DNA of 64,000 nt from Cytidiella melzeri (taxonomy: Eukaryota > Basidiomycota > Agaricomycetes > Polyporales > Irpicaceae), in assembly GCA_022592445.1 (NCBI GenBank), contig JABYQR010000001.1, positions 310,001 through 374,000 of the forward strand, in the 5' to 3' direction. Shown in pieces: positions 1 through 64,000 of this stretch (the first letter of the stretch is position 1; every line of letters starts with the position of its first letter). Under the pieces are notes generated by a model that was given only the letters and a program-made list of their open reading frames with translations, did not search any database and was not told the origin of the DNA. The translations under genes and the position numbers were made by a program.

Positions 1-443
1 CTGACCAAGTGTTGCAGTGGCATCCGCTACGAACAAGCACCGCATCATGGGCACGAGCATTAGCACCGCTTCTCTCGCCCAGTGAACATCGTGACTCGGA
101 CGCAACTCAGACGCGACGCCAGTTCTCCTCTCGTGCTACCACCACCATGGAATTCTCCTCTATTCGCTTGCATGCGAGCACGACAGACCTTGCCTTTTAC
201 CCGTGCGCACGCGGGTTTATCGCAGAACCCTGCTCACTCGCGCTCAGCAACCCAATCCGCCCTTACTCTCATGGATTTCCCACCAGTCTCGTGGTGCATG
301 GGCTTTGACAAAAACCAGGGTTTCGTCTCGCTGACTCTCGCAGCACGGTTGTGAGCTGCAACCCGGGCAGATGAGGGTGAGCAGGTCGGTTGTAGACCCA
401 TCCTCGATAGTTCAATAATGTAGCTGCGCCTATTATTACAATT
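1..443. other. Left flank, no gene assigned
   Basis: Short open frames occur on both strands, but none has a recognisable motif or an intron pattern supporting it. The stretch lies downstream of the degraded MULE gene and could hold the rest of that element. I see no clear terminal inverted repeat. Confidence 0.4.
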
Positions 444-2387
444 CTAATGTACACCATAAGACTCCCTCCGCTTTTGTGCACGTTTCTCAACCGGTGGTGC
501 CATGATAGCTGGGTAAGTACGCTGCTTCGTGCGAAGAGATCGCGGCAGTGGCGACAGACTGGGAGGATATGAATAAGGAGGGCTGTCTACATGAAGCTCT
601 ACATGAAGCATCCGGTCGAGCTGTCCAACAATGCCCTTCAAACTCGAGCGTAAATATTGTGCGCGTTGGATATCGGCATCTGTAGCAGTTTCGAGATCAG
701 CTTTGCTCAGCCACTCACTAAGCTGCTCGAGTTTGGGTGTGACCTTTTCAAGGTCATGAAAGGTACGTGCGATAGTTTGCTCGTTTAATGCTTGCTGATT
801 TGAACGCTCGAGTTCTGCGAAGTCACCACCATATGCTGGCCTATCAGATGTAGCGACAGAAGATGTGCCGTCCTCGTCCTCGTCTTCCACAGGCTCTGGT
901 GTGGTATAGCCAGACTCCCCATCAGTGGTGTATTCGGTATCCGCACCAACGTTGAACGCATCTTCACTGGCATCTATATGCAGGTCATCACTCACTGGCG
1001 CAACCAAGATTTCTCTGCTCGACGAGTCAAGATCTGCACTTTCACGCACAATCTCGTTTATTGCGAGTGAGGCTCGAGTGATTGGATCGAGAGTAAAGGG
1101 TGTAGAGGGCTCGGGGGACTCAGAGGATTGGGAGATGGGTACAGCTGCGCTTGACTGCCCATTGCTGACCGCCATGCATTCAGAAGCCTCTCGAGGATGT
1201 CTGTGTCGTACCCGGCAGCAGTTTTCTGATTCGAAGCCGGTGCAGAAAATAGAAGGAACGCGAGAGGCACTCCGCGATTTGCCTCGTCGATGCCCATCAC
1301 AATGAAGAGCAACATCTTCTTGTCACTAATCCCGAACGTCCCATCAAGAAGTACCTGGTTGTGATGTCCATACTTCCACGCCGCAGCTTTCATCTCTGAC
1401 GTTGCTATACAGACTTCGAGACGTCCTTCGTGTTTGGTTCTCGGCACATAATGGAAGATCGCTTTCTTGAGTGTCTCGTTGAACTGCGGTGAGTCTCGAT
1501 CAAGCCACTCATGAAGGTTAATGTGGTCTTTCTGAACAATCTTCACTCCTCGTAGCCGATGAAATTGTCGATAGAGCGAGCGGTTGTCCTTGCCAACGAG
1601 AAGCCAGCGATATCGAGATGTAGCGAGGTCCCGAGGCATCTCTTTATAACCGTGAGTTGCAAACAGCTCTCGGTTTACCCTCTTGACTTCCTCCAGAGAG
1701 ACTCCAGCTTTTAGACGTCGAAGTGCATCTTCATATACCGAAGGATGTACTGGCCAAACAGGTGATCGTGAAATGGGGCTGGTACGGCAGTCTTCGTTAT
1801 GCTCAAGATAGCCTCGGATTAGGATTACGCGGTGAGTCTGAGTGTAATACAGTATCTCGCAGTGTGCTAAACACCCGGTCGAGTCAAAGGGGTTTTTACG
1901 CTTTGTAGAGCCGCGCTCGGTATGGTTATAGCCACACGAGCTTTCATGTCCAGTAAGACAGCATTCTTATAGGACAACAAGGCCGGGCTCACCATTGATA
2001 CAGGACCCTTCGAGTTTCCTTCTCCCCTGCACCATCTCTCTTTGACCACCTGCTGCACCACTTGTTTTGTAGCGCCTCGAGGTCGTCGAAGTCGATGAGA
2101 TTTGCCGCCAGGACTGCGCTCGCGGTAAGTTGATCCTGCTCATCCTTCGCATCAAACTTCTGACTGTAGTTTTTATGACCGTGGTATATAGCCAAAATTT
2201 CGGTGTGTTGCTGTGCGTCGAGGAGGAGGTGGTCAAGATAGATATTCGACAGCTCGCGCGGCGGCTCAGAGGGCACGGCTCCACTGGCCACAGCTTCAGT
2301 CACATGCACGAAGCCCCTGAAACCAGATCGGGTCTGGGCGGAGGGAAGTTTTTTCAATCTCTTTGGCGGCGGTGGCAGGTTTGCCAT
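444..2387 (-). pseudogene. Internally deleted MULE (Mutator-like) transposase gene
   Basis: Read on the minus strand from an ATG at 2387, the product starts MANLPPPPKRLKKLPS. After a short intron near 1990 it gives the Cys/His region SCGYNHTERGSTKRKNPFD, then CLAHCEI and RGYLEHNEDC. The first half of the transposase core follows, with LLDGTFGISDKKMLLF and GIDEANRGVPLAFLLFS. After LLNAW, near 1150-1175, the frame shifts. The next open frame (444-1175) is an acidic, low-complexity, coiled-coil tail ending RAQKRRESYGVH, which resembles the C-terminal tail of this fungal family. The second half of the catalytic domain and the SWIM-type zinc finger that normally lie between these parts are absent. 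I therefore read this as a non-autonomous, internally deleted copy. Mobility is not shown, because no terminal repeats or target-site duplication were identified. Confidence 0.72.
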
Positions 2388-3028
2388 TGAGAGACGAAGG
2401 CGGTAGAGGCAACCCTACTGCTCGCATTACGAGCATGTTTAAGTTGAATTAATTTTTGCATTAGGCGGGGGTCTTTGATAGTAACACAAGTTTGCTTGCA
2501 ATATAAGCTACGGTATAATACAGTTTACTTACTGCGTGATCGAACAGATTTATCAAATTATAAGCACAAAGCGCACATGGTCGGTGTTTTTTTTTGGGCC
2601 AAGTCGTACAGCGATGCTACCCATAGCCCTCGCGAACTGCGAGTCGAACCGCCATCGACCCACTACAATCGCTATCTCGGCCACTTCCATGCCGACATGC
2701 CGTGAGTTACACGTGACTGCACGTGACCTCCAAAAAAGGAAGGACGTTGTGCGGGCTGCCTGTCCCAAAATCATGCAGAAAGGATCGTCAAGGATTGCGT
2801 TCATCATAAAATCCCTAAATTACACGCCAGACAGACGCGTGAGCCCGCTAGTTAGTCTAGTGAAACTTGTAGATATTGCAGTATTGCATTGGCAGCAGCT
2901 TCGAGTTGTCTAAAATCCGAACCATCCTCGTAGGTCACGCGCCGTGACCAGCGTGACTTCATATCTTGACCGTGTAGACGCCTCCCTCACCGATTCGGAC
3001 TTGCAGCTTGTCTGCGTCGTGCACGTCG
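2388..3028. other. Intergenic promoter region between divergent genes
   Basis: No supported gene. It contains an A/T-rich part near 2440-2600 with a run of T at 2587-2595, and separates the MULE remnant from the F-box/WD40 gene. A GTTCGACTCG-like string near 2645 (minus strand) was considered as a tRNA T-arm and rejected. Confidence 0.5.
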
Positions 3029-5254
3029 ATGGCAGCCACCGTACCCTCCACCTCTAACATGACGAGTGAGCAGATTCATATTTTCGAATGTATCTGTACA
3101 TATAGACTGACGTGTTATCGCTTTTGACAACAGACTCCCCAACAGCTGCCAAAATGACCGAGAACACCTCCACAACGTTGTACATGCCCATTGCTTCACC
3201 TCCGACACCGGCTCCGTCCCCTGGTCCTGGCTCGCCCCGCTTCCCATCCATCGCGTCTCTCTCTAGACAGGAGTTCTCTATCCTTCCTCCCGCCCAGCGA
3301 CGCCAGTATCTCTGCGCCATTCTGAATGACTGCACTCCCGATGAGCTATCCTTTGTCTCGACAACCATTGCCTCACTACTCAAGAGGGACTTCTTGCGAG
3401 ACCTTCCCCCAGAGCTGGCCATATACATTTTGAGCTTTTTGAACGAGCCGAAAGCCCTCCTTCGAGCGGGGCTTGTAAGCCGATACTGGTTTGGCTTGGT
3501 GGCGGATGATTGGCTATGGAAACATCTGTCCTTTACTCACGGGTTTGTCGGTGGAACGGGTACTCACGAATCTACATCCTCTGAAGACCCTCAAATCCCT
3601 TCTCAGCACACTGTCCTACCGCCCGCTGCAAGCTCCTATCGTGCGCGATTCAAGACCGCTTTCATCACGCGTATGTTCTCGCGTAACTCTGTCTTGATCT
3701 TGCATACATACTCACCAACGACTGGCTTCAAGTGTCCAACTGGAGACATGGTGGTACACTGTTACGTCGTATACTTCTCGCTTCCCAATGCCACTTACCC
3801 AACGACGCAATGCAACCCCCGATACCGAATCCTTCCGCCGCAGTACCGACGTCCATCGCTCTGGACTCGGAATGGCTGGTCATTGGCCTAGCAAATAGCA
3901 GAATACACATTTTCAGCGCACGTACGGGAGTCAGCTGTCGAACACTGGTCGGGCACACTGCTGGGGTTTGGGCGGTGGCATTGGTCAAGGGTGGCGGGGA
4001 AAATGTTGATCTATTGGATGTCGCGGACTCTCTGGGAAACATGCAAGTCTCAGAGCAGCTGGAGACGTCCTCGCCGCGAGATATGTCAAAGGGCTTGGAT
4101 CAGTATCTCTCTTCGGCGATGCGCGGTGCGTTGGGGCTTGAGCATTTCCCAAAGAATCACCGGCAAACAGCTCCGCTCCCTACAAACAATCCGAGCTCAA
4201 AGGGAGCAGATCGTCCAAGCGATCCTTCCGGGACAGCAGACGGCTGGGGTCAGCCGAACTCACTGGTCGTCAGTGGTGGGTGCGACAAAGATCTTCGTGT
4301 CTGGGATGTTAAGTCCGGGTTCGTCTCTTTGCTGTACAAACAATCGCCAACGCAAAACTCACGAGACACGCAGCTTCTGTATCTACGTCCTGAAGGGACA
4401 CACTTCCACCATCCGTTGTTTAAAAGTCCTGCACAATCGTCCTATCGCCGTCACAGGCTCTCGCGACCGTACCCTCCGCGTGTGGGATATACAACGTGGC
4501 CGCCTTCTGCGGGTTCTGGAGGGCCACGAGCAGAGTGTCCGAAGTCTGGATGTGTGCGGTAGCAAGGTGGTCAGCGGCAGCTACGATTCCACGTGTCGTC
4601 TTTGGGATATTGACACAGGCGACTGTATCCATATCCTTCGAGGTCATTTCCATCAGATATACACTGTTGCGTTTGACGGCGTTCGGATCGTGAGTGGCGG
4701 GATGGACACGACAGTCAGAGTATGGGATGCAGAGACAGGGTGAGTTCGCAGTGTACGGTGCCCATCAAATCCTAAAATTCTCTCGCAGCACCTGTACTGC
4801 CTTACTACAAGGGCACACTGCACTTGTTTGTCAAGTACAACTTTCACCCACTATGCTGGTGACCGGAGGCTCCGACGGACGGGTGATATCATTCTCACTC
4901 GCACCACCACCCGATCCCGCGAGACCTTCGGTGTTTATGCAGCGTCTCGTACCGCACGATAGCTCCGTTACCGGACTGCAGTTTGACGAGAGGTTCCTTG
5001 TCACGGGAGGCAACGATGGGCGAGTTCGGTTGTTCGAATACAAGAAAGGAGGTGGCGGCGGCGGCTCAGCTGCAACGATTCCAGGTGACGATGTGCCGGG
5101 GAACTTTGAGTACGTCAGAGAATTATCAGAAGCGAGCGAGAGCGTTTGGAAGATTGCGTATTCCCACGAGACGTGCGCGGTTGTTTCGAAGAGGGCGGGG
5201 AAGACTCAGCTGGAGATATGGAGTTTCAAGCCGAAGGAAGAAGAAACGTCCTGA
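3029..5254 (+). CDS. F-box/WD40 repeat protein (Cdc4/Fbw7-like SCF substrate receptor)
   Basis: This is a substrate-recognition subunit of an SCF ubiquitin ligase. The F-box should bind Skp1 and the propeller should bind phosphorylated targets. The join 3029-3065, 3134-3670, 3733-4318, 4374-4739, 4789-5254 gives 663 residues in one frame. The F-box follows FLRDLPPELAIYILSFLNEP. The linker SNWRHGGTL is typical of Cdc4-type proteins. About eight WD blades follow, with TGSRDRTLRVWDI, SGSYDSTCRLWDI and SGGMDTTVRVWDA the clearest. The 3029 start is inferred: exon 1 is only 37 nt and adds a short N-terminus. Without it, translation would begin at the in-frame ATG at 3154. The tail is polyglycine then acidic. 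The family assignment is firm, but which orthologue (Cdc4/Pop1/Fbw7 or a sister) is not settled by eye. Confidence 0.87.
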
Positions 5255-6497
5255 ACTGAGCCAGGGCTTCAGTTGAGAGTCGCCACCGTGGCGTTCCACG
5301 ACACGGTTTCGCAGAGTCATACGCGGGTGCGGTGCCACCTTGTTTGATTTTAAACTCGTCGTAGAGGAAGTTATCATTCTTTTATGGATTTTGAATGTAC
5401 GATAGGCTAATCGCTAGTGTAACATAATATTGAGGTGGTTTAACGTACTGTGTGCCATGGCTGTCTGATGATATTTCGATATCTGAGACGAACAAGGTTT
5501 GCAAAAGGGACTTCAAAAATCGATATCTAGATGATCAAAATGTACAAAGGTCCGCTAATCCCATACATACTAGCTAGATATCATGACGATTCACAACTTG
5601 TTTTGTAGCCGGTCTTCTGACCGGAAGACGACTGCATTGCGGTATACGCGAGAGATGCGCGAGGTCAGATTTGTGTATGGCTCGCAGATCTTCAAGTACC
5701 TGCCGATCTGTTGTGGCGTACGACCAGGGGTCACGAAAAAAAAAATCAAACCGAGCTCAAGGCTTTACCACCGACGTCGCGCTACGAGGTTAATCCGCGA
5801 CCTGACTCAAACCTGGAAATAGCTTAGGCACGTCCGTGCAAAACTCGGCCTCAAAGAGACAGGACTGTGAAGTAGTACATACATCATGATCATTGAAAGC
5901 TCCGTTTACGCTGACACATAGTCGATGATCAGATCAGCATGCTCGATTAAGATGACGCGATCAACGCCACAAAGTCCTCGCGAAAGGTTCCGTACAGTAT
6001 CTGTTGCCCTGGAATGATGCCTCCGCCGGTTGTAGCCTAGCGACTCGTCTATTGTTCTGCTCTCCCACACCGCCGTCTCCTTTTCAGACGGGAGAGGCGG
6101 ATCATGGCGGGACGTTTGATGTGCAGCTCGCCTGACAGTTGACAGCTCAGAGCGCTCACGGAGCGCCATGAGTGGTGCACACATTGTAGAAATCTCCCAG
6201 GGTGGCTGTAAGTACTGAGTAGCGTGCATGGAGGCGAAATACAGTTGTATCGATCGCTGTGTTCGTCGATCTGGTGAGAAAAAGGTGAATCCAGATTGGC
6301 TTGAACGAATCCATTTTGGCCGTCCCTGTGGCCCGATCCCTTGGCGACACCAGAGACAAGTTCGCCCTTCCTTCTTCCATCTTCCTCACGCTCCCGTCTA
6401 TATAAGATGCCCCTCGCAGGCTCCTTCGCACACATCCGTCTCCTCCCCCCTTTTCACTTCTCACCAGCTCCCACAGGTTTCCCGCTCACAAGCAACC
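5255..6497. other. Intergenic region upstream of the acyl-CoA ligases
   Basis: No open frame here shows a family motif. It includes the 3' flank of the F-box/WD40 gene, A/T-rich with a palindromic TAGCTAGATATC near 5571, and the promoter of the next gene, with a TATA box at 6399 and a pyrimidine-rich leader at 6420-6480. Confidence 0.55.
6399..6406 (+). promoter_or_regulatory. TATA box of the first acyl-CoA ligase
   Basis: TATATAAG lies about 92 bases before the ATG at 6498, followed by a CT-rich stretch typical of fungal transcription starts. Such a strong box suits an inducible gene. Confidence 0.6.
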
Positions 6498-9182
6498 ATG
6501 ACGGAATTCTGCGCTCTCGGCGAACCTCTCCCTGTTATTCCAGATGACCTGACTGTACCACAGTTCATGCTCGATGCACACCACCCCGACAGACCTGCGC
6601 GCAGGCAGCCTATGCCCTGGCTCATCGAGGACGCGACAGGCAGAGAGATCGGCTACAAAGACGTATGTGGCAGGCGCTCCGCCCGGATCTTGGACTGCTC
6701 ATGACGCCGCTATTAGCTCCGAACGCGTACCTTTGGGCTCGCGAACGAATTCAGTACACGGTGGAGCATAGGTCAGTAGTCCATGCACGCGACTTTCTCG
6801 ACAACAATAGACTCATGGGTTGCACCGCACGGCTGTAGGGGAAAATGATGTCGGTAGGTTTTCTACCCTTCCTACTGTTTGAGGACTTGTACCCATGGTC
6901 GCATCATTTCAGTGTGCCTCTGCAGTCCAAATCATGTCGGTACGTGCCCAGCCATGACAGAAATGATTTAGCGGTCTTCTGAGTATTGATCGTGTCTTCC
7001 CTAGATTGGCCTGTCGTTTTATGGTGCGTTCGCAGCTTGTACTGATGAAAGCTTTATTGAATCCTTGACAGGGCTGCTCACCGACTGGGTGCCGCTGTAG
7101 CGTACGTCGACTGACGTCTCTATGTTGGAGCCCTTCGCTGACAGAAAGCCATCAACAGCCCCGTCAACCCTGCGTACACCCCGGAGGAATTGGTTCATGT
7201 GCTGACACTCACCGGTGCCTCACTTCTCGTCGTATCCTCCGCCAATCTTTCCGCAGCCGTGATCGCAGCACAAACTGCGGGCATTCCTTTGGAGAGGGTT
7301 ATCACCATTGATACACCGCCACTTTACAATATGACACACGAGTCTGTGGAGCATCTTATCAGCGCAGGTCTTTCATCGCCACTGTCGTTCAATGAGAGAC
7401 GATTGCGGGCAGGCGAAGCAAAGACCAAAATGGCCTTCCTTTGTTTCTCAAGTGGTACCACGGGCAAACCAAAGGCCGTTGCCGTTTCCCATTACGCGAT
7501 GATCGCCAACGTACTTCAAATGAAAGCTGCGATTATGAAGTCTCCCAGATATGAGGTGGGAGACGTGGCCCATGGAGGTGATCATCGCATTTGTGTTCAG
7601 AGCGCGCAGATGTCATATTAATTGCTTATCTCTACAGTTCTCCCTTTTTTCCGTACGTCAGGAACGAAATACGAAGCTGGGAATGAGCACTGATCCCGTG
7701 TACGGACATTCTCCAGATGTGTTCGGCTTGGTTGTCGTGCTGCATTCACAGCTGTGGTTCGGTGTATGAAAACTTTCACTGTGCACCTAAAGACGGGTAT
7801 TGACGCCGCTTTTACAGAGTACCATTGTGGTGGTTCCCAAATTCACATTCGAAGGCTTTCTCGCGAGCATACAGCGATATCGCATTAAGCATCTTCAGTA
7901 AGCAATGTTTCCCACAACATACAAGATATTTTTTTTTTCTTACAACCACATCCCAGAATTGTACCTCCCATGGTAGTCCTGCTTGTCAAGGTATGCCCTT
8001 AAAGACGCATGTTTTGACGCGCTACTCACGCAAGCGACACCATGGCCATGCTAGCACCCACTCACGAAAACATATGACCTCAGCTCTGTTCGATGGCTGA
8101 TGAGCGGGGCTGCTCCGCTGTCCGCGGAACTCACCATGCAGCTGACAAAAATTCTGCCCCAGTGTTCGATTGGTCAAGGATACGGTATGTCTTTTATCAC
8201 ATGATTTCCATGCGACTATTTCTTTGCTGACTAGTACCTTGGCAGGCATGACCGAGACATTCACGACTATCTCTTGTTCGAAGAACGAGGACCACGTCGC
8301 TGCACCAGGTTCGGCAGGTGTGTTGATCCCTGGCATTGTCGCACGTGTGGTCAAGCCAGATGGCTCGTTGGCGAAAGCGGGTGAGTCTGGCGAACTGGTT
8401 GTCACAGGGCCATCCATGGCATGGGGCTATTACAAGAATCCCGAGGCGTAAGTAGAAGTATCGTTAAAGTACACCTTGACGCTCTCGTATTGACATTGTT
8501 TGTCAATTCTCAAGAACGAAGGAGACATTTGTGAACGGGTAGGTGATTCTTCTTGTCTGATGCGATTGTGCTGATGTCGAGTTCCTTAGGTGGGTCAGAA
8601 CCGGAGATGAGGTTGTTATAAACGAGAAACGAGAAGTGTTTATCAAAGATCGCATAAAGGCACGCGCAGTATTACTCAGTGTGGCTTGTATCAAAGCTGA
8701 CCACTTCCACCCTTTGCAGGAGATACTGAAAGTCAAAGGATTCCAAGTTGCACCGGCGGAACTGGAAGGACACTTGCTCGACCATCCTGACGTAGCTGAC
8801 GTATGCGTCGTCGGCGTCCCAGACGACTATAGCGGCGAGCTTCCCCTTGCCTTTGTTGTTCCCAGCGAATCCGCCCAAGCACGTGTAAGAAAGGACCCAA
8901 GACAGGGCGACCGGCTCAAAGTTATGCTCGCAAAGGTCAGTTTCTCTCCCACACACGCTCCCGCTCTATGTCCTTCCGACAGCGAAACGCTGAGCATCTT
9001 GTCTCTGAATGTAGCACGTCGCGGATGCGAAGGTGGAGTATAAACGGCTTGCGGGTGGTGTTGAGTTTGTAGACGCGATACCGAAGAATCCGAGTGGAAA
9101 GCTCCTGAGACGCGTATTGCGTGATCAGGCGAGGGCCATGAAGGCGAAAACTCCGGCGGCGCCTTTCATGGCGAGGTTGTGA
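6498..9182 (+). CDS. Peroxisomal acyl-/aryl-CoA ligase (AMP-binding, 4CL-like), copy 1
   Basis: An adenylate-forming enzyme: it activates a carboxylic acid to acyl-AMP and then to the CoA thioester. The start MTEFCALGEP has a good context (CAACCATGA). The many-exon gene is intact across all core motifs: the P-loop-like FSSGTTGKPKAVAVSHYA (near 7450), LPFFHVFGL carried partly on a 15 nt micro-exon at about 7637-7651, GQGYGMTET (near 8250), [21 protein letters not shown], and the catalytic lysine in [12 protein letters not shown] (near 9090). The C-terminus is ARL, a PTS1 peroxisome signal, so the enzyme probably works in peroxisomes. A paralogue follows 494 bp downstream on the same strand. 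Substrate unknown: phenylpropanoid, aromatic or medium/long-chain acids are all possible for this family. Confidence 0.88.
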
Positions 9183-9676
9183 TTTTATGTGGTGACATTG
9201 TGTACGGGCAGGTACTGAGTATTTTGTTGATTTCGTTCGCTTTCGATTGTAGCATAGATTATGAAGTAACTTAAGATTTTGATTTTGTTGTGTCAGCAGT
9301 CTTACAGCTTGAATAACATTGACTTTCAACGCAATCCTTATAGCCACGTGTCTGTTCTACGGCGGAAAACAGTTGGGATCGTCTGTTCCCGAGGGGAGAG
9401 CAGCACGAGCGTCCAAAACCTTGGTGGCCTCAGGGATGGTTTCCGGTTGCATGCCATGACGAGTCTCATGACCGTCGACCTCTTACCTCCTTATCCTCTA
9501 GTGCGGCGGCTTGAAGAACCATGGTAGTCGCTTTCCGACAGCCTGTTCGAGCTAACAGCTTGAAGATAAAAGCTACATAGAGCAATCGAGCTTCAGGGAG
9601 GACTCGTCGCAGTGCACGCTCACCTGGACAACTTCATCCACTGTCTTCGTTCGCGTCCAGAGAGGAGACATCTGCT
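9183..9676. other. Spacer between the tandem acyl-CoA ligases
   Basis: No gene supported. It holds the 3' end of copy 1 and the promoter of copy 2. The sequence does not look like a copy of the promoter before 6498 and has no TATA box of similar strength, so the two copies may be regulated differently. Confidence 0.45.
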
Positions 9677-12368
9677 ATGAGCGTACCAGAGTTTACTACA
9701 GCACCATCTGTGGGTCCTCTGCCGCACATCCCGGACGACGTGACGCTGCCGCAGTTCATTCTGGACTCATGGCATCCGCATCGACCGGTGAACAAGCATC
9801 TGAACCCGGTTCTTGTGGAGGATTCGACGGGGAAGCAAGTCGGGTTTGCAGAGGTATGTGTGTTTCAAGTGCGCTTTCGCATTTTGCTTGTGGCTGAGGG
9901 AGTATCTCCTCGTACAGCTTCGTGCGCGTACGTTTGGTTTGGCGAACGAGATGAAGGCTCAGTGGGGCATTGGTACGTTTCCTGTTTGATGCATACAATG
10001 AACTTGGCTTACAAGCTCCCTTCAATCTCAAGAAGAGAGCGACGTTGGTACGTATATCGCTGGAGATGGACCAACGACTGAATCTCATACTTTTCTTGAT
10101 ACAGTATGCATATTTAGTCCCAATCACGTCGGTGCGCCTCCTCTATTCCCTATACATATATCGTCCTTCTCAAGGGTATATCATACCTCACAGATTATCC
10201 TGTCGCTGTCTGGTAAGTGCACTATCATATGCTAAAGGCACAATAGTTGGCATTGCTAAAGTTTCTATGAAGGGCTGCCCATAGGCTTGGAGCGATCGTG
10301 ACGTGAGTGATCTCCTTGGCACGTCTTCAAATACATCGCCAAACAAACATATTGGCATCTCAGGACTGCCAACCCTGCATATACGGCGGATGAACTTCTC
10401 TACCAACTCGACCTCACCAAAGCCAGCGTCATATTCTCTCACTCCGCAAGCTTGAAAACCGCGGAGCAAGCAGCGCGCGATGCAGGAATTCCACCATCGC
10501 GTATAGTCATTCTCGATTCGCCAGAAGTCAACTCTGGCCAATATACCACACTTGAGCGGATGATTTCAGAAGGCCTCCTTAAACTACCGACGTTTGAAGA
10601 GAGGAGGCTGAAGCCCGGGGAAGCCAAGACGAAGATCGCGTTGTTGAACTTTTCGAGTGGGACGACGGGGAGGCCGAAGGCGGTGGCGATTCCGCATTAT
10701 GCTGTTATGGCGAACGTCATCCAGATGGCTCACTACGGGCGAGCTGCGGATGCGACTACGGCGAGGTATAAGCCTGGACAGGTCGTTCTTGCAGGTGAGT
10801 AGTGATACATTCTGCATGTAGAATATGCTGATCTCCTTTCAGCACTGCCGTTCTACCGTGCGTAACTCACGTTTACGGGGCTTTCCTCCTAGCTGCTGAT
10901 TGTCGGCTGTACAGATATCTACGGTCTCATCGTCGTAATGCACTTTTACATCTTTGTCGGGGTAAGTTTGTCGCCATCTTCGTCTACATGAAGCTAAATA
11001 TTGTTGTACTAGTTCTCCCTTGTGGTTATGCCAAAATTCACCATAGAAGGGCTGTTACACAATATCCAACACTATCGTATAAATCACCTATTGTGTGTGC
11101 AGTCTGTGTCGACCATGAATCCAAGCTCACAAAATCACGTAGACTTGTCCCTCCTATGATTGTATCGCTCGCGAAGGTGTGTAGGACATCGCGGTCTTCA
11201 TTTCGCGGCGGACTCATGCAGAAATGGCTTTGGTAGAACCCCATAGTACCGAACTACGACCTCACCTCTGTCACCCTGTGCATGTGTGGCGCTGCACCAT
11301 TGTCCGCAGAGCTGACAAGACAATATTGCGAGAGAATACCAAGCTCGGCAATCGGACAGGGATATGGTCAGTGCTCTTGGTCCCCTTGTCCGCTTCAAAC
11401 ATTCAAGTTGACGTTGACTATCAGGTATGACGGAGACAGCTACAACGCTGACATTCCCCCACATTGACATGAAAGTTGGCACGCTCGGATGTGGCGGACA
11501 ACTTCTCGCGGGGAATGTGTGTCGCGTGCTTAAAGCAGACGGGTCTTGGGCTGGGTACAACGAACCTGGAGAGCTGATAGTGAGGGGACCTACCGCCGCT
11601 CTTTGCTACTATAACAACCCTAAAGCGTAAGTTTTTTCGCGAGCCTTGTGTGGAAAAGACTTGTTCGAAAATGGCTCATTTCTGACGGTCTTACCAGCAC
11701 TGAGGAGACTTTCCTTTACTTTGATGGAAAGCCGGACAGGTGGGTCCGTACGGGAGATGAGGTGTATATCAACGAGATTGGTGAAGTATTCGTAGTGGAT
11801 CGCATGAAGGTACTTGTCATCGTTCCCTCTCCTCTGTTCTCTGCTCAATCCGCTTTTACTTCGTATGTAGGAGATCATGAAAGTTCGAGGCTTCCAAGGT
11901 ACGATCACATTTGCGTCTTTACAATAGGTTGTATCTAAGGCGTTCCCTCCTAGTTGCACCTGCAGAGTTGGAAGGCCACCTGCTCAGTCATCCCGACGTA
12001 GCAGACTGCTGCGTCGTAGGCATCCCAGATGAATACAGTGGCGAAGTTCCGCTCGCATTCGTCGTTCCTTCTCACGACGCTCAAGAGCGTATCAAGCGTG
12101 ACTCTCAGGAAGTTACTAGGATAAAGGACTCTATTGTCAAGGTATGTGACCAGGAGCCTACCGTGCACGACATGATACTAAGAATGCTGCTACTAAAATT
12201 TAGTATGTGCACGACCATAAAGTGAATTACAAACGTTTGGCCGGAGGTGTTGAGTTTGTGGAGACGATTCCAAAGAATCCGAGCGGAAAGCTTCTGAGAC
12301 GGTTCTTGCGGGACAAGGCGAAGGAGATCGTGGCGGCCAGAGCCGGCAGCGCGAAGGCCAAGCTCTGA
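9677..12368 (+). CDS. Peroxisomal acyl-/aryl-CoA ligase (AMP-binding, 4CL-like), copy 2
   Basis: Tandem paralogue of the gene at 6498. The N-terminus matches closely ([17 protein letters not shown] here, IPDDLTVPQFMLDAHHP there). The motifs in order are [19 protein letters not shown] (near 10650), LPFYHIYGL (again split by a short exon near 10843-10857), [41 protein letters not shown] and [12 protein letters not shown] (near 12280). Splicing by eye keeps the whole gene open. The C-terminus is AKL, another PTS1 signal. Most intron positions appear shared with copy 1, so duplication came after the introns. Sequence between the motifs differs enough that the substrate range may differ. Reaction: ATP-dependent acyl-CoA formation, probably in peroxisomes. 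Confidence 0.88.
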
Positions 12369-12540
12369 AGATGTTAGCGTCTCGTTGTTGTAACTGGGTT
12401 GTATTTTTTACCAGGGTCTGCTACGTAAATTATCTGTCGTCGCCTCCTCACATATACACTTTCGCTGCTATGGTGTCATTATTGTAAAGTGTAGGGCGTT
12501 ATGGGCGCTACGCCACAAAATCCCTTCGGTCACGACCACC

Positions 12541-13624
12541 ATGGACGAAGAAGAGGCAGAGTTGCGCAACCCGTTTCCATCACCACCGTCTCACTATACA
12601 AACTACACTAGTCATAATCTAAAGCTTCTCGAACTCCTCAAAGAACGCGTCGGCGAGGATGCAGTCGCGAACGCGAACCAGGTCGAGGTGTTGTCGGACC
12701 AGGCGGATGTTCCTGACTGGCCTTTGACGCAGCTGGAGAAGCCAAGGGTGGATTGGATGATGGAGGAAGGGCAGTACACAGTGTTTGGAGATACCTGGCT
12801 TGTACATCTTACCCTGTGTATGCAAACATTCGTTTATTGAGGGCGAATTCTCGTAGGTCAAGGATACCATACCTTCGTTAGCGGAGCTCGGAGGTCATCA
12901 ACTATATCCTGAGGATCCCAGCGTAGGTTCGTTCAATATCGTGCAACTCCATGTGTGTGTTACCTTGCGCTGACTCCCCCGACGTGGCAGATCGTCGCCC
13001 GGCTCTGCTCGCTGTGCTAAAGTCGATGCTCGTCACGTATTCTCACCTGCTCGACGCGCTCCTTCTCCCTCCTCCCACAGCGTCGTCGATGGAGGCTCCA
13101 GATTGGCACAGGCATATCGAGTGGATTACTGTCTTGTCACAAAACCTCATGGCTGCTGCCAACGACATGCGTCCTGTGCAGGTCAATTTATCGTCTTGGT
13201 CTGGTGGCGGTAATCAATGAATCTGATTTCATTCGCAGGCTAGGGGCAACCTCGAGTCCATGATGCTAAGGCAGCTCGAACTACGTCAGGCAGAGACTCA
13301 AAGTATTCATAGGTACGTGCAATATACGTATCGTACGACCCTCTACGATGTCAACTGATGACTTGGTAGTCAATGCGATGCTTTGGAAGCTAAACTGAAG
13401 GCGTTAGGTCTCGCCGCTAAAGAGCTATCAGAACAGGGAGACGACATTTCCGACCAGACCAAAGATGGCACATCTGTGGCCGTTTTCACACAAGGGCAAA
13501 CTGCCCAACAAGCAATTGTATGTCGTCGTGTCAAGTTCTCCCTTGTATTCACTCGTCATTCGATTAGGCCAGAGTCGCTATCACCGCAGAGGACGTATCA
13601 CGATGGGCGGAAGAAATAGGCTGA
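12541..13624 (+). CDS. MED7: Mediator complex subunit 7
   Basis: MED7 is part of the Mediator middle module, which links transcription factors to RNA polymerase II. The protein starts MDEEEAELRNPFPSPPSHY, the usual acidic start with the proline/aromatic segment. Next come VDWMMEEGQYTVFGDTW, IPSLAELGGHQLYPEDPS and RRPALLAVLKSMLVTYSHLL, then a helical hinge and a C-terminal coiled coil (LRQLELRQAETQ, LEAKLKALGLAAKEL). Introns interrupt near 12794-12857, 12927-12990, 13180-13238, 13312-13369 and 13517-13568. The last exon ends SRWAEEIG with a TGA at 13622. It sits 172 bp after the second ligase and is convergent with the GNAT gene. Confidence 0.9.
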
Positions 13625-13686
13625 TGTGACGACGAAACGGAAGCCTGGCCGGTAAGGAGAGTGGACCCAGGCGAAACGGAATAGCC

Positions 13687-14205
13687 TCATTGATTACACT
13701 CTCCTTCCTTGCTTAGCATGATCTTTCCCTCTCCTAGATCCCTCTCGTGCTTCCAACCTCGCTTCAAAAGCCAAGCCCACATAACTGGAAACCGTGACGG
13801 TGTTGTGCAGACGGTGTACGTCAGGCTGGGATCCGTCATCACCAAGCTCGTCATTCGTTCGAGGCATCCCATCTTCCGCCACTCTGGGAGCACACCAGCG
13901 AGCCATAAATGCAATGTCTCCTTCCCCCCGTGCTTCAACGGTAGTGAATGCGCGCGGGGATGCACGAACAAGAAGGCAATCGGCTTGGAGGTGTATGAGT
14001 CTCCATCTTGGCCATCAGACGCGATGGAGGTCAAGTAGATTATTGTGGAAGAATCATGCGATAGTTGCTCCGTCCAGTACTGCAGAGATGCGTATTTGGT
14101 GCTTGGGTCTGCCGAGAATATTTCGTTCGATAGTGAAAGCACTTCAGGCAGGATGGCAGCAAGGTTGGTTGAGGCTCGATTTAAGACGTGTGCTTCCAAC
14201 TGCAT
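13687..14205 (-). CDS. GNAT-family N-acetyltransferase
   Basis: Single exon, 172 residues. The central LHLWLAGVLPEWRKMGCLERM holds the beta-4/acetyl-CoA-binding part of the GNAT fold. The family's Q/R-x-x-G-x-G/A pyrophosphate loop is only weakly kept here (EWRKMGCLERM). The C-terminal FPVMWAWLLKRGWKHERDL matches the end of small fungal GNAT proteins. Substrate unknown: small amines, amino acids or antibiotics are all plausible. No signal peptide or membrane segment is visible. It is divergent from the BCL7-like gene (283 bp apart) and convergent with MED7. Confidence 0.72.
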   Translation of the reverse strand: MQLEAHVLNRASTNLAAILPEVLSLSNEIFSADPSTKYASLQYWTEQLSHDSSTIIYLTSIASDGQDGDSYTSKPIAFLFVHPRAHSLPLKHGGKETLHLWLAGVLPEWRKMGCLERMTSLVMTDPSLTYTVCTTPSRFPVMWAWLLKRGWKHERDLGEGKIMLSKEGECNQ

Positions 14206-14488
14206 TGCTATATCGCGGATCGTTTTATGACAATCCGAATCGACATGGAGTCAGCTCGCTCGCTCGCCGTCGTAGGCAAGGTACTCACTATACTACTGCA
14301 ATGTGACTCCAAATTTCGAATTTCGAGCCTTGGTCGAGTGCCATGCGAAATTAATCGCCATCCGTCGATGCGTGAGAGTGGCCGACGCGACTTTGACGCG
14401 CCTGCAGAGCGAACGCAATTTGGAGTTTCCTGTATACCATCAACTTCTACAAAACACAACCTCAGACTACTATTTTGAACCCAGAAAA

Positions 14489-15203
14489 ATGTCAACGAGA
14501 CGACGAGTTGGCTTCAGCACCTCCAGCTCCGAGGCTTCGAGAAGGCAGTTGATGCAGCCTGTCCCATGTTGGGAGAAGGCTTGGGTTCTGCCAGACGGTG
14601 CAGCTGTAGGCTCGACCTTCAAGGTTTACAAGTGGGTCAAGACAGAGAAGAAGCAAGTGAGTGCTTCGTTGTAGTACTCTTCTAAGTGCGTTAGTGTTCT
14701 CAATCGAATTGTGCCAACTGCAGCAATTCAGCGACGACGAAGGCGAGACGGACCAGCCTCTCGCGCCTCTGCCAGACGAACCGGAGGCGGTAGACGGAGA
14801 TGACGAGATGGATCAGGACGAAATTACCAACTCTGTCGCACCGACGCCTGCGCCCATGTCGCGTGAAGTGTCCGAGCCACCGCAAATCCCACGAGAGGAG
14901 TCCAAACCGGCAACCCCGAAGCCTCATCCACTTTCAGTGTCGTTCCAGCCTCCTTCGCCTACACCAGTGGTGGAAGATGACGTGTTGGACGAGTCACTTA
15001 AGCCGTTAGAAGAGACTGTTGATCCTGTTGATGAAGGTGTCGACGACGTCGGGTTGGATATGTCGCAGATGGGCCCCGACGGCGAGGCATTTGAAGGAGT
15101 GGGCGACTTGTCACAACTTCAAGCCACAGACGCCTTGTTGGGAGGGCCTAGTTTACTCGTAGATGCTATGGACGAGGATCCGTTTGCGGGAGCGGAGCCA
15201 TAA
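14489..15203 (+). CDS. BCL7-like protein, possible SWI/SNF-type remodeller subunit
   Basis: Two exons (14489-14656 and 14724-15203) give 215 residues. The N-terminal third contains CWEKAWVLPDGAAVGSTFKV then YKWVKTEKKQQF. This fits the animal BCL7 N-terminal pattern: W-x-K-x-W-V, a short loop, then an aromatic-K-W-V strand. The rest is acidic, rich in Pro, Asp and Glu, and probably disordered, ending DAMDEDPFAGAEP. BCL7 proteins are known as subunits of animal BAF complexes. A chromatin-remodelling role here is inferred from the short motif only. An unrelated acidic nuclear protein is the alternative. Confidence 0.55.
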
Positions 15204-15541
15204 GGCGGCCAGCCTCATGTGCGTATTCGTTCTGCACGTCTACTCATGCTCATATGTGTAGTTTCACTGCGTCCGATGTTCACAAGGTTCACGATGCTGT
15301 GAGACGTTGATCATACGTTGTTATACATGGTTTTACAAGATGTTACAAGTGCATGAGAACGACGGACTTCCAAGAACCTATCGCAAATCGAAATGTTAAA
15401 TTGTATGCCGTCAAGGTACGGGCCGCTCATAACATACAAGGGTGCTGACTAGAGCTATCAACATGTCAGCCAATATATCACAGATAAGAGGCCAGTGGCT
15501 TGCTTACCCGCCTACCCGCAACATGATACGACACGGGGAGT
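15204..15541. other. Convergent 3' region, no gene
   Basis: 3' flanks of the BCL7-like gene and of the small cysteine peptide gene. I see no coding signal in it. Confidence 0.5.
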
Positions 15542-15700
15542 TTACTTCTTCTCCTCGCAAGCGCAGTTGGGCCAGTTGCAGGTCTTAGGATCGGACTGGG
15601 TGGTGGCGGCGCAGTTTACTTCGGCGGGGGCAGGCTGTGTGGTGAACAAGATGTAAGACACACTGCGGAGGTTGAAAAAGGACGTCGTGCTGCTCACCAT
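15542..15700 (-). CDS. 31-residue cysteine-containing peptide (metallothionein-like candidate)
   Basis: The minus strand reads ATG at 15698-15700, followed at once by a GTGAGC donor. A 63 nt intron (15635-15697) ends CACACAG, then comes one exon (15542-15634) ending TAA. Exon 1 is thus only the start codon. The peptide begins MPAPAEVNC and ends CNWPNCACEEKK, with four Cys spaced C-x10-C-x4-C-x-C. There is no signal peptide. A TATATAAA box lies about 80 bases upstream. The CxC pair, small size and strong promoter suggest a metal-binding or stress peptide like fungal metallothioneins, though four Cys is few. The alternative is that it is a conserved short peptide of another role. Confidence 0.5.
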   Translation of the reverse strand: MVSSTTSFFNLRSVSYILFTTQPAPAEVNCAATTQSDPKTCNWPNCACEEKK

Positions 15701-15780
15701 TGCGAGTTGGGAAAACGGTTGGTAAGTGGTTGTGGTAAGAGGACAAGAGTTGCTGAAGAGATGGTAAACGGAGGGCGAGC

Positions 15781-15788
15781 TTTATATA
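15781..15788 (-). promoter_or_regulatory. TATA box of the small cysteine peptide gene
   Basis: TATATAAA on the minus strand, about 80 bases before the ATG at 15700. It is one of the best TATA boxes in the window and the main support that the tiny gene is transcribed. Confidence 0.55.
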
Positions 15789-18700
15789 CGAGTAGAGAGC
15801 GGTGACACGTGTGAGTGACTGATGCAGAATTCTAATACACACCTCCCTATTGCCAGCACTACCACAGACGCATCCCCTTCTAACTGTTTCTGGCTGAATG
15901 CTTCAATAATGTTTGCACCCGACAACGAGCTCTATCTCGCATCATGATCCTAGCCATCGATGGTCCACCAATTCATCCCAGTCCAAAGCGGTAGGTCAAC
16001 ACGATCCACAGGCGCTCCCCGCGGCCACTCGATATATCCCTCAATCTTCGAACATACACCTTCAACAGCACAAAACATCCGTGATAGCTACATAGATGCT
16101 ACGTGTGTGTGTCGAGCCGAACTTGGCGGAGACTGCAAGCATGTCCACTCTTTCTCGTGCGTTCCCGCATACCCTCTCCTAGTCCTGACCACTGATCCAC
16201 TATTGACACAGCTGCAAGTGCACGGGGACGGCAAGATCCCGCCGCCATAATGAGAAGGCCATTCTGGACTTGCGCAAACAGATGCCGCGGACTGAGCCAT
16301 GCCGGCAACATTATGGAAACTGTACGTTGCCAGTGCAGCCGTGGTCCCTGATCACTCCGTCAGCTGTCTGTAATCCTCAGGCTCGCAACGCGGTGCGGTA
16401 CAGTTCTTTGATGGAGTTGGCTTCCACAAGTTTGACTCCTCATGGCCTCTGTAGAAAACCATTCGGCTTGTAGTTGCTACTGCTGCACCGCCCGGCTGGG
16501 CATTATTATCGATCGTTGGGCTATCACCGGCCAAGCCCACTGTGCAAGCCATCGCGATACGCAGGAGAACAGCAATGCCTGATATTCTGCAAGATATACT
16601 GCTAGACCAGATTGGCTCCTCGCTTCGCTCTGTGGCTCTTCGGCTCCCGCCAACACGTTGACGAGACATGTATCTTGTTGCCGAAGTATGTATTATCGCC
16701 ACGCCATCTCGTGACCTCACTTATCTGTGCATTTAACAGCCCACGTATGTTATACTTTTTTCCCGCTGATTGTCAGGGCCCTGACGCCCCGGATGGTTGG
16801 TCATGGAGCAACATGTGACATGTGGTTGCCTGGGAGTAGCTTTCAGTCCATTGACTTCCCTGCCTTCTTGGAGGTCATGTTCAAAGACATGGAGCATGCT
16901 GGCATCTGCAACAAGCTTGCGAGCGTACGTCCCAAGACCTCAACCGTTCGCGTGTCTGAGACCGGCATGGCTGATCCATAATAGCCCTCTTCTAGCACCG
17001 ATTTTCCTGACGTCCCACATTGGAGTGTCTAGCCTCTTCTCTGCTAGAGACATCCTGAAGTGTCGACCTGCTTCGGCATGCCAGCATCCATTCTATACAT
17101 GCGCCGCTGCTGAAGGTGTCGTCGTGTCATCTGTTAGCACACTAGGACTCATTGATGCTAATCAATGCACTCAATATAGACCTTGTATATGGGGCCGCCA
17201 TGCCGACATAGCGGAACTCAAGCGCAATGACATGTCACAGACTAGTAAGTATTCAACTTGTCTCCTTGCCGAAGGTATCTATACACTCAGCATGGCATGT
17301 GGCAGAGCACGCTGACGTCGACGACACCACATTCAGAATTCACAGCATCGCGCAGATACAAGAGCGTGATGATTGAGCTCTACACGGCGAGTCTTAGACA
17401 CTTTTGCCTGCTCCCTACCGTGGAAACTTCCCGCTTCTGCCGCGCAGTCGTGGCCTAATGATTGTTTTCTTCGCTAGTGTACAGGTGCTTGTCATACTTG
17501 TGAGACATCTAATCAGATAATGTCGTAACAATCTGATTAGATGTGACCATAAACGATAGGCGTTGCGAACCGTTCTCTATCAGCATCTTTCCCACCAAAA
17601 ACCCACCTCCTCTACTGGAACATCTGCATTTGCCACGTCCGTCTATTCTGGCAGCATGTCGCAAAAGTGGGCCTGAAAAGCTTGATTTAGTAGGCGATTG
17701 GTATCTCTGGTATGACAAGATGCGGCGGTGGGGTTTATATTTCGTGTGCACGGCAGACATCGGCGGGACGACGAATCGTATGTCCTTCTCGCCTGGAGCA
17801 CCTGCTCCGTGTATTCTCTGACAACGCCGTTTTTCAAATCTTGCAGCTTGTGGGCGTGCAGTACGTATACCACATTGGACTCAAGCAGGATGGATGACCA
17901 CGCATCCAATGGACGCATTATCCGCTACAAGATCAGCAATGCTTGGCGACATGCCCTGGGGTAATACTCCTTGCTAGGCACACATAAACTGAAAGTTAGT
18001 CGTGCGCACAGGTATGTTGAAGATTGAACGCGGCCAACGCCCTCGCACACTATAATTAGATCTTCGCAGGCTTCGCTTACGCCGAAGAGCCCTTCTAGAT
18101 GATGAATGCCAGGCGAGCGCGGACTAGCATTTCTTCATATTTTTGTCAAGCATCCTTTCCCCCCAGCCAGTAAGAGAATAGACCTAAATGTGACCTAGGA
18201 CCAGACGGCGCGACTGAGGACACGACAGATGACGAACGCATTTTGGTGAGTCGACGAAGAAACACGAGGCTCGTTGCGTTGCGTTTGAATGTGAGACGGA
18301 AGTCGTTGGCAGGCTGCAATGAGTTGGGTGACACAGTTGTGTTTATTGTGTTTATGTTCTAGGAGAGCTGCAGATACATTGGTCTTTCTACAAGCTGGAT
18401 ATATTCATCGCTTGTATATCATTACGAGGACGACGACAGCGAAGTCATCCGTGGACAATACCCAAGCGAGCACGGGAAATGAGCAGCGTAGACCGCGCGC
18501 CCTCAGGCAACGACAAGCCTATCGCCCAACCTAGCCTTTGCTGCCTGAAACAGTGCTTTGAGTACAGACACAGCCTGGTAAGTGTCCCATCCTGATCACC
18601 AGAGGCCAGTGGCTTTCTCGCAATTGCCGGGAGTCGTAAGACTGAAAGCGAGGATTCGTTCAGAAGTTTGGACGCTCACTATATTGTAGTTGTGTGGCTT

Positions 18701-18832
18701 TGTTTGGTGACAGGCGTCTGCTCAGCCGAGGTCGCTCACAGCGAAGAGCCCTTTCACTTTCAGCCCTCTGTCATTCTCTGCATTCGACCCGGTCAAGGGT
18801 CTTGTTATTTGGTGCTTGGTCGCTAGCCTGCA
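15789..18832. other. 3 kb gene-poor region
   Basis: I could not assign a gene. Open frames are short, change frame every 100-200 bases and carry no known motif. Between 17680 and 17900 pieces such as DWYLWYDKMRRWG and FQILQLVGVQYVYHIGLKQ lie in neighbouring frames of the plus strand. This could be an intron-split or decayed gene. The region also contains a near-palindrome around 17512-17545 (AATCAGATAATGT ... ATCTGATTAGA). Most likely it is degraded coding or mobile DNA. Confidence 0.35.
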
Positions 18833-19872
18833 ATGGTCAGGCGAATTGCGACTCAGGTGCACAAGCAAGCGTCGCGCCTGCTGCTTCAAAAGTTCATAAA
18901 ACGAGAGCCAGCATGGTTCCAAGCAGTCCTTGACCACCCACCGCTCCCTTTGCCGCCTCGTGAACCACCAATACGACAAGACTATGACCTGCCGCCACAA
19001 GACCAATTAGCAGCGCGTACAGCGCCTGCAAAGCGCATGCGACCAGCTTCTCGCAGACCGCTACCTATACACTATTTGGAGGACGACGTCCGGACGCAGT
19101 TCTTCAAAGACCATCCGTTTGAAGCATTCCGTCCTCGGATGTTGGTGGAAGGTGGGGAGGTCGAGGCTGAGCACCAGATACGGGGTGAGAGCTGGACGAG
19201 ACTGCGGCAGCGGGGCAGTAATCCCTCACCGGAAGAGTACGTATCTGCCTTGTCCACCATATCGCACAATTGACGTGTCGTCTAACCTGTTGTTTGCTGT
19301 ATCGCCTTCATCCGAGTAGTGCCATACGCTTCGCTGTTAATCTGCACGAATCCCACAATATTCCAATAACCCACGCATATTCGGCAGCCATCGCGCAGTT
19401 CCGTGCTCTCCGATCCGAGCACGAGGTGTCCGTTCGAGTTGCGCTAATGGAGGCGGAAACCTACGGAATCAAGCTTGGGCCGTCAATGACAGAGAGGATG
19501 TTTGAGGAGGAGGACAAGGCGTTGAAGTCGTGGTCGAAGAACAAGCAGGCGGATGCGATGGCAAACACTGCCAGGAAACGTTGGCGCATGATACCTGAAC
19601 AGGTTGGTGAGCCGAGTGCGTGGACGAAGGGAGAACATTACATCCGCCTGTGGCAGGAAGGTGTACGACCATCGTACGCACCTACACTTGCTACGAATGT
19701 CATCACCAGTGCCGGCTTGGAGACGACAAAGTCTGCATCTCCGCCGGCTGTCGGCGGACCTCCTTCGCAGCCACCTTTTCCCCCAAGCGGCAACAAGAGG
19801 CACGCGAATAGGAGGAACCCGAAGCCTCCGGTACCCAAATTGAAAAGCATCATGACCGGGATTCCACCATAG
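18833..19872 (+). CDS. RSM25: Mitochondrial small-subunit ribosomal protein mS23 (Rsm25)
   Basis: Part of the small subunit of the mitochondrial ribosome. Two exons (18833-19236 and 19320-19872) give 318 residues in frame. The N-terminus RRIATQVHKQASRLLLQKF, followed by PAWFQAVLDHPPLPLPPRE, is the family start. The central QFFKDHPFEAFRPRMLVEG is the best-kept block. Exon 2 continues with AIRFAVNLHE and a basic, proline-rich C-terminal extension typical of basidiomycetes. The N-terminus is basic, as expected for import without a long presequence. It is convergent with RPN5, 183 bp apart. Confidence 0.85.
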
Positions 19873-20055
19873 CATGCTTTCGCAGGGTCTCGCGGTTGGA
19901 TCATCGTCACAGTTGTAGAAGTTTACTCACAGTGCTTGTAGCCACTACTAATTGCGTTACTACCCTCACTCGATCGGATTCAACCGTCAAAGAGGTACTG
20001 AATGATGTCCATGAGGAGATAAGCTACATACAACATGCAAACGCGAACTTCATCA

Positions 20056-21861
20056 TTACCCTTTGATTCTGGCCTGCGCGGCCTGTGCTGCGTTTACACC
20101 CATCCATGTCTTCTCAATTAATCCCAGGAGTCTCGACATGTCGGAACTCCAGTCGTTCATCACATCTTCTGCACTCCTCGCCTGTCTGAACTTGATTATA
20201 CCTGTTGGCCGGTCGATTCGCGCCCATACTGTCTTTGAGACGACCAACCGGCACAATGTTTCTTCGGTTTCTCGTTGCGAAAGATTGAGGAGGTTAGTCA
20301 GGCGGTCCAGGGTAATGCGAGTGTAATATTGTGCGACAATGCGAATGTTCTGCATACCAACATCAGGACTGAGGTGATTGGCGAAGAATTGGCGGAACTT
20401 ACATGTTCGATGATACGTTTGTGAAGGTCATCCCAATGCTTGTCTGAGCTAAACACACTTGTCTTTCTGAGATGAGGGCCGTATACGTCTTCTATACCCG
20501 GCCATCTCATGAGCTCCGCAGTCGTAAAGCACTTGATGAGCGCGCTGTAGATGTTCTAAGTAGCTGTAGATGGCAGCAAGCAGGAAGAGAGCATACTAGT
20601 GAAGGTCTAGCTTGACAAGAGCAGGGTCAATAGACAGGCGATGGAGCATGTCCGACTGCTCATTGTCGTGCGGTGCAAGAACAATGTAGTACACAATGTG
20701 CTCCAAAGCCTTGAATTTGTAATGCTCAGCAGGAGGTATGCGTAGTGACGGAGAGAACCCACCTCGCGCCCTCGTCCCGTTTCCTCGGCTTTGATGGTCG
20801 GCGTCTCCCATATTTTGTAGTAATGCTTTGTGGCATCCAAATACTCGCTATGTTGGAGTGCGTATTGGATCATCATATCATAGTATCTGAGTTTGAGGTC
20901 CTAAATGTTCGGATGTGGAGTCAGTAGAAGAACGTGCTTTAGGGAAGGCGAACACACCTCATTCTCCTTCTGCGTCAAAAACGTTTCATTAACCTTGCGA
21001 CCTGCTACTCGCACTTTCACCCAGTCTCCTTCTCCTCCGCCAATAGCGTTGCTTTGTCCCTCCTGGCCTTTTTCTGCGTCCTTCTCTCGCGCGACCATGA
21101 TGAGAAACCGCATCTGCTCCAGAATAAACTCCGTCTTTTCTCGTCGCTCCATTGACGAGTATGTCTCAACTTGAAGTTCCGAGAGGAGGTCGGAAGCAGT
21201 TTGTTTTGATTCTTTGGGAGAAGGGGAGGCAGGTGTGGGACTGTCTGCGAGGGACTCATGATGATGGGCGAGGAGGAGGGTAACACGGGCTCTAGGTGTT
21301 TCTAGGAAAATCTGAACGACAGGTGAGTCTTAGCGCGGGTACCAATATTATAGGTACGCACCTTCCCCTCCGTTACAGAACGCAGTGTCTCAATTAGCTC
21401 GAGCCATCTCTCAGTGCCATCTCTCTCCTTGATCTCCTGCAGCCACCCCATGACCAGCTCTACTACAGCTTGTATAACAGCCTTCAGCTGCCCGTGTTTC
21501 TTGCTCAATACCTGAATGTTGTGGTTGAGCAGAGTATAATTTCTTGCATCGTAGGTGAGTTGAGCGATCTCTTTCACAAGACGAGTAGTCGAGTTCAGAT
21601 CTGAGGCCTATTCAGATATCTCTGTCAGTTGCACCATGGTGATTGAACAATGTAGCGCGTACATTTCGCGTCTGCTTCTCGAGTACAAGAAGCTTTTCGA
21701 TAGCGTCTTCCAGGTTTCCTGACTATAGCGAACACGAATGCTTTAGTTTATGTACTTATAATGTAATATTGGAGGTGCACCTGTGCTAGTGATTTGGTCT
21801 CCGGAAGAAGAGTATCGACCTCAGCCGTATAGTCCTTCTCCTGCTTCTTGACGTCCGCCAT
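20056..21861 (-). CDS. RPN5: 26S proteasome regulatory lid subunit Rpn5 (PCI domain)
   Basis: Non-ATPase subunit of the proteasome lid. Eight exons by eye. Exon 1 (21781-21861) encodes MADVKKQEKDYTAEVD and exon 2 (21663-21722) encodes SGNLEDAIEKLLVLEKQTRN. TPR-like helices follow (LVKEIAQLTYDARNY, REKTEFILEQMRFLI). The PCI region has LHYALIKCFTTAELMRW and NIRIVAQYYTRITLDRL with LLNLSQRETEETLCRLV, the winged helix. The last exon ends AQAARIKG-like with a TAA at 20056. There is a longer-than-usual acidic/Gly insert (near 21020-21060) and a Ser/Pro-rich insert (near 21190-21250). The frame stays open upstream of the ATG to about 22077, but MADVKKQ matches the usual start. Confidence 0.9.
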
Positions 21862-22205
21862 GTCGTATCTTCTAAATTGTATAGGATTCGTGAACCAGGT
21901 TTGTGTGAATGAGCCTGCAGTAGTCGACTGTCCGAGTCCCAAAGGCTGAGACTGACGCGTCGCGTTCAGTCGCGTGGGCGTCTTTCCACCTTGGGTCGGA
22001 CTCACGTGCCTGGCGCTCCTCGCCCATTTTGGAAGGCGAGTAAGTTCAGAGGCAAAGAAGAAGATTCGCTCCCCCACTGGGCTTTCTACAGGATTAGGGA
22101 TTTCGCTTGCGTCAGAGTCACAAAGAAGATGTATTTCATGACGATCGTCCTACGACAGTGCCAGCACCAGTAATACATAAGTATAGGTATGCTTAAGTAA
22201 GGAGA

Positions 22206-24792
22206 TCATAGACAAACGCTCACGTCCGTAGGCGCGTTTTGGTCAGCGAGGCCGTTTGTGTGAGTAGTATAAGTAGAAGAGCTCATATGGTTCATATATT
22301 TCTCCGATATCCTCTCCTCTTCTGGCTCGGATTCCGATGCGCTTGAATCCATTTCGATCGTTGCATATGCTGAGGCTGAGGGTGTTGATGTGAGAGGAGT
22401 AAAGGATAGCATATATCGCACAGGTAAGGTGAGGTAGTACGTGTAAATCCGCACAGCTCTTATCGGGAGAGTGATGATCCCGTGTAACGACGGGGTGAAG
22501 GTGGAAATGAGGGACGGCATGGTGAACTGGGACATGATCGGATCTTCCGTGGAGTCTGAGGATGTTGATTCGAGTTCGAGTTCGAGGGCGTCGGTGCCTA
22601 TGTCCTCTGTTTGAGGAGTAGCATCTACGCTTTGCTCCAGCGACATCGGCACGGCGTCAACTTCCTCGGTGACGTACGCCGGAGTCGCGTCTATCTCGAC
22701 AGACGTCGTTTGAGGGAGACATTCGACCTCTACGTCGATCATCGCCGGAGGGATGATTTGGGTCGAGCTTTCCACGTACGATGGCTTGACAAGGATACCT
22801 CGGCTGACTTTGTGTACGGTGGCATCGATCTGCTTGTCGACTTTTGGTGGAGGAGGTAAGATAATTGGTTTAGGTAGAAGGCTTCGTTCGATGAGGCGCA
22901 TCCGCTGCATAGGCGGCAAGAAGTCTTGTACTTTCTGCCAAGCCGAGGCATGAGAATCGACAGCACCCAAACGGCTAGCCTGGTTGAACCACTTCAGGGA
23001 CTCGAGGTGCGGGGCAATATGGCTGAGTAAGATCGCCGTTTCGAGAGGATTTTTGACCCAAGAATGGCCGACGTTCAAACGGACTAGAGCTCGTGATGAC
23101 AGCTCGAGCTCCTTGTATATGTCGTCTCGGCCGTTCAGTGCGTGCACGACAACAGCGAGCGTGTGCAAGCGTCTGCATCTGCTCGTGAGCGGGATGATGC
23201 CTTCTAATGTGAGGTAGGGAGGGCCGAAAGCTGGCGGGAAACGCACTTGGCCGCAAAGCCTCACGACTTCGACGTTTGGACAAACATGCGCCAGATGTTC
23301 GGCGTCCACATTGTGAAATACGGCAGACTCTGGCAACTCGATCTCGAATCTCTGCAAACGCGGCAGTGCACCAAAGTGCTCGAGGGTGAGGTGGCGAAGC
23401 TGTATATCACCACCACGAGAGGTCGAACGGGAAAGCTCGGCGTAACGAGATGCACTGGAAGGAGTGATACGCAACGTCTGCAAGGTGGAGCCAAAGCTAT
23501 CCGAGACCTGCATGCACAGCTCCTTCCATTCATGCGGCACAGGAGGGTCCTCGATCGCCAGTTCGAGCTGTGTCAGAGGGCTACTGGCATGCCTCAAGAA
23601 TATCGCGACGTTTCCTGCCTCTCCCGTGAGGTTCACTTGAGTCAGCTGCGCAAAGGGTCTGCGGCGAGGACCGTCGTTCGTCAAGCGCGCAGCCGACTTG
23701 CGGAAGTGAGAGAAGTCCAACTCGTCATCTCCGGAGAATACCCCACTATCAGTGCCGCTGACAGAGCTAGGGGTAGAGTATCCCGAACCTGGGCTGATGT
23801 CATTGAAGAAACATTCGACCGCTCTCGATCCAGCGTTTGTCAAGTCAAGCTGAAGACTCTTCAGCAGCGGTAGAGTCGAAATCCACTTTCCAACCTTCGC
23901 ACTGAGGGCTCCGGGGAGCATTAATGCGAGCTTCTCCAGACGTGTCTGAGTCTGGACCTTCTCTACGAAATTCTCGGGGATATTTGAGTGTAGAGTGAAA
24001 ACGAAGGAGGTGAGCTTGGTCTTGGCCATGACCTCGTCAAGGAAGTCGTTGATCTTAGGAGCACGTACACCCATTTCGAGAGTGAACGACTGCAGCTTAG
24101 TGCTGAGATACGGGCGGCAGAGTTCGAGTCCCTCTCTGGTCTCCGCCTTCCAGATTAGAGTTTCGAGGTTAGGTAGCAAGTGGTCTTGGGGGCATGCGGC
24201 GAGAGTAGGGAAAATGCTCTGGGCCACATTTTTGTGGCACTCAATGTAGGTGATGCTGTGCACGCGCTCAGCATACAACAGCACCCTCTCCCAGTCAGCA
24301 GGCGCAGGAGGTCTAGCCTGTTATGATCTCAATTGACAAAACTGGAAAGAACAAACTGGATACACTCACTAAGCCGAAGGCCGGCCTCTTCGCACGCCTC
24401 ATCAAGCTACTCGGAAACAGCGATACTAGTGGAACGAACGAATCCAGGTCCTTCCACAGTTTATCGAGTGCAGGCTCCTTCAAAGCCTTGCAAGTCCTAG
24501 CAAGACGAGCCAGAGCTCTTTTGCCACCCTGCGACTCGAGGATACACTCCAGGAGTCTAGTCGTGGCGTCTGCGTCGCGGAGAATAGCCGGAGCCATGTT
24601 CTGTTGGTGAACTGCGTACGGTGCGTAGTTGTCTCGCGAGTTGGCGATAGAGTTGAGGGAAGTAGTAGACTTGCGCGAGCGGATGCTTGGGAGTTTAGGG
24701 CGCATGGAAAGCGAGGAGAGGTAGTCCTTGAGAGACCCACGCCGTTTCAAACTGGGGGTGGGGGAAGACACGTCGCGTCCAGCAGAAGCCAT
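22206..24792 (-). CDS. F-box-like protein with leucine-rich-type repeats
   Basis: Two exons (24370-24792 and 22206-24317) give 844 residues. A basic, Ser-rich start is followed by the degenerate F-box pattern typical of Agaricomycetes: LARLARTCKALKEPALDKLW, then LVSLFPSSL. The body has irregular leucine-rich units (HLLPNLETLIWKAE, RLEKLALMLPG, LPLLKSLQLDL, QLRHLTLEHFG). A long disordered acidic segment lies near the C-terminus, with a hydrophobic stretch at about 22390-22480. Such proteins are predicted SCF adaptors, but the target is unknown. The last codons may be altered by splicing: GTGAGC occurs just before the stop, so a further small exon downstream is possible. Confidence 0.72.
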
Positions 24793-25671
24793 GAGCTACT
24801 TATCGGAGCGTGCGTAGACAGGAAATGAGTATATTGCCAAGTGCAGGAAGAAGGGAGACGTGAACCGTCCAGGGTCTTGGGGTGTTGCTGAGGTGAGGTG
24901 TGTGCCTTCAGGAAGGTAGGTCAGACGATCCTGGAGAAGGCGAGCGCAATATATATCGATGAGTGACTGAGGCGGGAGATCGTGGTTAGTGTGATGCAGG
25001 CAGATGTAGTGCACGAGTATGAGCCCTGAAGAATGAATGATGCAACCGCGAATGATACGCGTTGCTCCGTCTGCTTCTGGACATGTTAGATATAGATAAT
25101 GGGTGTCTTGAGGATGAGCTGTGGTCGTGTGCAATGTGTTGCTGTGCTGTGGACCTTCGTTATTAGATGTGCATGCTTCCGGTGCTGCGAAGAATGACAC
25201 GCGTGATGAGCAAGGTTAACGCAAGCTTGAAAGCTGACTGTTTTTTTGGCTATAGCATGAGCATAGAACGCCCATGACCCGCGTCCACGTGCCTCATGCA
25301 AATCGCAACACGCAGCGGGCGCGTTTGCAAGATGCAGCCAGAGGACCGACAGGTTGTCTCATGGACCTCTACCGTTCACGGAGGTCCACGTCGCAGACCA
25401 AATCATACAATTCGCCATGCCGAAGAGAATGACAGTAATATGATTGATAGCAATCGAAAGCACATACGACTATGTGTACGACCTGCGTACGTTAAGGTGG
25501 ATCTCATCATCCATGTGAACGCGTATTGCAGGTCTGCATTTTACGTCATTTGGACCCGCTGGGAACCAACGTGAGCAATTTAGTAAGGCCGCGACAAGAT
25601 CATGAAGAGCACGCACCTGTATTTTCCCCGGCTTCGGCGACCGCAAACCTCGGGAGATTCGCTACATGTGG
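24793..25671. other. Intergenic region, one uninterrupted frame of uncertain reality
   Basis: Between the F-box gene start and the SLD2 stop. A 134-codon minus-strand frame spans 24796-25200 and ends four bases before the F-box ATG. It has no known motif and may simply be 5' leader sequence. The remainder shows nothing convincing. Confidence 0.35.
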
Positions 25672-27742
25672 CTACAGCTCGCCAACTTCCCATGGTACTG
25701 GCTCTCCTTCCCAGTCATCATCCTCTTCGCTAGCCTTCGTACGAAGCTTAATATGACTGACAAAACTCAACTCCGGTTCTGTATCCACGTCAGTGACTTC
25801 CCCGGCCCCCCAGATCTCCCCACCTCGAGCTGAATCGTAATGCCCTTCTCGCCGACCATATATCAGCCCGCGAGCTAGCCTGTCCTCGTCATCCTTCGTC
25901 TCATGAGGAGATATCGCCAGAACTTTGCGAAGATGGTCGGGTAGATTAACTTCAAACTTCTCCAGCTCTGCCTCGGCAGAAGACATCGGCGCAGGTCGAT
26001 ACATCGTCGTGCCAAATTCGGGCTCGGAATCTGCAAAGACGTCTTCATCCAGAACTCCTCCTGACGCATCTCGCCTGTTTCTTTGGAGCCGCGCATTGGA
26101 AGTCCACGATACCTCTTTAACTTTCACTTCTTCGTCCTCGTCAAACAGTCCATCCGTCTCACCCCCACTGGGATCATCTCCGGCCACCATTTGTTCGAGT
26201 AGTTTCGCCTTTTTCCTCGCAAGACCCTTTGCACTAGCCTTGCCTTTGTCGCCAGTGTATTTGGAGCTGTTGGCAGACGTAGGCGGAGGAGACGGAGGAA
26301 GAAGGGGTAGGGACGATGGGGGAAAGTGCTGAGATGAGCTTGACTCGTCTCCTTCGACGACTACTGAAGCATCTTTCTTGATACTTGCTAGTTTACCAAC
26401 CCTTTCTGCCACACTCGAAGCGCTACTGCTATCGTCAAACAAATTGCTCCTACCAGGAAAGACTGCCTTTGCGAGTGACTTTCCATTCTTCGTAGCCGGC
26501 TTTGCGAAATTCTCGGTGGGCTTCATAACGCTACCTCGGAAGTTGGGAGCTCTCAGCTTGTTTCCATGTGTTTGCAGCACGTGTTCATCACCATCAACGT
26601 CCATGTCGTCTTCGTCTGCGGCCTCCGGGGGTGAAAGAGCTCTTTGCTTTCCTTTCGATTTGCTCAGCCCCTGCAAGCCAAATCCAAATGCAAGCAGACT
26701 CAAACTGCCAGCCTTCGTCTTTAGTTCTGACTTGGAGGCTTTCGGTCTATTCTGTGGGTAAGCGGGAGCAGGAATCGCCTCGTCGAATAATTTCACGAAA
26801 GCCTTCCCCCCTTTCATCGGCTTCACAGGCGTCTCTCCGATGAACTCATCCTCTGACACTCTCCTCGTACTCTCCTCGTCACTATCCTCTGCTCGAGCAG
26901 CTTGTAGTGTGTCAAATAAGCTTCCTCTGTCAAATGCGCTCGAATCAACGCGTTCGACAGTCGTCCTCGCGCGTTTCTCTTTGACGGGCGAGGGCGATAC
27001 AGGTTCTCCGCGCAGACGTTTCCGCGCTCGTGTAACGGCATCTTCCACAGGTTTGCCATTCGGCTGGTCGGTACGAGGGAGACTTATATCGAGACCATCG
27101 CCGTCCTTGCGGCTTGCATCCGATATTGGCGGCTTGGATGATGAGGCAAGCGTGTGAGAGTCGATGAGCGGAAATGGATCCTCCTCGAGCACCGGGGGAG
27201 GAACATTCCGAGATGTTGTTGCACGATGTCGAGGCTTTGAGGGGGTTACGAAAGGGTTTGCCTTCGTTCGCTCGCCAGATGACAGATGTGGGATTGCTTT
27301 GAGGTCAGAGTCGGCTGAGGGGTCATGCAGACCACCGCGTTTGCCTTTTGCTTTGTGCTTGACTGGAGAGAAGGGATTACCAGACAAGCTTGATGCCGCA
27401 GTCCTTACGGCACGATGTTTAGGAGTAGATAGGAGAAGAGAGGAAGTGGAAGATCGGTGCGGGTCCCGTGGAGGTGTTCGACGATGATCCTCTGGAACAG
27501 GTTTAGCGGACGTGGACGCAGATGAAGACGCGTGTAGTTGTTTCGAGAGCTTCTTGTACAGCTTGTATTTGTCCGCTGTGAATGCCATGGTCAGTATGCT
27601 GGTATTGCTAACGAGCAACGCGAACACACATACCCATGTCTGGTTGATCCTTGATGTCCTGCACTGTAGGATCGCGTCCACAAGTAGTCTTAAAGTCCCT
27701 CTCCCATGCCTTTATCTCTGCGCGCAAAGCTGAAACGTCCAT
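25672..27742 (-). CDS. SLD2: DNA replication initiation factor Sld2/Drc1
   Basis: Sld2 is phosphorylated by CDK, binds Dpb11 and lets origins fire. Exon 1 (27634-27742) encodes the conserved start MDVSALRAEIKAWERDFKTT, with GRDPTVQDIK. A 58 nt intron follows. Exon 2 (25672-27575) resumes with ADKYKLYKKLSKQL, completing the N-terminal Sld2/RecQ4-like domain. Total 670 residues. The rest is largely disordered and rich in SP/TP sites (NPFSPVKHK, TPSKPRHR, EPVSPSPVKEK, ALSPPEA), as expected for a CDK substrate. It ends with an acidic stretch (EEDDDWEGEPVPWEVGEL). The gene is divergent from the PAL1-like gene. Confidence 0.82.
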
Positions 27743-28406
27743 GCCTGGTTGGACTCCTTCTAGGATGCGAGTAGTAGAGTGATATGAACGCGCTATTTGA
27801 ACGCGTCTGGCTTGACGCGGTTTTAAACTCAGCTTTCTCCGCCAGCTCCTCAAACCTTCTGACGACGACTGCGAGGTTTGACAGCCACTTCCATAACTAT
27901 GGGCGGGTTGAAAGAAGTGGCTGGAACACTACAAGCTGAATTATGGCATAGACTTTTTCCAGGAGAGAAGAGTTTTCCCGTCTAGTTCTTCTGACCTGAA
28001 GCCTGAAACTGGGCCTTACAGTGTCAGTACTCATTGTATACGATAGAAATCTTTGATCTTTGATTAGAGCATGCCCTCATAGAATCCGAGATGTATATGC
28101 CTAGTCTGGGTCTTGACTCTTCTGGTGCTCAGGTGCTGATTAGTGTCAGTGCATAGACGAGGTGCGCTGCCCGGGGTCCCATTATTATCTGAGATTCAAC
28201 ACGTGAACTTCACGTGGACGTGAACAATGAATAGGCTGGTCTCTGCAGCGCATTGGAATGCGCGAACCTGCAACAGCGGTCTCTGCTAGTGGCCGTGTGT
28301 TGAGAGACGCATCCCAGTCCTTTCTCCCACCGCCTCCCATATCCCGCTTGCTCGCTCGCAATCGCCTCAGGACCGGCAGTGGGAGCTCTCAGGCACAGCG
28401 TCAGGC
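27743..28406. other. Shared promoter region of SLD2 and the PAL1-like gene
   Basis: 664 bp between two divergent starts. No coding signal beyond the N-terminal flanks. A CACGTGAACTTCACGTG-like imperfect palindrome lies near 28200-28216, with two CACGTG-type cores. Confidence 0.45.
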
Positions 28407-31400
28407 ATGTACCACCGAGCGAGTGGATATCAGCAATATTTGACTCAGGTTAACCATGACGAAACGGCACAAGCCTACGGCGGGGCCTCGCACCCACTGG
28501 CATCCTCTAATATCTATATCGACCCTATGAACCGTAACCATTCCTCACACTTTGCCCAGGACTCCTTCTACCTCTCACCACGACAACAACATCCAGCGCA
28601 AGCAGCGTACGACCCCCACGCTATGGCGTCTAGCGTGGATATGGATCGTGCATCAGTGCATGCAGTCCCGCCACCGGCGCCGCCAGTCGACCCCGCGTTC
28701 TCCAACGACCCAAGAGCCAATCCAGCCAATCCATATGCCCATTACACTTCATACAGGATGGATTCTAGGGAGGAGATCATTCCGCTGGCAGCAGGTCCCA
28801 GTTACGACGTGAGTTCATGATTCTCCTTCTTTTCAGGCTTTTCCTCATGCATGAATGCGTCCACAGTCGTTCTACGGTGCTCAGCAGCAACACGATACAT
28901 CTTATCATCGAAGGGACCCTATACCACCCAGCTCTCGTGAGCAGCGCCGCGATATCTCCTCCATCTATGGCCCCCCGGTGGGAACTATTTCTAACAGCCG
29001 CCCGCTTTCCGATGTCTCCCACTACTCGCATTCTTTATATACTGCACCCTCCGTACACGACCGTCGTGCCTCCGTTGCCTCGAGCATCGGAAGCATTCGT
29101 CTGCCTTATGATGCGCCTGAAGCTCATCCACCCGTCATTCCTGTCCCTCCACCTATGAATCATTCCGCGTCGAGCATGTCGAATTCGAAGTTGCACAGAA
29201 AGCATCGCTCAATGGATCAGCACGAACACCACAATCATTCTTCAGGATCTGTATATGCGGCTCCGGCAGCCGCTTCGTCCTTTTCGTCTTCATCTTCATC
29301 GTTTGTGCACGTTCACAAACAGAGTGGCAAAAGCTCTACGTCGCTTGCGTCTTACCCAAACGCGCAGTCCAGGTCTAGCCTCTATGTCGCCAATCCCAGC
29401 TCGGAGAGCGATACGTATGCCGTCTTCAGGCCTCCCCCCGGTTCACCGTATTCATCAAATTCCTCGCAGTCGTCCGCTTCGGCACCTGAGGAGCCCACAA
29501 CTCCTCCCCAGACAGCATCGGACAAGGGATACATATCGTCTTCCACATCATCAAAGAAGTCAAAGCACTCGCACTCTTCGAAGAAAGTCCCTGACATTGA
29601 CAAAGAAAAACTCAATGATATCATCCATGTTTCGGCCGCCGAAGACTTTCCTCCTGCGTACACTCCCTTACCTGCGCAGAATGAGACAGTGACTGCTGCT
29701 TCTAGCCCTGCCAGTGATTCCAAAGAGGATGTACGCATTGTCATGTTTCCCGACGGTATCACAGTCAGGTCGTCGACTGGCAAAACACCCCTCTCAGGTC
29801 CTTCTCAGGAACGAAGTCCGCCCCAGGAGCAAAGCAGCATCGCCATGCCCATACCGCACTCCAACACAGCCCAGCATTCTCCACCTCGGGAGACTGCGGT
29901 CGTTTCAATGCCTCAACCTTCATCCTCCGCCTCCGGTCCTTCTCAGGCCTCCGTTCAGGCGCCGGCGGAAATCAAGAAAAGCAAGTCTGGTAAACCTGCA
30001 GTGTCCACACCGCCCAAAGACCTTGATAAAATCGATGAGCTGGACGAGACTGATCCGCTGGGATTCGCGTGGCATCACCATGGTCCGTATGAGGCTATCA
30101 TCAAAGCCACGAAGGGCTTTGGCGAACAGGATACCGGTGCTCATCAGCAAAGCGGTGGTCCCAAGATATTTGTGAGTACCCTTAGCGCGCATATGTGTTG
30201 CCTACTCACGCGTCATTTGTAGGCTGCCATGTCTGGCGCTCAGCCACAGCGAGGACCCGGCGAGTCGAAGAAGGTAAAGTCATCAGTTTTGTGCTATAGA
30301 GGTATCTATATTGATCGAGCGTTTAGTCACGCCGCCAACCGCCACCTGTTGATCCTAGTATAACCTCCTTCAGAGTGAAACCGGGCGAGCTCTTCCCTCC
30401 TATACTACCTCCACAGCAACTCCCCCTCCCTCCCGGCATTATACCGACGCCCATGAGTCCTCAAGCGCCGATGTCGCCTCTGCAGAAGCAGTCGTTCATG
30501 AATGCTCACATGCGACCTGTTGGAAAACATGAACCAGTACCGCCACCATTCTCCCCCACTCCGTCCCAGATGGAGAGGGCGAGAAACCCTCAACATCGGA
30601 TGTCCATGATGAGTCAGGTAACAAACGCGGACTTACAGGCCTACTCTGAATTGCGACAGCCGCTACCGTCCTCGTTTGCACAGAGACACCCGCACTCACA
30701 GTCGCAAGCTAGTCAGATGAGCCATAACTCTCACAGCTCCCCACCGTCTTCATCTTCAGCGTCTTCATCAAGCGTCCCGCGCGTTTCCCCCCCTCAATTC
30801 GCTCCCACTGGTAATCTTAAAGAAGTTGCTCATCGCCCTCAGCCCGTGCCTGTGCAGCCACCCCAGCAACCTCAAGCCCAGCTCTACCGCGCCAACTCAT
30901 ACCCCTTACCCGCCCAACCTGCCCAACATCAAAAGCCTTTGTCAGCACCGCATGTGCTCTCAGCGGACCCGCCTCCTACGCCAGACATCCGGCTTCCTCC
31001 TCCTTCAGTGCACACACGCTCGATCGCACCGTCATCCGCCAATAGCCACTCCTCCAGACAACCACACCCACACTACCTCCCGAAGCGGCTCGTTATGCCG
31101 ACTCCTCTACAGCCCATGCAGCCTCCCCAGCAGGGTCCTGTTAGTGCACAGGCACCGTCATACTCTGTACACGGCGAGAACTCGTATTCGGGTCTGAAGC
31201 GTGGTGTTACGGTCGGTGCAACGCCAAAGGCACAAGATATCCCGATGTCAGCGGCGGTGAGGAAGCTGAAGAAGCAGAAGGAGGCGAGGGGCAAGGATAA
31301 GGAGTTCGAGAGGGACATTGAAGAGCTCGAGAGGCAGGAGAGGGAGAAGGAAGCGGAAAGGGAGAAGGAAAGGCAGAGGGAGAGGGAGAGGAGGAGAGCT

Positions 31401-31625
31401 CGGAGCGCAAGTGTTTCTGCTCCGCCTTCGCATGCGTCGAACGCGACGGTCTTTGCGTCGGAGGTGGTCGTGCCTGTCATTGAGCCGACGAAGTCGATTG
31501 CGAACGGCGGTGGTGGTGGATGGGGCTTTGGGTTGTTTTCCTCCGGCGAGAAGGAGAAACTCAGGGAGAAAGAGCTCGAGAAGGAGAAAGGGAAGGAGCG
31601 GAAGAAGCTCAGCAAGAGACGGTGA
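28407..31625 (+). CDS. PAL1-like cell-morphology protein, large and low-complexity
   Basis: Four exons (28407-28808, 28867-30171, 30223-30273, 30327-31625) give 1018 residues. The best marker is DKIDELDETDPLGFAWHHHG then PYEAI (near 30030-30100). It fits the fungal Pal1 signature, an LD-x-ID-x-LD run followed by a HHDGP-like block. Pal1 proteins act in endocytosis and polarised growth at the cell cortex. The rest is disordered: His/Ser/Pro/Gln-rich N-terminus, long Pro-rich middle, and a C-terminal Glu/Arg/Lys helix (31255-31400) followed by EVVVPVIEPTKS and a polyglycine, Lys-rich tail. The 3' end, from about 31218, is duplicated downstream at 37503. Confidence 0.68.
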
Positions 31626-32330
31626 GAGCTGTCTTCTCGAGCTGCCCGGACTGCGGTGAAATTACCGACGTGCGATTACTGGTGGCAAGCCTAGTGGCCC
31701 TACGGCAAGCTGAAGGCCGCCGCTGAAGCATCGCCAAACGCGTAGTACATTGTTGAGCGGTGTGCCCCCACGAATTTTTATTTCTGCTATGACTCCTACT
31801 TCCTGTATCTCTAGACTGACTCTGCCACGGACATGACCTTGAAACTGCTTTCACTCCCCTTCCCCTCATACGTCCCTTGATTCCCTGTCATGCATACATC
31901 GCGTTTCTGCTCCCTCCTCTCATATGGCCCTCATTTACCCCCATCTTTGAGATTACTACATGAACTCACACACGCGTTGAATCACAACTCCATACTCTGT
32001 AGCTCTTGCATTTACCCATCTCATCATCGTTTATCCCATACATACTTGTACGTAGCATTGTTTGTATCTTACTTCCGGAAACGGTAACTATCTCATTGGT
32101 TACTTCACTTCTGTCAGTGAGACGCCTAAGTAGATGCTGGCACTAAAACTACTTTGTGCTTCCACAGCATGGACCTTCATGAATAGTTGCCTCAGACGAC
32201 AGACACGGACTGACTCGTATAATCACTGGGACGTCGGCAGCCGTGGGAAGGGAGTTGACAGCTTTCCCTGTGTTTGCCGCCGCACAGCTCATTACAAGCT
32301 CGAGATTTACCCTCGTCCACCTGCATAGTG
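31626..32330. other. Spacer between PAL1-like and DUF6535-A
   Basis: No gene. Part of it is recognisable in the right copy: GGGAGTTGACAGCTT at about 32251 recurs near 37964. The duplication therefore covers the spacer. Confidence 0.5.
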
Positions 32331-35300
32331 ATGACTTCTCCCTCTGCAGCCTCAGAGCCTATGGCTAATCCTGCTATTCTCCCGCCAGACCCTACAAACC
32401 CTGCCGTCCATTGTCAGTGCGGACCATGCCGAAGGTCCGTTAACGCGCATACCAGCTCAGAAGGTGTCGACAAGGCTCAAGAGCATCGCACTGCTCCCGA
32501 ATCTGTCTCTCCTCTTTCCCCCATCAACAAGGTCATTCAAACAGAGACCAGCAGCGCCGCACCTCCGAGCCACAGCTCTCCTCGTGAGGGCATTCATACC
32601 GTCTCAGGAGTATCCTCCGTCACTGCCATATCCACAAATCTCCAGGAGCATCACGTTTCTCCTGGAAAGAGTGCTCCTTTAGCTGCAGTACCTCCGAGTG
32701 ACGGCTCGCGGTACGCGAGCACTGGCATACCAACGCATCCGGGCAAGCAGGCAGGGTGGCCAGCTGTGGAAGAGGCCTTGACTAAGTTTGACCATCAGGA
32801 AATCGGTGGCTACAAGGAAGACGTTGACACACTTCTGACATTCGTGAGTGATATAAAGCGGATTTGCTCCCGTATCATCCGTTTCCGCTAATTCGAAGCT
32901 CTCTTCACAGACTGGTTTATACTCGGCGGTTCTCACTGCCTTCGTGATCATCTCCTACCCGCAGCTTCAAGAAGATACAGCCGGTGAGACGCTGCAGGTC
33001 CTGCGAATTATCGCAAACCAGACTGCCGGATACGCAATCGTGGGCGGGCAGCTGCTCAATTCCACCACAGCCTCTCCGGCACTATCCCCACCATTCCAGC
33101 CATCTCCTACTGCTATTCGCGTCAATGTGCTTTGGTTCTCCAGCCTCGTAATCAGTCTGTCCACCGCTTCTCTCGGGATTCTCGTGAAGCAGTGGCTCCG
33201 AGCATATATGGCATTTTGCACATCTTCTCCGCAAGGCCAGCTGCGTGTTCGTCAATTTCGCCGTTCAGGACTCGAGTCATGGCAGGTGTTCGGAATCGCA
33301 TCTCTCCTCCCTCTCCTGATTCAAATATCCCTATCTCTCTTCTTTGTTGGCCTGTGCTACTTCACAATCGACATACACCCAACAATAGGAAGGACGACCA
33401 TTCCGCTTGTGTGCGTCTGGGGACTTTTCATTACCACTGTCACTTTATCTCCTATCTTTTCCTCGCGATGCCCATACAAGACCCCCGCCCTTGCCATAGT
33501 CACCACGGTGCTTCGCACGCGCGTATATCTCCCCGCGGCATCTATCCTTGTGGAGTTCGTCCCGGCTGTAGGGATGGGCCTGCTGAAGATGGTCGTTTTC
33601 CATTTTTATTTCGCAGTGGTATATCCAATCGTCACAGTCTGGACCATGTTGTTGTCGCATAATCCGACATCGCTTTACGAGGCTATGGAGAGTTATCACA
33701 TGAGAGCAAGGTATAGATTCCATAGGATGATGGACTACTTCATCCCTGGACACCATCGATTCTTTACTTTTGTGGCGTCTCGAGAAGAAGCACAGATCAT
33801 CACGGACGTTTCGAAGGATTTGGACATCCTAGTCTCTGCGGACGCCTTGCAGGCGAACGACGAGCTACTTGGGACCACCGTGAAAGTTGCTCTGGAGCAG
33901 AGCACGCCGAGCTGGGAAGACATTGTCAAATTTCTGGTGAAGATCATTGGGAATCGGGTACCATGGACCAATACGCTTTCGGACGAGGCAACGTTGGTAG
34001 ACTGCGAGTTACTTTCTGGCCATGCACGCAAAGCCGTTCAGGATCTTTTCGAAATTCACGTGGCGAGCTCCGTCGAGAAATTAGAGGGGGAGGACATGTC
34101 GAACAATGTCACATGGGCTATATGTCTCTTGGTGTCCTTGTACGAGCCCGGAGCGCAGATTCTCACCAATCAGGGCCGCTTTGTTACCAACTGGCTTCAA
34201 AACCAAGCAGACTGGGCTTGTGGATTTGTTGTCAATGACGATTTTGGGAAGCAGATGCTGCCTTTGGTGTGCCAGATATGCCGGCACCGAGAAGAGATGG
34301 GCTTCCGGGAAAAGGTTGATTGGGTAGAAAGGGCTTTGAGCATGTCACCACTTCGAGGCTGGCCAGACGTATCGGGCAACTCAACGCGAGTGTCAGTGGT
34401 GGAAGAAACCGCGCGCTGCTTCGTGGATGTCCTGCGGTCGGATGGTGACAGCCTACCGTACGACGATCGTGTGTCTGGTCTGGCAATTGTCATGAAGTTA
34501 AGTGCAGTCGTAGATGCTGACCCCATCCAAGCAAACTCTTGGGCGGATCAGCTGTATCGTTCAACCTCTACACCAGTCAAGACGTGTATGACCGCAATAA
34601 GTCAAGTCTTCGACTCATGGGTCCGGCATCACCCCACCTTTGTCCTCAAGCATATTCTCATCTTCGCGAAAGCCCTCCTGCCGCACACAAAGTCTGACTC
34701 CATAGGTAAGGCTGTCTGATGCACATATACGCATGCCAGCTAACTTGTTCTAAACATTGATGGTAGGCGAAGTCCCTGCGACCTTGCTATCCAATGTACA
34801 GCTCATCTCAATATCCATTATTGAGCCTCGTAGCTCGAGTCACTACCGTGACAGTCGGGTGGGCTTGGAGTTCTTCCACCTATGCCACCTCACCCTGCAT
34901 ATTCGACACGCATGCAAACCTCCGAATGCCACTCAGCATCACGAGCAATCTCTCCACCACGAATGGCGTCGTACCTTCGACTTCCTCGCATACATCGTCT
35001 CTTCCGAGACCGTAGTAGTTGATTTGAGTAGCGGAAATTTCGTCTTTGATGGGGTCTACGTAATCTCAGCCGAGGAAATACAAGACTCACTCAACCAGTG
35101 CTGGGATTTGATCGACAGTATAGACGATGGATTGTGTCTTCATGGTTCTTCAAGCAACACGGCTGGACAATACGACAATTGGGTCAGGACCTTCAACGAG
35201 CAGAACTCTGGGGTGGGAGATTATTTCTGCCTAGTGCTCAATTCAATGCAAGAAGCACCCAACCGCTGGCGAATGCGTCGTTTGAATGCCATGACGCCAG

Positions 35301-35386
35301 AGCAGAGAGAAGCAATTGAAGATGACGGGCGTCGTGAAGGCGAAGCAATTGAACAACGGGTACAGCGCAGTTTAGGCCTTGCTTAG
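32331..35386 (+). CDS. DUF6535 membrane protein, copy A
   Basis: Three exons (32331-32843, 32911-34705, 34767-35386) give 975 residues. After a disordered Ser/Pro N-terminus comes the DUF6535 core. It starts at GGYKEDVDTLLTF, then TM1 TGLYSAVLTAFVIISYPQLQ, TM2 VLWFSSLVISLSTASLGIL with the family motif VKQWLRAY, TM3 LLPLLIQISLSLFFVGLCYF and TM4 TTIPLVCVWGLFITTVTLS. A long soluble, probably helical C-terminal domain follows, ending QRSLGLA. The family is common and often expanded in Agaricomycetes, and no function is established. The intron at 34706-34766 is 61 nt and contains a stop, so it must be removed. Compared with copy B this copy lacks a visible TATA box. Confidence 0.82.
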
Positions 35387-35729
35387 TTGGCGGACAGCGG
35401 CAGTCAGTATCAGAAGACTAGTGCGATCAGGACACTGGTGGGGAGCTTGTGTGGAAGAGGATGCCTCACATAACTTGGGGATCTGAGGACTGGGACCATT
35501 CAGCCTACTGAGGGGCAAAAATAGGATATTCCCTAGACGTACTGTACAGCAGATGCTGTACAGTCGTGCTTTCTTTTGGGACCGCTGTTTACCGTGATTA
35601 TCTCACCACGGACATTTTCTCTTATACGCATAGTTTCATTCCAGGTTACGCTCGCGATACACTTGCACTGGAAACAAATATGTATGATTCTCAAGTAAAG
35701 CATGCTAGAATTGTACGACTAAAATACTG

Positions 35730-36515
35730 TCAGCCGAGACCATCTGACCGAGGAAGTCATCACCGTGTTTTAGGGAGAAGACACCGCGTGTAGTAACCAC
35801 GATCAACGCAAATGCGAAGAGGATACTATAGACGATGATGGAGTCAGTGACGTGCAAAGAAGGAAGCATCACAACGTACAACTCGATCCGTGCGAAGGTT
35901 TTCGCTGCATACAACATTGCACTGATTTCAGTACTTATGCTGAAACTGCGATGGGTTATAAGTCAGACTTCGTCCTAACGTGAGCAGCAAAACATGTACT
36001 TACTCGCACCGCCCAATATTTGCATACTTGATAACAGCGGCCGCTAGCGATCCAAAATATCCATGTGATGAGTATGCTGCACATGCATTACGGGTAACTT
36101 CGGACAGGCCTGGGGTATTATCGGTTTGGCACTCACAAGACTTCATGGCTTCCAACGGTAGTAAGTAAAGGCCCAGAAGACACGGGGCGGAGAAAGAGTG
36201 GCATGTAGAGGAATGGAAAGACCGTTCTCCAAATGCGAACCATAGTGATCGTGTGCGGTGGTGCTCATCGGTGGAGAGTTATTGTAGTAATGTGACACGG
36301 ACTATGAGGCGAGCTATTAGAAGCGACTGGTCAGTGCTCAGTGGGGGTATGTCGGTCTCGTCGAGTTCGCTTGAGTACCTCAATCATGGCAATAGCCATT
36401 ATGCGACCAGACGTGACAGCGCGAGGGAGTCGTTTGCCATCCAAACGTGACGCACAACGCACCGTGGTGTCCACAAACGGTCATGGCCAGGCATTCTTGC
36501 TCAGAGATTCTTGCG
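35730..36515 (-). pseudogene. Dead copy of the MARVEL gene (unit A)
   Basis: The minus strand aligns with the intact gene at 41703-42497. The start exon reads ATGCCTGGCCATGACCG at about 36515. The next exon gives TSGRIMAIAMIE where the intact copy has TFGLIIAIAIIE. The following exon opens LAS and then hits TAG, with indels that lose frame. The last exons still read ILFAFALIVVTTRGV, but the normal stop codon is missing. The gene cannot give a full product. Confidence 0.75.
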
Positions 36516-37464
36516 GCTGTAGAAAGGTAGACCACGGACTTCCAAGTACTGGCTCTTGATTCTTTTCCGGCCGCTCAGCTGCCATTATGACGGTTGATGA
36601 TACGAAGGAGAGTGCGCTCAGGGTAAAGCCTTTTGCAGTGGTGAGCATGAGAGCATTCAGATTGTTCCGAGATGCTAGCTAGATGTAATGGCATTATTGG
36701 ACAAGCTGAGGACGAATGTACACCATGTCATTAAGAGGAAAAACCCACATGCATGAGAAAGTCTGATGAGGCGACTGGTAATTGTGAGCTGTTCGAGGTG
36801 ACTTAATCAGTGGCAATGAGTTCGACTTGTCGTAGGTTCGTCTGGAGGCTAAGCGGGGCACACAACTCTCTGCGGTATCCATGAGGAATCTGACGGCTAT
36901 AGTCAAGAAACTTGAACAGAGCTGGCCGTGAATTACAGCGGGTGTTTTGGGAACTAATGAAATTTTGACGTCCCCAGATGGGCGGCCACTGACTAGTACT
37001 GACTTCCGAGTCCTGGATATTTAAATCTCTGCGGCTGCTAATTAGACAGGTGATAGCTCCACGAAGTCGAAGGAGAATTGTCTCCACGTCAAAACTTTGA
37101 GCCGCGGTGAGCATAAGGTCCTCCGTATCGTTCAGAAATGCCCGGCAGTGAGCTGCGTATCATTGTTGACGCATTCAAGTAATGATATTAGTGAAGAGTT
37201 GATGACGAATGTACACCACGTTGAGAGGAAACCTACATGCACGAGAAAGTGTTGACTGATACGACTGGAATGGGGGCCTCTTGAACTGTGAATTTGACTC
37301 GGTCAATTTTGAATCGCGAGCTGCTCATCTAGAATTGATTTTTAAATCGCCAGTCGACGGCAGACATGGCTGAGTCGTGTGGAAGAGACTGCCAGCAGCG
37401 GGTAGCTGCGACAGTTTTGGACATGGCACCTTGAATCATTCAGGTAATAGGTGTCTGTTAGAGC
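36516..37464. repeat. Scrambled remnants of the MARVEL promoter and first exon
   Basis: A second first-exon fragment (FKFLDYSRQIPHGYRREL, minus strand) lies near 36880-36915. A stretch starting GACGAATGTACACCA at 36713 recurs with changes at about 37203, and a neighbouring GTGAGCAT-rich stretch near 36640 recurs near 37106. Local duplications of 100-400 bp have thus followed the main one. No working gene here. Confidence 0.55.
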
Positions 37465-37776
37465 ATGGAACGAGAGAATGCAAAGGAGGGTAGCCTTGAG
37501 AATAGTGCGACGCCGAAGGCCCAGATAATCCCGATGACATATGCGGTGAGAGAGCAGAACAGAGCCGAGGCAAAGGATATAGAGCTCAAGAGGGACATTG
37601 AAGAGCTCGAGAGGCAAGGAAGCGGAGAGAGAAAAGGACTAGCAGAGGGAAAGTTAGAGGAAAGCGAGGAGGGGAATTGTGTCTGTTCCGCCTTTGCATG
37701 CGTCGAACGCAATAAAGCTTTTCGTCAAAGGTGGTTGTGGCCTGTTATCGAGTCGACAAAGTCGAGTACCGGCTAG
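37465..37776 (+). pseudogene. Truncated 3' fragment of the PAL1-like gene (unit B)
   Basis: An open frame of 103 codons whose middle reads ATPKAQIIPMTYAV and RDIEELERQ. The parent at 31218 onward has ATPKAQDIPMSAAV and RDIEELERQ. The end matches WPVIESTKSS to the parent's VPVIEPTKS. The upstream 2.8 kb of the parent gene is absent. The parent's Arg/Glu repeat is shortened. No promoter evidence, so it is almost certainly a by-product of the duplication. Confidence 0.75.
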
Positions 37777-38145
37777 CGGTGGTAGAGATGTCGATGAATA
37801 TCAACCTGGTTGTCCATACATAATAATCAAATGAGACGCGCACTGATATTCTGGCTTGAGACTGCTCCTCCAACATGTTTATTCACGAATGCTCGCCTAG
37901 GACACATGTATCATCTTCCCTCATCCCGCATTCTTATGGACAGCCAAATGTGCGTGGAAAGGGAGTTGACAGCTTCTCCGTGCGTCGTGTTTCCAGCATG
38001 CAGCTGCATGCAATGCCAGCGCCTACCTTCTAGCACAGCACGCTCAATCTCCGTGAGCCTCTCACCATTGTGTTCTCCTCCTTGCGCCCTCCAGGCAAGT
38101 CTAATAAACTAAAGTTCTATTGATTCCACCCAGGGACGCCACAGG

Positions 38146-38153
38146 TATATAAT
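38146..38153 (+). promoter_or_regulatory. TATA box of DUF6535-B
   Basis: TATATAAT about 70 bases before the ATG at 38222. The matching position before copy A (32331) has no such box, so the two promoters have diverged. Confidence 0.5.
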
Positions 38154-38221
38154 GACCGCCCCTTCGACCTCTCTCAAATCCTATCCGACCTCCCAAACCA
38201 TTCTCGTCTACTGTCGTAGTT

Positions 38222-41200
38222 ATGGCCACTCTGACAAATAACCCAATTGCCTCCCCGTCTGCAGCTTCAGGGCCTGTGGCTGATGCTGCCATTCCACCCC
38301 CAGATCCTACCAACCCCGCCGTCCCTTGTCAGAGCGGACCATGCTGTACGTCCGTCAATGCGCATACCAGCTCAGAAGGTGTCGACAAGTCTCAAGAGCA
38401 TCCGACTGCTCCCCAGTCTGCCCCATTCTTTCCCCCCACCGACAACGCCGTTCGAACCGAGACAAGCGGCGCCGTACCTCCAAGCCACGGCTCTCTTCAC
38501 CCCGGTGTTACTACAGTCCCAGTTGAATTGCCATTCGCCATACCCGCATCCACGAATCTCCCAGAACAGCACAATCCTTCGGGAAACGGCGCTCCTGTGG
38601 CTGCAGTATCTCCACCCATTCCAACCTATCCGGGAAAGCCAGCAGGGTGGGCAGCGGTCGAGGAGGCCTTGACCAAGTTCGACCAGCAGGAAATCGGTGG
38701 CTACAAGGAAGATGTCGACACTCTCCTCACCTTTGTGAGTTATAGCGCAATTACTCTTGTTTTCCCCATCGCCACTGAGTAGCAGCCGCCTTTCACAGAC
38801 TGGATTGTACTCAGCCGTTCTCACTGCCTTTGTGATTGTGTCCTACCCGCAGCTTCAGGAAGATACCGCTGGTGAGACGTTGCAGGTCCTGCGAATTATC
38901 GCAAGTCAGACTGCCGCATACGCGCTCGTCGGCGGACAGCTGCTCAATTCTACCACCGCCTCTCCGGCGCCATCCCCACCATTCCAGCCATCTCCTACTG
39001 CCATTCGCGTCAATGCACTGTGGTTCTCCAGCCTCGTAATCAGTCTGTCCACCGCTTCTCTCGGGATTCTCGTGAAGCAGTGGCTTCGAGAGTATATGGC
39101 ATTTTGTACCTCGTCTCCGCAAGGCCAGCTGCGTGTCCGTCAATTTCGCCGTTCAGGACTCGAGTCCTGGCACGTGTTCGGAATCGCATCTCTCCTCCCT
39201 CTCCTGATTCAAATATCGCTATCTCTCTTCTTCGTTGGTCTGTGCTACTTCACAATCGACATACACCCAACAATAGGATGGACCACCATCCCGCTCGTAT
39301 GCGTCTGGGCACTTTTCATTGCCATTGTCACTCTATCTCCCATATTTTCCTCCCGATGCCCGTACAAGACACCCGCCCTTGCCGTAGTCACTTCATTGCT
39401 TCGAACGCGCGTGTATCTACCCCTGGCATACATTCTTATGAAGTATGTCGTCCCTGTGATGCGCCGCCTGCTGCTGGTCACCCCTTTCCTTATTTTCTGG
39501 GCGATAGTCTTTCCAATATTATGGCTCTTCCACACACTGTCCTGTCAGCTGGAAGTAACTGGGGAATTGTTCTGGACTGTTTGCAAGGTTTTCATGCTGG
39601 ACCTGAACGCAGCCGTGGACCACCCTTCTTTCACGGCGTCTACAGAAGAAGCAGAAGTCATAAGAGATGCTTCGAAGGACTTGGACATCCTAGTCTCAGC
39701 AGATGCCTTGCAGGTGAACGACGAATTACTTGGGACCACAATGAAAGTCGCGCTGGAGCAGAGTACGCCGAGTTTCGAAGACGTTGTGAGCTTTTTGGTG
39801 AAGATCGTTGGGAATCGGGTACCATGGACCGATAATCTTTCGGACAGCGCAACGCTGGTAGACTGCACGTCGCTCTCTATCCATGCACGCACAGCTGTAC
39901 AGAATCTTATCGACTCTCACGTCGCTAGCTCCATCGAGAAGTTAGAGGGGAGGGTACTGTCGAAAAGTGCAATGTGGGCTATGTGTCTCTCGGTGTCGTT
40001 GTACGAACCTGGAGCCCAAATTCCCACCAATCAGGGCCGCTTTGTCATCAGCTGGTTTCGAACAGAAGTGAGAAGGGCTCGTGGACATGGAACTGTCGAG
40101 GATTGGGATTTTTGGCAGCAGATGCTGCCCTTGGTGTGCCAGCTATGCCGGCAACAAGAAGAGTTAGGCTTCCGGGAAAAGGTTGATTTTGTGGAACATA
40201 CGTTCAGTATGTTACCATTCCAGGACTGGCCAGATATGATACCAGACGACTCAGCACGAGTGTCACGGTCAGTGGTGGAAGAAACCGCACACTACTTCAT
40301 GGATGTCCTGCGCTCGGATGGAGACAGTCTATTTGGCGACGACTGTGTGCTTGCGCTGGCGATAGCCATAAAACTCTGTGCAATCGCGGATGTTGATCCC
40401 GCTCTATCAAGGTCCTGGGCAGATCAGCTATTCCAATCAAGCTCTACGCCAGCCAAGATGTGTATGAACGCAGTAGATCAAGCCCTTGACTCATGGTTCT
40501 GGCATCCTCCCACTTTCATCCTCAAGCACATGCGCACCTTTGTGGAAGCCAGTCTCCAGTACACGAGGTCTGATACCATAGGTAAGGTAGCCACATATGC
40601 ATGTGCTATAGCTGACTTACTTCAACGATTGATTGTAGACGAAGTCCCTGAGTCCTTGCGAGCGAACATCCGGCGAATCTCAAGATCAATCATTCAGTCT
40701 TGTGACTCGGATCACAATGTCGACTACGACCGGGTGGGCTTGGATTTTGCTTATCTGTGCTACTTCGCCCTGCATATTCGACGTGCATACGTGCAACCGA
40801 ACACTATCCAGCATCACAACGAAGCTCTGAACCACGAATGGCGTTATACCTTTGACCTCCTTGCAGGCACACGGCATTCGATAGTTCTATCGTACGTGCG
40901 ACATGGCAGAAGTGCCCACATAGCCTCAGACGACAAACTCCGGGAATTGCACGAAGAGTGCTGGGATTTGATCGACCGTATAGACGATGAATCGCGCGTT
41001 CCTTCAATCGACACCACCAGACAATACGATGACTGGATCGAAACCTTCGAGGAGAAGAACTCTGCAGTAGGGGATTATTTTTGCTTGATGCTCAATGCAA
41101 TTCAAGAAGCACCCACTCGCCGGCGGATGCGTCGTTTGAATGCCATGACGTCAGAGCAGAGAGAAGCAATTGAAGCAAGCGGGCGGCGTGAAATTAGCGC

Positions 41201-41225
41201 AGTTCATGGATGGGTACAGGACTGA
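38222..41225 (+). CDS. DUF6535 membrane protein, copy B
   Basis: Three exons (38222-38734, 38799-40581, 40639-41225) give 960 residues. It has the same plan as copy A: disordered N-terminus, GGYKEDVDTLLTF, four transmembrane helices including VLWFSSLVISLSTASLGIL and LLPLLIQISLSLFFVGLCYF, then a long C-terminal domain. The region after TM4 (39415-39620) is the most divergent from A. The second intron (40582-40638) is 57 nt, a multiple of three, without a stop. Its retention would add 19 residues in frame. The C-terminus (HGWVQD) differs from copy A, because sequence matching the last codons of A now lies after the stop. Function unknown. Confidence 0.82.
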
Positions 41226-41702
41226 CAAAGTTCTAAACAGCAGGCGGGCAACAGCCCCCAGTCTTCGGAGACCGGTACGAATACACTGCATGCGTCGTTC
41301 GAAAGGACGCTGGAACAGAGACGAACAATTCCAGATCGCGGATGGGGTGAAGGCAGTGCAATGGAAGAAAGAGTACAGCGCGGTTTAGATCTTACGTAGA
41401 AAGGTAGGCACAGTAACGACTGTTTAGCAGGCTGCAAGAGCAATCGGCAGCGTGGAGTGACATTCGGGGATTTTCAGCACGGGGATTAAGATCGCTGACG
41501 TGGACTTTGACGGACATGACTTTGACGCACGAAATATATTCCATCCATTTGTATGTGCTTCACCTTAGGAGCGCTGAACACTATGTTCTCCATCATGAGA
41601 TCCTCAGCGTAATGGTCTTGACACAAGCGCACTGGAGACGAGTATTAACTTCGTTCTCGAACGAAGGTTACGGAATGGATTGTGTGGTACGACAAAAATG
41701 CT
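41226..41702. other. Convergent 3' region of DUF6535-B and MARVEL
   Basis: Contains a displaced copy of the DUF6535-A tail at about 41338-41399 (GAGTACAGCGCGGTTTAG against GGGTACAGCGCAGTTTAG in A) and 3' flanks. No gene. Confidence 0.5.
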
Positions 41703-42497
41703 TTAGACCGAAACCATCTGGCCACGGAAACCGTCGCCGCGACGTGTTGAGGCGACGCCACGTATGGTAACCACAACCAACGCGAATGTGAAGAGGATAC
41801 TACAGATGATGTGGCTGTCAGTGACGTACATAGAAAGAATGATTGCACCGTACAATTCAATCCATGCAAAAGCTTCCGCTGCATTGAGCTGGTCGCAATA
41901 CGTTACGCCCAAGCTAAAGAATAATACATCAGCCGACTTCACCTTAAGGTGATCAACAACAAAGACACGTACCCGCAGTTCAATCCTCCACCCAAAGTCT
42001 GCGTAATAGCGGCGGCACCAGCAGTCCAGAATATCCATGTGATGAACATGCTGTAATGAACGTGAGCATATTTCGACTAATTTTACGAATACAAGCGATA
42101 AGCACTCACAATACTCCATGGCTTCCCACGCTGGTCAATACAGACCCAGAGGATGCGGAGTGGAGGAAGAGTAGCATATAGAGGAACGAGAAGAAGATTG
42201 TCCAAATGGATGCGAATAATAGGAATCGTGTGCGGTCGCGTTCATCGGTAGAGAAGTAATTGTGGTGAGCGTTGAAACGCGACACGAGCCAGGAAGTTAT
42301 TGCGAGCTAGACGAAGCAACTAAATCACTGACTACGTGGAGCCTCGCTGAGTTCACATACCTCGATTATGGCAATAGCAATTATTAGACCAAACGTGACT
42401 GGGCAACATAGCTCGTGTTTAGCGTCATTCGAGAGCCAAGCACGACACACAACTCACTTGGGTGTCCACGACGAATATGACGGTCATAGTCAGGCAT
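41703..42497 (-). CDS. Small four-helix MARVEL-type membrane protein
   Basis: Six short exons on the minus strand give about 169 residues. The start MPDYDRHIRRGHP matches the usual start of this Agaricomycete family, so I prefer the ATG at 42497 over an upstream in-frame ATG at 42656. TM1 is ITFGLIIAIAIIELAITSWL. Then come DERDRTRFLLFASIWTIFF (TM2), FMFITWIFWTAGAAAITQTL (TM3) with GGGLNCG and the conserved YCDQLNAAEAFAWIE, and FILFTFALVVVTIRG (TM4), ending GDGFRGQMVSV. Donor and acceptor at 41881-ish and 41813-ish give WIEF/ILF in frame. MARVEL proteins shape membranes or eisosome-like domains. The role here is not established. Confidence 0.8.
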
Positions 42498-42861
42498 GTT
42501 GAAGAAGGTTAGGCGTAGAGTACAGCGGGTTTCTTGGGTATTCGTGAGAGGGGGCGTTAGGAAGGAAAGAGGGGATGGTTCGAGTTTAAGAGTGATTTTG
42601 CAGTCATCATCCGCTATGACGGGTTCGATCTGATTGCCTTCTGCGCCTGACGTCATTTAGCGCTGGCCACCAAGCCCTTGTACATCCGCGTCGATGATGC
42701 GTCGACAGCATAGCGCACGGAACCAAAAAGTTGGTTCGAACTCACGGATCGTTAACGCAACTGGAATTCTGTTGTTTCGTCTGACAAGTCGTAAACTACA
42801 CGCGAAAAACTCAACGACAATAAAGACTTGGTGTGGAATAGCGAGCAAGGCGTGAAAAACA
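42498..42861. other. Spacer between MARVEL and CCCH-B
   Basis: An in-frame ATG at 42656 would extend the MARVEL protein by 53 residues of no known motif, so this is more likely 5' leader. No other feature seen. Confidence 0.4.
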
Positions 42862-44073
42862 TCACAGCCTTCGCTTCGTATCCTGCGACGTGGGACGTGC
42901 ATAATTTCCTCGCAGGGCGTCATGGTAGGAAGGAGGAGGGCCAGGCGGAGGGATGCTTGTTCCAGCCACAGCTGAAGTAGTAATCTGGGGTCTAGGCTCG
43001 GCTCGATTAGCGGCATTCGCTGTGGACGCAGTATGACCATGTGTGTCCGTTTGTTGAGGCATGTGTGACTAAATAATGTCAGCGATCTATTATTCGAAAC
43101 AAGGTATCAGACATACCGATGAACCTCGACGCGTCCTAGCATTCTTCTGCGCTCTCTGTAGCTCAGCGGTCTGCGGCTTGCCAGAACTTGCCGCGAATTG
43201 CTTTTCAAGCAACCTCACGGCCATGTTCAAGTCCACACTCGTCACAACCACAGGTTGAGGTGCTGCCTTCTGATGATAACCAAGCACACACCGCAGGGTC
43301 ACCCTCCATACGCATGTCACCACTCCTTGAGCATTCTGTCGAGCGAGATACTCAATCTCCAGAATGGGTCGGAACTCCTTATACTCCCGCTCCGAGACAG
43401 CCTCCTCCAACAACGTTTCAATACGCTTCGTGTCGAAAAGCGTGTGGCTGAATCTGCATGAAGGTCCCCATGTGCATACGCCTTCCGCGTGCGCTTTGCA
43501 TAGAGAAGGACGTTCAGGGTCTGGCTAGAGTTGTGATCAAAAAAAGTACAGTAATCAGCTGCCAATCTTCGGACCTGATGCTGACAGTGGGGTGACTGGG
43601 TGCGTCCTACAAGGGAAAAGACGTACCAATGCACTGCGCCCAAACACTCTGCCCTCCAAAATTCCCAACGCCACACCAGCTTGCGAACCTTGTCCCTTCA
43701 CAGGATACGTTGGCTGTACGCTCACGCTCTCCGCCCCAGCATCTAATGTCGCTCGCCCACCTCCACACAGTCGCATTCTCCACCACAACGCCCCCGCGTC
43801 TGTGAGACTCGACGACAAATCCGCCTGCGCAGAATATTTCGTGTACTCGATCAGGAATAGAGTCTGTTCCGATGGTTGGGCGCTTGTTGTGGCGGAGGTA
43901 TATGACGACGAGAAGGAAAGCTGCGAGACGTGTCCGACAAGGGAGACAATACGCGTGGTGTCTATGAGTGAGTGGTTATATTTGCAGGATGCGCCGCGAG
44001 TGCAATTGGCGTTAGCGGCGAAAGACCTGCATATCGACCACCTGCGGGTGTATTGAGGATTTGCTCCGGACAT
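42862..44073 (-). CDS. Tandem CCCH zinc-finger protein with dsRBD-like segments and PPxY motif, copy B
   Basis: Three exons (43627-44073, 43117-43524, 42862-43068), all phase 0, give 353 residues. Finger 1: CRSFAANANCTRGASCKYNH (C-x8-C-x5-C-x3-H), followed by SLIDTTRIV. After about 40 residues comes LIEYTKYSA ... WWRMRLCGGG ... GQGSQAGVALGILEG, which looks like a dsRNA-binding fold (strand, Trp strand, helix with spaced Ala). Finger 2: CKAHAEGVCTWGPSCRFSH (C-x7-C-x5-C-x3-H), then LFDTKRIE and a second similar segment (VWRVTLRCVLGY ... MAVRLLEKQF). The tail has PPGPPPSYHDAL, a PPxY motif for WW domains. No membrane helix. An RNA-binding role is inferred from the fingers. I recognise no named family with this order. 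Confidence 0.68.
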
Positions 44074-44797
44074 AGTAGCAGGCGTGGCTAGAGGTGCTGA
44101 TACTGAGATTCTGGTCAAAAGTAAACTCTTCAGGTGCAAAACATGGCTTACCTTAGGTTGTGGGGTGGTGGTAGTCCAACGAAAGGAGTTCGGTCTAGAG
44201 AGAAGCAGAGGCCCAGTGGCACATATGTACAGGCCGGAGTGTGGCACCGGCGCTGCCACACACATGACAGACAACGGTGCTGTGCTGACAACTGCAGGCT
44301 GGATTGTGTGAGTGTCCAGTGCGTCTATCAAAGGACATTTTGGACCCGTTGTGTCTGGCTTAAAGCGATACTAATGTGTGTTAGTGCGTCCGCATGTGTT
44401 GGTTGTGCATTTAATACCCTTCACTCACCAAGCAATACACGCGCAATTGTGCTGTCCGTCCTAGCTATTGCGTATGAGACAGTGGGTTTCTCGAGCGGGA
44501 CGAGGTTATCAGGATGCGATGTCCTCCGAGGAGGAAGGAGATGCCAGTTATGTTCGCCTCCTGCCGAAACTTGCCGAAGTGAATGAAGCCAGCGCTGGCC
44601 TCAGCTGCCTGGTCCTGCATAGTGGTTTGGTAGTAAAAGTACGTATATGTGCACAGCCTACTATACACGGAATAGGACATGTACAATGGTTACAACTCTT
44701 ACATGGAAATCAAACGATGCAGAACAAGTGGGAACCGGCAGTCGCAGATACTTACAGAGTCCAATACGACAACCCCGTCAAGGCAATTCTCCAACTC
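44074..44797. other. Spacer between the two CCCH genes
   Basis: Promoter of copy B and 3' flank of copy A. Open frames here have no motif or splice support. Confidence 0.45.
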
Positions 44798-46134
44798 TCA
44801 GCAGGTAGTTTCCGTGCAGGGAAGTGTGATAACGACAATAAAAACCCAGGATATAGCGGCAATCATAACTAACGCCATGAACTGCAACACCAAAGGAGTG
44901 CCCTGACTGTCCTCAGACCGCGGACACAAGGATGTTACGGGTGAGGGGAGAGCCTGCCTGGAGCTCGAGCTCTGCGGAATATGCATGCGAGTCGGGTTGT
45001 TGATAGCGTTATAGGTGTTAATATACGCGCCGGGACTTGGCGCTAACAGAGGCCGGCGTTCGGATGACATTGCGCTATAGCCTGTCGGACGTGTACCATG
45101 GTGATTCGACAATGCTGGAGTTGTTGCAGATAAACTCATATAGGAAGACGGAGCGACTGATACATATGCGGAGCGAACCGAAGAATGGCGGTGAGAGGAT
45201 TGCACAGAACTTGTCAAATGCGGCGCAGGAGGCGGGATGGTGCTAGAAGTGAAGGTGGCATCAACGACGGAGCGATAACTCGGAAGTTGGGCAGAAGTGG
45301 CGGCTGCGTAGCTCGGAGGGTTATCAGAGCCAGGCGCTGGAGTAGTAAGGCTGGTGTTCGAGTCCCTCTGGCCAGGCACTGGTCTGAAGTCAATGACTGG
45401 GGTGTCGGAGAGTCGCTGTTCGGCAACGGTCATGGCGGTGCCCAGATGCGCATCTGCAACAACTTGCGTCGCATAACTGCTGCCCTGCAAGAGCTCAAAC
45501 GCAACAACCCATTGCTTTCCACTACAGATGTACGTGATGCGGACATCCGAGTTATTGCCCGATGCCTGGAAGAGCCTCTTGGCGAAGGCCTCGACGCGCT
45601 TTGTGTCGAACAAATCGTGCCTATAGCGACACGTCGACCCATCCAGGCAGCGGTGCTCAAGATGTTTCTTGCAGATGGTAGACGAAGCACCCCTTACTTC
45701 CTGAGCCCACAAAGATAGTTAGTGTCTCTCATACTTTCATTAGTCATTGCGAGAAAGAAATAACTGACAGGTAGCGGCTTCCCATACACATGACCTTCGA
45801 CAGCCTTTGCGGCCTCGACAGCATTATGACCCTGTCGTTTGAAAGGACGTTGGCCTCCGTAAATACTCACTGCCCATCCTTCGTTCCGAGTATTACGAGA
45901 GGTGTCGCTAGATATAATGCTGTACTCCAGCACCAAACGAGCTTGATTGGAGGTAACACCTATGAAAGCATGTTGAGCAAGTCGCACAAGTCTCGTGGTG
46001 TCGACAATCGTGTGGCTGAAACGGCAACCCGAATGCCAATGGCGGCCTCTGTGGCGGCAGCATCCGCGGGCGAAATTCAGGCACATTGTGCGGCGTGCGT
46101 AGTCGTCGTAGTCCTCGTCGTCGCTGCGTCTCAT
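44798..46134 (-). CDS. Tandem CCCH zinc-finger protein with PPxY motifs and C-terminal membrane helix, copy A
   Basis: Two exons (45769-46134 and 44798-45700) give 422 residues. Start MRRSDDEDYDDY. Finger 1 is CLNFARGCCRHRGRHWHSGC then RFSH, with a longer middle spacing than usual. It is followed by TIVDTTRLV and a dsRBD-like segment (VLEYSIISS ... GWAVSIYGG ... GHNAVEAAKAVEG). Finger 2 is CKKHLEHRCLDGSTCRYRH (C-x7-C-x5-C-x3-H), then LFDTKRVE and WVVAFELLQG ... GTAMTVAEQRL. The long Ser/Pro linker contains NPPSYAA (PPxY). Near the end is one hydrophobic helix (LVLQFMALVMIAAISWVFIV), suggesting a tail anchor that would hold the zinc fingers at a membrane. Copy B lacks it. Paralogous to the gene at 42862 and in the same orientation. 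Confidence 0.68.
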
Positions 46135-46520
46135 GGCTACAGGGTTCAATTTCGTCTTTTGTTCGTGAGCTTCGGTTTCAGATGAAGGACGTCCGTGAAG
46201 GAGATGGCGTCTAGAAGCAAGCAAGCTGTAGTAAGTACCGCCACCCAAAGTGTCCTCAGGCTTTAAGCGCGGACATAATTCCGACTATTGCACTAGGAAA
46301 ATTGGTGAGATTGAGAATTGACTCGAGAAATGTACGTTTTTGTGCGCAGCTCACTAGCGAGGACGGTAGGGAGAGCTGTCCGAGCTATCTCAAACAATGT
46401 TCGAGTCGAACACATTGATGCGTATCTGAAGAGCAATTAACTCTAAACATCCGCCGATATCCCAATAAGGCTACTCCCCCGCCGATCCCCTCCTCTTCAG
46501 CCACCACCTCCCAGGCGACC
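46135..46520. other. Divergent promoter region
   Basis: Between CCCH-A and the RS-rich gene. The CCCH-A frame is open upstream to 46248 but without an ATG. No other feature. Confidence 0.45.
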
Positions 46521-48310
46521 ATGTCCCAATCATCCCTGTCGTCGGTGGTATCCAACTTGGTTCGGGCATCGATGGGGTCATCTGTTTCGAGCTCTGTTGT
46601 CGACGAAGATCTTGACCGCCACGTTGCGGAGCTCATCTTGAAGGAGGCAAAGCAGAAAGCTGAGAAGTACGCGAAGGAAGGCATTCGGGCTTATCTGCCA
46701 CAGTACGCTTAAGTTTTACCTTCGTATATGACTCGATATTCATGTTGTGTTACAGGCCAGAAGCCAACGTTCCCAAGACAAACAAGCGGTTCCTTTCTTC
46801 AATCATACGGAACACGGATGACCACAACAAGACTATACTTCGTGCACAGGCTCTCGCTGCTCAAGAAGCGAGAATGGAGCGTTTAGAACAAGAGAAGCAA
46901 GAAAGGAGAGCTAGAGCAGAGGAGGCTGTCGAGGCCGAACGGCTAAGAAGGTTGACGGGTGGAAGTGTGTCGATGAGGTCGAGGCGTAGGGACAGAGAGG
47001 AGAGAACAATTAGGAAACGGAGAGAGCGAAGCTGGGAGAGGCGCAGCGTCGACGACGAAGACCGGAGCAGCAGGAAAGCCAAAGGCAGAGCGGTCGACAG
47101 AGTGGAGAGTGATGATAGGCGACGCCGCCATTCGCGCTCTCCTCATCGAAATGAACAGTCCAGCCACCATTCGCGACGGCATAGGAGAGACAAGGAGGAA
47201 CCGTGGAGCAGGTCTAGAGCTCGTTCAGTATCAGACAATGGCTCAGCGGATGAAGACGATAGGTATCGTGACCACCACCACGATGAGCGACTAGCTCCGC
47301 GTGACTCCAGGCGACAGAAGAGCCATGATCGCCGCCGTAGCATGTCAACTGAAGGGGAGTACTCAAACCATAGGAAAAGGAGAAGACGCAGTCGGACAAT
47401 GTCTCCTGTCAGGTCTGCTGAAGATGAGCCCCGTAGGGAAAGCAGGTCTCACCGATCCCGCCGTCATAAGTGGCGCCGTACTCCTTCACCCGTGTATTCT
47501 GAGGATTCTCGAACGGCATCTGACAGTCGCTCTCGTCGCCATAAGAAGGATACGGATTTACCAGAAGAAAACATTCCTGACACCCCATGTTTGCGAAATG
47601 AACGATCTCGTTCCCATTCACCGGCAGCTGAATTCGACGATACGGACGCCTCACTAATTCATACCACTGTGACTCCTACAGCTGCGGACATATATAAGTC
47701 GAAGGACGAACGGTCAGTCCTTGCTGGGACGTCGAACCGTTCTTCACCGAAGCTCTCACAAAGTACGAGTCCCAGGGGATCTTCTCGGTCTCAAAGGGAA
47801 CAAGCAGAAACAGGACCTTCCTCGTCACGACCCTCACCGCCCCCGCGATGCCCGTCTCTTTCTCCCGGACCCCCTCCTCCACCCACTACAAAGTCTAAGT
47901 CTTCACGCCACCATTCTCGATCGTCGAAACCCGCTCCCCCTCCCCCTTCCAACGCACCTCCTCCACTTCCTTCTCACCTTCCATCGAAGATGGACAGGTA
48001 CTTCGAAGAGTCCTACGACCCACGTCTAGACGTTGCACCTCTAAGCGCTCCAAGCATCCCGGCTACAGGGCTCATCAGCGATGCCGAGTTTGCTGGATGG
48101 GACGCCATGCTCGAGCTCATACGACAGCGACGCGAAGATAAAGAGGAACGGAAGAGACTTGAACGTTGGGGCGTCGGCAAGGATCAGGACACGGACAAGA
48201 AGAAGAAGAAGGTTGTAGAAGCAACAGAGAATACAGTCGACATAATGGCTATAGAGTACAAGAAGCGAGGCGCTGTACGGGAATGGGACCTGGGGAAAGA
48301 GGGATTCTAG
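46521..48310 (+). CDS. RS/RD-rich nuclear protein, probably splicing-related
   Basis: Two exons (46521-46702 and 46756-48310) give 578 residues. The N-terminal domain DRHVAELILKEAKQKAEKYA, then YLPQPEANVPKTNKRFLSSI and IRNTDDHNK, looks conserved. A charged coiled coil follows (ARMERLEQEKQERRARAEEA). The middle is rich in Arg-Ser and Arg-Asp dipeptides with SRSPHR and RSRSHSP phosphosites, as in nuclear-speckle proteins. A Pro-rich segment leads to a second compact block, YFEESYDPRLDVAPLS, with GWDAMLELIRQRREDK and IEYKKRGAVREWDLGKEGF. I recognise the ends as conserved-looking but cannot give a family name. A splicing role is inferred from composition only. Confidence 0.65.
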
Positions 48311-48461
48311 GAGGTTTAGAGCCTCGACATCCGTCGTTATCATTTGCATCATCATTATACACACATAATCTCCACTATGCCGCAAATCCAAAGAAATGTC
48401 CATTATTTATCTCAAAGTAGTCACTAGTCATGTACCTTCAACTTTTCCTGTGAACAGCCGT

Positions 48462-51400
48462 TTAGCTGACAGCCTTTTGTACCACCATCAGCTCTTCGGG
48501 CTTGAGCTGCTCTACTATGACGGAGAAGTTGTTGGTATTATTACCAGCAGACTCGCGCAGGAAGGCAACGATGTGAGCCTGAGAAATCCCGCTTAGCTAT
48601 CATCGAACCCGTACTTATCACAGCTACGACTCACCCGCATGTCAATCTGAACGCTAGGGTCCTTCATCAGATCTTCGTCGTCGCCTTCGTAGGAGACGTC
48701 CTCGAATGATTCACCTCCCAGAGCAGCCACCATCTCGGGAGGGACAGAGGTGCCCAGCATATCAGACAGGAAAGAGACATCTTTCGCGCCCAATGCACCG
48801 TCTCCTTCCTCGTCGTCAGACCAATCTTCCTCCTGGAGGTTGTGTTAGTCGCATGTAAAGAAAGACATACACGTGAATTATACTTACACCATCGTCAGAA
48901 CGTACTTCACGAACGTCCGACGACTGCAGACCTCCATAGCCCATGGAGGCAGGCTCCCCGTTGGCTTGCATCTCTTGCAGGATGAGCTTTAGGGCTTTGA
49001 CTGGGAAGGGGATACGGGTGAACTCCGTCGGTACTGCATTTTGGTTCTCGTCGTCAGTGAAAAGCTACACATGCTATGGATAGGGTCTACCCTGAGGTTC
49101 TGGCGTACTTTTCTTTGTCCTTGAGCGAGTCATGATCACTGCAAAGTCGAGGTAAATTAGATGGGCATGAATGACGAACGAGCAAACATACCATCTCTAG
49201 TCTCTGCTTTCATGATCAGGTCGCCTTTGACTTGAAGGGCCTGCAGGCTTGGTCGTCCAGAAGCGAATAGGTCAATCAAGGCAAGGGTGCTTGTGCGAGT
49301 TACCCAGAAGCCTTGGAAAGTCTCTGCATTCTCACACCACGTTTGAATGACAGCGTCCAAACCTGATCTACAACCAATGTTGATGTTCTCTAGCAGAGTC
49401 AAGACAGTGTCTCGCTGGCCGTTATGAATCAAAAATGCGAATGGGATAACCAAGCTCTAGAAGAAATCGAACCGATGTTAAACGTGAGTTGTATGAGTTG
49501 ACGGTGCCTGTGACTGACCTGGATGAAGGTCGCAGTCTTTGCTGTTGTCATACGTGTAGCCATCGCCTCCAGAAGTTGCTGCAGGATAGGAAGAATCGAG
49601 TCGCCCGCTCGTCTCATGAGGTGTATAATGAGGTCGCCGATGAACAAGCTGCCCGACTCATCGTCGGTCTGCAGCTGCCATGCAATAAGTTCAAGGACAC
49701 AGTCGATACCAGATTTTCCTGAGGCGGCATCTTTCCACACCAGGAGTTGTGCACAGTCTTTGCGCACAATCAGCGTAAGGCAGGTTATGCCATACTACAC
49801 ACGAGGAGTTAGTGTTTGAGTGGATATCCACCCTCTCAGAAACGCTCACTTGAATAGCGTCGCGGTCTTTGGTGGTTCGAAGACAAGCGAACAACGCAGG
49901 CGCAAGAGTGTCGATGAAGCCACTTCCAATGTTACCTTCCGGGGCGCCTTGCAATAAGCCAGACAGCTGCTCAAGAGCAGCTGCGGCAATCCACTTGTCG
50001 TCTCCATCTTGCCTACCGATTGCCTCGCATAAAGTAGGTAAAGACTGCCTTGCTACGGCCTCATAGATACCTGGGACGGGCGCGCTGGCCAAACGTGACA
50101 GTATTGTGGACATTACGGCCATGAAGTGGGGGTCTAGTTTCAGAGTGAGAATACAGCTGCGACGCAACTATGGACAATCGCACCTTGAACATTTTTGACC
50201 CATGTGCTCAAGATGGCAGGAACCAGGGACTCTACCAGCTGGGGTGTGAGCCAAGAGCCCTTTTGTACCCGAGTCACCGTCGATAACCCGTCCAGGACGA
50301 GGCTCAGAGTATCAGAAGTGGTAATTGGGAGGAACGTCTCAATGCTCTTGCAAATTCGAGCTGCGCGCGGTGCAATTGCAGCATCAGGGCATTCCGTGCA
50401 GAAACTGATTGCGGTTCAATGCGCGTACAGGGGAGACATTCTGAGTACTCACTTCCTGATAGCTCGCACCGCCGATACTTTCACAGGAATTGTGATATCT
50501 TGGGCTTCGAGCACATGGATCACGGCATCTACGTATTGGCCAGCTATGTCACCGGGAAGTACCCTTGAGAATTGACTGGCAAAGACAAATGCACGTCCCT
50601 GCATGAAAGGATACTCTATATAAAATGAGTCTAGAGATGTTGTCTCTGCCTATAGAACTCACGGGGTAGTGTCAGAAGGTTGGGAACGATGCCGGTGAGA
50701 AGTGAGGTTATATCGAAGTTTGTGGCATGGCCTTCTGCTTGTTCGTCCTGGACAATCTCGAAAATAGAGCTGGACACGGATCCAAGGGCTGTGAACGCCG
50801 CTTCCAGAGGGCGCCACCAATGTTCGTTGCCCGTATCTTTGGCCTCGCTTGATTGTCCGACGGTGAGGTGGGTGCTGCTGTTCAAGGTTGCTACCGTGAG
50901 GATGGGGTCTCGATCTAGCAAGACCTGCGACGATTGATGAGAAGTTACCGAATTCGAAATGAACCATAGTTACCTCAAGGAGATCGCAGCCGGCAACGCG
51001 AACACTATACGTCGTGGATTCGTCGGCTTCTTGGGCAACAAATGCGTTCGCGTCATTAGCCCACTCTGATTCCTGTACGATCATGGTCAGCACATATCCC
51101 GTAGCTTTACAGCGTCCACATGCCTCGTCAGCAGTCATCTCAATCCAACGGAACACTTCTGCGACCAGACTCGTGGTGTTCGTCTCGCTGAACCACTCCT
51201 TTGCCCGGCCGCTTCGCGCCACAGCGCTGATAAAGTCCAGCGCGGACCCAGCAAGCTGAGTAAGATCGATCCTCTCGTCTTCAGATGTAGAAGGGGCAGT
51301 GTCATCAGCCACAACGTAATAGTGATAGAAAGCAGGAAACAGCGTGCTGAGATGATGGAGCGTGGAGGTTAAGAAGTCAGGTAGGTAAGGTGCAAGAACA

Positions 51401-52606
51401 CGAGGGAAGGATGTGTTGATGATATCGAGAGTCTGGAAACAATCAATCAGCGGTTGCGTATGACAGTAAGGACAACGAGATTACCTTGATCACTTGTATC
51501 CTCACTGCTAATGCGTCCCAATTCGATGCGTCTATGATATCAGCTTTAGGGTCCATGTTGAGGAGAACCTTGAAGGCGTCCAACCAGACTGGCAAAACAG
51601 ATGCAGAAGCTTCTTTGACGGATTCAGGATGCTCTTCTTTCACCATGTACAAGGCTTCGACGCACTGCCGAAAGACTGCAATTGTACGAGACCGTGTCAG
51701 TGGCGAATGATGCTGCAGGTAGTATCAGTTTTTGAGCTTGAACAAATTGACGATTATTGTACTAACCTCAGCATCGCCCAGAATGTTAAGCAGAACAGGA
51801 AGAAGCTGGCGCAATGTAGGTAGCAGCTGATCCTCTGTCAGTTCAGATTTTACGAAGTCGGTGAACATCTGCATGGCGCCGTGAACGGCTTCAGGGGAGC
51901 CTGAGGACAGCAGATGAAGCAGAGAATCTAGAAGGTCTGGGTATTCATCAGGCCAATCGCACGACGCAATAGTTGTCAATGTATGTGCCTATCGTTTGAT
52001 AAATGGAGGTCGACCCAGGAGCTAGCAGTTTACTCACAGACGATGTTCTGATCTTGCGATTCGCATCAGACAATCCCTGAAAGACAGAAGCACGAATCTG
52101 GGTTTTGACCTGCATAGCGGGAAATATTAGCATAGTTTTATTGGACTTGTACGGAGCGCGATGGAAGTAATGAAATGCAAGTGGTGGGAAGTAGTTCGTT
52201 TGGCATAGGTCAATGGACGTACCTCTACAGGCGGCGCAGAGCCCCTAAACGATGGAAAGTATGGGGACCATCTCTCCTTCACGTACTTTCTAAGAACAAT
52301 GCTCGCGGAGTGCTAGTGGCGACCAAAGTCATCAAGTCACTCTGCAGACACAGTACGAGGTTACGGGACTCATCTGGCGTATTATCGCGTCCACATCAGG
52401 CGTTACTATCAGTTGTGCGAGTCCTAGTCCGGATTCTGGTAGTTTCAGAACGCGTTAGTAGTCATGTAAGCGTGGCTCATCTCCTCACGGGAAGTCAGCG
52501 TACCTGGAGATTCAGATAGCTTGGATAGCCTGAGCTCCGCCGCTACACGAGTATTGTTGTCTGCAGAGAGTGTGGCTGCAAGACATTGAGCAATTTCCGA
52601 GGCCAT
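48462..52606 (-). CDS. KAP114: Importin-9 / Kap114-type karyopherin beta
   Basis: Nuclear import receptor; yeast Kap114 carries TBP and histones. The gene is long with many exons. It starts MASEIAQCLAATLSADNNTR, then VAAELRLSKLSESP, the importin-beta N-terminal (Ran-binding) pattern. HEAT-like helices follow (QVKTQIRASVFQGLSDANRK, CDWPDEYPDLLDSLLHLLSS, DQLLPTLRQLLPVLLNILGD). The acidic loop EDERIDLTQLAGSALDFI is seen mid-protein. Near the end is DVSFLSDMLGTSVPPEMVAA and an acidic block. The last exon reads AHIVAFLRESAGNNTNNFS and ends VVQKAVS with a TAA at 48462. Convergent with the RS-rich gene (151 bp). Exon joins were not all checked base by base. Confidence 0.83.
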
Positions 52607-54245
52607 GGTGTGTAGGATGAGCAAAGTGCAGATGGAGATGAGTGTAGGAACGCAACTGTGAAGAAAAGTGGTAATTTATGCGCACGCGTCGCGTGTTGTC
52701 ACTCTCTTAATCACGCGCTTCTGTCACGAACGCGTGACAAATCTGAAATGCCAAAGCTTTGGACTCTCCTTGAATACTTACTTGAATTTGCGGAAGTCAT
52801 TCTGTCAAGTGACTGTCCGACAACTCTACTCAGCAAACGTGGCAAACAAGACAAGACACGGCAAGCGTTGGTCGTGCTTATGCACAGCTCTTCAAGACCG
52901 TATTCCACTATTTCTCCCCGGATTGTGATGTGGACCGATTTTTTGCGGCCAAGTGGCTTACGAACCTCACGCCTTTGCTGAGCGAATACCCTTGTTTCCA
53001 GAAACTCGTACGTACAACACAGGCAAATCGAGCATTACTATCTCCAGTGCCCATGAATGTCGCTAACTGAACGTATTCAATTGCTCTAGCGCAGATAGAC
53101 TTGTTCCGTAATACGTATGTGGAACTCTTCTCTATGATAATAAGTACATGCTGCTTGAACTGCAAGAATTCTCACTTAGAATAGTCAGAATGCCAATGGC
53201 CGACGCGCTCGTCTGAGCGGGAAAAAAATGGATGAACTTCGTGAACCCGTGAGTGCAATCAACTCTTAGCGATGTTTTGAGTAACTGACGAGCACACATG
53301 TAACAGATGGTTGGCTGTTCCACCATCTTTGATTGGTGGTTGACTCATTTCAGATGCGATAACCGGTAACCTGTCAAGCATGTTCACTACGAGCGACATC
53401 ATATACCATAGAAAAGTTCCCTTCGACTGGTAGACCCTCATCATCAAGGGCCAGACATTGAGTTGACCATCTCATCTCCCATTCGCACCGGTGACCCTCC
53501 AGCTGGGGTACTTGCGTCTCCTAGAGCATTTCTTTCCATTACTCCTCGCATAACTTAATCACTTGTATGCGTTTCCAGGATGCGAATACGTGAACGAGTG
53601 TGAGCTATACACAATGCCAGTGTGCCTGGACATCAAAAACCAGAGCCACCCGTTTGCAACCTGAGTGCGCCTCACTCGTTCTGCCTTGACCACTGCTCAT
53701 CCATCATGCATATAGTGATATCTCCTAAGATGGCGGCGTGCACGACGCGGAGATAGTTTGATCGGACACAGCAACTATGATATGTATCATTTCTCAATGA
53801 CCGTGACGTATAGATACTCGTGTTTACTACTGCCTTCAGACCGCGCAGCTTCTATTCTCCTTCGTTGGGCCCCGCTCGTATGAATACGAGACGACAAGAT
53901 GATTGGACCGGACTCGAGTCTTGTGAGCGCTGAGTATCAGTTCGGACAGGGTTTGGATCGTGTTTTTCTGTAGCGGCTCAATACGATGCGAGCTGATCTT
54001 GTTCAGTTCCGAACTGTCAGAGTGAATGTTCTCCACTGTGCATCTCACTTGCTCATCCCTCATCGTTCTCTGACGAGCCTACAAGGATCATGATCACGAT
54101 GTTGTCGTCCTCAACTTTGTTATAATCTGCTCCACCTGTTCTACGCATCTGACGACGATATAGACATAAAATGGTGCGCTCCCAGCGTACCACGTACCGT
54201 CGCCCCCATCTACCAAGTCTTTCCAAACACTCGTCGCACGCTGCA
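52607..54245. other. 1.6 kb region without a firm gene
   Basis: A possible small plus-strand gene begins at ATG 52748 (MPKLWTLLEYLLEFAEVILS). With a GT-AG intron near 52841-52887 it would continue LFKTVFHYFSPDCDVDRFF then AAKWLTNLTPLLSEYPCFQK to about 52990. I do not recognise it, and no clear end was found. From 53000 to 54245 nothing convincing. Confidence 0.3.
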
Positions 54246-55957
54246 ATGTCTGACATATTGAGCGAGCCTAGCCTTCCTCTGTCCGCTGTCAAGGCTTGTA
54301 TGGACATCCATAACTCCTACAAATCAACGGACTAATGTGCTCAAATCCGATCAGTAATTACAGGCCAACAGTTTCGAGCAGCAGCTATCGGCCTTCTATT
54401 CTATGATCATGGTGAGTTTTCCCTAGATGACGTGCACTGCCAGTTAATGAGTGTTTGAACGCAGTGATCAATCTCGACCGGGAGGTAAGTCTCGTGTCCC
54501 TCTGTGATGGTGACGCTTGACGCTTGAAGCTTGAAGCCTTGTTGACACCTTTGCAAAAGGTTGAACTCGTATGGAAGAAGAATAAACATCCCATCTTCTT
54601 TCTTTATGTCTTCGTGGGTACCATCTCAATGCATGTTCATCTCGAATTTCCTGAGGTTGTTCTTTTGCAGAACAGAATCTTCGTCTTGGGCTACTACATA
54701 TTTGATACAGGTCAGTACATCTTGGGCTTGTATCGTAGAGCCTAGCCCACCTACCTTCACGCATAATGCACAGTACCCATCACTGTCAGTGGCATTGTAT
54801 CATCAAAGGTACGTAATACTGCACCTCTCTTGGTCACCCATCCATACTTATCTATTCGCAGCGGTACGCTCTTAACTCAGTTTCGCCTTGTGCAGGATAA
54901 CAGAACCCATATTCCAGCTGTGTGTTTTATCTGATGCTCGATGTCATTGTGTAAGTGCTATATATTACAACGAGAGCATCAACACCGGGTAAGGCTGATT
55001 TTGCACATTATTAGAGCAATGGTGTCGACTTTGATGGTACAAGGTTAGTCACTCCGCTATCACGTACATGCCTGAGCTGACGTGCATATATTTTGTCAGT
55101 TATCTTACAATTACGAGTACGACGTCACCCCTCCTCAATGTTGTTGCATGCTATTGACGTGCAATGGAGATATACGCTCTGTATAACCGCAGTCCAAAGA
55201 TATTGGTTACTTTGCTTGTTTCATGTGCCTTTCAGGTAGCGGGCATGAGCATCCTCATCGGCCTCACAATGAACCATCTCTTTCGTAAGTCTACACCAAC
55301 TAAATCCGCAATCGCAATCTCACGAATGAATGTGACCTATTAGACACCAACGTACCGGACACGACCGTTGGATGTGCTTACCAAGGCTTACCACAATACT
55401 CATTTCTAGTGTTCATCCCTAGCCTATTGTACGAACCAATTTTGTGCGGTCTGGTGGCCTAGCAGGCATTCAGCACAACTGTGCGGGTACCTTTGGTAAA
55501 TCGAATTGCACGGGACAGGTAAGTACTGAACGTTGTATACACTGTCTGCTCGCAAAATTTGACCACTTTCTGGATTTGCAGCTTGGCCTATTTCATAGCG
55601 CACGTCTTCTTTCTACTCCGCTGTGTGTTCGATCTGACCGTGCAAGCGTAGGATATTTGCGCAGCTTCTTGTGAGCGCGCTTGTATGGGCCAAGGCACCC
55701 TCATGGATGAACGTGGTCAACCCGTGAGTAGAATGGTGTCATCCAAACATATAGCGTTGGACTCATCACGGTTCTTGGGTAGTTGGTCTGCTGCCCTGCC
55801 ATCGTTACTTGGAAGTCGACTCATACTGAGTATGCGTGAAGCAGTTGAGAGGCAAAATAACGAGACATCTTATGTGGTGGAAGATTTCACATCACCACAC
55901 GTAGTCTTTGTGGAACATAGCGGAAGGAATGTGAACTCTACCCTCCGCACGCCGTAA
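54246..55957 (+). pseudogene. DUF6533 seven-helix membrane protein gene with premature stops
   Basis: The exon pieces match an Agaricomycete family of GPCR-like proteins. They are FRAAAIGLLFYDHV, INLDRE, VELVWKKNKHPIFFLYVF, MEIYALYNRSPKILVTLLVS (near 55163), IPSLLYEPILCGLVA, and the hallmark LLGSRLILSMREAVE (near 55801). Two breaks are visible. The first exon from ATG 54246 runs into TAA before any donor (after YKSTD), and TAG interrupts LCGLVA-stop-QAFSTTVRV near 55462, where the family has an aromatic residue. Several splice sites are still good, so decay looks recent. Unless the first exon is different and the TAG is spliced out, no full protein is made. Confidence 0.65.
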
Positions 55958-56199
55958 AGCTGCTTGCATTGTAATGGCGAAGCAGTCATCATAACCACTG
56001 ACAGGCGTGCACTCGTGAAATATTGAATTGCGCACCCGTCTGCAGTAAAATATGGCGATGCTCGTATTTGATGTATTAGCTTACGTGTACACAACCATGA
56101 ACACAAATAGTATGTCGAAACAAACACCGCGCCACATAGGTACGTCAGAAAACCCAGCTGTGCTTTAGGAAAAATCTGAAGGGTCTTCTTAGCACACGC

Positions 56200-57581
56200 T
56201 TAATACCGTCGGTCATCGTAACGGCGGTCGGGTGGGCCACCTCGATCATATCCCCTGTCGTAGTCACGGTACCCGCCACGGTCGTAGTCGCGTCCGCCGC
56301 CGCCACGGTAGTCGTCGTCATATGCAGCACGTCGCGCACGAGGAGGGCCGTAGTCGTCGTGTCCGCCACGGCCACCACGGGAGTAACGGCTGTCGTAGGG
56401 CCTTGGGTCGTAGGGACGTTCATCTGTCAGTGAAATTGCATTAGATCCATCAGTGACAGAACATTGTAATGAGGCATACTGTCGCCGCGCTTTGGAGGGC
56501 CAAAGTATCGACCAGGGGTGGGTGTCCTAGCGCGTCCCCGACGAGCCTGAGAACTGATTAGTTGGACGCACGTTGAAGGTCGCTTCGATATACCTTCTCC
56601 ACTGTCATGGTCTTGCCCATGAAGTCAGTAGCGTTCAACGCGGTAACAGCGGCATCTGCCTCCTCAGTAGTTTCCATCGTGACAAACCCAAATCCACGAG
56701 ATTCGCGGGTATGTGGGTCATACATCACCTGAGCTTTCTTAACCTGGAATGATGCAGTGGTTAGTATATCATCTCAAGCGCATACATGGGCCTTACCCTT
56801 CCGACTTTGGCGAAGGCCTGTTCGAGATCACGAGTGTCTACGCGGGAACTCAACCCAGAAACGTGCAAGTTGTTACCGGGATTGTTACCACCGCCTTCAC
56901 CACGCCTGAGGCCTCATCAGCAAACTGTCAACTTTGAGTTGGACATGCTTACCCTCTATCTCCATCACGAGCGACTGGGCTGCGGCTTCTGCTTGAACGC
57001 CTCGGCGGGTGGTCACCCTGAGTGCGAAGTGGAGAACGTGTGCCATTGGCCCAGCCGGGTTCATCACCAGGTACACCGCCTAGAGGCGCATCGCCAGAGG
57101 GAATACTGATTCCACCGTTGCCGCTAGGGCCCATGTCTTGAGATTGCCATGCTGAAAGGAAACAGAGCGTAGGAAGGGATAGATATGTAATGTCAGGGTT
57201 GATTCAAGTTGCGGGGCGGAGCAGCGCTGGAGAGCGAATGGTGACAGAAAGTCGAGAAGTCGATGCGACCAAGGACATGAAAAGAGAGCTTCGCGACGTG
57301 TGATGGAATGGCTTGGTCATACCAGGCTGGGCGATGTTGCGGTAGTCGTCGCGGTCTGCCCCGTCATAACATCGGCCTTCAGCCAACAGAGGACGGGATG
57401 AATCGAGAAAAGACGGCTGAGAACGTCTTATGTAGGCTGAAGACTATGGCGAACAACACGTAGGTTGTGCTCCAAGTGCCGAGTGAAACGAACTATGTGG
57501 AAGTATGTAAAGGGCAAAGGGTCCTCGTCGTCCTTGTCACGTCCTCGCGGCTGCTGATGCTGAAAACGTACCGTCATCCAT
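56200..57581 (-). CDS. TRA2: Transformer-2-type splicing regulator (RRM, RS/RGG)
   Basis: The protein begins MDD, then after a long intron (to about 57152) AWQSQDMGPSGNGG and an Arg/Ser stretch (RRSSRSRSPVARDGDRG). One RRM follows: RNP2 NLHVSGL, VDTRDLEQAFAKVGRVKKAQ, and RNP1 SRGFGFVTM with MTVEKA. The linker RRGRARTPTPGRYFGPPKR is the TRA2 signature (animals have RAHTPTPG). The C-terminus is Arg/Gly/Asp/Tyr-rich (SRGGRGG, YRGGGGRDYDRGG) and ends DDRRY. TRA2 proteins bind GAA-rich exon enhancers. The first intron, about 420 nt, is far longer than its neighbours. It may hold an alternative exon, as TRA2 genes often autoregulate. Divergent from COX6. Confidence 0.82.
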
Positions 57582-58046
57582 GCTGAAAGCTTGCTTCCTT
57601 GTCGCTGGCGTTAGCGTTGGCGTCGCGGTTGTTGACGTCGAAGTTGGTGGGAACGTGAAACATTTCCAGGTAAATATAGCTTTTAGTTTGATGTACAAAT
57701 AGAACCAAACCGAGAGTAGAGGTCAAAACTGAGCAAATGATTATGTATCTAGCAGTGCGCTCGTTCAATTCAAAGGGCTGGATTGTTTGTGTCGTCAATG
57801 TACAAAGGATGGCCGTATCGTTGAGCGTAAGGACGCTATCCCTCGAGGTACTTAGGATGCAATGAGTATTGTTGTTCACCGACCGGCGGGCGGACGGGAT
57901 GGCCGGTATGTCCCGGCAAAGTCGAGGCAAGTCGCGGCTCGTCCGGCCTGAAGAGAAAACCACTTTTCCTCCGCATTTCGGCGTTGGTACCGCTCTCTTC
58001 CAAGTCGCCCTCAACATCCTCCACGAAGAACAGGTTTCTCGCAAAC
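57582..58046. other. Bidirectional promoter region TRA2/COX6
   Basis: 465 bp between two divergent starts. Open frames cross it on both strands but lack motifs. No TATA box of note. Confidence 0.5.
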
Positions 58047-58515
58047 ATGCTGCGCTCTCGTGTGCTCCCCACTCTCGCTCGCGCTCGTCCTGCCGTAGTC
58101 CGTGCTTCACCAACCTTTGCCCGTTTCTCCTCCAGCGAACACGGTCAGGAGACCTTCGAAAGCTTCACCGAACGATACGTGAACTTTTTCCAATCCGCGC
58201 AGGACCTCTTCGAGGTTCAGCGAGGACTCAACAACTGTTTCGCGCACGATCTCGTTCCTGCACCGTCTGTCATCGAAGCCGCGCTCCGTGCTTCCCGACG
58301 CGTCAATGACTACGCAACCGCCGTGAGGGTGTTTGAGGGTGTCAAGGAGAAGGTTGAGAACAAGCAGCAGTATCAAGCTTATTTGGAAGAGCTCAAGGGT
58401 GTTCGGGAGGAGCTTGGTATGAACACATGCATTGGCAGTCAAACCCAACGCGCTAACTGCTACATTACACTTCCACGTAGGAATCAACACTCAAGAGGAG
58501 CTGTACAGCTCCTAA
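58047..58515 (+). CDS. COX6: Cytochrome c oxidase subunit 6 (COX5A family)
   Basis: Nuclear-encoded subunit of mitochondrial complex IV. Two exons (58047-58416 and 58481-58515) give 134 residues. The first 30 residues (MLRSRVLPTLARARPAVVRA) are a typical matrix-targeting presequence, Arg-rich without acids, with FARFSSSE near the likely cleavage site. The mature part has FTERYVNFFQSAQDLFEVQR, GLNNCFAHDLVPAPSVIEAA and RRVNDYATAVRVFEGVKEKV, and ends GINTQEELYSS-like with a TAA at 58513. These are the core COX6/COX5A motifs. The last exon carries only eleven codons. Confidence 0.93.
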
Positions 58516-59060
58516 TTATATACCGCTGGCATCACATAGAGTATGAGTACGTTTTCAAGTCATCCACAGCTTCAAACACTCGTAACGCGGATGAGTAGAT
58601 CTCCTCGACTCAGAACAATACATTCTTACTCTATGTCAATCGTGGACCGTAAGGCATGCCGCTCCTTGCGCTCCTTGTGTAATACCAAAATGTGACATGC
58701 AAACTACCACTACCACTGCATATAACATAGGGCATACGCGAGCTTAACGTGTTAACTCTGGGGATACTACGGCGTAATAGCAGTCTAGTCCGCATGTTGG
58801 CCACTCCAGACAGTTAGCTTCATGAGCTATGTAGCTCTATACTCGTGTGATATCCTGTTCTTTGTGAACTGAAGTTTTGATATTGAGCTGCGACGTTCAA
58901 CAACCCGATGCTGCCCGTTGGTATTACCCTAGGGAGGTTCTCACGCCGGTGGAATCTTCGGCCCGCGCAGGCTACTAATCTCAAGAACTCAAGAGCAGCA
59001 TCCAGTAATACCTTTACAACCACCTCCGTCCTTTATCTCAGTAGTCACAGAGCCGGAGAC
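58516..59060. other. Intergenic region downstream of COX6
   Basis: 3' flank of COX6 and promoter of the ankyrin gene. No coding or RNA gene signal seen. Confidence 0.5.
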
Positions 59061-59927
59061 ATGACTGAGGGCGACAAAGGTGCAAGTAATAGTACGTGAG
59101 CTCAGACTGATTGTCCTCACGCGTCGAAGATTGCAATTGATCATCGGCACAGACGAACGACTGATCGCTGCTGCTCGTCAGGATAACGAGGAAATGCTGC
59201 TAGAGGTGTTCGAGCAAGGAAATTACGACATTAATTTTCAGGATGGGTGAGTCTGAATGATAGTGCTGTGGGTTTGCGGTGACCGTCTGACATTGCTATC
59301 ATAGACTAGGTAACACTGGTACGCGTAAAATCTTGCCAAAGCAAGAGGAACCATTTTAATCATACGATGCTCGGCATTCTCAGCCCTCCACTACGCGTGA
59401 GTAGGTATTGCTGCGCCCTTCCACAATTCGCGTGTGATTTAATCTGCTTTTGATGCTGTTGTAGAGCTTCCCTAGGCAATACAGACGTCCTCGAGCATAT
59501 CCTCTCACAAGACAATTGCGACGTCGATCCGATTAATCGACTTGAAGGGGCTACACCTTTACATCTCGCATTGAAACTTGAAGACGAAGAGCTGAGACGT
59601 TATGTTGTGGAGAGCTTGTTGGATGCTGGTGCAGACACAACGTATGGCCGCTCCTTTCACTCATCCAGGCCGTGACTGACACTTACTCCTCTAAGAATCA
59701 AAGACAAAGAAGGGGACAGTGCTCTCGACCTCGTCCCAGCGAGCGATACGGCTATTCAGGCTTTGATCAGGAGATCGCGAGCACAGGCCAGCTTCTCGGC
59801 GGACGACGTAGCTAGCGGTGAGTATGCGGTGGCCATTACACCTTAATGCCAATGCCTGACATATCTCTCGGACGTAGATGACGACGATGGCGAGCCAGGC
59901 TCTGGTTCTGGCTCAGAAGAGGAATAG
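59061..59927 (+). CDS. Small ankyrin-repeat protein (Yar1-like)
   Basis: About 165 residues over several small exons. The start is MTEGDKGASN. Then NERLIAAARQDNEEMLLEVF, NYDINFQDGLGNTALHYAAS (spanning a 14 nt micro-exon near 59306), LGNTDVLEHILSQDNCDVD, EGATPLHLALKLEDEELRRY and LLDAGADTTIKDKEGDSALD give about three ankyrin repeats. The acidic tail is DDDGEPGSGSGSEEE. Size, repeat number and acidic end resemble yeast Yar1, which chaperones ribosomal protein uS3. That match is an inference, as other short ankyrin proteins look alike. Convergent with the histidyl-tRNA synthetase gene. Confidence 0.72.
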
Positions 59928-60049
59928 TAACGCAGTGAATTGAAGCTCTGTAGTATATAAATATGGGAGTCGTGAATCTATGCGATTCTCAGAATTCTAC
60001 CACTATGTGCATTATATGTAAACCGCACGCCTCACACACAAACAATGAT

Positions 60050-62284
60050 CTAAATCAACTTCCCAGTCGACCATCCCTGGTAAACCGGACTGCTCTTGAT
60101 CCATTCGATGAGCTCCGACCTCTTCACTTTCGTGCCTTGATCTGCAGATTGCACCTTGGTCTTCTCCCCATTGACAAACTCCCACTTCTGCTCTTTGACG
60201 GTGACCAAGCCCTCCTTAAGCTCATCGCCTCCAAGAATGATGGCGAACGGAGCCTCATCTTTCTCGCCTGCTGCGAACTGAGCGGGAAGTTTAGGTTTGT
60301 TTTTGAAGAGGAAGTCGGTCTGAGGGATATACAGTGAGGAGGTGAGAAGTGACTCATAATGCAAATATCAACATACTTTGATTCCAGCTGCCCGCAGCTC
60401 CTGTACAAGCGACACTCGCTCCGTCAACAGCCCATCGCCTGCCGCCATAACATACGCCATCGTGTCCTTGCTCCTCATACCTCTCTCAACCCACTTCGGC
60501 CACACGATTGCAAACACTCTGTCCAACCCAAAACTCACGCCAACACATGGTAGATTCGGGGCCTTCTTTCCCTCCCCCGCAGCAGCGGCCGTAAACATGC
60601 CGACAAGGTTGTCATATCTCCCACCAGCAGCGATTGAGCCGACGCCAACAGTAGACTCGTCAATCTCCTCTTCCTCGCCGTCTTCTGCGGCTTTCTTGGC
60701 CTTCTTTTTCTTCTCATCTTTTGGATGGGCCAGAGAAGGAACAGCGCTGGACGTGGACGGTTGTGATGAGGATGAAGCGAAAGCGTTAGCAGTGTTGAAG
60801 CCTGGAGGCGCAGAGGCTTCTACGATGGCTTCGTAAATGATGCCAGTGTAGTAGTCGAGTCCACGCGCTAGCGACATGTCGAAGGAGATCTATAACAATA
60901 GGATATAAGGACTTGCGCTCAGGTCAGGGCATACGACGCAACTCACTTTGTCAATGACCTTGTATGCCGTTAAATACGTGAACAAGATGCTCATCTCTTC
61001 AATACCCAGTTTAGCACTAGCATTCGCCATGAGAGCCTTGTCTTCACGAAGCTGTTCTAACAGTGACGGTCCACCTTGTCCGAAGAGTTTGATACTGTTC
61101 ATATGGCTACCAGACAGAACGTACCTTTGTGCTTCACGTACTCTCCAATTTTGTCAGCAACGACTGGATCCAGCCCCTTCTCGGCGGTCATCTCCTTTTT
61201 CACCTCTTCCCAAGGAAGCTATGGAGGAGCGAATGTCAGTGCTAAATTCACGTAGTCATGCTAAATGAAACTCACTTTGTCAAGCTTGTCAACGGCAGAC
61301 GAAATAGTCCTAATCTTGTCTGCTGGTACGCCACATACTTCGAAGATACCGTCAAGGATCTTCCGGTGATTAAGCTTTACCGTAAACTCGCCGACCTCGA
61401 GTTTGGCGAGGACAGAGCAGACCAGGCTAATCAGCTCAGCATCTGGGATCATAGAATCCCATTGTCCAGTAATATCGAAATCCTGTACGTAGATGTTGAC
61501 TCAGCTCTGCCAAAGCAGAGATACAGTAGCATGCATACGTACTGCTTGTGTGAACTCTCGCATGCGACCCTTCGACATGACAGGGTTATCTCTCCGGTAG
61601 ACCTTCCCCACCTGCCAAATCTTTGCTTGTGCGTTGATAGCACCGTTCATGGCGAGGGACCTCGCCAGTGGAACGGTGTGGTCATACCGCAGGGCAAGCT
61701 CCTCTCCACCTTGGTCTTTCAGGTCGAAGATCAACTTGGCATCCTCGCCGTACTTTCCGGCCAGGATCTCTTTTCTCTCGAATACGGGTGTGTCAAGACA
61801 GCTTCCGCCGTAGGTCGTAAAGCAATCCTTGACGATCCGCTCTATGTGTTCTCTGCAGTGCATCTCTGCCGGACCATAGTCTCGTGTGCCCTAGGAACAT
61901 GGACAGTAAAAAAGGAGTCCTGGTAAGCTTAAGCATATAGCCACACATTCAAGACGCGAAACTGACCTTGGCTGTCTTCAACAACATCCTCTCCTTCTTC
62001 TTACCGCCATCTTTCGCGCCACCTGTAAGCTGTCCCAATGCCCTCTTCAGGTCTCCGAGCTTCTTCTTCACCTCGTCCAAAGCAGACGCATCTGCTTGTT
62101 GTTTCCGAAGGTCGTTGAGCAGCGCACTCTGCTGCGCGATCTCCTGGTTGAGTTCCTCTGCGGTCGTGGACATTCCGCCCTTGTGCCGTTCGTATAGTGG
62201 TAGGCTGGAGTGAAACTTGGCTGGAGGTAGAGAGACTACCAATCGATGAGCGCGAAACACAGGTCGAGTCACCTGTATCAGCAT
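60050..62284 (-). CDS. HTS1: Histidyl-tRNA synthetase, dual cytosolic/mitochondrial start
   Basis: Class II synthetase charging tRNA-His. Two in-frame starts are seen. ATG 62284 gives [20 protein letters not shown] plus AKFHSSLPL, an Arg-rich presequence. ATG 62173 gives [20 protein letters not shown], the start of a WHEP-like helical pair ([17 protein letters not shown]). Catalytic parts: [17 protein letters not shown], motif 2 [19 protein letters not shown], His[12 protein letters not shown], His[14 protein letters not shown], motif 3 [12 protein letters not shown]. The C-terminal anticodon domain ends QGWSTGKLI. Between HisA and HisB is a long Ser- then Lys/Glu-rich insert (about 60635-60800), longer than in yeast. 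One gene serving both compartments, as in yeast HTS1, is the simplest reading. Confidence 0.92.
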
Positions 62285-62548
62285 AAATCTAGGAATTACC
62301 ACTGTTTCACGCTGCACCCAAAATTATGGCCCATGACGGAACACCTCTCACTCGGCACATCTTATCGGTTTACGCCGATCAGATCTTTCCCAGTCTCCAA
62401 GACAGAAATGCACGGTATAATTCTAGACAAGCATGGTTACAAAACGGTGCGCGACACTGTGTACGAAAATGTGTGGTAGAATATACATTGTTGTATTCGT
62501 TAGTTCATAATATCGTCAAAAACCATGTATCTGTCAACGGAACCAAAT

Positions 62549-64000
62549 TCACTGCTTCTTACCACCTGCCATCTTGTCCACAGACGCAGCTCGCCTCCAC
62601 TGACCAGTGGTGTCCTTCTTCCTCACAGTGAAGCACGCGATGCCAAGATAGTTCGTGATGTCGTTGATGACGAGCGTGCAGAAGCGGGCGTAAGAAAGGA
62701 GGGAGAAAACAAGAGTCAAAACAACAATAACACCGGTGTTGTGCAGGTTATGCTGAATCAAGGGAGGCCTGCAAGCACGAGACGTTAAGACTGTAACCAA
62801 TGGAAGGTTCAGAATGTGACATACTTGTTGAACAGCAGAGGCATATTAGCGTCCATGGCGCCCACAATGCTCCACAAGAAGAGCGCATCGAATAGTGGGA
62901 AGGGCTGTTTCGTGACGTGCGCCAAGATCATTCGTCCTACTTGATGCGCGGCTTGCAAACCCCACGCGCAAAGGAAGGGAACAAACAACGCTGAATCGAT
63001 AATTCTCGAATGAGTGTACGTTGGCGCGCTGAGCCACAAGAGTTGGAGACTCAATGTGACAGGCAAGGGAATCAAGTGGAGAAGCGGTCGCCAGGGGCTC
63101 TCCTTACTCGACAACTTCGCCTTGAAGACGTTGATGTAGCTATGCGTTGATTGTGAGGGAAGACTGTCTTGAGAGCATGTCATTGAATGCATACCTCGTA
63201 ACGATGTTGAATATGAGAAAGATTGCGCCGTAGGACATGAAAACTATGTTCAAGCCAACATTGGGAATAACGTGGGTTATTGAGGGGACGTTGTCAAGGC
63301 TGAGGAGCGTCAAGAAGGGTTCGTCCCAGACAACCGGGCCTGGATGATTTGGTTGTGAATATACTGGCATTGAATGCGCAGTCAATGACCGTGACATACC
63401 GTAGATACCGGTTATGGTGAATATTCCAACAATTAAGATGATACCCTCTACAGGTCCAGAGAGTACTCCGAGATATAGTTGCCCTGCGGCCCGGACTGAG
63501 TTTCGCTAGTCTGAATTCCTTGAAGAAGTCCTACCTGTATGATACTCCTCCCATGTCGTCAGATAGAAGTTTGAAAGTGCCAATACTTGCGAGAATACGG
63601 TCCACCACGATCTGCCCAAATTCATAGCGTAGCAAGTCAGTATCGCCTCCAGCTGTCGACCAACGATGAGTAATCCGACCCTCGACTCATAGGAAGCTGT
63701 ACGTACAGTTGTGTTGATGGCATCGCATCCTGTAAAGTGAGCTTAGAATTGATACCAAACAGCGAGTTCTGCAGACACACCATGGTCAAACATTTCTCCC
63801 AACGGACCTGCCATGCCCGTACGCCGTGCTTGTTTGCTATGCATCACTGAGCATCGTAGTATTTTAGTTGAACTCTATAAGACATACCCATCTATTGCGT
63901 CAAAGCTTTGATAGATAAACAAGCCAGCCGCCCACCTGAACAATACCGACCTTTCAGCCGATGTAAAGGTATAGAACTTGACTAAACTCACGTAAAGTAT
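62549..64000 (-). CDS. Choline/ethanolamine phosphotransferase (CDP-alcohol type), 5' end outside window
   Basis: Last step of the Kennedy pathway: CDP-choline or CDP-ethanolamine plus diacylglycerol gives the phospholipid, in ER/Golgi membranes. The minus strand shows the active site near 63720-63910. FDAIDG leads to KQARRTGMAGPLGEMFDHG and then CDAINTT, matching D-G-x2-A-R-x8-G-x3-D-x3-D across two introns. Hydrophobic helices follow (NVGLNIVFMSYGAIFLIFNI, LIPLPVTLSLQLLWLS, VIVVLTLVFSLLSYARFC). The C-terminus is basic (DKMAGGKKQ), with a TGA at 62549. The start and first exons lie beyond position 64000. Whether it prefers choline or ethanolamine cannot be told by eye. Confidence 0.85.

What the first reader, a model, noticed from the sequence alone, without database searches (positions are those of the whole stretch)
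42862..46134. Tandem gene pair with a repeated CCCH-finger plus dsRBD-like unit, PPxY motifs and, in one copy, a tail anchor
Seen: two neighbouring genes each encode two CCCH fingers, and each finger is followed by a D-T-(T/K)-R-(V/I/L) step and a segment with a Trp strand and an Ala-spaced helix. The four units align with one another, so an ancestral unit was duplicated inside a gene and then the gene was duplicated. Both tails carry PPSY, and only copy A has a C-terminal hydrophobic helix. Known: CCCH fingers often bind RNA, and PPxY binds WW domains such as Rsp5-type ubiquitin ligases. Inference: membrane-tethered and soluble RNA-binding adaptors, possibly in RNA surveillance or RNA-virus defence. 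I know of no described family with this order.
Basis: partly seen in the sequence, partly recalled or inferred. Interest (0 to 1): 0.78.

Follow-up and report, generated by a model that had tools for sequence, protein, structure and literature searches.

The report
Paired fungal zinc-finger adaptor-like proteins
Two neighbouring genes of a wood-decay fungus encode sister proteins built from the same doubled zinc-finger unit, one apparently free in the cell and one apparently anchored in a membrane; they form a small undescribed family that may link RNA to ubiquitin tagging, which remains to be shown.

Summary
Two minus-strand genes (A 46134-44798, B 44073-42862) are diverged tandem copies. Each has two units: a CCCH finger, a DxxR step, then a segment predicted as alpha-beta-beta-beta-alpha. 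With fingers left out, pooled unit 1 matches unit 2 better than all 200 column shuffles. Gene A equals an annotated Cytidiella melzeri protein. Named relatives came only from Irpicaceae and Phanerochaetaceae.

"dsRBD" is half right: the topology fits, but no dsRBD profile matched and a KKxAK-like motif is in 0 of 32 units. The modelled halves seem to pack into one platform, with only weak likeness to SRP9/14, TldD/E and MHC-I.

B keeps PPP[SP]Y and KRxL ends in 8 of 8 intact tails.

Best reading: a soluble and a vacuole/endosome-tethered adaptor joining an RNA-binding-like module to Rsp5. Fingers are canonical in B, eroded in A. RNA binding, Rsp5 binding, localisation and any antiviral role are untested.

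The parts
44798..46134 (-). Gene A (tail-anchored copy), CDS with one intron 45768-45701; 422 aa
   Evidence: Splice model; identical to BC835DRAFT_1409787, Cytidiella melzeri
42862..44073 (-). Gene B (soluble copy), CDS with introns 43626-43525 and 43116-43069; 353 aa
   Evidence: Splice model; 63% identical over 100% of its length to Irpex rosettiformis P0005
46012..46083 (-). A finger 1 (C-C-C-H with a 6-residue insert)
45775..46011 (-). A unit 1, predicted alpha-beta-beta-beta-alpha
   Evidence: AlphaFold2 model of P0001; profile match to B unit 1, score 50.7
45617..45673 (-). A finger 2 (C-x7-C-x5-C-x3-H; aromatic after the third Cys kept in 1 of 4 A-type proteins)
45404..45616 (-). A unit 2, predicted alpha-beta-beta-beta-alpha
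45308..45319 (-). A PPSY (PY motif)
   Evidence: kept in 4 of 4 A tails
45275..45286 (-). A LPSY (second PY motif, LPxY)
   Evidence: LPxY in 4 of 4 A tails, LPHY in P0003
45044..45061 (-). A ERRPLL, acidic proline-dileucine [DE]xxxL[LI]
   Evidence: identical in 4 of 4 A tails although the stretch before it is 18-52% identical
44825..44893 (-). A C-terminal hydrophobic helix (aa 392-414), tail anchor
   Evidence: hydropathy 2.74; helix 392-414 in the model; 71-91% identity of aa 389-422 among A-type proteins
43972..44031 (-). B finger 1, C-x8-C-x5-C-x3-H
   Evidence: zf-CCCH PF00642 42 bits for the protein, cut-off 20.5
43636..43971 (-). B unit 1, predicted alpha-beta(3)-alpha with an extra hairpin
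   Evidence: model of orthologue P0005
43444..43500 (-). B finger 2, C-x7-C-x5-C-x3-H
43198..43443 (-). B unit 2, predicted alpha-beta-beta-beta-alpha
   Evidence: model of orthologue P0005
42925..42939 (-). B PPPSY (PY motif)
   Evidence: PPP[SP]Y in 8 of 8 B-type rows with an intact tail, of 16 B-type rows
42865..42876 (-). B C-terminal KRRL (KRxL)
   Evidence: 8 of 8 intact tails

Best explanation
A and B are paralogous adaptor proteins of a small Polyporales family. Each carries two CCCH fingers on two alpha-beta-beta-beta-alpha lobes that probably close into one pseudo-symmetric platform (predicted), reads RNA with the fingers (inferred from finger type, for B mainly), and recruits the Nedd4/Rsp5-type E3 through conserved PY motifs (inferred). 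B is soluble. A is tail-anchored with the RNA-binding-like part in the cytosol (inferred from topology) and carries an acidic proline-dileucine that should send it by the AP-3 route to the vacuole or late endosome (inferred). The pair would therefore couple the same module to Rsp5 in the cytosol and at the endolysosomal membrane, for sorting or turnover of RNA-protein complexes.
For: Unit homology; model topology; zf-CCCH over cut-off in B with the aromatic after the third Cys in 24 of 24 B-type fingers; PPP[SP]Y in 8 of 8 B tails, PPSY plus LPxY plus ERRPLL plus anchor in 4 of 4 A tails; TM block 71-91% identical against 33-38% for unit 1 and 35-89% for unit 2; the same genome holds three WW domains directly upstream of a HECT domain on contig C714. 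Parallels seen in passages: Rcr1/Rcr2 carry PPSY and VPEY and bind Rsp5 (PMC5578492); Ypq1 EQQPLL and PQLC2 EREPLL are AP-3 signals, with proline before the leucines typical (PMC4649669); tail SNARE Vam3 uses a dileucine for AP-3 (PMC8591511).
Against: No binding or localisation data. PY and dileucine motifs in a single sequence are not rare: in shuffled A tails PPxY occurs in 11%, LPxY in 5%, the dileucine in 3%, so the argument is conservation over only four A tails, two of them (P0002, P0004) close to each other. A's fingers fall under Pfam cut-offs and finger 2 has lost its aromatic in 3 of 4. The two-unit core is not strongly basic (pI 6.9-8.8 in B-type, 6.7-9.3 in A-type).
Confidence: 0.42

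Rival explanations
1. A has lost RNA binding and is now a membrane Rsp5 adaptor of the Rcr1/Rcr2 or Commissureless kind: the tail is the working part and the unit region binds a membrane cargo or another protein. B alone may bind RNA.
For: A's fingers are non-canonical, its unit region evolves fast while the tail is kept, the Arg positions of the Trp strand kept in B (WRMRL or WRMKL, WRVTLR) are gone in most A-type units.
Against: All C and H ligand positions are still present in the A-type fingers read; DxxR and Trp are kept in 8 of 8 A-type units, so the fold is under constraint.
Confidence: 0.28
2. The units are true, degenerate double-stranded-RNA-binding domains, and the proteins sense dsRNA.
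For: alpha-beta-beta-beta-alpha topology; a dsRBD protein, TARBP2 chain 7zpk_C, is among Foldseek's list for A (rank 19, E 0.078, prob 0.12, rmsd 27.8).
Against: No dsrm profile hit, KKxAK-like motif in 0 of 32 units, matches that span both units as one body.
Confidence: 0.12
3. Zinc-finger protein-interaction scaffold without RNA function in either copy; PY motifs mediate its own ubiquitylation and turnover.
For: Weakly charged core, no catalytic domain in Pfam, restricted distribution.
Against: Canonical CCCH spacing and conserved aromatics in B are those of RNA-reading fingers (family knowledge, recalled).
Confidence: 0.18

Closest known systems
Rcr1/Rcr2 (yeast) and Commissureless/PRRG (animals)
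   Same: Single TM protein with a PPxY plus an [LV]PxY motif that recruits a Nedd4/Rsp5 ligase and works in endosomal sorting (passages of PMC5578492)
   Different: No CCCH fingers or alpha-beta units known to me in those (recalled); in A the anchor is at the very C-terminus and the PY motifs precede it
ZAP-S / ZAP-L (ZC3HAV1)
   Same: CCCH protein in a cytosolic and an endolysosome/ER-membrane form (passages of PMC10747524)
   Different: ZAP forms are isoforms of one gene and ZAP-L is farnesylated, with a PARP domain; here two genes, a hydrophobic anchor and no PARP domain. A likeness of layout, not shown descent; PF22628 ZAP-like finger hits 2 of 20 relatives weakly (best E 0.0037)
SRP9/SRP14 Alu-binding heterodimer
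   Same: Two alpha-beta-beta-beta-alpha subunits in one pseudo-symmetric saddle (passage of PMC8230904); 1914 is Foldseek rank 7 for A, prob 0.94, E 0.0053
   Different: TM 0.19/0.39 and rmsd 12.7 over 203 columns, so weak; no SRP14/SRP9 profile hit; the genome has a separate SRP14 gene; SRP9/14 lacks zinc fingers (recalled)
dsRBD proteins
   Same: alpha-beta-beta-beta-alpha order
   Different: no profile hit, no KKxAK
CPSF30/CPSF4, tristetraprolin and other tandem CCCH proteins
   Same: finger type; CPSF4 is the best solved-structure hit of the A core (E 0.0006), a trypanosomal finger protein 6nzl of the B core (E 0.00065)
   Different: hits cover the finger regions only; the lobes between and after the fingers, PY motifs and anchor are absent there

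Membership tests
CCCH zinc-finger proteins | C-x(7-9)-C-x(4-6)-C-x3-H fingers over the Pfam cut-off | tested here: met
   B: PF00642 42 bits (cut-off 20.5), PF18044 42.9 bits (cut-off 24.6), two stretches each. For copy A alone this is not met: only Torus 25.3 bits, cut-off 29
dsRBD (PF00035) | alpha-beta-beta-beta-alpha topology | tested here: met
   Both units of A and unit 2 of the B orthologue; B unit 1 has an extra hairpin
dsRBD (PF00035) | sequence match to the dsrm profile | tested here: not met
   0 of 10 unit segments at E<=10, 0 of 20 relatives at E<=0.1; filters drop most matches above about 0.1. The genome has 2 other dsrm loci
dsRBD (PF00035) | KKxAK dsRNA-contact motif in helix 2 (recalled) | tested here: not met
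   [KR][KR]x[AS][KR] in 0 of 32 unit segments
dsRBD (PF00035) | structural match to solved dsRBDs | tested here: inconclusive
   7zpk_C (TARBP2) rank 19, prob 0.12; no unit was folded or searched alone
SRP9/14 | two alpha-beta-beta-beta-alpha subunits forming one curved sheet | tested here: inconclusive
SRP9/14 | SRP14 (PF02290) or SRP9-21 profile match | tested here: not met
   no hit; SRP14 found on another contig, C106
PY-motif adaptors of Nedd4/Rsp5 ligases | conserved PPxY/LPxY in a disordered cytosolic segment | tested here: met
   8 of 8 intact B tails, 4 of 4 A tails; those segments have pLDDT under 50
PY-motif adaptors of Nedd4/Rsp5 ligases | binding to Rsp5 WW domains and ubiquitylation of a partner | not testable with these tools
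   an Rsp5-like gene, three WW then HECT, is present on C714
Tail-anchored proteins (A) | single hydrophobic helix near the C-terminus | tested here: met
   the highest 19-residue hydropathy of P0001 is 2.74, at 397 of 422 residues; helix 392-414. Membrane insertion not tested
AP-3 cargo | [DE]xxxL[LI], often with Pro before the leucines | tested here: met
   ERRPLL in 4 of 4 A tails; pattern from passages of PMC4649669
AP-3 cargo | AP-3-dependent vacuolar localisation | not testable with these tools
   needs microscopy

The most novel reading that the evidence does not exclude
A new architecture of RNA-reading protein: two CCCH fingers displayed on a covalent, SRP9/14-like pseudo-dimer made by internal duplication, present as a soluble gene and a tandem sister that acquired an Rsp5-recruiting, AP-3-routed tail anchor, so that the fungus can bring chosen RNAs to the vacuolar or endosomal membrane for ubiquitin-linked disposal or sorting (cellular or mycoviral RNA).
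Probability: 0.18. Interest if true: 0.78.

Novelty: new variant of a known kind. Interest (0 to 1): 0.5.

Why it matters
RNA-binding proteins that recruit a Nedd4-type ligase at a vacuolar or endosomal membrane would give fungi a direct route from RNA recognition to membrane sorting; I found no paper holding rsp5, rna-binding protein, ppxy and mrna decay together. The soluble and anchored pair is a natural experiment: the same module with and without a membrane tail, next to each other, in a laboratory-tractable fungal group. It also gives an orphan Polyporales family a fold, a motif set and testable partners.

Tried and rejected
Whole-protein dsRBD reading: rejected for lack of profile hits and of KKxAK; only the topology remains.

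Known Pfam family over the whole protein: none found. Torus, DUS3L and PARP12-type hits cover finger stretches only. ECSIT_N and MASE4 each hit 1 of 20 relatives; I did not follow them and suspect read-through ends or chance.

Third paralogue or a donor of A's tail in the genome: protein searches with B, the A core and the A tail found only A and B, plus weak matches on C501 (E 0.65) and C76 (E 0.30). I read the ORFs at C76 and took it as chance; C501 was not read.

Dating the duplication by tree: A is one clade (100/100) but on long branches, rooted at the midpoint only, so the tree (11 rows, 10 of the 21 rows at hand left out as partial or finger-only) cannot say whether A arose inside Irpicaceae or was lost in Phanerochaetaceae.

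Net charge as evidence for RNA binding: not supportive.

Paper searches on CCCH with dsRBD in fungi (4 papers, listing only), CCCH in Phanerochaete (0), tail-anchored CCCH proteins (15 papers, 12 listed, listing only) and Rsp5 with RNA-binding proteins and mRNA decay (0) showed nothing on this family. The library holds open-licence papers only.

Full report
Where and what. The window belongs to a 49.7-Mb genome; gene A equals protein BC835DRAFT_1409787 of Cytidiella melzeri, a Polyporales species of the family Irpicaceae. Gene A runs 46134-44798 and gene B 44073-42862, both on the minus strand, 724 bases apart. A has one intron (45768-45701), B has two (43626-43525, 43116-43069). My B model has no identical entry, so the public annotation may lack it or model it otherwise; it aligns over its whole length with Irpex rosettiformis P0005 at 63% identity.

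Relatives. A search with A gave 4 proteins at E<=10, itself included; a search with B gave 14; a profile of 10 A- and B-type rows gave 16 at E<=0.1, of which P0021 (E 0.03) matches over 7% of the query and looks finger-only. In all there are 5 A-type (P0001-P0004, P0020) and 16 B-type rows (window B, P0005-P0019). Named sources: Cytidiella and Irpex (Irpicaceae) for A and B, Phanerochaete carnosa, P. sordida and Phlebiopsis gigantea (Phanerochaetaceae) for B only. The search needs shared 5-residue words and scored only the best 7993 candidates, so absence elsewhere is not proven. P0003 and P0005 (both Irpex rosettiformis, longest contig 3,077,710) and P0002 and P0013 (both JGI, 8,067) share contig lengths, so the tandem is probably kept in at least two other genomes; this is inferred from lengths, contig names were not shown.

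Unit homology. I cut out the segments after each finger (A unit 1: 4 rows, A unit 2: 4, B unit 1: 13, B unit 2: 11) and compared profiles. A1-B1 scores 50.7 and A2-B2 40.9, each with 0 of 200 column shuffles as high; pooled unit 1 v unit 2 scores 33.7 over 80 columns against a shuffle maximum of 19.4 (0 of 200), and 11.4 against the reversed profile. Single comparisons are weaker: A1-A2 17.2 (1 of 200), B1-B2 21.3 (0), A1-B2 25.5 (0), A2-B1 19.5 over only 18 columns (1 of 200). So the gene duplication is clear and the internal duplication is supported mainly by the pooled profiles and by a shared signature: Asp or Asn four residues after the finger His in 31 of 32 units, Arg at seven and a hydrophobic residue at eight in 32 of 32, and W-x-[VMLI]-x-[LVIF] in 32 of 32.

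Fingers. B's fingers are canonical and pass Pfam cut-offs; an aromatic residue two after the third Cys is kept in 13 of 13 and 11 of 11 B-type fingers. A finger 1 keeps it in 4 of 4, A finger 2 in 1 of 4, and A reaches no CCCH cut-off. RNA reading is thus likely for B and doubtful for A finger 2. The two-unit core is near neutral to mildly basic, which is no help.

Tails. A's tail is its best kept part: residues 389-422 are 71-91% identical in the six pairs of four A-type proteins, the ERRPLL-TYNAI block 58-88%, unit 1 33-38% (three rows), unit 2 35-89%, the linker 18-52%. It holds PPSY, LPxY, ERRPLL and a hydrophobic helix in 4 of 4; P0002 and P0004 are close to each other, so these are nearer three independent sequences. 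By shuffling, one tail would hold PPxY in 11%, LPxY in 5% and the dileucine in 3% of cases; conservation carries the argument. B keeps PPP[SP]Y and a C-terminal KRxL in 8 of 8 rows with an intact tail, out of 16 B-type rows; the other 8 end in unspliced or cut stretches. The tail gives no Pfam hit at E<=0.1 and no second copy in the genome.

Mechanism. PY pairs of this kind recruit Nedd4/Rsp5 in Rcr1/Rcr2 and Commissureless (passages, PMC5578492), and the genome has three WW domains at C714:80743-81300 followed by HECT pieces at C714:81618-82615. Proline-dileucines EQQPLL and EREPLL steer Ypq1 and PQLC2 by AP-3 to the vacuole or lysosome (passages, PMC4649669), and the SNARE Vam3 uses a dileucine for AP-3 (passages, PMC8591511; that Vam3 is tail-anchored is recalled). 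I therefore propose a soluble (B) and an endolysosome-tethered (A) adaptor built on one RNA-binding-like module. ZAP-S and ZAP-L are a likeness of layout: cytosolic against endolysosomal forms of a CCCH protein (passages, PMC10747524). Shown: genes, homology, motifs and their conservation. Predicted: fold and anchor. Inferred: RNA, Rsp5, AP-3, topology and purpose. Nothing here speaks directly to virus defence.

Rivals and verdict. The main rival is that A has dropped RNA binding and is a plain membrane Rsp5 adaptor; eroded fingers and a fast core favour it, retained ligand residues and fold signature speak against. The dsRBD reading and a pure protein-scaffold reading are less likely. The family looks undescribed within the searches made (Pfam). 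It is a new variant of a known kind: CCCH proteins and PY adaptors are known, this order and the paired soluble and anchored genes are not known to me.

Noticed in passing
window 42106-42306, minus strand: Downstream neighbour of B with a weak MARVEL-domain match (E 0.0017, under cut-off), probably one exon of a small membrane protein.
   Followed up: partly
window 46664-48307, plus strand: 548-codon open frame rich in Arg-Ser and Arg-Asp/Glu runs, on the plus strand upstream of gene A, perhaps sharing a divergent promoter region; no Pfam match at E<=0.1.
   Followed up: partly
P0011 (Phanerochaete sordida), C-terminal tail: PY motif is PPPPY instead of PPPSY.
   Followed up: no
P0003 (Irpex rosettiformis) finger 2: Spacing is shortened relative to the other A-type second fingers (C-N-A-R-C-C...), suggesting further erosion of A's second finger.
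   Followed up: no
window 42862-44073: No database protein identical to my B model although A has one, so the public gene set may lack or mis-model B.
   Followed up: no
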